DNA of 64,000 nucleotides from Leucogyrophana mollusca. Its lineage: Eukaryota > Basidiomycota > Agaricomycetes > Boletales. The DNA is taken from the NCBI GenBank assembly GCA_021014945.1, contig MU266334.1, positions 36,005-100,004 of the forward strand, written 5' to 3'. Below the pieces are notes generated by a model. It ran no database searches, was not told the origin of the DNA, and saw only the letters and a list, made by a program, of their open reading frames with translations. The first letter of the stretch is position 1, and each line of letters starts with the position of its first letter. Below are positions 1 to 64,000 of the stretch, piece by piece. A program made the position numbers and the translations under genes.

Positions 1-1
1 C

Positions 2-151
2 AGGTCCCGGCGATTTATTGACGCATATCAAAAGGGCTTGAACGGCAAACAAGCTGCCTGGGCTGTCAAAAAATATCGCGGGCATCGAGTTCTGCCTGAC
101 AGCATTCTCTGTGACTTTGATGAGGTAGAGCCGATTTTTCTATCTTCCTGA
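2..151 (+). CDS. C-terminal end of a DDE transposase (5' part outside window)
   Basis: An open frame runs from the window edge to a TGA at 149-151 and gives about 49 residues. It contains RRFIDAY, then GLNGKQAAWAVKKYRGHR. This Arg-rich pattern (RW/RF-hydrophobic-DAY-x2-GL, then a Lys/Arg-rich KKYRGHR) resembles the end of Tc1/mariner-like DDE transposases that are abundant in fungal genomes. The catalytic residues would lie upstream of the window and cannot be seen, so whether the element is intact is unknown. No terminal inverted repeat could be paired because only one end is present. The assignment rests on a short motif and is moderate at best. Confidence 0.45.
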   Translation, partial: RSRRFIDAYQKGLNGKQAAWAVKKYRGHRVLPDSILCDFDEVEPIFLSS

Positions 152-1167
152 TACCTATTCTTGCATAACTATTGTCTTATATTACATTCTATCTTCTTTA
201 CACTACATTCCGAATCTTCTTTACACTACACATCACTGTATACTTGTACGAGTCGTAGCTACTCTCGAGTCAGACTTAACAGCGTTCGGCACAATCGGCA
301 CAATCGGCACCACCTGTCTAGCCTCGGGTCACACTCCGTCACACTCACGTGAGGTAGGATGAACCCGCATGAGGCCTACCTTATCTAGAAACGTCCTCAA
401 ATCCTGCGGGAAGTCATCCAATATAGAATAACTTCGCTGAACATGGCTACAGAATCCAGGCAGGATCTCTAGAAGACTAGATCTCAGGCCTTGCTGAGAA
501 AGTGCATTTCGGCAAGAGGCGTGTGGAATAAGCAAACCTCGACCCAACTTCGACAGCAACATATCTCCATGTTTCGGCAACACCCGAAAATCACGGGCCT
601 CTTGCATTTTGGGCAGGTTGGTTGAACTGGAAAGGATCAGTCTCATTGTCAGCTAACCCTCCGTCGAGTATAGCCAAATGGACAAGCTGGCCGTCATGTT
701 TTGCGCGTTCTTTGTAGACTTCGTCTGGATTCAATGAAGCAGTCGGTGGCCAATGACTGCACTGCAGTGGTCGAGTTGAGTAACTTTGTTCGACGAACTG
801 GCACGACGACGGCTTTGATAAATTACACCTCGCCATCTCCTGAATGTCATGCTCCACTGCGTCAACTTGTACTGACTGCCCACTATTGGTAGTAAGTGGA
901 AACGCGCCTCACGATATTTGGGAGGCGCCTGGAGATCTTCCCAGAATTCAAATCGGTCGCTATTGGGCTAATATACTAACACCACTGTAGATATCAACCC
1001 TTTCTGTCAAAAATTTGGACCCCCATCATCTTGTAGCTGGGCCGGGAGAGCCTAATTTACGGAGATGCAAGTGGGACAGTACGATCACTCCCCTTATAAG
1101 GATTCGGTTGCAATGCTACATTTAACTTTAAGGCAGAACGTCACGGAACGACAAAACGTTGTCCACA
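152..1167. other. Intergenic, no gene recognised
   Basis: Only short overlapping frames on both strands (the longest is 105 codons, minus strand, 329-646) with no recognisable motif. AT-rich stretches near 140-230 could be the 3' flank of the transposon. A TATA-like TTATAAG at 1094-1100 lies 68 bp before the next start codon. Confidence 0.4.
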
Positions 1168-3204
1168 ATGTCTTCCTCTCCCCCCCTTGCTCCCGTTGGT
1201 ACAGTAGGCACCGACATAGGTCCCCAATGTGATGCGATGTACATCGGTCAGTTTATTCGTATTCTTGCCCCGCCACTTTGCTAACTGAGGGTCTGCAGGA
1301 ATTCTATTGGCCACAGTGTAGGTCTCCATGGATCAATGGCGTCGCCCCCAGCTGACATTTGTCAGGCTATCCGGGATCACTATCGTACAAGGATGGATCT
1401 ACATAAACGATAATAGGGACGGCTTGATCCTTCGCTCACTTGTGGGTTCTTTTCATGCCTCCAGCTTTTATTCATGCCCAAGAATGTGAACTTACAGGTC
1501 GTGTTTTTGATGTGAGCATCCCAAACCCCACCCTGCCCTGGTCTGACAATCCGACTTCCAGACTAGCTGATATCATAACTACGATTCTGGACTTGCGGCT
1601 CATGCATCGCTATCTGGTCAGCCTTCTATTGATGTTCTCGTTCCCCTTTTCATACGAAGTGACGCAGGTCGAGAACTTCGGAAATCTTACGACACTTTCC
1701 GCCGCCCCCATGTAGGTAACGTACAAACTCTCGGGATCCCATTGCTCATGAATTCCCGTCCAGAGAGATCATAACGGAATATATCATCACAGTGGTCATC
1801 GTTTTCTTGTTCGTTCCCTGACCTTGTAGACATACTGCGCGCTGATTCTCCCGCAGAGTACAGGTGTTCTTTATAAGCCGCATCTACCTGTGTGCGCTAA
1901 ATTCCCTTAGCTTCCCTCCTCTGTCGAATCGTTGACTTTGGATTTGCAACAGTACAAAAAGAAAGGTGGCTTGTATCTGTGGTCATCGTAAGTGACATGA
2001 TATTACGAATGACTCGGAGTGTCTGGCTAACATTATCACAGGCGGTCCTTGCTTCTGCAGCAATGGGTCAGCCATCTGCTTTTCCAGATTGTGATCTGTT
2101 ATCGCTAAAGCTAAACTGGGACGATTTTAGTGACCGGGTTCGGTGAGTGCCTTCCGTAACCTTTCTGCACTTGAACCCCGTGTGACGAAGAAGCTACTAG
2201 TTGCAATAGCTGATTTGGCCAGGCACCCCCAACTTGCGTCTTTCACTAGTACGCAGAACAAGGTACGGTCCTCTTACTTTCCAACTAGTTATCGTGATAT
2301 CTGACCTTGAAAACCAGGTCACATTCGGAATCAACGGGAGTTTCTCGGCGGTTGCAGACATTCTGATCACCGCTTCATTGACCTGGACGTTTGCCACCTC
2401 GAAGAAGGGGACAAATAAGTTCGTTGCGCTCTGTTTCCCCGAGTTGGAACGTACTCACGCCGTTACAGATCTGACACAAAGTTGCAACAGCTCCTTATGT
2501 ATGTCGTCAGCCGTGGTGTTCTGGTCAGCGTTTGCCAGATTTTGTTCTTTATCACCTATCTCGCCAAGCCTGCCGCGATGTGGTGGTGCGTTTTCCTTTT
2601 TCCACTGATGAGCAATCTCTACTATTAGCGACAGGGTTCCACTGCACTTCATGCTGAGCAAGCTTTACGTCGTGACAATGGGTGCGGTCGTTCTCCTTTG
2701 ATTCCCATTTCACACTCTCACACAATTCCTCATACACAGTCGCCTTGTACGGATGGTCGTGTCGCTGACCCCGAATTGCTCTTACTGATTGCGACGATGA
2801 CAGGTTGAATGGACGCAGTAGCGTTCACTCGCAAGGTGGTGACAAACAACCATCTACGTCCATGTTCAGCCACACTGCGTCACGCCATCCACCGAGGGTT
2901 GTCGTTCAGAAAACCATCGAGTTGAGTCAGTTTGGAGAGGTATGATCCTGATGTGTGTGTATATCATGAATCCGGGCGTTGAAGGCATGCTCTGCTCCCA
3001 GGATGACTATATAGGCCTTGAAGAGACGAGCTCGCAACAGCAAAAAGGTAATCGGCAGCTCGGCTGATGTGTTGCGATCGCTGACTCTCCGATGGATAGA
3101 ATACTACGGAACAGACGATGCCGCCTCTCAGCAAAAAGGTAATCGCATGGTCCGTTCCACTGGTCAGATGCAATCTGACTTGGCAATACGCAGATTTCGT
3201 CTGA
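1168..3204 (+). CDS. DUF6534-family multi-pass membrane protein, copy 1
   Basis: Multi-exon gene for a seven-helix membrane protein of the DUF6534 type, a large Agaricomycete family of unknown function. It begins MSSSPPLAPVGTVGTD (ATG 1168; exon 1 to 1246) and then gives SGITIVQGWIYIND (first helix end), ADIITTILDLRLMHRYL, VENFGNL, SAVADILITASLTW and LLMYVVSRGVLVSVCQ, ending in LSKLYVVTM and RLNGRSS. These blocks fall in the order expected for the family. Introns are short; one at 1318-1365 splits the first helix. The C-terminal tail can be spliced through small phase-1 exons to a TGA at 3202-3204; a shorter model would stop at 2945. Middle exons are approximate. It is convergent with a paralogue at 4098-5964, which shares most intron positions. 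A receptor or transporter role is possible but nothing in the sequence decides it. Confidence 0.7.
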
Positions 3205-4097
3205 TTTACTATCCTATTTTTTAGTCTATCGATGGCTTTCTTTCATAGTTCTTTGGCTGTCCGGCTGGATTCACTTTGCCCCCACTGTCGGCGCTCGTTA
3301 CTATATGTATATGATCTCTAATCCCCTCCTTTAAATCACACTCATTTTACCACACGCTGCGCAGGCAAGGACCGTGGGGAGACAGACTTGTGAGGCCGAA
3401 GGTGAAGACACTGTGAAGACTCGGCGCGATCGCCCCACGGTAGCTTAAAGAATTTTATCGGCTCGTTATTGGAGGTTATTGGTGCTGATCGAGGCTTGGG
3501 CGTTTTAAAAATCAGGGCCAAACGACGCAGAAGCACGCCCGAAATATTCGGAGAAGCACAAGAAATGCATCTGGATCAAGTTCCTATTTTGTTGGCCAGA
3601 TCTCACATACCAGATTGGCTAGAGTTCGATTGGTTACTGAGCACTTAGTCTCATCCCAGGAACGTCACGCGTAGGTGGGGTTTGAATCACACCTAGGTTA
3701 CCACTAGGTTACCGTACTGAGGGACATGTGGCCTGTGAGGACAAGGTGAGGATGTGGTAAAACCTCCAGATTGGTGGCACATCAGCGTTTTGTCCTAACG
3801 AGGTTCTGAGGTTTCGGAATGTGCTTAAAATGATCACATTGTACATAGATGGCATAGCCAAAAATTTTCCGCTTTCATGATGACTTCGCTGCGGCTGACA
3901 TTCGAGCTGACATTTGAGCTCGCTCGCTCAAGCAAGTCAAGAAGGAACATGTTTGCGTGAGTGAGTGAAACGAACGTATGAATTAAAATAGAGCGAGTGT
4001 ATAGATGCGGGATGAACGAACGTGTAGTATGTTCCGTGGACCGTGAGACCTCAAGATACAAAGTGACAATCACCAATGACCAAGCTCCAGAGACAAA
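3205..4097. other. Convergent intergenic region between the DUF6534 paralogues
   Basis: It holds the 3' flanks of both paralogues. No credible gene is present. A near-tandem CTAGGTTACC duplication lies around 3692-3714. Confidence 0.45.
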
Positions 4098-5964
4098 TCA
4101 GCAGTCTTCCTGCGTAGGTGACATCCTGTCGACCTTTTGCTGCGAGCTGCGTTCTTCTTCTTCCTTTTCTTCTTCTCCTTCGTAATCCTGTGCAAGGTCA
4201 GTGTCGATTGCTGGAGAGATGCATATGTGCGGCATACCTCCTCGAATTGTGTCATCTCGACGGATTTGTGAACCATTATGCCCTGTCGATTTTTTGCGCT
4301 AGGGAGAGTGTGTGTGAACATAGCGGTCGAGATCAACTCGTCATCCTCTTCTAAGTGGCGGCTGGGTCGCGCGTTGAGCCTACATATCAACACTTTTCGT
4401 GAGGGCGGCCAGAAAAACCAGCAAATTAACTCGTACAATGCGACTGGAGATTTGCATTGCGTATGAGCGAGGGAAAATCAATAAGGCGCAGGAAAGGTGC
4501 GCACCCATGGTGATAACGTAGAACTTGCTCGTCATAAAGTGAAACGGCACCCTAATTGTATCAGGAAAGTTTCTCTCTCATAGGGGGTAGAAAAAACATA
4601 CCACCACAGGGCAGCGGGCTTCGCCAAGTACAGAATGAAGAATAGCAACTGCGTAACACTGACCAACAACCCGCGGCACACTACGTACATCAACAGCTTT
4701 TGTAAAGTTGTGCGGCATCTGGATAGCATGTGAGGCCCGAGGGATGTCCATAGCAAATCGAAAATCATGACGTTTCTTACCGCTTGACCTCGGCTTGACC
4801 GGTGGCAAGCAACCATGTCAGGCCACAAGTAACCAAGATGTCCGCAACCACCGAAAAACCTCCACTTATTCCGAACAGAATCTGGCGCATCATTAATAGA
4901 GTTGTAGACATACAGATCGGTGATCTCATACCTCGCTGTCTCTACTCGTCAGAAAAGCCATCTGAGGGTCATTGCTCAAATCGTTGATTGCCTCTGAATA
5001 TAGCCGTCATGGCCCAGCTCAGAAGTGATGAGGTATTCTACTCACTGATGCCCGTCACTGTCGCTGCCACTTTAAAATAGTCGGTATGGGGAGAGGACTG
5101 AGTTACTGACCAAATGCTCCGATGGAAAAAACGGCCTATAAAAGCGGTGTGAAACTGATTCCGGTGCCCTCACGACGTAACTCACGGTGACCGCAGACAT
5201 CCACCACCATTCCTTCTTGGCTGTTGGGGGGCCGATATCAGCGGTTTGATATAGGGGAGAATCTTAGAGAGCGCAGCGCACATAGATAGACGCGACTCAG
5301 CAAGAAAAATTGCACCCTACGGGTAAGTCAGAATGTTGCACGCGCGAGAGGTCCAGAAAACCAACATGAATACGATGACTACTGTGATGCCATATTCCGA
5401 TATGATGTCCCTGATGGCGTGAGGTGAGCTTGTGTGGTCTGGAAACCGCTCGGTTGCACGCACAGATGGGCTATTGCCAGGGCTTCAACATTCCCGAAAT
5501 TCTGGACCTGCCAGTCGTCGTCAGTATGAGGGCAGCACGCCAGCGGATCCGACAATAACACACACCAGGTTTCGATGCATAAGCTTCAGGTCGAGAACCG
5601 TAGTTGCTATATCCGCTAGTCTACGCTCCGGCTCGTCATGATACGATGTCAGCATGATAACGAGTGCGCACATTAGAATGAAGACCTGCGGAAGATATCA
5701 GCGAACGGACGGTGAGCGTGACACCGATGCTCACAAGGATGCGGAAAATCCAGCTGTCTCGGTTGTCGTTTATATATATCCAGGCTTGCACAATAGTAAT
5801 GCCACACAGCATTGTAGCAAGCACAATTCCTGCAGGTAATCGGAGGGTCAGCAGCATTCTACCCAAAGATATGTCAAGGAGAGACGACCGGTGAATTGGG
5901 ATTCATACTGATGCGCTAGGTCGACGCCAACCGTCCCGAGAGGAGCAAGGGGGGGAGAATCCAT
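4098..5964 (-). CDS. DUF6534-family multi-pass membrane protein, copy 2
   Basis: Convergent paralogue of the gene at 1168-3204. It starts at the ATG whose complement is 5962-5964, with MDSPPLAPLGTVGVDLAHQ. It continues with LCGITIVQAWIYINDNRD, a short second helix, VLDLKLMHRNL, VQNFGNVEAL, SVVADILVTCGLTW, LLMYVVCRGLLVSVTQ, HFMTSKFYVITM and RLNARPSRH. The tail is acidic and Lys/Glu-rich, ending near a QQKVDR motif with TGA at 4098-4100. Introns of about 50 nt sit at the same places as in copy 1 where I could compare them, except that the intron inside the first helix of copy 1 is absent here. The frame reads through the conserved blocks without obvious damage, but exons between about 4830 and 5400 were not fully resolved. 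Function unknown. Confidence 0.7.
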
Positions 5965-6805
5965 GGCGCGGCCAGTGACAATGCTCAGGCGACAAAAGCA
6001 AGAACGATCAGAGGAAAGGCCGGCATGAGAACATTTATATCGGACCACCCTTAGCTTACCTACTCGAGGAATGTCAAGTGGCGATACCCACTAGTACAGT
6101 AGGAGCTCCGATTGTAATGAAGACAGGGTTGTGGAGCTCAGCTCACACCCATTTGCAAAACAAGGTTGCCTGGGTTTCGAAAGCAAGATCAGAGGCGGGC
6201 GAATCTATACTTTGGACAACCTCATGTGGCAAAGATAGTTTATCGCACAATGACGACAGGTTGAAGATGATTAGAGTGTTCCTTTCCCAATACCTGGCGG
6301 CTAACTTAGTGAAGGCGCCAGGTGGCGTCTTCATTGGAAGCATCGAAATCCGTGGTAACAAAGATCGGCAAGAATCGATCAACCAATTTCTCCTCTTCAG
6401 CGTGGCCAATGTTCTGTCTTCCGATGCAGGTTCGACACCCAGTCCGACGTCACGATGAAGACGCCACATTCTGTTACCACGCGTCCGCCGCATCCGGAAA
6501 GCTGATAGTAAACCGATTTCGATTGGCACCTACTCAGCTCTTCTGCCACCTCATATATCAGTCCAAGCCCGAGGAGTGTTTCAGGGGACTTGCAGAGTCC
6601 GACTGATATGGGACCCTTTTGCAGCATTTTCAAATTTATTGAGTTTTTTTTCTCGCCTTATTTGAATTACGAATCTGAACTCACCTAGATCGGACCCAAT
6701 TGGACGTGGGCACAGTTGCGAATCACCTTTTCATCCGAACTGCCTAAATTGCCGTTTGAAGCTGTATAATGCACCTCTCGTGGTTGACAGCGAGCCTTGA
6801 CGTTA
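5965..6805. other. Intergenic, weak minus-strand ORF only
   Basis: A minus-strand frame from 6633 (starting MKMLQKGPISVG) could be spliced over a GT-AG pair to a second stretch ending near 6310. It matches nothing I recognise and has no supporting motif. No other feature seen. Confidence 0.3.
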
Positions 6806-7278
6806 TTAGTCCCCGCTATTCATCCCATGGAAACCCCCCGACAACGGTAGCAATCGACCAGACTCGTAGCGTTGCCCATTCACGATCTCCCACACGACTC
6901 CAAGCGCAACCCCCTGCACATCGGGCTTGATGACACGGACACTTCAATTCTCGAGCGGTGCCCAAACTCTTGGTTGGTCGGGCACCGCGAAACAGTACCA
7001 GCGACCCTCAACCTGATCAGGATCGAGCCCCAAATCCCTCACTATGCCCCTTACCTTGGCGGGATCGAACTCAAAGGGCAAGTGGTTGGTCCCAATCGCA
7101 TAGATGCTATAGATGCGCCTGTCCGGCGCGTCGAGCATGGCCATGGGTCCCGCACTCCTATCCGTGATGCCGTTTCGCGCGTTGACGACCATCGAGGGTG
7201 GTTCCTTCTAGCATACTCATATTGCGGGGGCGCGAAGGGGTGTTCCTTGAAACAGAGGGCGATGAGATGCTCCCTCAT
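6806..7278 (-). pseudogene. Broken hypothetical protein gene
   Basis: Two good-looking coding stretches lie on the minus strand in different frames. The first (from 7278) begins MREHLIALCFKEHPF and runs to about 7190. The second begins MVVNARNGITD at 7192 and contains YAIGTNHLPFEFDPAKV and VEGRWYCFAVPDQPRVWAP. It meets a TGA at 6944, yet the same frame stays open and protein-like afterwards (ALGVVWEIVNGQRYESG) to a TAA at 6806. A frameshift plus an in-frame stop suggests a degraded gene. The alternative is an intact small gene for the 82-residue middle part, or introns I could not place. The family was not recognised. Confidence 0.35.
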
Positions 7279-8037
7279 CTCTGGGACCGGGAACCCGAAG
7301 GTTAGATGGAGGGGAAGAGAGGGCGCCTTTGAGAGGCGAATTAGCTAGATTTGGGTTCTCACTTGCGACTTGGGCAAGGGCATGGACAGACCTTCGGACG
7401 CTTCAGCGTAGTTAAAGCTTGCATGCCATAATGGGCTCGGACCTCAATACGTGCTACTGGCATCGCTTCGGCGGGTTGGGTATAAAGTTGTGGCGAAATA
7501 TCGGGAGGTGACATTACTATTGATGACCACATCAGTCCACGTGACAAGTCGCGCATGAGTTCACGTACCCGCTGTGGAGACGTCCTTGGAGTTTCAATAT
7601 TGTTGTTAGAAGGTGGCTATCGTGGAGAAAAGTCCAGCTTCAATTTATGGAGATAATGTCTTTTGTCCGTTTAGGGGCTGGGTGGGCTCGCAGCAAAGCG
7701 AACCTGTGCAGCAGCTGGAAACTTCTTCTAAGAGCAGGGGTATATTCACGGAATCCAAAGCAGCCAGGTCCGTACCTCCACTAAGGAACATCTTTGATGT
7801 TTTTCCAGGATGCGTCAGAAGACTTTCCTGTCCAATCTTGCGGTTGGTTGGTGGCCCTGCAGCTCGGATATTTGTGAACACCCTGGTTAGTTTAAATGCT
7901 GGGTTAAAGTGACCGTTTGGGTCTCGGAGCAAAGATGAGTAGGGGAGAATCCGGTTATATCAAAAAAAAAAATGTGAATACATGTGGTACATTCAGTGGC
8001 GAGTAAACAGTGATGTCAACTGTCAACAAGAGGAATA
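7279..8037. other. Intergenic, nothing recognised
   Basis: Only overlapping short frames on both strands (for example 7645-7932 minus, 95 codons) without motifs. An A-run lies at about 7962-7971. Confidence 0.4.
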
Positions 8038-8686
8038 TCAGGAGCGGTGGACCTTTGGTGCGGGTAGAAGTCCCATCAGGCCAAATGCCAGGGCGTACAA
8101 GCCCGATGCTATAACCCAAGCATAACAATAAATAAGTTGTTCAGCATATCCGAATTGTACGAGAATGATACACGGACCTCCAATCGTGCCCTCAAGGTAT
8201 CCTAGGCTGGACCAACGGCCGAGCGTGAGCGATAGTACAGACCAGCCCGTCAAAATCGATGTGGTAAGAACCGGGATGACAGAGGAGAGGACGCCTGATT
8301 CGCGCCAGGAGCGGTACTGCAAAGAGCGATCAATGAGGTGCATAAACAACGGGATGAATAAACTCCCTTACGTCGGGTTCTATCCCATATATCCAGGGGA
8401 CAAGGAGAACATACAGGAAGAGGCTGATCACGAGTGATCCAAGGCCGAGTGATGAAAGCGCTAGTGCCCTGAGAACAATTCCTCTTTCAATGGAATGCAG
8501 CCCAAATGACAGCCTGTACACTGACCTTGCCCATCCATCTGATCCCTGGTTCCAGAGCAGACTGAGGAAAACCCGGTGCGTGTTGAAGTAGTATGTGATC
8601 GCCGCACCGGGCACGACAAATTTGAGCTGGCGAAGTGTATGGGTAGAAAAAGATCTCCGCAAGATATTCCGCCCCGGTTCAGACAT
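8038..8686 (-). CDS. Small membrane protein, unknown family (197 aa)
   Basis: Two exons (8686-8372 and 8316-8038) are joined over a 55-nt intron with donor GTAAGG and acceptor TTTGCAG, giving 197 residues in one frame. The N-terminus is basic (MSEPGRNILRRSF). Hydrophobic segments follow at about residues 72-98 (ALALSSLGLGSLVISLFLYVL region), 115-132 and two more near the C-terminus (ILVQFGYAEQLIYCYAWVIA and LYALAFGLMGLLP). I do not recognise the family. The clean intron and the run of helices argue that it is a real gene. It is flanked by unrelated genes and gives no operon-like clue. Confidence 0.5.
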
Positions 8687-8983
8687 TTTATACAGCGAGT
8701 TGGGAGATGGTATAACCGGTCGCTGAGACTCAGCGGACGGGAATGAGGTGGGGGCAGGACGTGGTCGATGTCAAAATCACATGCTTACTCGCTTTGCTGA
8801 CAATTCCACATTGGGACACCATTATCGGAACACGGAAGACTCGCCGATACAATACACGGGAAAGGGATTCAATATTCATCAAAAGCTTGAGGGAGGTTAC
8901 ACCATAAATACATCAGAGACACATTCAGATCCCAATGACTAAAGTTCCCAAATTCTCATCCAGGTCTTAACAACTGGCAAAAA

Positions 8984-10165
8984 CTACCATGGCTGACTGG
9001 GGCCTGAACTTGGCCAGTCCGGAAGGTTCGTCAAAGCGGCATTGCAAGACTCGCGCACCCGCCGCTTACTAGCAGCATCTCCTGACTGGCGGTAGCTGGT
9101 GTACACTTCATGCAATTGGAATGAGGAGGCCGCAATGGTATCTGTTGATCCAAGATTCAGAATATTTTTTAAACACAACGTACTTAGGCGCTCACCGTGA
9201 TTCGAATCAGCCTCTCTCAGCATCTATGACAAGTTGTGAGCAGAAAGATCGCAGTCGTCGAATAAATACGCACCCCTTTCCATCGCTCTAGCTCTCCTCC
9301 ATGCTGAAAGCCATATTGACTTTGTCCAAAAAAGCCTGGCGCCCCGTTCCCTCCCATCTGCGCTACAGCCCTCTCAAGTTCTTGCTTCCTCGTACCCCAC
9401 GCTGCCTTGAGCACATCACAGGCATTCAGCATTTGCTTCCATGCATAAGAATCCCACGCCTCCAATTCTGCTTTGTGGGAACGAATGTAGTCGCGGGGAT
9501 GCATGTTAGCGCTGCCACCGCCGGCAGACGCGGTGCGGTTGTGCGAGGGCGTCTGACTCTGCGGGGACTGCTGCGCATACGGGTCGAATTCTGACAAGTA
9601 GCTAGCGTTCTGTTGTTGTGGTTGTTGACCATAGCCTTGGTAGCCTGCCTGGGGGTATTGTTGCTGAAACGTGTTCTGATAACCGGGCTGGTAGCCTGTG
9701 TTATATTGCTGCTGGTACTGCGGCTGGGATGAATCTACTTGAAAGACGAGCTGTTGACCGAAGGAGCTGGAAGGCTGGAAGGAGCGTCCGGTAAGTTGTG
9801 GAGCAAATTGTCTGAGCGTAGCAGTTTATACACCGCAAAATTCAGCATGTCGTCATATGGTACTATCAAGCGAACAAAACGCACCCATATTGTGGAGACG
9901 TTGGATACTGCGCGTTATAAGACGTCGAAGCATATTGGTTTTGGCCTGCATACTGCGGACCCAGAGCCCCTTGATATTGGGGCTGCTGCTGCTGCTGCTG
10001 ATATCCATTGTTATACGAAGATTGTTGGTGGAGCTGCGGAGGTGGCGAAGAGAGCGATCCGGATATGTCAGGGAAGCGGGTGTGTGGGTTTGAAGGGTCG
10101 TTTATGAAGGGGTTATTTGATAGATCGGCTCCTGGGCTTTGAGGGCCATAACCGTTTGAGTACAT
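8984..10165 (-). CDS. Gln/Pro-rich conserved hypothetical protein
   Basis: Four exons: 10165-9885, 9811-9274, 9223-9196 and 9141-8984, all with GT-AG introns of 50-73 nt and a consistent frame. The N-terminal half is low complexity, rich in Gln, Tyr, Pro and Gly, with a run of six Gln encoded by CAG/CTG repeats near 9981-10003. The C-terminal part is ordered: RDYIRSHKAELEAWDSYAW, then KAAWGTRKQELERAVAQMGG, then SSFQLHEVYTSYRQSGD and RRVRESCNAALTNLP. This looks like a helical domain found in Agaricomycete hypothetical proteins. I know no function for it. The small 28-nt third exon is inferred because it removes an unlikely insertion from the helical region. The Q-rich half could mediate condensate or scaffold interactions, which is speculation. 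Confidence 0.6.
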
Positions 10166-10618
10166 CGTTGAAACCTGTTAAACGTGAGATGCGGTTCTGC
10201 CGCCACGAAACCAGGCGCTGGGTGGAGTTGTGAACGAGATGCGTTCACCCCTTCGTGGCGTAAGAAAGGCTAAGATGGCGAGGATATTTACTCTCTACAG
10301 GATTTCAGAATTAGACAGTGTTAGGGTCTGCTGCTGTGATCCAGTGCATGTACGAAAGCCAGTGGTTCTGATCAAGAGGCTGCGGGGAAGGCAAGTGCTA
10401 GCAAGTGACGCATCCGATCGTCCCATTTAGGAAAACGAGGATCGATAATATGGATGAAATTCTTGGTGAAACCAGCACAGTATGATACAAGGACGCAAAC
10501 CATTCAGAAATACAACAGACAGGGACATAGCTTTACATACATTCCTACACCCGAAACCAAGGCCATAGACCATGTCAAAACGTTCAATGAGAGGGGCACG
10601 ACTCGCCATTGCACCCAG
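10166..10618. other. Intergenic, nothing recognised
   Basis: Promoter side of the Q-rich gene and 3' flank of the next minus-strand gene. No coding motif. Confidence 0.45.
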
Positions 10619-13023
10619 TCATCGCGCCGGAACCTTGCCCTTCATCCCACCTTTGATGCCTCTCCTCGCCCTCCTCAGGCTGGCACATTGCCTCGCCTTC
10701 TTTCGTGCCTTCTTGTCTCGGAGGCTCGACGCCCTCGTTACCTCGCTCAACCACCTATCCGCCCCCACATCTACCGCCATCTCCTTCGCTTTCCCCTTCG
10801 CGCGCTCGGCGTGGTCAGCGATCATCTCCCCAGCACCAAAAATCCATTTCATTCCCTGGTCCTTCATCCCCTTTGCCCTCCGTTGTGCGCGCTCATTACG
10901 TCCGTAAAACGTCTCCTTAACGGTCTTCAAGCTGTCGGCGCCCTTCAGGTTTTCAATTTGGGCGCTGGACTGTTGGATAAGTGCGGATGTCTGTGTGACG
11001 ATGAAGTGCGCGTGGCGCGTGATGGCTTGCACCAGCTCATCGAGAGCATCGAGAATGTCCTGCACATCATCTCGCACAGCCGCGAGGACCGCTGGGACGT
11101 ATGCATCTATAACACGCGGAACTGAGGTGCGCAAGCCGAGATTGAGGCCGAGCGTAGCCGTAGACAATGCCGACGACGGCGGTGGGGTTGGCAAGGGCTC
11201 GGCAGATGCTCGCGAAGAATGGCTCGTCTCTGGGACGAGGGATAACGCTTTGGATCGTCCATCGAAAGATAGGCTAGATGGGATGGGTCGAAGGACGAGA
11301 TCTGTAGAGTACTTGAAGCGTTCCGCCCAAGAAAGCGGCGAGCGAGAGCCGCAGCTGATTTCAGGAGTCGCAACAGTGTGGTGTCGCGCGGTAGATGGTG
11401 TCGAAGGAGGGTTGAAAACTGACAAAGCAAAATCCTTCAGCGACGATGGAATTATGGCTACAGTAGATGGAGTCCTTGGGGGTGGGAGGGCCCGAGGATG
11501 ATTGGCCACAGGGCGAAGCAACGCCCAGATTGAAGAAGGCGTAGTTGTGGGTGGCGATGCGACTGGAGTGATAGGAGCGACCACAGGTGTAGATGCCGGG
11601 AAGCTCGACCCCACAACAACTCCGAGAACTAGTGACACAACAGCAAAGCTAAAAATATGGTCAGCCCTAAAACGACCACGAAGTGAAAAAAAGAGCCTTA
11701 CATCGTCAAAGCGTGAGTCGAGTTAACTGCGGTTTTAACAGCTTCCTTCTTGCCCGTCCACAAACGATCAAATGCACGATAGGCTTGTGAAGGTAGGAGC
11801 TGCTCTACTAATTGCTCGTCTACCACGGATGGGCCTCTGCTGGCCATCAATGGCAGCACCTGGCTGGAGGGGACATTGAACATGTCCCACGTCTGCTGTG
11901 CGGAATTACGGATGGCTTCGTCCGACTCCAAGGAGTCCACCGCACAAGGAGAAGGCACCAGCACAGGCAGGTACCATGTGTGAATGGGTAAGTGTGGCGG
12001 CGAAGCAGGGACATAAACAATGGCCAACGAAGGACGAGCTGTAGAAGATGTAGCGAAGGGCTATAGTAGCGTTGCAGTTAGTTCTACAGTACGAGAGGGA
12101 AGGCAACCTACGTCTGCCGCGTTACCATTGTTGGCTTGTGTTCTATCAACAACTGTGATTACGCCGGGGAACGATAGCGTGCGTTCTGTCTTCCCCTGGA
12201 CAACTATCTGACGGACGTTGCCGTCCAAGTCTGAGAGCGAGGTTGCCAAGGTGAGGCCAGCACCAACGGCAATCTTGTCTAAGAGCTTGTCGACGAACGA
12301 CCACTTGATCGAGGAAGAGAAGCCGTACAAAGACACGGTAAAGTCAGATGAAGCAAAGGGAGTCGAGTCGACTTCGGACGCGGCAGACGCTGAGACCACG
12401 GGCGTGTGGGACGGACCCGGATCCTCAGGCTGCGCAGTATCCACGGTAGTGTTTTGGTCCGTGACAGAGGATGTCAAATCTGACGGCGACGATATGTCCT
12501 CGTATGAGGTGTTCGAAAGCTCCTCGCGAGAGCTAGTGATGGGGTCCGGGAAAGACAGGCGAATATCGCGTGACGAACTGTGGACAGTCGAAGCATGGAG
12601 CGAACTGGAGCGAGAGGAGCTCAGGGTGCTCATCATGCTCTGGTCGAGTGCCTCATTGACAAGCTGGTCCTCCTGTAGATCGTTCTCCATGGCAGGGACG
12701 GCGGCACCAGCGTCAGAACGGAGTGGCACAGCGGGAGAGAGAGACGCTTGTACGTCATCAGGCATCCCCTCGTCGGCTGAGTCGTCAGCTAAGCCTTCCC
12801 AGCCCTCTACGTCGCCATCGCGAGAGCTGCCATAGCTAACGGAAGATCGTCTGGACCTGGAGAGAGAGGTGGGTTCGGGATCAGAGTCATTGTCATTATC
12901 ATCAGATTTGTTGCTTCCGATATCTGTCCACTCGCAGTCAGAGCTCTCTGCCTCTGAAAGAGCAGACTGGTCAGAATATTCAGGGGAATTAGTAGCTAGT
13001 GGTTTAGGTTGTAAGGAATCCAT
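10619..13023 (-). CDS. Ser-rich single-TM protein, unknown function (766 aa)
   Basis: Three exons: 13023-12112, 12060-11702 and 11648-10619. Introns are 51 and 53 nt, and the exon lengths sum to 767 codons. The first 200 residues are acidic and Ser-rich (SDCEWTDIGSNKSDDNDND). A more ordered part follows (FTVSLYGFSSSIKWSFVDKL, LATSLSDLDGN). Around residue 425 a hydrophobic stretch crosses the second intron (LTIFAVVSLVLGVVVGSSF) and would be one transmembrane helix. The last 150 residues are helical and Lys/Arg/Ala-rich (AKGKAKEMAVDVGADRWLSEV). The gene reads as a membrane-anchored protein with a long disordered face. I recognise no family. A long antisense frame over 10454-11125 is a shadow of this gene. 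Confidence 0.6.
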
Positions 13024-15388
13024 GGTCGATGTTCAGGTGAAAGGGGTGCGAGCGTTAGGCCCTTAAGTACCCCAAGGCCACTGATTGGCTCTGTTTGAGT
13101 CTTTGAGGAGGGGAGGCAAAGGGCCGCAATATTCCCACGCATGCTATATCGGAATTTCATCACTGCGGTGCGCGCAACGCCTTTTCCTTCCGCCTGGCAG
13201 TTTACTGGATACCGTTTATCAGGCATCGTCCAGCACAACAGGCAAGAATGCCAGCGCCTTGTAAGTTTCAATGCACTGTAGTCCTTCCGAATGCCTTCCC
13301 CCTGAATAGATGTCTGCCGACGGCGTCCCTTACTGCACACAGCCGACCCGATAGACTCTCAGGAATTGTGACTCGACTGGTTCGCACCACCAGTTAACTT
13401 GAGCCACGTCTGCATCGACGTTGTTCGTGAATCTGACACGAACTGGTGCCATCAAGGCGTCAGTAACTGACTGTTCAAACGGCAAGGACTATTCGTACAG
13501 CCACGTCGAAACACGAGCGTCGGACTTGGTTTGAACTTTGTGATTACTCGGCGGACTAAAATTATGCCTCCAGGTGGGAGCCTCGAGCGCGAACCAGTAC
13601 TAGTGCAGGTCAACGGCACGAGTGGTCGTCCCATATTCTGTTCCCGATACGACGTCATTGTGCCCGGAGTACTTTCGTCTTACCTGTGTAGATGAGTCCC
13701 TAGCAATCATGGTGCATGGCTGATTACACATTTGGATAGGTGAGGGCATCTTTCGCGCTAGCGCTGACACAGACGCGCAACACGCCCATTCTGCACGGAA
13801 CAACTGTAATACTATTCGGATCTACTGAACTAAGCAAGCGAAGGGCTGAGTGATGCTCGACGGATTGGGTCATGACCATTGCCACTATAGTGTCAAATAC
13901 TTGCATCCCAAGTTAGGTTGCGTTGCTCTCTTGCACCATTAGGATCGGTGTAGACCTGGCTGGCCGCTCCTGGACTCCACCTGCGCCGTTGCGTCAAATT
14001 TACAGCCGGAGGACTGTCTTCGACTCATGGTGGGTATCATCATCTGCGGAGTAAAGGCGGCATGCTTTCCTTGATCCTGCATCGTTGATATGTTTTCACA
14101 TCTTAACTTGGTAGAAACCTTCAACACTGCGCCCACCTGCCCCTGCCTGCTGCCCTGAAATGCTACCCACCAACCTGCGTAAACTTATATCAAGCCCTTG
14201 GTCGATGAAGCGATTCTATTGATGCGCGGGGAGATATGAGCGCCGCTGGTTATTCTCTAGGCGACGTGGAAGAGTTGAAAACGGAGCACGAGGGAGCGAA
14301 TAAACGGACTCGTGTGTGGAGCGTGCAGGGTATACGCTGCTGTTGGGACTCGGAGAGGCCTTCCTAGATGACGGCCCATGTTCCGAACAAGGTTTGGGCA
14401 TAGTATAACTATGCGAGCGATATCGAATACCATGCACTTGCTTTTATTCCCTCAGGGGTTAAAGATAGCCTTCACCTCGAGCGTTAAGGAGTTTATCCCA
14501 ACAGCGACGCCAACTCAACGTCAACGTGAAGTCAAAGCCGAAGCACTTCCTTGTTGGATCAGCGAAGATGCTACAGTCAGTTCTATGATTCCTCAAGCGT
14601 ACAGTTGCCGCGGTATCTCTGTCGCGAACTCTATCTTCAGCGCTCAGGCAGTTCGTTACTCACAACGTCACCGGTCTTCACTGTATCAGGCGTCGTGTGC
14701 ACAACAATGAAATGGTCGCGTGTGACAACAATACTTTTGGAGTGCGGTAAATACCTCATGGCTATAAGTATATTCATACAAAGTCACCAATGTTCGTCCA
14801 GCAACACTAACAAGAACTCGTACAATGATACAACGATAGTAGAACAAAGAGGACTATGACGGAAAACGACAAGAACCACGCAAGATACTGTACAAGAACC
14901 TCGGATCCGAGTTGAAAGTGGGAGTGAATGTTTTTGCTGGATATCTTGGAACATAAAATCAGACATCAGTGCCGACGGAAGAACAGATAGGGTGATGGAA
15001 CGTACAATTAGTGGCAGTGAGTAGTCATCTTCTTGAATGAAAGATATGGGTGGTAAAAGCGTACAAGACAACCATATGGTGCATGAGGGAATACGTGGAT
15101 GGTACTCGATCGGTGCACCGCCTCCGGCAGTGCATGAAGATCGCAAATGCGCGTTATTAGCTGGCCATATATAAACCTAAGCACTAAAAACCATCGAAAC
15201 GTCGACTGCGGATTGGAAGGTGTCGAAGCTGATGTATGTGCATTTTCGGCAATCGTGGTGTTGACATTTTGAGATTATAGACCTCCTTCGATCGGGCAGG
15301 GCAAGCAAAGAGGACCGGAGGAGACACGATAAGATAAGTGTCGGATATAGCTGTGTGAAGAAGACGCGAAGAGGCAATACTATATTGC
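13024..15388. other. 2.4-kb gene-poor stretch
   Basis: Short frames on both strands with stops throughout. Nothing resembles a known family, and no tRNA, satellite or transposon terminus was seen. It could hold decayed genes or regulatory DNA. Confidence 0.4.
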
Positions 15389-16155
15389 CTAGTTGAAGCC
15401 ATCGAAGTGCCCCTTCAGGATTCTCTCGCCCATAGGCGAAGGGGCCCTACGAGGCCGTCCAGACTCGACGCTGATCGTCGCGGAGCGCTTTGCCTTTCGG
15501 GTGGGGAGCCCAGAGAATCTGTGGGTGGTTGGGGAGACAGCGGAGTTAGGAGGAGTACTAGACCTGGGCGGGCTTTGAGAGCGAGGGATTTCAGATGTGG
15601 CATTTGAGGGCTACGGGATGTCTCGATAAGCAGCGCACAAGGCGAGCGCAGCATAACTGACCTTCACGAGGGCGTTCCCAAGCGAAAGACGCCTCAACAG
15701 AGCTGCACCTCGCTCCTGATTGGCGTCAGAAGCGGGTACTGCCGCACCGAATCGTCCAGCAGTGCTAGCACGACGGGCATGCGCGGCTGCCGGCAATTCC
15801 TCTTGAGATTCTTCTGCCGGTGACATATCAGCTACTTCGAGCGTTAATGGTGCACAAGCGTAAAACACGGACCTTCAAAGACTGGGGGACCACCCCAGCC
15901 GCGGAAAGGAAAAGTTGCGGGAGTTTTCGTGGGGGACTGAGACAAGAAGTAAAGAATGGGAGAGCTAGAAGGAGAGACAGTCGGGATGCGAGGAGGATTG
16001 ATGTTCAATGGTGTCTGAACCTGCGGGGGGGAGCTAGGAGAGCTCGACGAGTCTGATGAAACGGAAGCTGAGCGATGGCGGGAATGATGAATATTGATCG
16101 GGATAGGCTCAGAATGCTTGACTGAGTCGTCCTTGCGGTTATCTGTGTTGTGCAT
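15389..16155 (-). CDS. Ser-rich conserved fungal protein with APSPMGER tail (about 225 aa)
   Basis: Start ATG at 16155 (MHNTDNRKDDSVKHSEPIPI). Exon 1 ends at 15873, exon 2 runs from about 15834 to 15662, and exon 3 from 15610 to 15389. The first intron is short (38 or 41 nt depending on the acceptor). Recognisable blocks are SPILYFLSQSPTKTPATFPF, AHARRASTAGRF, NQERGAALLRRLSLGNA and the C-terminal RRAPSPMGERILKGHFDGFN. I know this combination from Basidiomycota hypothetical proteins. RRAST and RRLS fit basophilic kinase (PKA-type) sites. No catalytic domain or membrane segment is present, so it is probably a phosphorylated, largely disordered protein. Function unknown. Confidence 0.65.
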
Positions 16156-18250
16156 ACTGGAGGTGTAGAAGTTAGAGTGGAAGTGTAAGGGGGCGAAGGA
16201 AAGAACGAAAGTGGAATATTGGACATCAATCAAGCGACATTTATAGCCAAACCGGAAGATCCCAGATGTCATATCACGTAATCTGTTCGGGACCTGAAAC
16301 ATTTCCAAGTGCAATGCCGCATAGATTTCGCTCGGTCTGTATACTCAAGATTTGCTCAAGAATGTACAGGCAACACGAAATGTAGGTTAATGCTGGCATC
16401 GTATGACTTGCTAGACCTTACATCTCAACGTCGCCGGGGGTCGGCATGTCACCTGTGTCATGTCCTAGCCCGCGGTAAGTCAGTATTTCGAATTCAGCTC
16501 GAGACAGTTCGACGCTCTGACCAAGTCTTAGCCAAATGGATCATTCCGCTGCAGGTTGGTAAGTCACCTCTTATCTGCCCACCTTTACGGCTTGTCGACT
16601 GTGCATTGACACCTAACGCGTCTACTCCGCTTTAATACAACGTACCCCACAATCCCATCATTCCCAAAATACCTCCAAGCGACCGAGGGAATTGGCACCC
16701 CGTTAGTGTGATCGCACACTAACTTGCTATGATCCTGCGTTCTGCAGAAGAGCAGAGGGCTCCAAAGGAACGACAGCATGTCCACGAGGTCCCACATTCC
16801 TTGGAGTCTCAAACTATCCAAGGCCAACAATCGGCTTCAGTTGGAATTTCGACAAGTCAGGTGGGCGTAAATACCCTACCTCTTTAAGCTGATCGATCAG
16901 TTTCACTCACTGACCTGAGCCCGGAGGTTATCTTGACATTCCAGATCAGCGCCGTCCAGCTTATGGGAAGAACCAGGGACGACAATTTCAAGAGAATTTT
17001 TCTTAAGTCTTCCAAAGGTCATCCACGGTTCGCGGCCGCTGTCATGATTCCCGTTGTGTTGTGTCGGGTTTAGTCAGTATCTCCACGTCAGCTTCCACTC
17101 TGTCCTCACAAGTCTGTTTCCCGTCGCGCAGCATGTTTGGATCCTGTGAGGTGAGGTTGTCTGGTGCGGGTGGAGGCATCGTGGAGGGGCAACAGAAGGC
17201 AACAAACTTCTATCGCACAACACACCCATCCGCCCTGCAAATCCACCCTGCTAGACAACACAAAAGTGACTCATTAGCCGCACCATCTCCGCTGAAGTCG
17301 CCTTCGCACAGCCACCCCCGCAGCTCGTCTGGCACTGAAGTGGGCCTCGAGGGGGACCCCGACGTAGGAGGTCGGAAGAATCAGTCACATTGAGCTGTGC
17401 TGAGACTCCGTCAGTCTGGGAACCAACACGTCGGGGATCTGGCATTTACCAGCATTTACCCCAGAGCGGAAGACCAAACGAAACGAACCTTGCACGTACT
17501 TATGACTTCCCGGCATTCCCCTGTAATAGGCTTTTGGGTCTCTTGCGTAACGCGTCTTCTCCGGGAGCCTCCGGCTGTTTGAAATACTTTAAGATGGCTC
17601 TGGATGGTTGTAGACGAACCGCTCGTCAGATGATCCAGACGATGAGGGTGCTATGTGAGTGTCTCAAGCTGCAGTGTCAAGGATAAGCGATATTTGGAAT
17701 TAGCTGCTTTGTCTTTAGTCCGGGATTCTTTCCAAATATTCGAGCAGGTCTAGCCTTCGGTTCAGCAACTTGGTCAACGACTGTGACAGGTGGCAGGCAT
17801 CACTAACTGCCATACTCGTCCTCGAACCTCATGTACAGGGGTATCCATCATGATAGATCGCGCTCCATCAACGTAGGCAATCTTATTGATACCGAACACC
17901 TGGTGTGCTCACGGCGATGACTTGAGTGCAGGAGGTGATGGCACTGAGTGACATGGCCTTGAGCAGTTAATGAACATTTGAGCGGTGGAAGGCCGGCAGA
18001 ATACGAACCTGAGAGATTATTGGAGTTTGACCAGGATCGATAGTCGGCCCAGATGGCTGCCAGCAAGCAAGCTATGAGTATCGCGACAATCTGCGAGACG
18101 CCCCTGAATGGCAGGGTCCGAGCAAGAACATCCGTTTACAATACAAGTCAGAACATACAAGATGCACGGGGGGTCGATTAGTGAGCTAAACAGCAAAACG
18201 AACCTATGCAGAATCTATGCACATCCAAAAGTGTCAGCAGATGTGGGCTT
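16156..18250. other. 2.1-kb gene-poor stretch
   Basis: Small overlapping frames only (for example 17061-17393 plus, 110 codons) without motifs. No repeat or RNA gene seen. Confidence 0.4.
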
Positions 18251-20481
18251 TCACTCTTCGCGAATCATGCTATCCAGGGATATCTTTCCCGTCTCGACCT
18301 GCTTCTTCCAGTCATCCGCTAACTCCAGGGTATGCTTAAGCGCCTCGTCCCTGCCTTGTTTCGCTAGTGCCGAATTCTGCCAGATCCTCTGCATCATGGG
18401 CATGGCTACGCGGATGCGATGGGCGGTGTCGAGGACCAGTTTAAGAGGTGACCCGGATATCGTCAAGTTCTGTATTGCACACCTGAGGTACCCTTTGAAA
18501 ACAAAATTCGAGTTTTAAGTGTGATAAAGGCCAGCCGCAAGACGAGGGATGAAGGTACGCACAAGATGTTTGTTCGTCGTCTTCTGGGTACGCGTGCGCT
18601 GCTTCGAGGTATGACTTGGCCGCTTTCAAGGAGTGTTCCCGGCGCCCGTCCAAGGTGGGACTATACTTAGCCATCTGCGAATGGTAAAAGCCTATCATGC
18701 TATGCATGCGAGATCAGTAGGGAGCGAATTGAATGGCCGGGCGCTTACGTCAAAGCCACCCCCGCCGGGTAAAGATAAAAGGATGAGACAAATCCTGGAT
18801 CGTATTCGTGGCCGGGTTTGCCCTGTAATGGGGTTGCACGCGTCTCCTTGAGGTGATCACGAGCTTCTTCCAGCAACAGTTCCAGGGGGAACTTCGAATC
18901 TAGCCCAGGATCTTTGAGATACGCCTGCGACCGCAGAGTGTGGGCAAAGACAGCTCGGGAAGGCACTATGATATGGACGTACCCTCATGAAGGTCTCGAG
19001 ATGCATCGAGCGAACACCTCGTATGAATGTGTCCTCAAAGATAGCTCCCCTATCGCTGCTAGGAACGTTTTTCCAGAACTGGCGACCCCATTCGAGGAGG
19101 TCAAGCGATCGTTTCAGGAACTCCTCGGCAATTTGGGGCTCCCCTCTCAAGTTATCATCAAAGACGGCACGCATAATCCATGCACTACCTCAAGGCTCTT
19201 TAAGTTCACTGGAAAGTTGGAAGAACGGAGAACGGACCGGACTGTGGTACTCAGGGCAGGGCGCACGTTACCCCATCCCTTTTCGCGCTGCCGCTGTCGG
19301 GCCTCTTCGATGACGGTTTCAAGACTCTGCATCGGCCAACCTTCCGATTTCGTCGTCTCAAACACAACTGTGAGTGAGGGTGAGAGCTAAGCGGATCACA
19401 GTACGGTGGCGAGCGCAGATATTTACTTTGGTCATTATACATTTCTATCCAGTTCGGATCGTCGATATGAAATACTCGCATATCGCGCATGATGCCATTG
19501 GATATCAGAGTAAGCGCCTATACGAAGTATGTCACACTGCGGAAACTAAATGCATGGACGCTCACCTCTGTATTTCCATGGTACCTCATAGGAAAGCCCG
19601 GGACAGACACCTTTTTCAGAGATTTCATGAGGTCTACGCCTCTTTTGAACTCCTGAGCCAATGGAATTCAGCAAGCAACAATTAAATAGGGTCCGGAGAG
19701 CACACCTCGTATGCCCCATGGATGACCCAAGCCTGGTGAATGTCAAAAGTCAGTAGATATGCAACACTATGGTTCGATTCAAGGCGCACGCTACTGGACA
19801 TCCTTTCTTGCCACGCAGCTTCGAGCTCAGGCATCATTTCTTTGGCTGCCTGCCAGGGAAAGATCCCATTCTTGTTGAAGACTAGCCCGTGGTGGCTGCG
19901 CTCGTACTCGCTTTTGATTCTGTCCTTGATAGCTTGCAATCTGGCTGTATACTGCTCTTTCTGCCTCAGCTCTGCCGGAGTAAGTTTCGCCTTGGGGAGG
20001 CAATCAAGGGCTTTTTGCCACGTGACGAGGCAAGCCCCCCATTCGTGTAGGCCCTTGCACATTGCTCATTCGTTGATAGCTTTTATTTTTCGAAACGAAC
20101 ACTTACCTCTTCAGCTGCAGCGAGACGACTCCACCCTTTGGCATACGTTGGATCGAGTTCGACGGCCTGAAGAATGTCATGGTCATGTCCTACCCCTCTT
20201 CATACGCGAGTCTATTGCCCACTTTATGAGCGTCACCTGCAGCATCGAGGTACCTGTCAAAACACCTTAACTTGGCCTTTGAGCGCGGCACTTGAAACGC
20301 ACGCGGCCTACTTTTTCATCTCCAAGTTACACGCAGACCGGTTGGCATAGAGCACAGCGTTCTCGCCGTCCACAGCGATGGCTTTAGTATATTTGGCGAA
20401 GGCGCCAACATAGTCATGTCTTGTATAGAGCGCGTTGCCTTCGTTCTTGAGCTGCGTCGCCGTTGGTTCCGAATTGGCCAT
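18251..20481 (-). CDS. TPR co-chaperone-like protein
   Basis: About ten exons. The start is MANSEPTATQLKNEGNALY (ATG 20481), and exons 20481-20312, 20253-20223, 20166-20107 and 20053-19790 join in frame. The first 70 residues form tetratricopeptide repeats (NALYTRHDYVGAFAKYTKA, VLYANRSACNLEMKKYLDAA, DAHKAVELDPTYAKGWSRLA). A long helical region follows: FPWQAAKEMMPELEAAW, VFHIDDPNWIEMYND, RQREKGWGNVRPALSTTVR, AVFDDNLRGEPQIAEEFLKR, DTFIRGVRSMHLETFMR and DDEQTSW, ending in KISLDSMIREE. This architecture, N-terminal TPR plus a 500-residue helical tail, is a common Agaricomycete family with no assigned role. TPR modules of this kind bind chaperone C-termini, so a cytosolic co-chaperone or scaffold role is an inference. 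No damage seen. Confidence 0.7.
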
Positions 20482-21095
20482 GTCAGTTGAAAAGAAACAG
20501 AGGAGATGAAGGAATTAGAACAGCTCTGAAATCAGGATCCACGCTGATCCACAGCCAGCATGTCTAATAGTACATAACGTGGTCTAACCTCTTCTGGACA
20601 CGCGACGCGTTTTATGTATTATTGACATCGACGGAACATCTAATTCAACGGGCACTGGGTTTTACGTGAATCCCTGGACTCATCGCCAGCAAAGGCTCCC
20701 TGTGGAAAGTGTCGGATTAGTTGTGGCCTACGTGTATGTAGCGAGAGGGTACATGTCCGGTAAACTAGTAGGGTGGAAGCTAAGTAGGATCCAGCTTGTA
20801 GACACGTGTAGAAATACAGAATGATTGGAGGGGATAAAATCGTCCTGTGTAGAGAATGCGCCTGACTACGGAAGGACCAAGTCCAGTGAAAGAGGGTAAG
20901 GAATCCGAGAACAATGGTGAGAGGCATTGCCCCCACAGAATACCACGAAAGTGAGAACCAAATGAGCGTTGGACTGCAGCCGCATACGGCTGCGATTAAG
21001 GGAATAAAAATATAAAGGCTGTCGAACCGTAGTTTTCCACCCAAAGGAGAGAGATATCAAGAAGATAAATTGCACCGAGGAATTCGAGGAGAAAA
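20482..21095. other. Intergenic with one hydrophobic minus-strand ORF
   Basis: A 134-codon minus-strand frame (20640-21044) begins MGGKLRFDSLYIFIP and holds two hydrophobic stretches (FIPLIAAVCGCSPTLIWFS, GAMPLTIVLGFLTLF). It lies just downstream of the stop of the next gene and may be its 3' UTR. I cannot call it a gene. Confidence 0.3.
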
Positions 21096-22800
21096 TCAAT
21101 CCAGAAACGCCATTTCACTCAGTCTCCGACTTTCGGCGTCCATTATTTCCTTTGTTTCGAGTAAGATGCTTCCCCTTGAATGTATGGTTGGGCTCAAGGC
21201 TGCTCTGAGCGTGTGTCCACCGGCGTCTAGGTCGCCATCGGCATTCCCAAGGTGCGAAGGGAGTGTTGGAGAAGGTGGGACAACGACGTGGGAGCGGATG
21301 CTCCCTACCACAGAACGCCGAAGATTTGAAAGGGAGGAGGTACCGAACCTCGAGAGCGTGGGCCCGAAAGAGCGGCGACGACGATCACTGGAGTCGGTCG
21401 TGCGCCGGCGGGGGCCGGGGGGAGGGCAGGCAGAGTGAGTGTTTTCTTTTTGTGGCGGTGGCGGTGGCGGTGAGAGGGAGGGGAATGAATCTGAGATTGG
21501 GCTATCAACAAGCATTGGTGGTGGAAATGTGTCTTCGACGGGAGTTATAATTATTGGCGGCGCGGAGTCCGATTCTAGGTATATCTCTTGGCCGAGGCCC
21601 CGAGTGGTTGATTCGGTGTTCGAAGGCTGTATCGGCTCTTCTTGCAGAGTGGCTAGCTGCGAGGCGTTCGACAGCGGAAGAGCGGTACTGCTAGAGAATG
21701 ACGGCCGGCCTGTGAGAGGCGAGTCAAAGGTTGCGCTCTCGGCATCAGACGATCGGTGAGGGGTGAGCGCAGGCATCGACATAGCACCAAAGTTTGGCGT
21801 CGAAAGCACCTTGGGATACACCCCCGGGTGACTCTCCACGCTGCTGTCAGCACTGATTCGCCTGTTGAGCGCCAACCACTCTTCCTTTATCTTCGTCGCA
21901 GCACTCAATGCATCACCCTCATCGTTTCCCATGGCAGAAACAGCAAGGCCGAGCTTCTCGTCTGCCTCTCGCTCCTGCTCGCTGAGGTCTTTTCTTGGTG
22001 GGAGAAGTCCGCGTTCGCGGAGGGCTGCCTCACGGTTTTCGCGAGATACGATGGCGTTAGGTAGTGTTGGTGAGCGCGGGAAGACGGGGGAGCGGGGGAG
22101 CCCAAGTGATAGTCGAGGGGATTTCATATCAGATTGTGGCGGGTGTGAAGAGTTTGTAGGAATCGAGATGTGGAGTTTGGAGGTCACGCGACGGAGAAAC
22201 GTCGTTGGTTTGGGTGACGAAGACTTAATGTCAAAAGTAGGCGGAACCTTCTCTGCCGGTGGAGGTGGTTGGGCATTCGTGGTCACACTTGAAGAAAAGG
22301 GGCACAAGCATTATCAGTATCACGGCGAACAGCGAGCACGAGAAGCAAAAATACGATAGAAGGAACAGATATGGGTGTTCATCTGTCACACATGGACAGC
22401 ATGGACATATCGTTACGTTACAGCAGGGCGGCGATGAAATGATGAGCAAAGCGGACATTAGATGAACAGCTCACCTTACAAGACCAGCTTTCACGCTCTT
22501 CCTCGCATGTTTGCTGACCTGCTCAGCATCGTCCGGACCTTCACTGCTATCTTGATGTCGAGACCTATTCCCACTCACACTCGCCTTCCCGGGCGCTCCG
22601 TGGGCAGGCTTCTCGTCGTCTGATGTGCTCACAAAGAGGGCAGCGTTCTTGTGTCCATTCTTAGGTGCACTGATGTGGAACGACATGCGCCTTGTGCCTC
22701 GCTCTGGGGAAGATGATAGGTCACTGTCCTCCTCGCTGGTCTGTACGTGCTTTGGACGCCAGCGCAGGCGGAAAGCATCCATGATGATCGCTGGGGGCAT
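21096..22800 (-). CDS. Pro/Ser-rich hypothetical protein (505 aa)
   Basis: Two exons, 22800-22475 and 22287-21096, join over a 187-nt intron that is long for this window. The result is 505 residues in one frame. The N-terminus is MPPAIIMDAFRLRWRPKHVQ; an internal ATG at 22782 (MDAFRLRW) could also be the start. Other blocks are FLRRVTSKLHISIP, REAALRERGLLPPRKDLSE, KIKEEWLALNRRISADSS and the C-terminal GSILLETKEIMDAESRRLSE. Most of the rest is disordered Ser/Pro-rich sequence. No enzyme motif or membrane helix is present. The single helical block around EEWLALNRR may be a binding site. Function unknown. Confidence 0.6.
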
Positions 22801-25635
22801 GTGAGTGAAAGAGGCGTTGGGGGCAGATATTGGGACGTCGGGATTGGATGGAGAAAAGAATGGAGGAATGTTGCCTGGGAATGAGTTTAAAAGAGAATCA
22901 GGTGGGTACCAGCGTGATCTGGCGTGTACCTCCAAAGTCTAGTACCTAGCCGACTCAACCAACTAATTTCTAGCCAAGAGCTTAGCGGCTGACAGAATCC
23001 CTCCTCACCTACGGATCCGCCAGGCCTGAGCGAAGCCTTCGACCTTCTCTGTCAGTGTCTATGTTTTCATTTCTCGCTCCCGCGAAAAAGAAACAAGGGA
23101 GATTCGTTGCAAAAGCCGACCTGTCTCGGTAAAATTGTAGGTACGTATTCGACGTCAACATCATCTGGGGTCAAAAAAGTCCGATCACCGAAACCCAAAC
23201 GGCTGAAGCGCCCATGTTCTCTTTTATGGTACAGACTTCTTTTCGTGGGTTCTATGGCGCAAAGCTGTATCTGCACACCCTCTTGCTCAGTTTGTCTCCA
23301 ACATCCAGGGTTCGGGGGAATCACGATCAAGGAAACAAAATTAGAGATGCGGCGGCGAGGACAGTTCTTGAGAATATCGATGCTGATACGCCGTGTGTTC
23401 GTGTGGTTTTCCGATTTGGTCCTCCAGCTCTCAATACCCGCGGGTAAATGGAAACGAAGCCTCTTTCCTAATCACTTTCAGCCAAACCTTGGTATGGTTC
23501 GTATAGACACCCCGAAAACAATATGGAGACTTCAAAGAAACGATCCTCAATTCGAAATTTCACACAACCTGAAACTCTGCTCCTGAAAAGTGTTGTTGAA
23601 GATCAGAAGCACCTCCATCAGGCATCTCCCGCGAGGTTCCAGGCGGTCTAATGATGATGGCATGGGTCAGCTGGGATAGTTGCGGAATACAGACCAGATC
23701 CGAGGGAATCGCCAAAAGTGGGCGACTCTGTTACGCAGCTGCTGGCCATGGGAAGTTTTGACATTTCTATTCTCTCGCATGTCATTCACTCAACTCGACA
23801 GGAACTCCGTTACGGTCCTTGCGTTGTCTGTGCCGAGACACATACGTTTTTACGATTTCAAGTTGGGAATGTCATAATTCCAAACGGCGGGTTGCCTCAC
23901 AATAATATCACCATCCAGACGGCACTGATGGTCGGGCTGGGATATAATGATCATACCTTCCGGTATACCGCCTGATACTTACCACACGAGCCCGCTCGTG
24001 ATCCATTTGTCGCGGCATTAACAGCATCTGCGAACTCACTAAACGGGAGTTTATACTTGATGCTTTACGACCGCCCAATGCAACACTGTGTGCTAACCTA
24101 TACTAAATGGAGTACTCAAAACCTACTCCGGCTGAAGTTGATGTAAGTACATGACCCCCCTTGCTTTGACCTTGACCCACTCTTTCTTCGCAATGAACCA
24201 CTCTGTCTTCGCAATGACCCACTCTCTCTTCGCAATACCCCACTGTCGTTTCGACGTTGAAGTTGAAAGCCGACGTCAATATCGGCCTCAAAAATAACGT
24301 CCACTCTTCGCCGTATCCGCTAGCATCAATTGGGTACACCCTTTGCTCATCGCTGATATCAGGAGCTAACTATTTCTCAGAAGGCCGTATACCAGAGTCG
24401 AGTCGAGCGATCCTGTTGTGGAATTCGATGACGAACACCTCTGGGAAACGCTTGCTTTATAGACAAACTCTAGTGAAACAACTTCAACAATGGAGAAGGC
24501 GAGGCATTTATGGAATCCGAGGCATTTAGCCTGCTTCGTCTCACAGGGTTGGGCCATGACCTGGTCACTCGCATAAATATCCCCCGGAAAACTCTGGTCA
24601 TTGCGTTATCGGTGCCGTGTGCGTGTCCCCTCGCTCTCCTCGAAGGTCTAAGCGCCCCTTCCAGATAGACCACTTCAGTGAATTTCGATATATACCCCTC
24701 ATTCAACAGATAACTCTTACGACTATCGCACATCGACGCAGCCCCATGTATTATCTCGCTGGCCACCTTCTGGATTCGACACTGGCGTCTTAGGGTTTCA
24801 ACATATCCGAGGGCAGGACTCGCGATGGATGCAGGTGGTTCTCTTCTCCTGCTGAGAAACTTCTTGGGGACTGGCAACATCCGTATCTGCGGGACGCCTC
24901 TTCCGTCGCGTGGAGACTTCTGGTGATCCTTGCGTTATCAACGACATGGCGCTCATTTACGCCTCATAAGAAGAGCCGATCAATCCGCGGTGTCCACCAG
25001 ATTTGGTGAGACTCGAACGCCACCCTTAGTTGGTTGGTGTTGCGCCCCCATACACTTGACCCATACGGTATCGGGTAGAACAGACTCGGAAGATTCGTCC
25101 ATGTGTCCATTCGTGGTTGTGGTGACGCGGGGATGAAAGCATGCGTGGTGTTAATTGCCGCCTTGGCAGATGGAACAGCACCGGATTGTCCTCGACGGGC
25201 AGTCCGTGCTTCTTTCTCTCACTGAATTCGAAAGCCCACGCCCGGGGCCTACTGCAGCAAAAGATCTAGGAAAGCAGGATGCCTCTTGGGGGGATTCGGA
25301 TACCTTTTGTGTTTACCAAGCGTTCTGTCACCTCGTAGTTTGATGCACTTGCTCTTCTGTACTAGTCAAGTGCAAACGGCATATCTAATTTGCCTCGGTG
25401 TGATAAGCTAGTCGAAACTGGGAAGTACATCTGTGACTGCGGTGACTGAGTGATTCGCGCTATATATAGGTGGCTGTGGCATACTGAAGTGGTGTTTGGC
25501 TTTGTGTTATCCCGAAGCCTTTGCCAAACAAAGACACACAACTTGCCGCGTCTACTACCGCATTCCCAAAAAGGGAATAAACACATATGCTAACCTTCCA
25601 GCCTTTCCTCTGGCCTGTGCAACGAGTTTTTGAGC
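22801..25635. other. 2.8-kb gene-poor stretch
   Basis: Scattered frames: 23107-23586 plus, 23718-23975 plus (PCVVCAETHTFLRF) and 24470-24880 minus (136 codons, containing RRQCRIQKVASEIIHGAAS). None was recognised and none has clear splice continuity. A short tandem repeat lies at 24173-24246. Confidence 0.35.
24173..24246. repeat. Tandem repeat, 21-bp period, about 3.5 copies
   Basis: Copies start at 24173, 24194, 24215 and 24236 (last one partial). The consensus is TGACCCACTCTNTCTTCGCA followed by A. In one minus frame it would encode a seven-residue repeat (CEERVGH), but no gene context supports translation. Confidence 0.75.
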
Positions 25636-25641
25636 TATAAA
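25636..25641 (+). promoter_or_regulatory. TATA box of the U2 snRNA gene
   Basis: TATAAA sits about 30 bp before the deduced U2 5' end, the distance expected for a TATA element directing initiation there. Confidence 0.6.
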
Positions 25642-25667
25642 GACGAGGTTTGGACGTCTGGAACCCT

Positions 25668-25850
25668 ACCACTCTGGCCTTTTGGCTTAGATCAAGTGTA
25701 GTATCTGTTCTTTATAGTTTAACCACTATAATGGAGGCATTGCCTCTATTCTTTGGTTATTAAATTTTTGCCGCCCTTGTTCTTTCGAGCTCTGCTTGCA
25801 ACTCGGAGGACGTGATGACCTTGCTATTGCACTATCAGCTTGCGTTGTCG
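25668..25850 (+). ncRNA. U2: U2 spliceosomal snRNA
   Basis: U2 snRNA pairs with the intron branch site in the spliceosome. The conserved core GGCCTTTTGGCTTAGATCAAG is followed by TGTAGTATCTGTTC; GTAGTA at 25698-25703 is the branch-pairing sequence. Stem IIa is visible as TATAGT/ACTATA (25713-25718 with 25725-25730). Stem IIb is GAGGCA/TGCCTC (25734-25739 with 25741-25746). AATTTTTG at 25763-25770 is the Sm site. The loop ATTGCACTA near 25826 resembles the U2B''-binding loop of stem IV. The 5' end is inferred from alignment with known U2 RNAs (uncertain by a few bases), and the 3' end is set just before a run of nine T. The gene is on the same strand as, and 440 bp upstream of, a splicing-protein gene. 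Confidence 0.93.
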
Positions 25851-25855
25851 GGGGA

Positions 25856-25864
25856 TTTTTTTTT
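25856..25864 (+). terminator. T9 run after U2, possible Pol III terminator
   Basis: Nine consecutive T on the coding strand immediately after the deduced U2 3' end. Such runs terminate RNA polymerase III. Most fungal U2 genes are thought to be Pol II transcribed, so this may be chance. Confidence 0.4.
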
Positions 25865-26304
25865 CGTGGTTCTCGTCTCTCTTTGTTGTGTCACTATTTC
25901 ATGGTCCCTTGACCATGCATGGGGCTTAACAAACGGAAATGATAATTGATTTATTATGCGTCACTTAGCTAATACATGTGCATGCAATTTCACCCTCAAG
26001 TATAGTTTTGATAATCAGTATTTCAGACTCCGCTATGATATGTTGTAAATCTCATGAATTGCTCATTTATGATTGTGGGCTTGTGGATGCATGCACTAGT
26101 GGTATCGAGTCTACCTCAGGTGTTCCAGTGCATGAGAGCGGATTCCGTCGAGTATTTTTGCACTTCAGCCTACATTATTCTCAATTGCGGTTTGTACATA
26201 AGTGTAGAGGTAGCTGCTCTTGTCCAAGCGGCTTGCGTGAGTTATTTCTATTTTCGATTATCGTGACCTTCGGTCTTCAGCAACCCGATCGTTTCTGTAT
26301 GAAC
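25865..26304. other. Spacer between U2 and the Fra10Ac1 gene
   Basis: 5' flank of the next gene. Open frames here carry no motif and the protein start is better placed at 26305. Confidence 0.45.
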
Positions 26305-27089
26305 ATGGCGTTGTATAAGCCATACGCCTCAAGCTCTAAACCGACACCATCATATCCTCCAGTAACCGAGTTCGAAATCCTCAAAGCCTCCCACAAGTAA
26401 GCGCACCGTCATTCTGTACATGTAGCTATCTGACGGTCTCCAGGTTTCTACGCGACGACACAGATCCATCTACATCCACATCATGGAACGACCAACTCGC
26501 ACAGAAGTACTACGACAGCCTTTACCGCGAGTTTGCGGTGTGTGATTTGAAGCACTACAAGTCGGGAAACGTGTGTATCTCTCGTACCGCCTCTTATCTC
26601 GCTCTCACCCGTTTGCTTTTATACAACTCCCAGTTCGCCCTCCGCTGGCGCACTGAATCTGAGGTTCTCTCAGGTACAGGCGAATCGACGTGCGCTAATA
26701 TCCGCTGTACGCACCACCCAGTTTCGTCGGTGCCACTCTCGACGCTGGAGCTGCCTTTCGCATACGAGGAGCACGGGGCGACGAAGAGCGCACTCGTGAA
26801 GGTGGCGCTGTGCTCCAAGTGCGTGCGGAAATTGATGTGGAAACGGAAACATGAAAGACGGCCGGGCGACGGTGACAAACCCACGGAGAAACACCAAGGA
26901 CTGGAGGACAGTCCAGGTGAGGGGCGGGTGGACACTCAGCAAAAGGCTAAGCTACACAGCCGCCAGCATGCGCGCGATGGTATCGATGGGGAAACACGGC
27001 ACAAGAGTCGGCGAAGGAATTCGCGCTCCCTGTCCCCTCGGACACACGACAAAGACAGAGATGACCGCTCTAGTAGAAGACCCAAATAA
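26305..27089 (+). CDS. FRA10AC1: Fra10Ac1-type splicing-associated protein
   Basis: Three exons (26305-26396, 26444-26570, 26634-27089) give 224 residues starting MALYKPYASSSKPTPSYPPV. Diagnostic Fra10Ac1 (PF09725-type) blocks are EFEILKASHKFLRDD, QKYYDSLYREFAVCDLKHYK, FALRWRTESEVLSGTGEST, then C-x4-C spaced residues (CANIRCTHH) and LCSKCVRKLMWKRK, which together could form a zinc site. The last 60 residues are rich in Arg, Ser and Lys (RRNSRSLSPRT), like the tails of splicing factors. Human FRA10AC1 is a nuclear protein found in late spliceosomes; the same role is inferred here. The start was chosen because the ATG directly precedes the conserved N-terminal block and has a purine at -3. Not truncated. 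Confidence 0.88.
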
Positions 27090-27242
27090 GACCAAGTATA
27101 TCCCCTAATTAATGCGTAGTGGGTGTCCCTGACGTGAAGTAGCGAGAGATCCTCCCTCCAATACGCTACGAGGCTCCCTCCATCATCCGCTGAATGCGAA
27201 TATACCTCCAAATGAAGTATAAGCTTCCACGGAACAAAAAGG

Positions 27243-29705
27243 CTACGTCGCAAAATCATCTGCCACTCTCAACATAAGCGGCACCTGCGACGTCTTGCCA
27301 TCTCCCGCGGGGGGGAGCACAACAGGTATTTGAAGGCCATTCATTTTCCAGTAGATCTCCTTGACGTCAGGGGAAGGAAGGGCAAAGTGGATTCGGGGAA
27401 TCAGGGTCGTTAGAACTTGTTCTGCGCAGACGTGCAGAGTTAGTATGTGCAGAAGGAGGAGACGCTGCACTGACTGATCTCCATTTCTGCGAACTTGAAG
27501 CCACTGGACAGGGACGGGTATTGTCAGCCACAGGCTCTTTGGGGACAGTGAAACAATGAACGTACATGCAAGCACGACCACCGCCGAGGAACGTCATCCT
27601 GCCCATTTGAGTGGATCAGACACGCGTTCGTTTGGGAATGAGCAGGGGAAACACACATGGACGCATACACTCCAGGATACTTCACGCCATCCTTGACACC
27701 CGGGGTCTTCTCCCCTCCTTCATTGACACCTTCATCCCCATATGTCCCGTCCCCCACACTCCCCTGTATCCGCTCCCCCGAGGACGTGAGCCACCGCTCA
27801 GGTCTCCACTCACCTGCATCGGCGCCCCACAGCTCCTTATTGCGGTTCGCGGCGAGGATGGATATGAAGAGCGTCGTTCCCTCGGGAACCGGCATGTTTG
27901 ATACCATAGAGCCCGATGCGGACCGGACGGGAGAATGCAAAGGGAGGGTAGTGGGCTGGCGAGCTCTGCATGAGATAAAGTGAGCCTCGCACGCTGAAGG
28001 ATAGAGGTAAGGGGCTTACACGCGACTTAGTAACGAGGTCGGCGGATACAAGCGGAGGGTTTCGCGAACAATGGCATCGAGGTATGGAATGCTCATGAGA
28101 ACATCATAAGGCAGGTCGATATCCCGCCACCTTTCTGGCTCGCCCTGAGACTCTGCATAGTCGCGCTTCGCTTGGGCGATCTCGCGCCGCAGCCGAGCCT
28201 GCACTTCAGGCTTGTCGGCAAGAATCCAAAGTGTTCGACAGATTGCGGAGGTGGTTGTCTCTATGGCAGCAAAAATGATCGTGCTGCGGGAAAAACGAAA
28301 TGTGTAAAGTTTTATCAGAGGCAACCAGGAGAGAGCACCCACTTCATCTGCCCGAGAAGTTCTGAATCTGTCAGCCTGTCCGTTTCAGATGATGAGGTGT
28401 TTGCTTTCACTACAATGGATTGTTCAAGTAAGAAACGCAGATTATTTCCGAACCCAAGCCACATACGCATGATACTCATGATATCCTTTCCTTTCATACG
28501 TGCACGCAAGCTATTGGGGTTGTCCTCGGTTATGTCGCCCGCGGCCATCGCGGCTTTCTTCTCCTCGAAGATTCTCCGACTGGCAGAATCCATGATGTTC
28601 ACGAGCCGCCGTATTTCCTTCAGCGCATCAATAGGCAGCCAATCCATTAACTTGTTCCTCCAGTAGAGAGAGAGATGGCGCATGACGAATGGCACGAACG
28701 GACGCAAGAAGACGAGGCGGAGGGTTGTCGGCCTGCACATCGTCGAACAGGTCACGGGCCATTAACAGAAGAGGCGGAGAAACAACACACGCTAGGACTC
28801 TCATCGCTTCTACGTATTCCTCCTCTTTACTCAGCTCCAGAGCGTCAAACGAATGCCCTATCGCGGCCTGGGAGATATACTCGAGAGCACCACGGGTGAG
28901 CAAGGGCAACACATTGATCTCAGTTGCAGCTACAGCATGGATGAGACCCGAGCCGATAGGTGGAACATAGTCACTTACATCCGTCGGTAGCTAGCTGTGA
29001 AAGCAGTATTTGAGCCAATTTCCCTGCGATTGGTTGGATGATGGGGAGAAGTTCGCGCATGTTCGCGAGGGAGAACACCGGATTGAGCATTTTGCGTTGT
29101 TTCCTATGCTGTTCCCCTGCCACCCAGCAATCAGCCTTACAACGTTGGCAAGAGGCCACGACTGGATTACCGAGTGTTGAAATGAGACCATCGCCAAAGA
29201 TAAGCCGGTTTCCCCTTTGCACGAAGATCGGGCTTCAGCACGAATCGAGACGCAGGTAACCAACGTACATGATAAACATGTCGGTCTCCTCCCAAATGTG
29301 CTGGTCTTTCACGATAATGTGATGCATCGCGCGGGGATCCGACACGTACAGCTGCTCTTGCTGAACATTTCGGTGTTAGTCCACGCAAATGACGACCGGA
29401 GTTGGCAGCAGCTCACTCCGAGAACCCCATAAAATTTCAGCACACCACCGTATTTTTCCACAAGCTCTAGGTTATATTGCAGACCATCTTGAACTAGCCT
29501 GTGGATGTTGCCTATACAATCGTAACGGTGCACATTGTCAACGGAACGCAGAAACCGGCGGGGGATCAGACTGACCTGTGAACCAATGTTCTTTGGTCGG
29601 TCCTAAAATGTTGGCCAAGGACGATTTAGGTGCTGTCAGTCTTCTCACCAGTTTCCACAAGAGGAATGCCGCGAATCCAGATCCAACCAGTCGCAGCAAC
29701 GCCAT
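27243..29705 (-). CDS. Cytochrome P450 monooxygenase
   Basis: Microsomal P450 with more than ten exons. It starts MALLRLVGSGFAAFLLWKLV (ATG 29705; exon 1 to 29576), an ER membrane anchor, followed by the GPTKEHWFTG hinge. Landmarks in order: GEQHRKQRKMLNPVFS (C-helix WxxxR region, with QHRKQR), YISQAAIGHSFDAL, EKKAAMAAGD, GKDIMSIL, the I-helix FAAIETTTSAI, the ExxR motif ETLR, the EWRPERW motif, the heme loop MTFLGGGRAC with the ligand Cys, and EIYWKMNGLQIPVV near the C-terminus. The I-helix reads A-A-x-E-T-T where A-G-x-D-T-T is usual. All introns resolve in frame, so the gene looks functional. Substrate unknown. It sits about 2.4 kb from a UstYa/precursor pair and could act in the same pathway, but P450s are common in these genomes. 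Confidence 0.88.
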
Positions 29706-30538
29706 GATGTATGGAAGAGACTTGGTTAAAAATCTGCTTCACAAACGGAACAACGAACAAAGCTACGTGTGTCACTTTGATCACTGATGGACGTAGTGTG
29801 GGCGTGTAGTTCGGCTTATGAACCTGGACTTGGGCTCGGAGATTTCCTCGCGCAGAAAAAGAATAGGTGCGGATATGACCTGGCAAGGGGAAACCATGGG
29901 ATACAGCTACTTATCTTGTCACTGCAACTTTTCGGCGTCCTGATCAAGGTCACACACAACAGCTATTTGACGCGGCGAAGGAAACTAACAATCGGGCTCG
30001 GACGAGCCCGCCAGCCCATATGCCGCGGAGGTTGAATCGATAGCGGCGTGTACGAAACTGTCTAGGTTCAGTTCTCTTGCATCTTATTTCAGTCTTCATA
30101 TCTTTTTGATACTTGCAGACCATGAGGTTGGCATCAGCGCTCAAGCGCCCAAATTCGCCCAAATGACCGTTCCCTACGTGTTCTTACGCCCTCGTTCCCA
30201 ATGTGGCCGCTCTGAGTCCTGCACTTTAACTTTTTGCATATCCAAAGGCGTCCGGTACGTGACGGTAACGCCGTTCTGATCGCGGTGCATTGCACCCAGC
30301 AGCTCCAGCCACGACCCCACTAAAGTTCCTTATTAACTCATGGGGCCAAAATTCCATAAATAACAGCGGAGTAGACGTGTTCCATATGGCCACGGGTACT
30401 TGATCATCAGCGGTGAGAAGCCGCCTCAATGAGGCTGGCCAAGTCGAGTGTCTATCCGGGCTTGCGCACCCCCGTTGCCCCAACCCTTCTTACCACCTCA
30501 ACTCCTCTTCACTCTCCGTATACCTATCACTGTGTGCC
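29706..30538. other. Divergent intergenic region, P450 and 7TM genes
   Basis: Upstream DNA of two divergently transcribed genes. Small frames only; no coding motif recognised. Confidence 0.45.
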
Positions 30539-31827
30539 ATGGTCCTCTCCAGCGACACAGCCGCACTGATTGGCTTCGGATGCGAGGCTGTTCTCTATGG
30601 TCTGTTTCTGCGCGCATTGCACTCATCAGTTTCAGCCGCCTGATCGAAATTATCTGCACAGGCGGGTATTGTGTTTTATTCATCGTGTCCCTGATGGTCC
30701 TTCTTCGGCGAAAGAGCTCCACACGGAGCATCAGCAATCCTGTCTTGCTTGCGAACTGTCTCCTCTTCCTCTGTTGCACAACGCATTTTGCGCTTGAATT
30801 CAATCATTACTGTACCACTCTTGTACGCATTGCCCCTTTCTTGATGGTGGCGAGGTTGACAATAATTTTGGTTTTCAGCAATCTACTGGAGTCCCTGGCT
30901 ACTCCCAGGAGAACAGACCACTGGCAGCCGCCGATTTCCTCATTTCACTAACAGATCTGATTGGTGACCTTATCCTCTTGTACCGATGCTGGATGGTCTG
31001 GGGCAAAAACTACTATGTCATAATTCTCCCCTTCTTCACTGCAATTGCTGGCTTCGGTAGCTTTCGTTCCCTGCTTTCTAAAAGTCGAGCTGACGTCCCT
31101 GCTTCGCAGCCTGCATAATGGAAGTCTTTCATGACGTCCTTATCCTTGTTTCCGAAGGCTCAGCCGCTGGTACACCTCCAGCCGACCTTGTTCCCCTTGG
31201 CATCGCTGGATACGTCCTTCCCCTGGCCACTAACGTCGTCGTCACCGGCCTCATTGCCTATCGCATCTGGGATTCCTCGCGCGACATCAACTACAATTTA
31301 ATAGGAGGAACGGGCGCAGCAAGGCGTGCTTTGACACTAATTATCGAAAGTGGCGCTCTCTACCTTGTGGTGCAACTTATCTTTGTGGTGTTATTTGCGA
31401 TGGCGAATCCCGCGGAGGCAATCATGGGTGTTATCGCCGTTCAGATTTACGTGAGTGGCAGGGTCGCCTGGTCTTCGATCATCGTTCGTGGGGCTCATAC
31501 ACGAAACTCTTTACCCACCAGGGCATCGCACCCACGTTGATCATCATCCGTGTCTCGCTCGGGATATCTTCCGAACACACGTCGAAGACTATGGCGTCCA
31601 CAAATATCGAGTGGATGACACATCGCCCTAATGCTACAGGCACCTCTGCAACACGCTTCACGACAGATGCGGACATTACCACTGATACTGACGTCGAACA
31701 TATAAAGCAGGTAGAAAAAGGATACGAAGGGGTCGTTGAGGTGCTGCAGATGAGAGACATAGATCTTGAGCGAGCGCAGAACATGGATGCCAGTGGAAGC
31801 GAGGACGGAGGGAGGTCGCCGGTATAG
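30539..31827 (+). CDS. Seven-TM basidiomycete integral membrane protein
   Basis: Five exons: 30539-30599, 30662-30822, 30879-31056, 31110-31450 and 31522-31827. The start is MVLSSDTAALIGFGCEAVLYGGY. Hydrophobic segments follow one another: YCVLFIVSLMVLL, NCLLFLCCTTHFAL, DFLISLTDLIGDLILLYRCW, YYVIILPFFTAIAGF, YVLPLATNVVVTGLIAYRIW, LYLVVQLIFVVLFAMA and VIAVQIYGIAPTLIIIRV. The motif YRCWMVWGKNYYVI and the TNVVVTGLIAYRIW helix are hallmarks of a large Agaricomycete 7TM-like family with no known ligand. The C-terminal 80 residues are polar and cytosolic in the usual topology (DADITTDTDVEHIKQVEKGY). It is convergent with the UstYa gene. A sensing role is plausible but unproven. Confidence 0.8.
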
Positions 31828-32067
31828 GTGGGGTACATCAGTTAGGGTGAATCTGACAAAAATTGGTGATACGATTACGAATTTGATTACTCGCTAATTA
31901 TATCTGGCAAGGGGACATACGTCGACCGGTGAACGTAACCCACAAATGGCTTTTCTTCACCCTGCTTTAGCATTCGTAATTACCCATGCTACCCAACAAA
32001 CTCGCTCACCCAAAAAAAAATTCATATGCTCCTCACGTGAGGGGACATCGTAGATCCCTCACCCTGA

Positions 32068-32779
32068 CTACTCAAGCGGTATGCTCGGATGATCCAGCAT
32101 ATACTGCCGCAACATGGTCCAATCCCTACACCTATGCACCGAACCCACCCCGTTCGCGGTGTGGACAAGCTTCCCGTCTTCCGGTGATCTCTGTGGTATA
32201 TCCACCTCGAGTGTGGTATCAGAATGACAGAGTACAGCCTGCCGGAGATATCGCAGACAGTGCTGGATATGCTCAGCTGCGTGCGTTCCGTTCACTACAT
32301 ATCCGACGCGGATGATGTCGAGACAATGGAACTGGTGGTATACGGAAAGAAGGAAAGTACGGTTGTTGGGCCCAAGGGAAATAAACCCGTCGGAGGGGAA
32401 GAGTGTGCCCCATTCATCGTCATCGTTGAGGGAAAAGTGGTCCTCACCGCTTTCGAGGGCGAGCCCAACGGGAGGAAGCCGTACTGGAAGTTGGGAGGGG
32501 AAATCATCTCCTTCGTATGCTAGTGCGAATTGCCTTAGGCACGAGACAGCTTAGGCGTGAACAGGTGCACTTACTATACTCCCGTGTCGGTGGAAGCAAT
32601 TGCTTCATCAGAGCAACGCTGTAGAAGGTGAACATGACATTGGCGAAAGTGACGATTGCGAGGACACAAATGCAAGCTATGGCTGCATTAGGTGGCCCAC
32701 CACGTCTTAGAGATGCAGACACAGCGTTATTCCGATGGGACGCCAGCGAACCATTGGGACCTCGGGAAACCAGCGACAT
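32068..32779 (-). CDS. UstYa-family (DUF3328) oxidase with both HxxHC motifs
   Basis: Two exons (32779-32575, 32519-32068) give 218 residues. A cytosolic N-terminus is followed by one transmembrane helix at about 33-54 (AIACICVLAIVTFANVMFTF). A lumenal domain follows with YEGDDFPSQLP (70-80), EWGTLFPSDGFISLGPNNR, the first motif HQFHC (130-134), the second HIQHC (152-156), the linker RYLRQAVLCHSDTTLE and HRCRDW near 197. Both HxxHC motifs, which define UstYa proteins, are intact. Ascomycete UstYa/UstYb-type proteins carry out oxidative cyclisation of ribosomal peptide precursors (ustiloxin, asperipin) and some other natural products. The repeat precursor 1.5 kb away fits such a role. The plus-strand frame 32224-32523 is an antisense shadow. 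Confidence 0.9.
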
Positions 32780-33420
32780 TGTGACGGGGTTGAAAGTTAA
32801 ACCAGATGCGGAGAGCTTGAGGGGTTTATGGCCACTTTGTGGGCCGCCACTCGGCTGCGCAGAAATCCTTGTCACTATATCCGGGTATAGCCTTCTCAGG
32901 AAGTGCCACCAGTAGGGTTCTCGAGCGGCCTGTTGATACTGATTTTGATGCCGAGGCGCTGAGGAGACTATGGGAACCGCACAGACTGAGCATCAGTATG
33001 ATACCGAGTTGGAGCCTGAAGAGGAAATTCTCATATTTCATTTCGCTCTAACCTCGATGGTTCCGGAACAAATACTTGTCCACTGACTCGCGAATAACGC
33101 GGTGTCGGTGTACAATTTTTTCCATCAAGCACCGTCTGTGGGTTGTCCTGATCAGTACACAGCATCGGAACAGAGTCACCATAAGATATATTTAGACCTA
33201 TGTGGAACCTTTAGCACAGGGTTGATCCGTTACCGTGGAATGGCTTCGATGGAATCTGTCATATACATGAAAGTAGGCCGCCAGAATCACATATATATTG
33301 ACGTACCCCTCACCTAGACACTTTGTTCCCCTTTACATTGTGCAAGGTGAGCGTCACAGCATTTCACACATTCTGATCATCTGAAAGAATAGAGTTCAGT
33401 GTTATCCGTCTGCCATTCCC
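32780..33420. promoter_or_regulatory. Divergent promoter region, UstYa and short-TM genes
   Basis: 641 bp between two divergent starts, a layout that would allow joint control. A minus-strand frame (33041-32826, hydrophobic N-terminus MKYENFLFRLQLGIIL) lies inside it and is probably 5' UTR or noise. Confidence 0.4.
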
Positions 33421-33732
33421 ATGATGCTGAGCATATTAAACAACTTCGGATACACTCCCCTCGCGCAGGAACTCGGCGCCGAGGAGAACGTGAAGGAAGA
33501 CGACACCGCATTCTCCAACACCCTTGAGGTTCGCCCGCGAGGCGGGTTTGCGGATTTATACTCGTCTCCGACGTTCCTCGCCGTCGTCCTATTCGCATTA
33601 CTCGCGATAAACGCACTCTGCTTTGCGACAACGATACGCCAGATGAACCAAGTCACAAAAGCGTTACAGCCACACTTGGACTTTATCGAGACTCGTAATC
33701 TGCCCCGCCCCGATCAATACAATGGATTGTGA
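33421..33732 (+). CDS. Short single-TM protein beside UstYa (103 aa)
   Basis: Uninterrupted frame starting MMLSILNNFGYTPLAQ (a second ATG directly follows the first). The N-terminal 48 residues are acidic and polar, a helix at about 51-70 (TFLAVVLFALLAINALCFAT) follows, and the tail QVTKALQPHLDFIE leads to the C-terminus TRNLPRPDQYNGL. The layout (short cytosolic part, one helix, short lumenal part) copies the first third of UstYa proteins but lacks any HxxHC motif. From memory, similar short proteins ending in an LPRPD-Y-GL motif occur in Agaricomycetes, often near UstYa genes; I could not check this. It may be a UstYa partner, a truncated UstYa, or an unrelated membrane peptide. Confidence 0.6.
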   Translation: MMLSILNNFGYTPLAQELGAEENVKEDDTAFSNTLEVRPRGGFADLYSSPTFLAVVLFALLAINALCFATTIRQMNQVTKALQPHLDFIETRNLPRPDQYNGL

Positions 33733-34280
33733 TAAATATAGAAGATGTGATGTGATGCATACCTCAGGCTGAAGTGCATGCATAAACATTTTGTCTGTCG
33801 TCAGGATATGCAATGGCCCAGAAATGTGCATCCTTGTGGTGCTATCTGGAATCGAAGTCGGACTTAGACCCCTTCTACCCCCGCGGCGGCGCCCGCTTCT
33901 AACGCTATGAGAGTCAAACGAGAACAAGCTATTTTCATGGCAAGGTCACAGCACCTTAAGTACAACAGCCATACGAGTAACCTGGGCAGGAAGGCTCCAT
34001 GCTGGGCTTGTCGATACATATTTAGCACGCTATGATGGGACGGCCAGCCCTTGAGTCCATAGCCAGCCCCTGCCTGTGTTCGAATAGTGAACTGTACTGC
34101 CTGGGATCATTCCTCAGGACACCGCTCAATTGATGTGTTAGGGTACCGAACTTTCGCACAATTCTCCGCAGACAGACCTGTTCCATGAAGGGGTATATAA
34201 AGTAGACCGAAAGAGTTCTGGGTGATCAGTGCGTCAGTCCACCTTTGATCCAGCTCCACACTATCATCGGCTTACTGACC
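33733..34280. other. Intergenic upstream of the repeat precursor
   Basis: Holds the promoter of the precursor. A clear TATATAA at 34194-34200 lies 81 bp before the start codon. No gene recognised. Confidence 0.45.
34194..34200 (+). promoter_or_regulatory. TATA box of the precursor gene
   Basis: GGGTATATAAAG sits 81 bp upstream of the ATG at 34281. The strong TATA suits a regulated, highly expressed gene. Confidence 0.6.
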
Positions 34281-34945
34281 ATGTGTCGCCCCACATCACT
34301 GTTCTGCGCTATTTTGCTTGCTTCATCTGCTATCAGCAGCCCAATCAATGGTGCAGGTGGGTAGCTCTGCTTAGATGCGTGGTCGTGTGCCTTCATGAGA
34401 TGACATAAATTATATAGTAATACGGAGTGCCGACGAACCTGAAACTAGCCCTGTCGCAGGTCTGCTGTGGGCGGGGAATGTCCACCAGGAAGTATCTCAT
34501 CGCGAGGGTCAGTGACGGCTATGTTGTTAGTCTTCATCCGTCCATAACTCGACCACTTTTCGCAGTTGATGAATCTACACCGGAAGCTCAAACCACTGCA
34601 GTTGCTGGAGCGCTGTGGCGGAATCACGTCCATCAGGAGGTATCTCCTCGTGGTGGGTAGTACTATTGGGATCAGCCCTCGATGCACAAGGTGACCATTT
34701 CCACAGCCGTAAGTTCTACAGCGACGACAGCGGCGACAACGGCCACAGTGTATCCCGGTGCGCTCTGGCGAAACCGCGTCCACGCGGAAATCTCCCCCCG
34801 CCAAGGTCAGTGCAAGCCAAGATGCTGGCATATGCAAAATCTGAACTTTGGCACAATAGCAACAAGTGAGCCAGAGACCACGCCAGTTCCTGGAGCCCTC
34901 TGGCAGAAACATGTCCACGAGGAAGTATCCGCCCGCGATGGCTAG
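34281..34945 (+). CDS. Secreted repeat precursor, candidate RiPP precursor (four exon-borne repeats)
   Basis: Five exons (34281-34356, 34418-34507, 34566-34652, 34707-34805, 34860-34945) give 145 residues. Exon 1 encodes a signal peptide (MCRPTSLFCAILLASSAISS). Each later exon encodes one repeat: Ser/Thr/Pro-rich spacer, then GLLWAGNVHQEVSHR, GALWRNHVHQEVSPR, GALWRNRVHAEISPR and GALWQKHVHEEVSAR. The consensus is G-[AL]-L-W-x3-V-H-x-E-[VI]-S-x-R. All four introns are phase 1 (50-60 nt), so each repeat exon can be duplicated or lost without a frame change. There are no cysteines in the repeats. Each unit ends in a single Arg (HR, PR, PR, AR), not Lys-Arg, so classic Kex2 processing is not obvious, although Kex2 can also cut after Pro-Arg. 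With a UstYa gene next door it looks like a dikaritin-like precursor. The alternative is a secreted repeat protein with another role. Acceptor choice in exon 4 is uncertain. Confidence 0.75.
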
Positions 34946-34964
34946 TTATGTACACAGATTCTGC

Positions 34965-35275
34965 CCCGGGAACGCTCCGGCGGGGCCATGTATACCAGGA
35001 AGTGTCCCCTCGCGATGGTCAGCTGTAGCCCGAGAATTCGTTACTTATACTCTCGATATCTAATATCATTGACATATGTCGTTCCCCGTTCCGCGCCAAG
35101 GTACGCCAGATGTAAAAGTGATTGCGCAGGCAGCAAAGAATTTACTGTTTGGTTGTACGTCCTTGCGGATCGAAGAGGTCCTTGTAGATCGAAGCGAGGT
35201 ACCGAGCCGCTGGTATCATAATATAAATTATAAGCCCGCGGCTGGCGTCTGTCAGGAGGTATCGTGTGGGGGGCA
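34965..35275 (+). repeat. Decayed extra precursor repeat units after the stop
   Basis: After the TAG at 34943-34945, a fifth unit is readable at about 34965-35017 (HVYQEVSPRD, followed by a GTCAGC donor). A last, more damaged one lies near 35235-35275 (GVCQEVSCGG). The site where unit 4 should splice onward reads G/GCTAGT instead of G/GTNNGT, and only 17 nt separate it from the next acceptor-like CAG. The frame therefore runs into the stop. These units appear to have been cut off from the gene by loss of a donor and most of an intron. Confidence 0.6.
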
Positions 35276-35415
35276 GTGCTAAAGGATGTGCACGAGTTGT
35301 GGCCGCATAGCTGCTAGTGCGAATGCTCGGTGTAGGCTCGTCGACGACCTTGCGGCTGGCGTGCTGGAGGCAGGCGCGATGACTTTGGTTGAGAACTTTC
35401 CATCCCCAAGTCACC

Positions 35416-35916
35416 TCACGGCTTCCGATTCAAATTGGTAATGGGCATAGGCCTTTTTGAGAAAACTATCTTCTTCTTCACCACCGCTTTAATAGTCCAG
35501 CCAGTAGACACATTCAGATCGGCCCGGGGCTCTCCTCGGGGTTTCTCTTGTGCGTCGGGAACAACCTCCGAATCCTGAGAGCCCGTGTTGCGTTGTAGAA
35601 CACCTAGCGGCTTGGGTAAATTGGCTATCTTTCCTTCAAGGAGGTGATGGCCAATAAGAAGGGTCGGTTTGTCCTGGGGAAGATATTGTTTTGTTCGTGA
35701 GCTGCTGTGTCGGGGTGGCCAGCGCGATCCACTCACAGGGTTGTCCACGTTCAGCTTTCCGACTAGGCGGCCGTCTCTGTCACAGCTCTCATTGCATTCG
35801 ACATCCAACGATCCTTGGAGCTCTATCAGACACAGTTCGTCATTGCCGAGCCTCGCAAGTGATGGGGGAAGTGTAGGGTTGTCGTTCTTGGTGGAGACGG
35901 ATATTGGTACGATCAT
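35416..35916 (-). CDS. CTF8: Ctf8, subunit of the Ctf18 alternative clamp loader
   Basis: Two exons (35916-35737 and 35673-35416) joined over a 63-nt intron give 145 residues starting MIVPISVSTKNDNP. Ctf8 blocks: LCLIELQGSLDVE, GRLVGKLNVDNP, then PTLLIGHHLLEGKIANLPKP, and near the end WTIKAVVKKKIVFSKRPMP. Ctf8 binds Ctf18 and Dcc1 and helps load PCNA and establish sister-chromatid cohesion in the nucleus. The length matches the family (about 120-150 residues). The intron length is a multiple of three and has no stop, so an unspliced reading also looks open, but the intron sequence breaks the conserved block. Housekeeping gene marking the edge of the accessory region. Confidence 0.88.
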   Translation of the reverse strand: MIVPISVSTKNDNPTLPPSLARLGNDELCLIELQGSLDVECNESCDRDGRLVGKLNVDNPVSGSRWPPRHSSSRTKQYLPQDKPTLLIGHHLLEGKIANLPKPLGVLQRNTGSQDSEVVPDAQEKPRGEPRADLNVSTGWTIKAVVKKKIVFSKRPMPITNLNRKP

Positions 35917-36209
35917 GCTGTTGGTACGAGCTGATAGTCAGTGTTTGTTCCGGCGATGAAGTCCTGACTACAAAGGTGCTGTGACAATCACAAAAGGACG
36001 ATGAAATCACGAAGCAGCTGGAAATTGGAAAGACGCAAAGAGGGACGCGACGCGTCTGTTTCACTGGTAGGACCCCGAGAGCACATTATAGTCAGTCCCT
36101 GCATCATCATGCTCAGACTGCTCCGAGTAGGTCCACTTGGAACACAGGACCTCATGTTAAGGCGGAGCAAAGATAAAGTGGGCTAAGTGATAATACGTTT
36201 ACACGTAGT
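35917..36209. other. Intergenic, nothing recognised
   Basis: 5' flank of CTF8 and 3' flank of ATG15 on the same strand. No motif. Confidence 0.4.
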
Positions 36210-37736
36210 CTACGGAGGAAAATCACCGAACTCCCAACCATAGCATTCCTGTCGCAGCTCACGTCAGACATCGATCCACACATGTAGGTATCAAAAGAAA
36301 CGTACCACACATTCTTGCTCGGCTTCGGCCGGCGGGACCTCCCGCCCTACTTCGAGGCTTGGCTGCCAAGGCTCCTTGAGGATATTCTCTATGACATTGA
36401 CGATGCCGTGGGTGCGTATATCGACGGACCATGACAAGTTAGATACGGTATCATACACTATGGACTTGCCCAAATGGCACCTACATCTCACCAGTCAGCG
36501 GTACAAGCGGACAAAATCACGCGGGAGCTAACCGAGTTTCCAGAGCGTACCCGCCGAGAGCACAGGAGGACAAGATACCGTTGCAGGTCCCCATTGCAAT
36601 CGGGTCGGCAGTATGATAGACGTGCGTAATATGCTGCGTGGAAGGCTAGGATGTGATTTGTCAACGAGGGCGTGAATGGAGACAAGTATGGTTCACTACC
36701 GGCGCGGGAAGATGTAAGCGCCTCGAGGCGGTCTTCTCGCCCGGGGACTCAAATGCAACGACGGGAACACCGAACGTGACACCTAGTAGGGAGCTCAGTG
36801 CTCCTCCCAGTGAGTGGCCGATAATCCAGATGTTGGACGTGGGATACATATATGTCAAGTTATTGTATAAATTCTGACAGCGGAATCAGTCAGTTCCTCC
36901 AGTTTCTAGGATCTACGGTACTATGCTCACCGTGCCAATAGGATAAAATAAGCTGTCTTCTATCAGCGCGTCCTCCAAGCAGTTTTGATCGCATTTCCAG
37001 CCACCGCGATAGCACCCACAGACTGTTGTCCACGTCCAGTCTATCCTAGCGCAGCAGCAACTAAAGAGAAGGTTGTCATTCAACTTGTCTTTCTTCGCGG
37101 TTGGTCCTCCTCCCGAGAAAATGGCCGAAGAAGTTCCCTTGATCGACAGAACAATGGTTGAATTGTCTGGTGTCGCGAACACGTACCCGCGGAAGCCATC
37201 AGCATCTGGCTCCCATCCGACGGGATAATGCTGTTTATGAAGACGGCGGCACTCTTTCAGTCTGACCGTATAGATACTCGGGCCGCGTACTCACCTTGAT
37301 CCACTGTTCATTTAGTTCATACCAAGCTGGGTCGTCGCGGGCAACATATGCATTGTTCGTCATCTTTGCGAGCTCCAGCAGGGTTTCCCGGCTCTCCACA
37401 TCTGGGCCGAGTATCTCCTGTTCCTCCCATTGCAAGTGGACGCTTTGGGAGTCTCTCATCGAGCGCGTCCGGGCGTTAGAGAATGCACCAAGAGATGGTG
37501 GCTTATAAGATGTTATATTTGTTGCGCGCAGCGCATACGAGGCTTGAAAGGCCGTCCGAGCAGCTGGGGCATCGGAGAACACAACATGAGCGGAAGGCGA
37601 GACAGCATGCTCGTGTCGCAGCTCAAACTGTAGGCTCGGCTTTAACTGTTCTTCATAACTCGGATGCTGCTCGGCCTTGTCAAGGAAGAAATCCAGCAGA
37701 GGGATAAGCAGAGCCGTCAATGCCTTTGGTAGCATG
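36210..37736 (-). CDS. ATG15: Atg15, vacuolar phospholipase of autophagic bodies
   Basis: Class 3 lipase that breaks down autophagic body membranes in the vacuole. The start [19 protein letters not shown] gives the N-terminal membrane anchor expected for Atg15. Blocks in order: [64 protein letters not shown], the nucleophile motif [15 protein letters not shown] (GxSxG), [36 protein letters not shown] and the C-terminal [13 protein letters not shown] after a short last exon ending at 36210. The C-terminal block and the DIRTHG motif distinguish Atg15 from other lipases. Catalytic Ser is present; His is expected in the DIRTH region. About six introns, all short. It shares the strand with the trehalase and ATG22 genes downstream in coordinate order. 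Confidence 0.9.
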
Positions 37737-38126
37737 GAGCATAGCAGCACTAGCTTCCGAGATGATGCCAGCAAAGGCAGCAGCCTGGGTAAGACCTCTG
37801 GCACCCTCCTTACGCGGTCATCGATTCCATGACAAACGTTGCTGCTCTTGCCGCCAGAGACCAGCAAAACAAAGAAATCGTAGTTGCGATCGACGAGTTC
37901 CAATATTTAAGGATGATAGGTAGATCTATGGGACAGGAAGGATGGTAGAGATACACAGGAGAAACGGCAAAGCGAAACAAGGACACGAAAACTCTATGGA
38001 CATCTACGAAACCTATTAAAGACTCGATATTCGTCACTGAAGGGCATATTAGGCCACCAGGCGCCAGATTATGGTATCTATGCGAAAAGCGGGAGGTTGT
38101 GGGTCCTATGTTGTGGGTGTAGGTGG
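37737..38126. other. Intergenic between ATG15 and trehalase
   Basis: 390 bp, promoter of ATG15 and 3' flank of trehalase. No motif seen. Confidence 0.4.
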
Positions 38127-40962
38127 TCAAGCTGCTGAGGCTACGAGGCTGAGGGATTCCATTGCAAGATCGAGGGGGTCGGTAGCAGCTGCAGTAGCCT
38201 GTGCGACTGCGATGTCTGCGTTCGCTGATCTGCCGAAGAAGACCTCGGGGCTGGTGCACGCTGCGACGGCGCGCCGCATATGCATGGTTAGGAAAGACAG
38301 TCCAACTTGGTATGCAGCTACGCGAAGGTAGGTCAGCTAACCATGATCCGTCCGACAACCATGACCTGACTTACAATTCATCCAACCGAAGCCCTCGCGA
38401 GGAACCATCTTGAAGTCGATGCCTTGGTTCCCGTACTCGGCATCAACCAAATGAGAGAGCCTCACTGCATCGAACTAGAAACAGGCCAAAGTCAGTGGCA
38501 GAAAACCACATGCGATTCTCGATCACTGACCTTCTCTGGGACGACCCCGTTGAAGTCAACAAAGGCAGTGGTCATCCTATAAGAAACAGGGGTAAGGGAT
38601 ATGACATGGATCGAATTTCATAAACGCACATGTAAAGGAATCTGTAGGCCAGTCTCTGTGCGTCTTCCAAGTAGCCATATCGCTCAAGACCAACCCATGT
38701 CATGATCTGATGAGGAGGCCTGTATCACATGGTTAGGGCGAGATTTTACGCTTGTGCGAAGTAAGACACTGACCAAGCATAACTGGAAACGGCGGAAGTA
38801 AGTAAGGTTTAATGGACGAAAGCTGGGGGACGTACGGGTAGTCCCATTGTCGATTAGGCCTGTCCAAAGATATCTTCCCGCGCGATTCCTCAGTCCCGGA
38901 CACCAGTCCGCCGAGCACCTCAAACTTCTTCAGTGATTGAGAGCTGATCGGAAAGAAGAGTTAGCCGCCGCCGCCAGAGCGCCAAGGAATTTAAAGACAC
39001 TAACACAAGCTTCCAGCACTGCTCTTCGCTGGCACATCCTGCCCAAAGCACCCAAAACGCCGTCACGCTCTCGTAGAGAATCTGTTTCTCTGTAACAGTG
39101 TCATAGTCGAAGTAGAGGTTTTTGCTCTCGTTCCAGAGGTATTTGTCAATCATATCCTTGCGCCATTCGGCCCGAGCGAACCACTCATCGCTCGTCTGAG
39201 CCCTCAAGGTTGATCTCTCCCTGTACGGGTTGGCGTACGCTTCAACCGACGGTGGGAAGGGCGCAAGAGGGAAATCTTGTTCCAGATACAGCTCGTCGTC
39301 GAATACCTCCCGGATGGCAGTTCCAATGTCGACCTCGTATTTGTACAACAGAGCCTGCAGATCGATCGTGCCAAGGTTAGCGCAACGCTTCTCGAATCGG
39401 TACGTCGTGTCGTGTCCTGATTCTCGCACAGATCGATCATGCAGGAAGTACTCATCGAGCTCAGGCTCTTTGAGAATTCCGTCGTTGTACTTATCGCTGA
39501 ACTCGAGAACTGAGATGCCATGCTTGGCGGCGAAGGGCTCGAGGATGTGTGTGAAGTGCGTGGCCTCAGTTTCCGGTGGGATTCCCAATCCGTCAGGGCG
39601 GTAACGAGACAGTCCGGTCTTGGGGTCAATGCGGGGCTCCGCGACCCAGATGGTATGGTACTCTTTGATTGCCGCTTGGATAGCGCGCTTGAGCCACTGC
39701 CGGTTCTCCTCGATATCCGAGCGGTCCAGTTGGTTATAGATCTGCAGTGCCATATCCGTAAGGAACGGAGGTTGCGTCCTGCACAGGTAGTAACTCCGGC
39801 TACCATTGAGAATCTTCCCGTAGTGCTTGATCTCGAAGATGAAATGATCGACCATGCCCTTCGCCATCGTCACTTGCCCGTCAACAAGCAGGCCGAGACT
39901 GATAAAGTACGAATCCCAGTTATACAGCTGCAGTGCATGACAGATTATTAGCTTTCATTTGACAGCGAGATTTCCAAAAACAAACCTCGTTGAAGCGCGC
40001 GCCTGGCACGATAAATGGGATGCCTTTCAGCGTACGTCCTCCTTTGCCATCATCAACTTCGTTCATCGCCAAGGCCAAGAGACCAGGCTTCGAGTTCAGG
40101 CTCTTTACAAAGTGCGGGTCGTCATTCTTCTCTGGTAAGACCTGAACATCGAGGTTCATGTGCGGCTTATCGCGAGCGACCTTTCTATAGTACTCAGCCA
40201 TGGCAGGCTCGCCGTACGGAACGTAGATACGAGGCTGAACACGCCCGGTACGGTTCTTTGGGTCTGCGGTGATAATTTCCAGACCATCGCCGTCAATGCG
40301 GCGCGTCAATGAATGCCAGAAAGAGTTTTTGATCATTCGCGAAAGACGATCGACAGGGTTCTCTGTCAAACGAGCTTCATCGAGAACGATGCGCTTCCTG
40401 TTATGGTCGCGAGCAAGGGCAAGCTCTTGAAGAAGATTCGAAAGCATGTAGGTTCCCTGTTCACAATAAGATCAGTATTCGACTCTAAATCATTAGTACG
40501 GAGACTTACGCGGATATCGAACGTTTTGAAACCGTTACTGGTGGCCGTCCCAAGCGCCATCATCTTTGGGCCAGCATCAGTGACACTAATCTGTAGATCG
40601 CCATCGGTATCTTCCTGCTCAAGAACCACACGAATCGTCTCTTCCACATCAATCAAAAATCGCCTTGGGCCAGTGACACTCTTCTCATCGTGTGACATTC
40701 TCCTTGCTCTCATGTGAGAGTCCTCTTCAAAGAGCGGCGCGCGTTTGGGGTTATACCCGTGGATATGCGACTACGAATGCGAAAGTTCAGGTTTGGCTAC
40801 AGGTCAATTTAACGAACCAGACATCCTTACATGACTGTAAGTCCTGGAACGAGTGTATGACTCGCCACCACCATAGTAGGTAGCAGCGTCGACGTTAACG
40901 GGTCGCTGTTCAGCGTCGTCGATGAATGATACGCCAGTAGGATGGTTCAAAGCGGGAGCCAT
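38127..40962 (-). CDS. NTH1: Neutral trehalase (GH37)
   Basis: Hydrolyses trehalose to two glucose in the cytosol when growth resumes. It starts [16 protein letters not shown] (ATG 40962) and ends [15 protein letters not shown] at 38127, about 750 residues like yeast Nth1. The regulatory N-terminus has RSRTYSHSH and [10 protein letters not shown], the latter a PKA-type RRxS site. It is followed by the calcium-binding loop [17 protein letters not shown] (yeast: D-x-D-x3-Q-x4-D). The catalytic part carries the GH37 signatures [20 protein letters not shown] and RQWDYP plus [15 protein letters not shown] and EGFGWMNSAYQVG. Around nine short introns. Regulation by PKA, 14-3-3 and calcium, as in yeast, is inferred from these motifs. 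No break seen. Confidence 0.93.
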
Positions 40963-42246
40963 GGTGAAAGAAAATGATTAAAGAGCGAGCAGAACGGATG
41001 TAAAGGACCAAGGAAGAGAGCCACGGAGTACTCTGTGGGGTAAAGTAGTGAAGGTAGTTCCGGTCAAGGGGTTGGCCCAATTTATGCTAAGCGAAATTCG
41101 GTCCGCTAATTCCACGTTTTCTCCAAAAATATAGTGGAGATTTAGCGCTGGTCGGCGGACACGATACTTGGTAACGGGCGGCGATGTAGGCACTAAACGA
41201 CAACGACGACGGGAGAACTGGGTGAAGATCTTGGAAACCTGTTTTATTTCTGGGATATAAGCTCATTAATCGAATATTAACAGGCTAGCTGCTACGCCTA
41301 CCTGGAGGCTACCTGCAGTGCGAACTCCGCGTATGTCGCAACCTGAGTTCCTGGGGCTTTCTGGCTGTGTCGATCTGGATGTCTTTCAGGTCACTTTCAG
41401 GTCAAGGGGACACACTGAACGCGTTCAACCGACAGTCTTTTTATACCTTGAAAGCTAGGATCAGGGGGAACGGACAATGTTGCCCTTCCCACATTCATCA
41501 CCCCGGCACACGAGCCACAGATCCTTGCTCCATACTTCAGATTCGATTCTCGTGGTCGTGTTTTCCTTCTTTAACTGCATAATTAACTCCGTCCTTCCCT
41601 TCCCTTCCCTTCCGGAAACCCGATGACGTCGACCTTCATGTTCATTTCGGCTCGAGTCTGCTCATGATAAGCACTGCAGTGCGATTTACCTCTTCCCTCG
41701 CGTGGCTGATCGTTATCTGTCGGTCACGAATCACGACCGAAATATTCGTATGTCTTTCCCGTATTTCCGAGACCCCAGGCTCCGGGCGACGGGTTCACAC
41801 CATCATGCGTCAAGCACCGATTTTTGATGCTTGCGTGGAACACTCATTACTGGCGGCCATCACATGCACAGCGGAAGGCAAGGGGACTCCACGGTGAACC
41901 TACATTCGCAGGGACAAATGGGTATCTTGACGTCAGAGAGCTGTCGGCGTCAACAGTGCTTCTCTGATTCTCCAATCTCCATTGTCCCTTTATCAGCCTT
42001 TTATCAGTTGCTGAAGCTTAGCCGTTATTGCCGCCCGCCAATAGTCATCTTATCTCATCTACGTACAGATGAGAAGGGAGTTACAGATCGCGGGACGTCA
42101 CACAACGCGTCCGGCGTGTCTTCGCACGTAAAGATACACCATTCGGCCAAGTGGGTCCTCTCAAGAAATGCCGAAATTCATGAATAATCCCCACAGAAAG
42201 CCACCGTACATGGTGTGTGGATTACGAGGACAATTTGAAGGGATCT
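40963..42246. other. 1.3-kb intergenic, trehalase promoter side
   Basis: No gene recognised. A short pyrimidine repeat, three to four copies of CCCTT, lies at about 41592-41613. The region between 41600 and 42200 has only unrelated short frames. Confidence 0.4.
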
Positions 42247-44782
42247 TTAAAGGCCCTCGCCAAATGCCTTGCGATCCGCCTCGGCCTTCACGAACTCTTC
42301 GCATTCAACCCGACTCTTCTTGACGTCAACGAAGTACAAGAAGACCGTGCTCACGGTCCCGCTGCTCAAAGAAGCCGAATTAGCCGGGCCAGAACGTGAG
42401 ATAAGTGTCTGGTTGGTACAACGACGACGCGAAATAGGATACGCACAGCCCGAAAAGGAACGCGAATGGCATGTTGTTGTTATTATCCGAAGCGGTTATG
42501 ATTGCAGAGGACACCAGGGGGCCTATGAATGCGGATGTTTTACCGACCTAGGGCGACTCTCAGCAACGCGGGTCCGCCATCCATGAAGAGATACTCACGA
42601 CTGAAAAGAGAGCGAAGAAAAGGAACCTGTATAAAAAAATGATGAATGCTTGGGGTATCAGACTTTTTGAGTTTGTCGTACATTTGCGGGAGAGGCGAGA
42701 CTTCGCTGATCATGGTCTGGCTGTACGCATACCATGGACATACCATCAGGCCGTAAAAGACCTGATATAGCCTATCACCACCGACAAGTAAGCACAACCG
42801 CGGAGGGAAGGCGATAGTATGCAAACCCACCAAATTTCCCAGACATGTTTGAACCCGAACTTATCGGTGTGAACTCCAATAAGCCCCCACACTGTCAAGA
42901 CCTGCCTTTCTCTGAGTCATCCCGCGTGCACAAAAATAACTGCGCAATTACCAAAATCCAGAATACGTTGAAGCAGAGCATCTGAGGCTATCCATCCAGC
43001 TCTGCAACCCAACGAAAAGTGCGTAGCCAACGCACCGCTTTAGTGGAAATTTGGAACCTTTTCTGGACCAACCAGAAGGAGCTGTTGAAGACCAAATAAT
43101 GAGCGGTGGTGCACGGTATGGGTGATTCACCGCTCGGGAGGACCTACTATATCCCGAGAGCTTGGGTCACAATGCCCACGATGAGAAGCAACGTCAACTG
43201 GAGAGTTGAGTACGCCACAACGCTACGATGGAAATTTCAGTATGGAAAGGTAACAGGCGACGACGCGCGGATACCTGTTCTGCAAAGTCCCTATCACAGT
43301 GCTATGGACATAATTATCAGCGAACTATACAATGTCAGCAATGAAAGACGATTCACGCACACTGTCGTATTCAACACGTCACCCCTGATGGGCCGTTATT
43401 AGCATATCGTCGAGGACGGATAGAACCTACACACATGAGAAAATAGAAGACTAGGTACAAGAATGTTTGCTTGAGTCTTAGACATTCTCTTAACGCGACG
43501 TAGGTCTGTCGGAACCCGACAGTAAGGAGTGAGGTCCCTGGAGGGAGTGAAAGCCCAGGCCGTCGTTTCTCCAAGAAGAACCAAGGAAGAGCACACAACA
43601 CTGTATTGCAATGCGTCATCTTATAGTGTGCCCTCGAGAACCATACCGCTTACACCAGATAGCGCCAGAAAAGGCGATCAGCACACTGAAGGCTTTCGTG
43701 TTGTTTTCCGTGCTGTCCCCCGCTTTGAGGCCTTTGAGAATGCCCACCATGACTGCAAGGATGAGTATCTCGCCGACGGAAGAGACGGTGAACGATATAT
43801 TCGACACGCGATTCCGCGATAGAGACTCGAAGGCCGCATGAACGTCGGATCTTGGAGAGATGAGTTGTACATACGGGTACCAAAGATGTGGATCTCACTC
43901 TTTCTTCCCTTCAGCGACCTGAAGGGCTGATTCTTGAACCTCGGGAAGCTGGCGAGCGAGACCAGGGAAAGCTGCGGTCCAAAAAGTCAGAGAACCCTAG
44001 CCAAGGACTCAGTTTAAGCGTCCATGAAAAGGGTATGAGTCGGAATCAGTACCTGATAAGCAATTACTGAGTAACCGCGATTAGTATGCAGTTGATAATA
44101 TCAAGCCGTATCCATACTTACATCCTAAGACATATAGTGCTACCCCAGCGCGCCATCTTGACGGGTCTTCGACTCCTAACCAAGCGAGGGATACTGCAAC
44201 AGCGACCGCCGTGAATACGATGGTGATATTCGGTCTCGAGAATGTCAGGCAAAACGGGGGAAACGCAGGCGATACCATTCACCTCCACCGGCCATAGTCA
44301 GCCCACGCGCCGATCATGAGCAGCAAGGCGGCTTGAATAGCAAAACTGATGCCATTGGTGAGGAGAACGATCGAGTTGACTGCACAAATAGTCAAACACG
44401 CGGCTACAAAGAGGCCAACAAGCACTGACTGTCTCGTGCTTTCCCTAGATAAGGAAGCACGCACCCTGTGCCGCTCGCACACGGTGCAACGAATGGAGGT
44501 TCGCTTGGATCGTAACCTGCCAGAAAGAGCAGGTTCTGAAACTGCGAGGGGCCGAAATTGAAGCCTGACAGCCCGTTGTTGCCCTGCTTCAAGGTTCACG
44601 GCCTGGTTTTCTGTATGATACCTCCATAGCAAACTCACGACATAGTAGAGGTAGAATGACCACAGCTCGACGCGGGTGGTGGTGTATGTCGACTCTGACC
44701 CTTGGCTGGATTTCCCGCTGCGAGAGTCCTCCAATGGTGACTCTGCTGGTGTGTCTTGGCCCTTCATCGCAATATCAACCAT
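42247..44782 (-). CDS. ATG22: Atg22-like vacuolar amino-acid effluxer
   Basis: MFS-type membrane protein of the Atg22 family, which exports amino acids from the vacuole after autophagic breakdown. The start is placed at MVDIAMKGQDTPAESPL (ATG 44782); an upstream in-frame ATG at 44857 is less likely. Blocks in order: VELWSFYLYYVGNNGLSG, NFGPSQFQNLLFLAGYDPS, GCVLPYLGK, NSIVLLTNGISFAIQAALLL, ADYGRWRPNITIVF, LGVEDPSRW, TFWTAAFPGLARQLPEVQES, SRNRVSNISF, GILKGLKAGDSTENNTKAFS, PWFFLEKRRPGL, CLRLKQTFLYLVFYFLM, PWYAYSQTMISEVSPLPQM, SVVGKTSAFIGP and FLYFVDVKKSRVECEEFV. About eleven or twelve helices. All introns resolve. Divergent from MIC60 with 209 bp between start codons. Confidence 0.9.
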
Positions 44783-44991
44783 GGCGGAATTAGACAGAAC
44801 AAGTCTGTCGGCAGACTGATAAGCATTTGGTGGAGCACGTTTATTTTTCGACCACAACAGTCATTAGACGCTTGCTCAGTTAGACGAATAGACGCCCCAT
44901 GGACCGAAGAGACACGGGAGTTTCCGGCCTGTCCAAATTGCGTCGAGCGGCACCTCTCTCCTTGCACTGAATTGTTTTACAGCGGGGTGGG
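44783..44991. promoter_or_regulatory. Bidirectional promoter region, ATG22 and MIC60
   Basis: Only 209 bp separate the two divergent start codons, so both genes must share this DNA. No obvious TATA box. Confidence 0.5.
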
Positions 44992-47167
44992 ATGTATCGT
45001 GCCATTCCTGTTACCAGACATGCCTCGTCGGCCGCTGGGCGGGGACTCGTCAGGGCAACTCGTAGGGTGAGTTCTGACATCCAAATTCCTGCTGACGAGG
45101 TCACAATCCAACGACGGAGTTAACAGCGTCTGGCTACAACCACACCACCACCAGCGGCCCCGAAGCAAAGCAAAAGCGTGGTGCGAAAGATACTATTTTA
45201 CTCTGTCGCAGCTACGGGAACTTTCTACGCCGGAAGCGCATTCGTCTCCTTCGAGAATCAGCGCTACCGTGAACTCTTCACAGAAAACGTACCCTTGGGC
45301 CAAGCGCTGGTCGAGTACGGGGAAGCTCACAAATGGGACGAGCTCACTATCGAGCAGGTCGTCGTGTACTCCGTAGATACAGCGAAATACGTGTCGGACT
45401 TCGTCCGGAGGCAGCTGGGAACATCCACCCAGGATACTCCCGAGCAGAAGGACAAAGAGGCGACAGCCGAGAAGACGCGTACCGCCAAGGAACCCACCTC
45501 AGCAATGCAGGCTTCCAAGGAGCGAGTAAAAGCTGCCGCTGCATCACTCAAGACTGCTGTGAAGAAAAGCGAGGAAACCGCCGTCGAGGGAAGTGCCAAG
45601 GCTGTTGCTATTGCACGACACCAAGCCGCCGAGTTCAACGACTCGCTGGACGACTTGATCAGGAGAGCAGAAGCTGCATTAGCTGGGAAGCCTATAGATA
45701 CTCTGCCCGAGGCCACGACAACTCCCTCCCAGCCTTCTCCGTCTCCTCCCGATACCACTCCCCCTCGTGCAGATGATGTTGATGTCGTCGTTGTTTCGGA
45801 CAAGAACGTGTATGCTGCGCCCTTGCCGATTGGGTTCGAACCACCTCCAGGCTTCTCCCGTCCCAGCCCCCCGAAGAAGACTCCTCCAAAGACCGCACCT
45901 AACGCTGAGGCCGCTCCCGAGCCTCTCCCTCTTGTCGCCCCCGCTGTCTCCGAGTTGGCAGTTTCAGAGCCAGTCATTTCCCAACTCGCGTCCACCATCG
46001 ACAACCTCGCCTCGTACTTGAACTCAAATCCCACGGCCGCGGAGAAGGCCAAGGATGTGCTAGCAACAGCCAAGATAGACCTCACCGAGCTCGCTGGCCG
46101 CATCGAGAAAATCAAGGAGGATGAGCAGCAGAAACTGGAACAGAAGCTGGACGAGCAAACACGGGAGTATTCTCTCAAACTGCTCGAAGTTGAAATGGAG
46201 GCGCAGGATAGATTGGATGGCCAGGAAGAAGACTTCAGGAAGTTCTTTGATAGCGAGAAGGCGAGGTTCGTCCAGGTATATCGCGAAAAGCTTGACCAGG
46301 AGCTGAAAACGCAGACTGAGCTTATTAACGAGCGGTTAGTACCTCCATTCAAGTGTCCAATCTGTGCTGACTAGATGTCCAGGTTGAAGGAGGAGGTAAT
46401 TGCCCAGGGAATTGAGATGCAGCGCCGGTGGATACGGGAGGTCAAAGTTCGCGTCGAGCAAGAACGAGGAGGACGCCTTGCAAAGCTTGACGAACTCGCA
46501 TCCAATCTCAAACGCCTTGAGCGTCTCGCCCTCGATAACTCCTCATACCTAGACGAGAATATCAGAGTGCACGGCATGTGGACGGCACTCCGTGCCATGC
46601 ACGCGGCCATCGACGCGCCTGTGCGCAAACCTTTCCGCGAGGAACTGCGCATTCTCCGGCACATAGCGGTTGCCAAAGACGATGCTATCATATCCTCCGC
46701 GCTCGAGTCACTTGAGCAATCCGACGCACCAGACGTTGGCGTGGAGCCATTCGCTGACCTTGCTTCATGGTTCACAACGTCGGTCGCACCCAGAGTCTCG
46801 AGCGTAGCTCTGGTTCCTGATCAAAACGCGGGCGTGCTCTCGCACGTGGCGTCGCATTTACTGTCATCGTTCAGATTCCAGCGGCGTGGGCTCGTTCAGG
46901 GCTCTGATGTGCTGAGCGTTCTTTCAAGGGCAGAACACTTCATGGATGAGAAGGACTTAGACAGTGCTGCACGAGAACTTAATCAGTTGAAGGGAACAGC
47001 GAAGGAGCTGCTAAAAGACTGGCTTGAGGCCGCTCGGAGAAGACTGGAGGTTCAGCAAGCACTTGAGGTCTGTCGCTGATACTACATCTTTTTTTTGAAC
47101 TAATACTCACATTGTGCTGCAGGTGATCCAGTCACAAGCGACGCTGGCTTCTTTGCTTGTTGTTTAG
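44992..47167 (+). CDS. MIC60: MIC60 (mitofilin), MICOS complex subunit
   Basis: Four exons (44992-45066, 45127-46334, 46383-47067, 47123-47167) give 670 residues. The first exon, MYRAIPVTRHASSAAGRGLV, is a basic mitochondrial presequence. A single membrane helix follows in RKILFYSVAATGTFYAGSAF, then the typical ENVPLGQALVEYGE. The middle is Ala/Lys/Pro-rich, followed by a long coiled coil (about 300-460; KIKEDEQQKLEQKLDEQTRE, FFDSEKARFVQVYREKL, GIEMQRRWIREVKVRVEQER). The mitofilin domain ends the protein: LDENIRVHGMWTALRAMHAA, DAPVRKPFREELRIL, AEHFMDEKDLDSAARELNQL, GTAKELLKDWLEAARRRLEV, QQALEVIQSQATLASLL. MIC60 forms crista junctions in the inner membrane. A 341-codon antisense frame is a shadow. 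Confidence 0.95.
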
Positions 47168-47270
47168 ATCTTGTTGTCAGCAATACATTATAGACTTTAC
47201 AGCAGGTTGCTATGACGGGTATTTACGAATGATCTACACCAACCAATCTTCCAGCTTTCCGACCTTACCC

Positions 47271-48433
47271 TCACAGACCGGGTGCAACGTTTCCTGCCGA
47301 TGCCAACGCACATTCGCAGATAACCTGTGCTCGTCGCACAACGGTCTGTACATTGTCTTGGCTGCGCCCAGCTGTAGGAGTCCTAGTGACTTTAACCAGC
47401 CCAGGGAAAATCGTGGCTCCAACACGATCTACATCCCCCCGTTCACTTTTCAGACATCTTCTCACCAGCTCGATCTGTCGTGGGTATAGCGTGCTACCAA
47501 TTTCCGGCACGAACGAGCGGTAAAACGCGTCTATAGAGCCCCCTGATGTGGAGGACGCGCCGTGAAGCATCCGCGAGAAACTGTATGCCGAATCGAGAAC
47601 GCTGATGCCGGGGAACTCTGTCATGGAACCCGATTTCGCGAGGAGCGGAACAAGGGTAGGCAGTTGGTCCATTAATATAGCCTGTGTCATCTGTGGAGAG
47701 CACTCTTCAACAGCAGCGGAAAACGTCTGCCGTCGCCAGACACATGCAACAACGGGGTTTCCTGTCGTGGTCGGTGAGGCGAAATACATGCATGGATGTC
47801 TGCTGTACTTACGGGCAAACAAGTGTTCGTGTATCCGGGTTAGCTGGATATTAGCGTCGGTAGAGTTGGTCACGATGAGGCAGTTAATGATCTCCGAGCT
47901 GATTGTTTCAGACAGGGCGTGCCTAAGTATGTTCTGGACCTGCATCGGCGAGGCGCCTTGAGAAAGAGGCTCAAAGGAGCCCATGATATCGCTCAACGCA
48001 GCGCTGTATATGTCGTCTAGAGGTACTGGGGGATCTCGGACGATGTCTGCTGCCCATCTATTGATGAGCCTCTCGAGTTGGGACGCGGAATTCTAGAGAG
48101 TACCCGATTACAATCGAGCGTTTACCACAGAGTTGAATCTTACTTTGATGGAAAAGTCATCCACCGAGTTACCGCCTTGCTTAGTGGTTTGAGTCTCCTC
48201 ATTGGCATTCCCTTCAAGGAGGGCGATCCGGGCCCTTAGGATGGCGACCTGCTTTTCCTGCTCTTCCAGCTGGCGCCGCTGTTCCTCGACTTTCTCGTGG
48301 GCTATACGCTTTCATCGTTGTGCGAGTTCAACAGACCATCAATCTGTGAGATCGGCCCACTCACGAAATTGGTCAGGGCATATCGGTATTGCTCGCCGCT
48401 AACGACATCCACATGTTGGGGATTGAAGGCCAT
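47271..48433 (-). CDS. Conserved basidiomycete hypothetical protein with coiled coil
   Basis: Start MAFNPQHVDVVSGEQYRYAL (exon 48433-48365), then 48308-48144, 48092 to about 47815, and a last exon to 47271. A short coiled coil is visible (EKVEEQRRQLEEQEKQVAIL). The main domain contains RWAADIVRDPPVPLDDIYSA, QVQNILRHALSETISSEIIN, CLIVTNSTDANIQLTRIHEH, CVWRRQTFSAAVEEC, LDSAYSFSRMLHGASSTSGG, DAFYRSFVPEIGSTLYPRQI and CLKSERGDVDRVGATIFPGL. These blocks are well kept in Agaricomycete proteins I have seen, but none has a function known to me. The gene is convergent with MIC60, 103 bp apart. No membrane or enzyme signature. Confidence 0.7.
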
Positions 48434-48864
48434 GAGAGCGGTAGACCAGGGTATAGTTTGGATGAAGCTAAAACCGCTCCGACGCCCTGTCAGTCAAGGA
48501 TGTCAAACGGAACAGCCACGGTAACGGAAGAAAGGTCTGCGACAGAGCGGGGCGATGCACGGCGACATTGCCGGCGTCAATGCGGCAGCCAGACTGCTAA
48601 ACGTTACAGTATATAATAACGATCACCGAAACCCTAGTCGTCGGGATTTATTTATGTTGTCTGGTGTAGCAAGCAACCAACAGGCAACCAAACCATGCGC
48701 CGAACATTTTGGCGCGAGTGTAGTCACTGTAGTGCGCCCTACATAACCTCAGAGCTAGGTTTTAACGTCCTTCTACGAGTTCCAGTCTCAGATGCTTCGC
48801 AGGTGGACCGGCCTATTTCCATTCGACTGTTTCCTCAGTACGGTGACAGAGAGAACGCGATATC
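48434..48864. other. Intergenic, divergent promoters
   Basis: Between the hypothetical gene and the F-box gene; frames here lack motifs. Confidence 0.4.
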
Positions 48865-50508
48865 ATGATGCACCGATGCCTACAAGTCCCAGAGATCCTC
48901 GACAACATCGCTTTGAAAATCTATGAACGTCCTATCGCTCCATCATCATCATGGGATGACTGGGGTGGGCATCACTTTCGTGAAGCTCGGGCTGCTCTTG
49001 CCTGTCTGGCGAGAACATGCCGCATGTTTAAAGACCCGGCATTAGACGTCCTTTGGAGCTTCTTGAAGTCGTTTGATCCTTTGATACGATGTCTACTTCA
49101 GGACTCGTGGATGGAGGATGCCGATGGTTTTTTGGTGCGGCCAGTTCCCTCGATTGATTGAAATAACCTTTTAAATTGTAGCGTTCAGATATCTTCCAGA
49201 CCACTGTGCTCCTCCGACGGGCTCGTATTTCAGCACTATGCTAAACGTGTTCGCGTGTTTGGCGATTCGGACGTCGCCTACGCCCTATTCGAGCCTGTCA
49301 GTAATGACATGTTGGGCGCTCTCTGCAGTGTTTTATCCGACACTTGCTATTTTCTACCCAACCTCCAGGAATTGAACTGGTTTGAAACCCAAGATAACCC
49401 ATTCTACGAGCTCCGCAGTAGAAATTTCTATACGCTGCTACCCTTGTTTTTAAGTCCTCGCCTCACTTGTCTCCGCCTTGGGCTCTGCACCTCGTCAGAT
49501 CTGTCCACTCATGTGTTACCCGCCATCTCTTCGTTGCACATCTCGGTTCCGTTCATCAAGCACTTCCAGTGCTTCGACACCTCTGAAGGGTTCATGCAGA
49601 GCATTTCCGAGATCATCCCGCAATGGCACCACTTTGAATACGTTGATGTTGGGGCGCTCAGCCAGAATGCAATTACCCACCTTTGTTCCATGAAGTCACT
49701 CAAGCACCTAGGGGTTCGCCTAGACCAGCGAGATCACAATGCATCTGCCAATTTTCCGCCCTCGCTCGAATCATTCGCGATGTTCGCACCCACGTTGGAG
49801 GCTTGTTGGCGATATCTCGAAGACATACACATCGCGTGTGGTCACCTCCTTGTGGACCTCACTCCCCGCCCGGGTCCTTCCGCGTCATCTATCCAGCAAT
49901 TTTTCGCGTTCATACCGTCCCGCTTTTCGGCTACCAACTTGCATATCCTGGATGTCGTTTCTCATGGCGATCAACTGGATCCCACATTAGCCTGGAGCCT
50001 CGGGACATTCCAGCCGCTTTTCACATTCAAAAACTTGACGGCTTTCCGCACACCCTCCTTCTGTTCCGCCAAGCTATCCGACCGCGACCTGGAAGAAATA
50101 GCTTTGGCGTGGCCACAGCTCGAGGTGCTTGAGTTAGGTACAGGCTCAGACTGGCGAGCGCCGTCTCTGATTACCTTCAATGGATTACTATCCGTGCTAC
50201 AGCACTGTCGTCAGCTGCGGGAACTCGGGCTGGTGATGGACGCCACCGTTTTGGCTCCCATCACTACCGATGCTAGCAACATCAATATCACGCTCTTCAG
50301 TGTTGGGTGCTCTGATATCCACGACCCAAGAGCTGTCGCAGCGTTCTTGTTGGGCATCCTTCCTCGCCTTAGAAAGATAAAGACATCGGATCTCTGGTTC
50401 AATCCAGAATTCGAGGATCGAAAGACTGCGTGGTCGAAAGTGGAGGAGCTTTTGGAATCATTCTCGATCACAGGGGAGCTTGAGGGGCCACGGGTTGAAG
50501 AGGGATGA
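48865..50508 (+). CDS. F-box/LRR-type protein
   Basis: Exon 1 starts MMHRCLQVPEILDNIALKIY, an F-box-like opening (VPEIL), followed by ALACLARTCRMFKDPALDVLW, the usual Agaricomycete F-box sequence. A short intron around 49145-49190 leads to the main exon with RPLCSSDGLVFQHYAKRVRV, then leucine-rich repeats without strict periodicity (FLPNLQELNWF, FLSPRLTCLRLGLC, MKSLKHLGVRL, WPQLEVLELGTGS, CRQLRELGLVMD) to EELLESFSITGELEG. F-box proteins link substrates to SCF ubiquitin ligases. This family is greatly expanded in Agaricomycetes and substrate specificity cannot be read from the sequence. The exact intron ends are uncertain by a few codons. Confidence 0.75.
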
Positions 50509-51190
50509 AATACAACTCTGGTAATCGGCAGCAAACTGATCGTTCACCTCATCGAGTCTCGATGAGACGACCAATCGATTGTAAGTGTTATCGACTTTGC
50601 CATAGTACCCTTTCAATTGTCGCCACACCAATATGCCCCGTCAAGTTGAATTTGAACAATGGAACCCATTGGTATCGAGCCCATACATGTAATCCACAAC
50701 GCCCGATCATCACACAACCAGCTCCAGGCATGGTCTGTCATCACATAAAAGCTGGGTTTCGTGACGGATGGTGAACGATTTTCCTTTTTTGTGGAAGTGG
50801 TCATCGCGGGGCCTGTTTGACTCAAGATATCCCAACTGTCACGGCTTCCACTTGAAGAATCCATATACGCATCAGTGCGGATCCAGGGCAGATACGAAAA
50901 ATGAGCTTCCCACCGTTTACTAACCTTCGCAACTTTCCTTCGTAAATTTATAAAACGACCAGAACGCAAGATAGGACCCAGGTAATCCCTAGACGGTGTA
51001 AGAGAAAGAATGAGTTCAGTGAAAGCGAGAACGGCATGGATGACAGGGTCAGGCTAGACGGCCGGTAAGTGCTTCATTATTAATCACGACTGGTAGTACA
51101 ACATGAATGCCATTCCCGAAAGTGTTCAAGTTGGAGAGGATCCACAGTTGCGCCATTCCGGCCGGTACAGCCGCCAGCGTGGCGGTAGGG
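50509..51190. other. Convergent intergenic region
   Basis: 3' flanks of the F-box and nucleoporin genes. A 118-codon minus frame (50613-50969) has no motif and was not called. Confidence 0.4.
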
Positions 51191-52848
51191 CTACTTAACT
51201 CGCAGCGACTCCATCCCGAAATCCCCTCCGTTACTGCGATCAAGGTCATTGAAAGGATCTCTCATGCTTCCCGTCTTCGCCCGCCAAAGTTGAGCATAGA
51301 GCGCTTTCACCTTCTGCACCTCAGCGTCCAATGCCGCTGTTTTGCTAGCAAGGGAAACAAAGATCGCGTGTTGCGTTTGCAGAGTAGCAGAGATAGCTTA
51401 GGAGACCGTTGGCATGGCGGAAAGATTCGTGGAGAAGGAGCAGACACACCTTGTGGGGTACTTTTGGCCTGGTTGGCGGAGGAAGATAGCTTACGCTCAA
51501 TTTGCTGGATCACGGCAAAGTTTTTCAAAAATAAGAGGGTAATAGGGAAGTTCACAGACGCACCTCTATCGTGTTCTTGTACCACTGCATCCGTTCCCTC
51601 ATTTGTTCAGTAACTCGGGAGAAAAATCTGCAGACGTCGGTCAGTAGCCTAAGAACACCTTAAACACTACACTCACTCCAGGGGGAAATCAGCATGGTTT
51701 TTGAGGTAGGCGCCACTCTGCTGCGGGTTCTTGAAACCGTCCACGATATGGGTGGCGACGATGGTATCTTGTACAGCCTGATCTGTTTTCGATTTGAGAT
51801 CCACGGCAGAGAGTTTGTCAGATCGAATGTTCGCAGCCACGTTGAGCAATTCCTTCGCGGACGTCAGCGAGGATCGAGGTCACGATGATAGACACATGTA
51901 CCTTGTGAATATCTCGAAGGAGTTCCTGTCCCTGCATTGCTTCGTGTCCTAGTTTTCGCTGCTTTAGCTCGGTGCTTATCTGCACACGACCTTGAATATG
52001 CGTACTGGGTGGGGTCAGTTTCGTGTCTGAAGCACTACCACTCGACATACTCGATGGATATAAAGGTCTTCTTGGCGTCTTCCGGCAGATCATTGAACTT
52101 GGTGGATTTTGCAAATAGTACTGGACCGGCGGCTTGCATAGGTGATACACTGGAAACAGAATTGAGATCCTGTCACACAGTGACAAAAGTCGGTTCGAAC
52201 CTCATCCTGAGGGCGGTGAGAAAAAATAAAGCAGAAGAGGCACCGTATATCAACGTACGATTGCTGCCTTGACTGGGGAAACAGAGATGACCCTGCCGTT
52301 TGGCCAAAACCACTTACAGATTGTACCGGCTGAGCTTGCAAGGAGTTCGTCGTGCTTCCCCAAAGACCCGTAGTCGACGTGGTGGGTTGTTGCTGCGAAG
52401 TGTTACTTGAGCCTAGTGAACCAAAGATTCCTGGTCCTCCTTGTTGCTGTCCAGCTGTGTTCGCAGCTGCAGGGTTACCGAATAGCGAGGTTCCGAAGGC
52501 ATTTTGTTGAGGCTGTTGTTGGGTATTCGCAGCGGGTTGACCGAAAAGCCCAGTCGAAGCCTGTTGTTGTGGCTGATTCTGGGTGTTCTGACCAAACCCT
52601 CCACTACCGCCACCGAACAGTGACGTGCCTTGCGCTGGCTGCTGTTGCCCTTGTTGCTGCTGTTGTCCACCAAAGCTGCCAAATCCGGTGGTAGTGTTGG
52701 ATGCAGGTTGGGGGTTGCCAAAGAGTGAGGCTGCTGGCTTCGGGGTATTGGATTGGCCGAATAATGAAGTGCTGGACGTGAAACGTGAAAGTATGAGCAT
52801 ATTGCCGAGGATGAGGTCAAAGCTTGCTCACCTGTTTGCGAACGCCAT
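51191..52848 (-). CDS. NUP57: Nucleoporin Nup57/Nup54 (FG-repeat, channel complex)
   Basis: Start MAFANSTSLFGQSNTPKP (ATG 52848, short first exon). The first 160 residues are FG repeats separated by Gln/Asn/Pro-rich linkers (SLFGN, GFGSFGG, TSLFGGG, GLFGQ, SLFGN, GIFGS). The structured half has AGPVLFAKSTKFNDLPEDAK, GRVQISTELKQRKLGHEAMQ, GQELLRDIH, DTIVATHIVDGFKNPQQSGA, YLKNHADFPLEFFSRV, MRERMQWYKNTIEQIERKLS, TLQTQHAIFVSLASKTAALD, KVKALYAQLWRAKTGSMRDP and the end FGMESLRVK. This matches the Nup54-type alpha-helical region that pairs with Nup62 and Nup58 homologues (yeast Nsp1, Nup49) in the central pore channel. Six or so short introns. Complete. Confidence 0.92.
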
Positions 52849-53913
52849 TAAGATCTTTTATGATGCCGCAGACGGAGAGCGTATTTGTATGAGCCCGAGC
52901 GAATTGGGTCCCTTCAAGTTCAAGGAAGAAAGGCAAACCTCCAATTCCGGATTGGGAAGGTATGCACTTTGTCTTTCAACCGTCACCTGGTCGATACCTC
53001 AGTTCCTCGAAGCTGAAATAACAATGCTCGTCTGCTTTGCCCTGGATCTGACTAAGGAGAATGCATGGACAGTAGGTAATCCTGATTGTCACAGTACGCC
53101 CACGCGGCGAGAAACCGCAGATCTCGCTCAACCAACCATATACTGGTAGCGGTCGTGTTTGGCCGCCGTTGACCACGATATCATGCGTGCCTCGACCACT
53201 TTATATCGACCAAATGGTGAGGAGACCTCAGGACCTTCGATGTCTCAATGAAATCCAATGCGCTGTCCGGTTTACTCGCGACGTTGCGTCGATCCAGAAT
53301 CCTGGAACCAACACTGTATACACGACGTACTAGCATATCTGCCATTAACATCTGATCCCACCGTCATGCGCCGACTACAAACCTCGTCCTCATGCTACGG
53401 TCTCCCAGCTGTTTGGATTGGACATGCCACTCTCGCTCAACCGCGTCCCGGCGGCCAAGCGCAGGTCGTCGGTCTACGGGTCTACATCGGTGCATGTTAT
53501 TACTATGAGTTTGCGTTGGCCCGATTTTCTGGCTTGAAAGATCTGGCTAGAACCCCAGAACATGATCTCAGAGATTTCCTAGTCCCCAATCATTTGCTGT
53601 TGGTTGATTTTTGGTGACTATTGTACAAGGCACGATGATAATATACCTGAGACTGGTAAGCCACGTCCGCTCTTCATGTAACCATTCGCAAAGTCGCAAA
53701 GCGACTACCAAGGAGTACGTCTCATACATACATACGGAACTTCTTGAAGGCCGAATAAGAGACGTATCTGCGACCAGCTCATCTAGGTGGCTGTGTCACA
53801 GCCCACCGGCGCTGGCGTGAAGCTTGTTGCAAGTTGTAGTTTCAACCTTCACACTCATATTAATAGGCGGCGGATACTGCATACGCAGCTAACAAGGGCT
53901 GTTCCTAAACTTC
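52849..53913. other. 1.06-kb divergent intergenic region
   Basis: Upstream DNA of NUP57 and the kinase gene. A 119-codon plus frame (53258-53617, starting MRCPVYSRRCVDPES) was seen but has no motif or splice support. Confidence 0.35.
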
Positions 53914-55682
53914 ATGGCATTCCCCCAGCTCTTCTCCGCCCTCGACAGTCTCAAAGACCAAGCCAAGGATGCTATATGGGCCCTCTCTTCCTGCTTATGC
54001 CAACAATCGGCGAAAGTAAAAATCAACGGCCGAACCTGTTTGTATCCCGCCGTCCCGGCCTACGTGGTTGGTGCTGACACGATTTCCTTGGTTCGCTGCA
54101 GTCAACATTGTCAAAGTTCTCGGAGAGGGCGGATTCTCATTCGTGTACCTGGCGCAGGATGAGACAAGTGGTGTGCGTGTGGCAGCCATATTCGTGTTGA
54201 TTTCGGCTTATGTCTTGCACCTTTGTTATAGAGACAATTCGCCCTGAAGAAGATAAGATGTCCGACTGGGTCTGACGGCGTCAAGGAGGCTATGCGAGAG
54301 GTGGAAGCTTACCGGCGTTTCAAGTGAGGCTCATTCTACGTCAATACACGTTCTGAACTCAGGTTTGACTTCTAGACATCCAAATATCATCCGAATACTG
54401 GTAGGTCCACCTTCTAGTCAGCTGCACACTGCTCATAGCTACTCACCAGGACTCCGCTGTCGTCCAAGACCCAGAAGGTGAAGGGAAGATTGTGTATCTC
54501 TTTCTACCACTGTACAAGGTATGCAGCTCCTCGATCCCCACCTCGTTGCCGTTCCAACTTTTCCAAGCGCGGTAATCTCCAAGATGCCATCAATGCCAAC
54601 GTCGTCAACGGCAAGCACTTCCCGGAATTGGACATGGTCCGTCTCTTCAAAGGCACATGCGAAGCCGTTCGTGCTATGCACGAGTATCACACCACTGTAG
54701 GGTCCCAAACTCAGGCATCGTCTTCACGTCAAAGTTCTTCTAGACCATCACCATCGGCGTCAGCGCGGACTCAGCGACAACAGGGAGATCATTCAGATGA
54801 GGAGGATGAGATGTTCCCACACCCTGAGGGCGATGGAGAAGGAGGATACTCTTATGAATCAGCGGTAAATGTTCCACTTGTCACGAAGCACCGGGTGGAA
54901 GAGGAGGGCGACGTTGTGTTCGACGGCGACGAGGAGGTACAGCGGATGGGAAACGGGCACACGGAGCAAGGGAAACGTGAGCATGTTCCTTATGCCCACA
55001 GAGACTTAAAACCTGGGTACGTATATGTGCGGAATCCAATACTATCTGGAATACTTAACACGTGCTTGCAGGAACGTCATGATCGCGGATGATGGGGTGA
55101 CGCCGATATTGATGGATTTTGGAAGTACTGTAAAAGCTAGGGTACCTATAGAAAACCGGTCGCAGGCCTTGTTGCAGCAGGTAAGTAGAGCCTTCCGGAG
55201 GGTCGAGTCTGTTATTTATTTCTATCATTTTCCAAGGATATTGCAGCTGAGCAGAGCACGATGGCATACAGAGCCCCAGAACTTTTTGATGTTAAAACGG
55301 GAGTTACCCTAGACGAAAAAGTAGACATCTGGGTACGTGTTCTCTGTGTCAGTCTTCTCTAGACCTTGCTCACGATACACCAGTCCCTCGGGTGCACCCT
55401 CTTCGCCCTCGCCTATTCTCACTCGCCATTTGAAAACACGCAAACCACGGAACAAGGAGGGTCAATCGCTATGGCTGTCCTAAATGCCCAATACAAACAT
55501 CCAAGTTCGGCGTACTCGCAAGGACTCAAGAATCTCATCGACAGCATGCTGAAAGTGAATCCAAAGGACCGGCCTGATATCAACCAGGTGCGCAGTACAT
55601 TAATCGCGCAGAATGCCTTTGCTGAAGACCACCATTGCAGGTCATCCAAGCTGCTGATAGAGTGTTGCAAACCCTGATGTAG
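53914..55682 (+). CDS. ENV7: STK16/Env7-type Ser/Thr protein kinase (NAK family)
   Basis: Exon 1 is 53914-54037 (MAFPQLFSALDSLKDQAKDA). The kinase domain follows: glycine loop VLGEGGFSFVYLAQDE, catalytic Lys in FALKKIRCPTG, HPNIIRILDSA, LFLPLYKRGNLQDAI, catalytic loop YAHRDLKPGNVMI, DFGS (in place of DFG plus a variable residue), TMAYRAPELFDV and VDIWSLGCTLFALAYSHSPFE, ending NQVIQAADRVLQTLM. The DFGS and SLGCTLFA motifs and the short tail match STK16/Env7, membrane-associated kinases at the Golgi or vacuole. About 105 residues of Ser/Gln/Glu-rich sequence (SSSRQSSSRPSPSASARTQ) are inserted between helix E and the catalytic loop. All catalytic residues are present. Roughly ten exons. Confidence 0.88.
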
Positions 55683-56249
55683 ACTCTTGGTGGACTTGTC
55701 GCACCTATTTATTTACCCTTCCTTACACATCTTCTAGAGGTGGATCTTACTCGCGGCACTGACAGGGAGTGACCTCTTCCAACCTCTCTCTACGTCGTGC
55801 GTGCGATGTGTGTTAACACGACGTTTATATGTAAGGTCATTTGTCGCTGTAAGTACCAAGTACTGTTCGTCGCGTGATGATTTCAGACTTTCAGTTGCTA
55901 CTTAGCAGTGGGCGCTAAAAGCGGTCCAGGAAGCCACCAAGCTTGTTCAGGCATTCGAACAGATTCGCGCATGATTTCCTGAAAGCCGGGCCTCAAACCC
56001 ACAGGCGTGGCCATGACTGATGAGAAATGAGAAATGCCCTTAAGCCGCGTTACATCTTCGTTCTGCGGCATGGACAGCGACCTGGGTGCAGAGAGACGGC
56101 CGATATGCCGAATGGATCTCCGATGTAAGCATACTCCGTGGCGTTGACTTCCCCTTCGGGATCGTGAAAGTTGAAGGGGGTTTTGTTCCTTGATCGCAAC
56201 GTTTTAGTATATGTAGGGCTCTCAGTCTCAGGCACCCACTTGCTATTCA
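55683..56249. other. Intergenic, nothing recognised
   Basis: A short minus frame (56050-56250) overlaps the next promoter and was not called. Confidence 0.4.
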
Positions 56250-57679
56250 ATGCCCACAGCGACAGCGACTACGACCGCGACCACGGTGGGAGAGATGTCT
56301 GGTCATTCAGTCTTACCGCTCAAGGCAGGCTTAGCACCACCTGAGTCGGCCGTGTCGACTCCAATAGATGCCACCCTACGCTCGCTCTACAATCGGGCTG
56401 CCAGGGCTTTCCTCCACCGTGAAGTACTCTTCGCTTTCACGCTCATGAATTCCGCATTCTCAATGCTACATCCTCCAACGACGCTCGCTCTGGACAGTCT
56501 CGAGTCACACCGCCGGAAATGGGACATCCTCAGAATCACTCTTGAGACTACAGTCTACTCTTCTCCGCCGGACCTGGAGAAACTTCCCTCCACACTGCGT
56601 GCAAACATGCTGCTCTCGCCCCAGTCGCTGATTACTTCCCTGCACACCCGTTCCCTTACTCTGTTCACTCCTTCGCCGCCTCTTTCACAGCCTAACTCCG
56701 CGTTCTTGCCACATCAAGTCCTCGTCACTTTGGCCGCGTCTAGCCTCAAAGTAGATTGTCCGGAAGTAGGTCGCGGTATGATAGAAGAGTGGCTTTCGAA
56801 GCGTGGTCAGTACGATGTACCCCCGGACCCCGAGGCGTACCAAAAAGTTCTTGAACTATACTGTTTGCATATACTGCCGAGGCTAGGGGAATGGGACTAC
56901 GTAAACGAGTTCCTGCAGTATGAAAGCGAGCTACCTCCAGAAAAGAAACATGTGAGCTGAGTTTGACGTTGACTCCTGAAAGTGGGCTAACGCTCTCAAC
57001 GCAGGATATGCAAGTTGCCCTTCGAACACTACAAGCTAAGCCTCAGCCTCAGCCTCAACAGGTTGAACCTGCGCCGAAATTGCAACCCGACGCATCCATG
57101 GCCGCTCCTCCGCTACCGCGATCGCCATCCCCCGCCGCCTCAACCTCATCTTCCGCCTCCTCCTTGTCGACCATGTCCAACCGCACGGCCGTACCATTAT
57201 CACGGATAGAACCGCTTGCTCCCCACAAACTCGAAAGACGACATTCCGTGCGTTCATCTGCTTCGATTGCCTCCGACGCCACAATCACTAGGCGGACATC
57301 CAGGGCGCATCGAACACCCACGCCAAGAGCAAGCCCTAGTGCCAGCGTCGTGCGTAGCCTGCGCCCTCCACGCGCCCCCCTAGTCGCGTCTCCACGAGAA
57401 CCTCCTGGCACGCTCACTTTGATAAGAGCGTCGCTTGGACCGTACTTCTCGGCCAACAAGCTGACGGCGCTCTCGATATTTTTCCTTCTGTTACCCCTGA
57501 TCTCGATTCTCTTCAGAATCCGGCGCCGCCGTGCGGCTGCTGGGACAGAAAGCGCTGCTGATCATGTGAGGCGGAAGCTGCTCGAGGCTCGTGGAGACTC
57601 GCCGCTGCGTCGCCTCTGGAACGAGGTGATCAAGGCGATAGTCGATACCGTGAGGATGGGTGGCGGGGGACTCGTTTGA
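56250..57679 (+). CDS. Tail-anchored-like protein, possible Pex26-type peroxin (458 aa)
   Basis: Two exons (56250-56951, 57005-57679). The N-terminal half is helical and TPR-like (RSLYNRAARAFLHREVLFAF, TLMNSAFSMLHPPT, LHTRSLTLFTPSPPL, HQVLVTLAASSLKVDCPEVG, YQKVLELYCLHILPRLGEWD). A long Pro/Ser/Arg-rich linker follows. One strong transmembrane helix at about 380-400 (LTALSIFFLLLPLISILF) is followed by a basic cluster RIRRRR and a 55-residue tail. This plan, cytosolic helical domain, linker, single C-proximal helix and basic tail, is that of peroxisomal Pex15/Pex26 anchors for the Pex1-Pex6 ATPase. I recognise the plan, not the sequence, so the assignment is tentative; other tail-anchored proteins are possible. 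Confidence 0.6.
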
Positions 57680-57781
57680 TTGCTGTGGATTTTCTTGCTT
57701 TTGGCTGGCTGGGTATATCTACGCATCGTGGCACATCTTTGTTCATGAAATTTGCCTACTACATTATTGTTTTTGTTTTCG

Positions 57782-58195
57782 TCAACGGGTACATATCATG
57801 TGCTGTCCTCGGTTTGTACTGATCGGATGGAGGTTGGATGCGGTAGCAACGGAATCCATTGATGATATACGGGTCACTTGAGGTTTGGGCGTGGCAAATA
57901 TGGTATTGTCCCGCGGTCTTTTGGAAGGAAGTGCGCTGGATGAGCACAGGCGACGGAAGACGGCCGTTTTCTCCAAGACGACTGTGAAGGTTTTGGGAGG
58001 AAAAGGGAAGTATTCCGGCTCGAGAGCGCCGGCGACAAATTGTGATCGGAGTTCCATAGGAGCACCAACGCGACGAAGGGTTTGGTATCTCCTCCTCGGG
58101 TTCGGTGGCGAGGGGTTTGAAAGGGCTGGCGTAGTCGCGCCGTGTTTGCTGGTTGGCTCCGATCTCAAGACCGGCCGCCTCAAAACGGGTCCCAT
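57782..58195 (-). CDS. Small basic hypothetical protein (137 aa)
   Basis: Single frame MGPVLRRPVLRSEPTSKHGA with blocks MELRSQFVAGALEPEYFPFP, PKTFTVVLEKTAVFRRL and PSKRPRDNTIFATPKPQV. An upstream short minus frame (containing MSEGELSDDDSFHSDYSDDS, ending TAA at about 58219) sits just before its ATG and could be a regulatory uORF. No family recognised. It could be a real small gene or noise; codon-level conservation would decide. Confidence 0.35.
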   Translation of the reverse strand: MGPVLRRPVLRSEPTSKHGATTPALSNPSPPNPRRRYQTLRRVGAPMELRSQFVAGALEPEYFPFPPKTFTVVLEKTAVFRRLCSSSALPSKRPRDNTIFATPKPQVTRISSMDSVATASNLHPISTNRGQHMICTR

Positions 58196-58666
58196 GTGGA
58201 TGGAAGCATGGCCCGATTAATCGTCGGGAAAGAATGAGTCGTCAGAATAATCCGAATGAAATGAATCATCGTCCGAGAGCTCTCCCTCGCTCATTCTGCG
58301 CGCCCTAGTCCAGCAAGCACCACACTCGTACCCCATTTCAACTTTTACTTTCCTGTCCCTTCCGTGCCTAAATGTGACGAAGGGACATTCATAAACGGCT
58401 GTAATCGCAAGCGCGTGTGCTTACCATCGTTTGCACGTTATAAAACATAACTTGCAATCGTCTGGGTGAAGCTTGCTGAGTGTGCAATGGCGCGACAGAC
58501 AATCCTTCTCTACCTGCACGAGTCGGTCAGTGATAGTAAAGCCAGCTGAGGACGGTATCACTGACCGTACCACAGGAAAAGACCTTTGGTCTTTTGCAGT
58601 AGCGGCAGGTCTGAAAAGGTATTATCTTGTGGCACATCGGTAGGTACTAGGCAGCGAAAAAGCCTG
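58196..58666. other. Intergenic with a small hairpin
   Basis: Contains the uORF-like frame mentioned for the preceding gene and a perfect inverted repeat at 58577-58595. Confidence 0.35.
58577..58595. repeat. Perfect 8-bp inverted repeat with 3-nt loop
   Basis: AAAAGACC-TTT-GGTCTTTT forms an 8-bp hairpin ending in four T, a shape seen in terminators, but nothing upstream identifies a transcript. Confidence 0.5.
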
Positions 58667-59175
58667 TCATGCGAGCTTTAGTAAAGTATCATATGTGGGC
58701 GAGGATGCGCGAATACGCACCTCGGTTCTGGCCCTAGTGAGATGAGGAGGATGAGGGATATCGATATTGGAGCTGAAACATGGTTCGGTCGACCTTTTAT
58801 GCTTCATTCGAACGATACTGGTCGTACAGGAAATACCATGCGGCATGAACCGCAGGGGTAGAATCTCGAATAAGTACAGATGCACGGGGGCCGTGGCGCA
58901 GTCGGCGAAGCACTGGTACAGGATCTTGGATCTCGAATAGAAACTATCTGCATATGATGCATACACGCACAGCGGGCAGAGTCGACCTGCAGGATGTGCA
59001 TGAATAGCTCATTTCCGAGGGCCTTGTCGGGTGTCAAAGCCAGGAGTGAAGAGGTTTTTACAAGGGAGCTCAACATCGTACCTTGATCAGTACTCGGGTG
59101 GAACCTGCGCGCACGCGGCTTAGCGGTAAGCACCCACTCGAATCGTAGACTTACTACCGAGAGGTGGTCTGCCAT
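58667..59175 (-). CDS. Hypothetical small protein, uncertain
   Basis: A start at 59175 (MADHLSVVSLRFEWVLTAK) leads into TMLSSLVKTSSLLALTPDKA and GNELFMHILQ. A putative 39-nt intron (GTCGACTC...ATATGCAG) would then join a second frame (SKILYQCFADCATAPVHLYL, FEILPLRFMPHGI) ending at 58667. The phase at the junction does not fit cleanly, so the model may be wrong or the gene broken. No family recognised. Confidence 0.3.
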
Positions 59176-59875
59176 TTCAACGATATATAGCTACCAGTCA
59201 ACAGGTGGAAAGGTCGATCGCAAGCTGCATCCGGCCGGCTGCATGACTCAGACATACTGGCCGGCAGCCATGTGTATTCAACCATCCTTCAGTTTGAAGC
59301 TTGAAGCTCGAATTGCTGCCAGCTGTAGCATGTTGACAACGGTAGGCTGTGCCGCTGCTATTGGCACAGCGTACTAATGGCGACGGATACCGCAGCTGGT
59401 TGGCCGTGATTTTGGCTGATTTTGGATCCTGGCGCTGCACAGTGTTATACAGCGTTCAACGCCCAGTCATAGCGTGCTAGAACCGCAGCAGTCTTGTCCG
59501 AGCGGCTGAAACTCTTATCGTACGTCCACAAGAGACGAGAAGTTGTCCAATTCCAAGGGCGGCGCCTTCGGCTCTCGCCACGCGTCTCGAAGCAAGTTCT
59601 AGCTCAAACGTAACGAAAGAGCACAAGATGGGCGCCAAAATCGTCGTTCATGCTCTGTCGTGTACACTGTACAGTGACCCCCATTGACGTCTTGTCCCGA
59701 GGTAGATAATATCGCTCTTGTAGTTTCCAGTGCACAGGTAAGTAAGCTTCAGGTTGTTTGAACTGCCTCGCAGCTCTACATACGTGCAATCTGTAAATGT
59801 TAGTACTGGCAGCCGTTGGCTAATCATTTTTCAGCTCTCATTTACAGGCAGTCGATTGCAAGCCGAAGGACCATT
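59176..59875. other. Intergenic, nothing recognised
   Basis: Promoter side of the paraoxonase-like gene. Short frames only. Confidence 0.4.
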
Positions 59876-61200
59876 ATGCTTGTCCGCCTAGCTACTCCAT
59901 TTGTCCTTTTACTGGTAAGTATGTCCTGCTCTCGAAATATCAGCGTCTTACTAACGTTCACCAGGCTGCGTTCGTGTACCGAAGTGGCCGGGTCGCAAAG
60001 AACAACATACTCACCATCCCTGCTCTACCCGATGGATACTACCAGGGTGGAAACTGGAAGGAGAACTGCGAGATCGTTAAAGACGAGGAAGCGCATACTA
60101 TCAAGTATTGCGAGGACATGACGTTCTGGGACCACCTCGATGCGGATGGTCAGCTCACTGATCGTTTTATTCTCCTCGGGTGCGATCCCAACCGCAAGGC
60201 GTGGAACACAGTCATGGGTCCCCTTCGCGATCCCGCTCCGCGCGGATATCTCTGGCTTTACTCTACCAAGGGCGGGGAACCCCAGCGTGTTGCTCTGCAA
60301 GGCTATCCCGAGTCGCACGATTTCCACCCCCTCGGGCTTGAGATATCACCGTCGCAATCCGGTGGCCCTTCTAACCTCTTCGTCGTCAACCACGCACGCG
60401 AGCGCACCACTATCGAGCAATTCTCGCTCGACCCCACGCAACCGCAGTTCGCGACGTGGACGCGCACGCTCACGTCGCCCTATTTCATTTCTCCCAACGC
60501 GCTTGCGCTCACTTCTCCGACCTCGTTCTACGTGAGCAATGATCATCTTATGACCCGCCGTCTGCCGAATCCCCTCGGGCACATTTTCCCCATCTTTGAG
60601 TCAGTTGGGGGCCTGCCGCTCGGGTGGGTTTCGCATGTCTCTGTCGGTGCAGATGGCGCAGTGTACCATGAGTTCTCCGCTATGGGCGTTCCTTTCGCAA
60701 ACGGTCTTGCTTTGACCTCTGACGGAACTCAGCTGGCTTTGTCATCGACATCCCTCGCCGAGATCTACTTCTACGCACGAAACACCACTACCCACGCGTT
60801 GAAACACACGCACACCGTACCCATGCCCTTCTTATCCGACAACATCATGTATGACGATTCTGGCGCGCTCATCGTTACGGGACACCCCCACTTCCCGTCC
60901 CTTATCGCAGTCGCCGCAAACAAGACCGGTGCAACGGCGCCCAGTTGGGCGGTATCGGTCTCGCCGCTGAGCGCTGATACACAGGTTACACCCGGCTTTG
61001 CAAAACGGCCGTACGACATGCATGCATCATTGTCGGCGTCGAAGCTGGCACCTGCTGCCGTCAGTCACGAGGTAGAGACTCTGTTCCAGAGCAATGGGTC
61101 GGTATTCAGCTCATCCTGCACCTCATTGCGGGATTCGGAGACGGGAGTCCTGTACATGGTGGGGTTGTACGAGGAGGGCTTACTCGTATGCCGCCCCTGA
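59876..61200 (+). CDS. Paraoxonase/arylesterase-like six-bladed propeller protein (424 aa)
   Basis: Two exons (59876-59914 and 59965-61200). MLVRLATPFVLLLAAFVYRS is a signal anchor. The rest follows the PON/SMP-30-type propeller: IKYCEDMTFWDHLDADGQ, DFHPLGLEISP, LFVVNHARERTTIEQFSL, SPNALALTSPTSFYVSNDH (compare N-D in PON1 around residues 168-169), GVPFANGLALTSDGTQLALS (FANG, calcium ligand Asn), FLSDNIMYDDSGALIVTGHP (DNI, calcium ligands) and ETGVLYMVGLYEEGLLVC. The calcium-ligand Asn and Asp residues are present, so it is likely active as a lactonase or arylesterase in the secretory pathway or outside the cell. The natural substrate cannot be told. Length is slightly above animal PONs (about 355). 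Confidence 0.85.
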
Positions 61201-61586
61201 TAGCCACTTAGATGGCAAGTCCGAGGTTTCGTTCTCATTCGCTCTTGATCGGCTTGTATGAATGTACATTAAGTATTCAGCTCGAAGATTTACTAGTCGG
61301 CATGAGATACGTCGAAAACAAAGCAAAAAGCTAAAGACATATGACAGAAATACCAGGTAGAAGGAAGAACAATCCAACAAAAGAAATTGCAGCCTCCTGT
61401 GAGGCGGCGGGGGATGTATCGCCGGAGTGTCATAAAGCGGGCAGAGATATGGCGTATATAAACACCAATAGGCGAACGAAAGACTATGTATGGAATAAAA
61501 CGCTGCACCGAAAGACACAGAACCCAGAAGAGCCCAGCACATCTCGTTAGAAAAAATTCGGCAAGTATGACCTGCAAAAGAATCAG
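61201..61586. other. Convergent intergenic region
   Basis: 3' flanks of the paraoxonase-like and Bqt4 genes. No coding motif. Confidence 0.4.
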
Positions 61587-62851
61587 TTACTCAAGCACAG
61601 CAGAAACGAAGTTGACGCACATGGCACCCATGCCGATAGCGAATGCCGCGACTCCCCAGGCAAAGGACTTTTGCCTAGGCTCGAGATGGAACCTCCCAAC
61701 TCGCTTGTTCGTCGCAATCTGTCTTTCTTGCTCTTCTGGCTCTTTAAACTTGAAGCGCAGCTGCTCCTCTTCTTCCTCCTCTCGTGCCCGTTTCAGCGGT
61801 GCTGGTGGGTCGTCTGTCACCATCTGCGGTGCCTCAACTTCCCGTTGGGCCTTCAATCTCTCGATCAACTCCTTCTGTTCTGCAATATCCTGGGACATGT
61901 CAGGTTTTGCCATCTCAATTGTCTCCTGGTCCTCCTCCACAACCGTCTCGTCGGAGCCTCCTGGCGTGATAACCTCCGTTATTCGGATAGCCTTTGTAGC
62001 CTTGACAGACTTTGGTGATTTCAAGGCCAGTGGAAGGGGTGGTGGTGCCGGGCTCTTGGTCCGAGTCGATCGGCGCGGAGGTGGCATAGATGGAGGCGGA
62101 GGATTGACAGGCGCTGGGGCAGGTGATGACTCCCTACGGCGCTTGGGAGTCGGCAGGCTGATGGAGGGCGCAGGCGTAGGCAGTTTACTCGGCACGGGGG
62201 ACGAGCGGGGTGCAGCCTTTGGTGTAGACTTCCCAGTAGACCGGCGATAACTTGCGCTGGGATCGGGGTTGGCCTTGGCCACGTGTGGGATGACTTCCGC
62301 AAGGTTGTACATCTCGGCGAACTCTGGCAGGAGGGCGATGTCGGGGCTGACCCACGTACCCGCGAGACGGACGATGTGAGGCTCCTTGGCGGAGCCGTTG
62401 TTCCCAGAGAGCTCGAAGTTCTCTTTGACCCAATTCGTCTCCTTTTTCTCATCGAGCTCGCTGGCGGTGGGGAAGGCGGCGCGGAACATGGTAGTCAGGC
62501 TGATAGCCCCGGTATCGAAGCGGCGGAGGATGAAGGCGTGGCTCCCGGGCTGCTGCGATTGTCAGGATGAGAAGCCGTGTCGCTTCGGATAGGGAGCTTA
62601 CCGTTGGAATCTTCATGCGACCAACCTGGGCGAAGGTTAGCTGGGGACCGCTATCGCTTGACTCTGGACATAACGTACCAATACGTCGTGCCCATCGCGA
62701 TCGAGGAGCTGATACTTTACAGGGGGTAATTTCGCCGGGTCAACTATGGGGTATGTGAGCGAGCTGTGCAGCGGATTTCGCGGGGAAAAAACGGACAAGA
62801 GTTGAGGTGGGGGTTCTCGTGCCTCGTGGGGAGGTCTGGTCGTTGTGGCAT
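61587..62851 (-). CDS. bqt4: Bqt4-type KilA-N/APSES-like inner nuclear membrane protein
   Basis: Start MPQRPDLPTRHENPHLN (ATG 62851), with small exons LPPVKYQLLDRDGHDVL, VGRMKIPT, then PGSHAFILRRFDTGAISLTT, MFRAAFPTASELDEKKETNW and RLAGTWVSPDIALLPEFAEM. This is the KilA-N/APSES-like fold of fission yeast Bqt4. A long Pro/Lys-rich linker with basic patches (PTPKRRRESSPAP) and a coiled coil (IAEQKELIERLKAQREVEAP) follows. The C-terminus is one transmembrane helix (FAWGVAAFAIGMGAMCVNFV). Bqt4 anchors telomeres to the inner nuclear membrane through Rap1; that role is inferred from architecture. Three short introns in the N-terminal domain. The main alternative is an APSES-like membrane protein of another function. 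Confidence 0.8.
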
Positions 62852-63249
62852 GGTCTCTGGCGTTGAAATTGAGCTCGAGGTTAAGAACGTAAATCCGGGG
62901 GAGATAAACCCAGGAAATCCAACAAAGTCACGTCCAAAACGCGTCCAACAAACATGGGATGGTGGGAAATCAGCAGCCACACAATTTCAATCTCCGATCA
63001 GCCTCATTTTGTGGCTCGTATGTTTTCTCCGAAAAACATATCGCAGCTGATGACAGTTGAGTGTGAAAAACACGAATTGCTGGTTCTAGTAGCCGGAGCT
63101 ATGCACTCACCTAACACTGACCGGTAATTTTAGCATCAAAGTCTATGAAGTTCTATACCTTGTACAACAAACCCGAAAAAACATGCATCCAGTACACAAG
63201 TGCCTAATCCCCAGCGCATCCCGAAACTTCCTCCATTATACAGTCGTCC
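62852..63249. other. Intergenic, nothing recognised
   Basis: Promoter of bqt4 and 3' flank of the phosphofructokinase gene. No motif. Confidence 0.4.
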
Positions 63250-64000
63250 TCAGAGCAACTCCGATCTCCCAACGAGGTCCTCCACCAACCCCCTGATGTC
63301 CTCCCACCACGCCGTCTTGCCCCTCCGGTTCTTCATGTCCGCGTGCTGCAGCATCTCCTGCACAGGCACCCACTTGATCGCCGAGCCCTGGATCGTGATC
63401 ACCGCAGCGCTCTCCGGCGGGGCCTGCTTGACCTTCGACGGCTGCTTCTGCAGCTCCTCGTGATGCTCCTCGAGGAAGGCCATGCACCGGAGCGACAGCC
63501 GCGCGGCGCGGGCACGGTCCATCGGCGACGGGACGCCGCCCTGCAGCGTGTGCCCGAGCGAGGCCGACCGCGAGTCGAAGAGCTCCCCGCCCTCTTCTTT
63601 GAACATCTTCGTGATGACGTCCGTGGTGTACACCGTCGAGGACGCCTCGTTTCTGCACGGTGGCGCGTGGCTTTGTTAGTTTTGTTATCGTGCTTCGTGC
63701 GGGGAATACGCACCGGATGACAAGGCGGCCCTCGCTGCGGCCCTTCGCGTCGAGTCCATAGCGGATCTTCAGGAACTTGACGTCGGCCCGCAGGGTATCG
63801 AGATCCATGCCGTGCTCGGGCGTGTACACGATACACGCGCCCGTCTGTGCAGACCAAAGAATTCAGCCACGCTCACGCTCGACGACACAGCGCCCTCACC
63901 GCCAACGCGCCCATCGTCGCGATGTACCCACACTTCCCCCCCTGCGTCTCCACCACAAACACCCTATTCCTGCTCGCCGACGCGCTCTGCTTGATCGAGT
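63250..64000 (-). CDS. PFK1: 6-phosphofructokinase, C-terminal part (gene continues beyond window)
   Basis: Glycolytic enzyme phosphorylating fructose 6-phosphate. Three exons are visible. The first, entering at 64000, reads [20 protein letters not shown], then [14 protein letters not shown]. The second has [40 protein letters not shown]. The last has [53 protein letters not shown] and ends near [12 protein letters not shown] at 63250. These match the C-terminal (regulatory) half of eukaryotic PFK, including the allosteric-site Arg-Asn-Glu and HTLQGG motifs. About 180-190 of the usual 750-900 residues are inside the window. GC-rich coding sequence with strong codon bias fits high expression. 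Confidence 0.92.

Follow-up and report, generated by a model that had tools for sequence, protein, structure and literature searches.

Does a UstYa-family gene that lies head-to-head with a gene for a probably secreted repeat peptide in Leucogyrophana mollusca act on that peptide, or are the two unrelated neighbours? An earlier note on the window (the whole stretch of 64,000 nucleotides analysed here) had read the pair as a candidate RiPP locus. UstYa proteins belong to the DUF3328 family, and passages of PMC12435403 describe its members as dimers that associate with membranes, hold a binuclear copper site and use O2, with hydroxylation, halogenation and macrocyclisation among the reactions of the family. 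We examined the structure of both genes, used the genome (32.3 Mb in 545 contigs) as its own control for their linkage, and weighed the RiPP reading against three others.

The UstYa gene and the repeat precursor

The exon-2 frame of the UstYa gene matches PF11807 over residues 65-154 (Pfam, 3.9e-17), with 63.3 bits against a curated cut-off of 25. Removal of the intron at 32574-32520 (GTAAGT..CACTAG) yields 218 residues that are letter-for-letter identical to the NCBI record BV22DRAFT_1001130 of L. mollusca (Boletales); this two-exon model is one of several, with three other intron choices listed. The product contains the HxxHC(x)nHxxHC motif, and the residue numbers given for its two halves in the earlier note, 130-134 and 152-156, are right. 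Both motif cysteines are invariant and the four histidines are kept in at least 90% of 49 aligned relatives. A C-terminal segment around Cys199 is conserved in the same alignment nearly to the level of the copper motifs. The predicted structure (mean pLDDT 80.8, pTM 0.66) has helices at 30-61, 127-145 and 150-167, that is, a long N-terminal helix and the two helices of the motif, with a short loop between them. Sequence and fold searches gave no meaningful PDB match, and the UstYa alignment found no relative among viral and genome contigs.

Table 1 Features of the UstYa/precursor region, in window coordinates
Feature	Position	Strand	Description
UstYa-family (DUF3328) gene	32068..32779	-	exons 32779-32575 + 32519-32068; 218 aa; TM helix, two HxxHC motifs
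Single-TM ORF, 103 aa, between UstYa and precursor	33421..33732	+	candidate ORF, ends NLPRPDQYNGL
Precursor exon 1	34281..34356	+	leader MCRPTSLFCAILLASSAISSPINGA
Precursor exon 2	34418..34507	+	repeat GLLWAGNVHQEVSHR
Precursor exon 3	34566..34652	+	repeat GALWRNHVHQEVSPR
Precursor exon 4	34707..34805	+	repeat GALWRNRVHAEISPR
Precursor exon 5	34860..34945	+	repeat GALWQKHVHEEVSAR, stop
Decayed fifth repeat, past stop, outside gene model	34969..35013	+	GTLRRGHVYQEVSPR; Trp lost

In a set of 88 database proteins, identity to the window UstYa is 89% for Hygrophoropsis, 84% for Rhizopogon and for Suillus lakei, close to 70% for Boletus, Paxillus and Scleroderma, and 45-72% across several further orders, which places the Agaricomycete relatives at 45-89% over many orders. 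Judged from these sequences, it is a widely conserved gene and not visibly specific to a cluster. It is the only UstYa match on its contig, C8. The closest UstYa elsewhere in the genome by score lies on C499 (44% over 147 residues), and that on C391 is 51% identical over 82 residues.

The precursor gene runs on the opposite strand, its start codon 1.5 kb from that of UstYa, and is predicted to encode 145 residues in five exons (Table 1): a hydrophobic leader, in which a signal peptide was judged by eye and by hydrophobicity, followed by four units. Its introns of 61, 58, 54 and 54 nt are GT-AG and all in phase 1, in a splice set that was chosen for consistency among other possible donors and acceptors. 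Since the internal exons measure 90, 87 and 99 nt, the gain or loss of one would leave the reading frame intact. Each unit begins with an acidic, Ser/Thr/Pro-rich half and closes with a repeat of 15 residues, G-[AL]-L-W-x3-V-H-x-E-[VI]-S-x-R, one per exon and at the exon end. All four units of the spliced precursor end in S-[PHA]-R, with a single Arg. Dibasic Kex2 sites are a defining feature of KEPs; neither KR nor RR occurs anywhere in the spliced precursor, and the repeat has no Tyr. The splice model upholds the five exons, the 1.5 kb distance and the four single-Arg repeats that had been proposed; the block end at 35275 lies beyond the modelled gene, which stops at 34945.

In the window the back-translated G-x-L-W-x3-V-H pattern occurs four times against an expectation of 0.02, and none of 100 shuffles reaches four. 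The repeats are therefore not a product of chance. When these four and two from a paralogue are pooled (15 pairs, non-independent and with synonymous sites near saturation), pS is 0.69 and pN 0.30, a synonymous bias that points to constraint at the protein level. A precursor search over 173 candidates returned solely the window's own ORF. That protein databases lack the precursor is weak evidence, given how its coding sequence is broken up into short exons.

The cytochrome P450 gene that had been noted beside the pair is recognised by Pfam on two exon frames (27524-29710, minus strand), whereas its 7TM neighbour has no Pfam match. The 103-residue TM ORF between the two genes has no relative in this genome or in the protein database and was rejected for that reason as a UstYa partner. 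Pfam scans of 26 window ORFs turned up no tyrosinase, methyltransferase or peptidase.

A paralogue and the genome-wide layout

A second precursor lies on contig C52 (G000:C52:56024; L020 4625-5005), where a hydrophobic leader exon is followed by two exons with one repeat each (GNLWKNKVHESLSTG and GALWKSNVHQEVSPK), separated by phase-1 introns of 55 and 56 nt. The exon build is that of the window precursor and the DNA has diverged; the first unit has no Arg end and the last ends in Lys. This paralogue, the strongest support, and the synonymous bias argue that the precursor gene is real. The 142-kb contig of the paralogue carries no PF11807 match, which puts linkage of this precursor type to UstYa at one gene in two. 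Roughly 1.3 kb upstream of this gene, at L020 3219-3290, is a decayed unit, SPVAGVLWRGAVCES. Over the whole genome the G-x-L-W-x3-V-H pattern has 24 matches against 11 in a reversed control, and six of the 24 belong to the two known genes. A further five (on C11, C492, C95, C83 and C225) were rejected as repeats, none scoring above 11.8; scoring covered these and the known six, and a third gene is possible among the remaining 13. Relatives on viral contigs (L016/L017) were likewise rejected, with a best motif score of 11.8, where the six repeats score 39.3-51.6.

The genome has 35 PF11807 matches on 17 contigs, or 27 loci when matches within 1.5 kb are merged. We inspected 18 further UstYa-bearing stretches, leaving out the match on C19. 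Half of them (9/18) carry a leader ending in Lys-Arg, or once in Glu-Arg, found with a motif that picked up some evident false hits as well. When 11 UstYa matches in the remaining stretches were scanned more loosely for hydrophobicity, leaders ending in Ala-Arg came up on C289 and C193, along with false hits at most other UstYa matches; the UstYa segments on these two contigs are identical. Searched over the whole genome, a pattern built from the leader ends already found has 14 matches and none in the reversed control, and 13 of the 14 lie on UstYa-bearing contigs. The other match, C58:81604-81630 (G000), lies on a contig with no UstYa match and may be an orphan precursor.

Nine of the ten precursor candidates closer than 3 kb to a UstYa match are arranged head-to-head with it at 1.1-2.4 kb (the C364 pair of candidates was included manually, and the C41:127149 match lies just at the cut-off), the exception being C270:14640, which is tail-to-tail at 2.9 kb. 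The pairs on C289 and C193 are also head-to-head and bring the counterparts to eleven, two of them near-identical. With a head-to-head arrangement and 1.9 kb measured to the UstYa domain match, the window pair thus follows the UstYa/precursor layout of this genome. A tree of 15 short UstYa rows left 10 of its 11 inner branches open and included a spurious frame on a very long branch, and it is used here only for the identity of the C289 and C193 segments.

Clean unit exons occur on C364 only; C391 allows a tentative model, C41, C86 and C270 give pieces and C47 none, in lists that were filtered for phase 1 and a junction Arg and so cannot alone establish phase 1 as a rule. The two C364 precursors (L021 2350-3089 and L022 1137-2392, both on the minus strand), each head-to-head with a UstYa gene, splice cleanly into 57-nt phase-1 exons with one unit per exon, and their introns of 48-60 nt have CAG or TAG acceptors. 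The first has at least four units of the form ...NLFVYDYKR before masked bases follow, and the second has ten listed units ...LLSYDY[VE]RR, the last of which ends at the listed exon. Both appear to be dikaritin-like, with Tyr cores. On C391 (L031 3746-5655, plus strand) a leader precedes a tandem array with a period of 168 near a UstYa gene. The tentative model of this array has eleven 33-nt exons, YDITGGD[IV]E[KTAI]R, and needs AAG acceptors and introns of 125-137 nt; the residue before Arg is Lys in two of the eleven units and Thr, Ala or Ile in the other nine. Single-Arg ends as a rule of the genome were rejected, as the C364 units splice to KR and RR, and the precedents come down to C391, under its tentative model, and the leader ends of C289 and C193. 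A leader intron that splits an Arg codon proved weak as a hallmark, since the listing was restricted to phase-1 donors and every CGT codon provides such a site; with no phase filter, 10 of 11 leaders have an Arg-codon donor, often beside other donors.

Readings of the locus

The pair is best explained as a dikaritin-like RiPP locus whose core holds Trp and His and whose units end in a single Arg, a reading to which we give an even chance. Our confidence was slightly lowered when a recount of the C364 unit ends weakened the precedent for single-Arg ends. The gene structures, the motif conservation and the head-to-head layout are direct observations; the pathway built on them would run as follows. 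The precursor would enter the secretory pathway, where an endoprotease (Kex2 acting at single Arg, or a similar enzyme) would cut after S-[PHA]-R. Recognition would fall to the acidic, Ser/Thr/Pro-rich first half of each unit, and the membrane-anchored UstYa, with its copper site, would oxidise the conserved L-W-x3-V-H segment, where oxidation is likely to take place at the invariant Leu, Trp, Val and His. The oxidation may be a cross-link, a hydroxylation or a desaturation, and the peptide would be secreted.

This RiPP reading is favoured by the constrained repeats, the paralogue of the same build, a UstYa with all six motif residues and two modelled motif helices, and the layout found within the genome. 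The small chance of such proximity, the one-unit exons of C364, the single-Arg cleavage reported for mushroom KEPs and the copper chemistry reported for DUF3328 proteins also speak for it. It is opposed by the unlinked C52 paralogue, with its first unit lacking an Arg end and its last ending in Lys, by the lack of dibasic sites and of Tyr, and by the few single-Arg precedents in the genome. Also against it, UstYa is widely conserved while a relative of the precursor was not found, and the enzymes sought were absent from the 26 ORFs scanned. Of the RiPP locus as first proposed, the parts and the layout, with eleven counterparts, are sustained; linkage in one of two genes, the missing dibasic sites and a UstYa not visibly specific to a cluster count against it.

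The same observations bear on a second reading, which is possible but doubtful: the gene may encode linear, unmodified peptides that are released at single Arg and act as signals or small effectors, with UstYa serving another substrate and its adjacency an accident. The C52 paralogue, on a contig with no UstYa match, fits this, as does a UstYa conserved far more widely than the precursor has been found. Passages of a 1461-strain survey of KEPs and their DUF3328 linkage across fungi, which place DUF3328 genes near 103 of 1680 basidiomycete KEPs and so leave 94% without one nearby, point the same way (PMC7329392). An accidental adjacency, however, has to be set against the layout shared with the other UstYa/precursor pairs of the genome and against the chance of proximity, a random point falling near one of the 27 UstYa loci in ~0.3% of cases within 1.6 kb and ~0.8% within 5 kb, in a finding that was itself picked for proximity.

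We consider it unlikely that the product is instead a small, secreted and largely disordered protein that stays uncut, with the W/V-H repeats as binding motifs of the intact chain. The absence of dibasic sites, a first paralogue unit with no basic end and the Ser/Thr/Pro-rich linkers that space the repeats would suit such a protein, but each of the four repeats in the window closes its exon with Arg, as a cut unit would. A decaying or untranscribed gene with no product is very improbable, for the decayed repeats past the stop and upstream of the C52 paralogue stand against four intact repeat exons, consistent splice sites and a pN well under pS.

If the RiPP reading is taken further, the genome, and perhaps the Boletales at large, may use a syntax missed by annotation, in which a UstYa gene lies head-to-head with a precursor built of symmetric phase-1 exons with one core each. 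The window pair would then represent a new chemical class, its Leu-Trp-x3-Val-His core oxidised by an Agaricomycete-conserved UstYa and freed at single Arg. We put this forward as speculation that is rather unlikely to hold in full; if it did, the conservation of UstYa across Agaricomycetes would mean that such peptides may exist in many mushrooms. One unit per short exon could hide precursors from gene callers and repeat finders. Passages of the survey suggest a different cyclisation factor or little cyclisation as reasons for the few DUF3328-linked KEPs (PMC7329392), and the exon-per-unit build, if it is general, would be a third. This build may be the wider result, and with the window pair a Trp/His repeat joins the possible UstYa substrates.

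Comparison with known systems

Published accounts give partial parallels. The words "intron" and "exon" are absent from the main text of PMC7329392, PMC6339444 and PMC12048977, and we found no account of exon-per-core precursors in the open-access literature, a search that most subscription papers fall outside. Coprinopsis KEPs expressed in P. pastoris gave products seemingly cut at single Arg, according to parts of PMC9769878, and sections of PMC8893723 report 16 UstYa-like genes in Pleurotus, six of them developmentally expressed. Passages of a lichen study describe UstY genes with no repeated precursor beside them, which it calls a mystery; the same passages list a tyrosinase, a methyltransferase, several DUF3328 genes and a transporter or peptidase for dikaritin clusters, and functional clusters that lack some of these (PMC12048977).

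The dikaritins ustiloxin, phomopsin and asperipin-2a share with the window a leader and repeated units beside a UstYa (DUF3328) gene. The window differs from them in having no dibasic Kex2 sites, Trp/His in place of Tyr in the repeat, one UstYa on the contig, no tyrosinase in the scanned ORFs and units on separate exons. Among basidiomycete KEPs, the Trp-containing type P-3 of Umemura, for which parts of PMC7329392 give DUF3328 nearby in four of seven, is alike in its leader, repeats, Trp and UstYa linkage in part of the cases; compared by description and not by sequence, the window differs in repeats that end in single Arg. The UstYa-linked precursors of the same genome (C364, C391, C41, C47, C86 and C270) are alike in their head-to-head arrangement at 1.1-2.4 kb, and those of C364 also in one unit per phase-1 exon, although the C364 units end in KR or RR. 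Unlike the window precursor, these have leaders ending in Lys-Arg (once Glu-Arg) and, on C364 and C391, Tyr cores, and their UstYa proteins differ from that of the window. The most distant parallel, drawn in passages of PMC12435403, is with the plant BURP-domain peptide cyclases, which are also four-His copper enzymes that cross-link ribosomal peptides and belong to another protein family and another kingdom.
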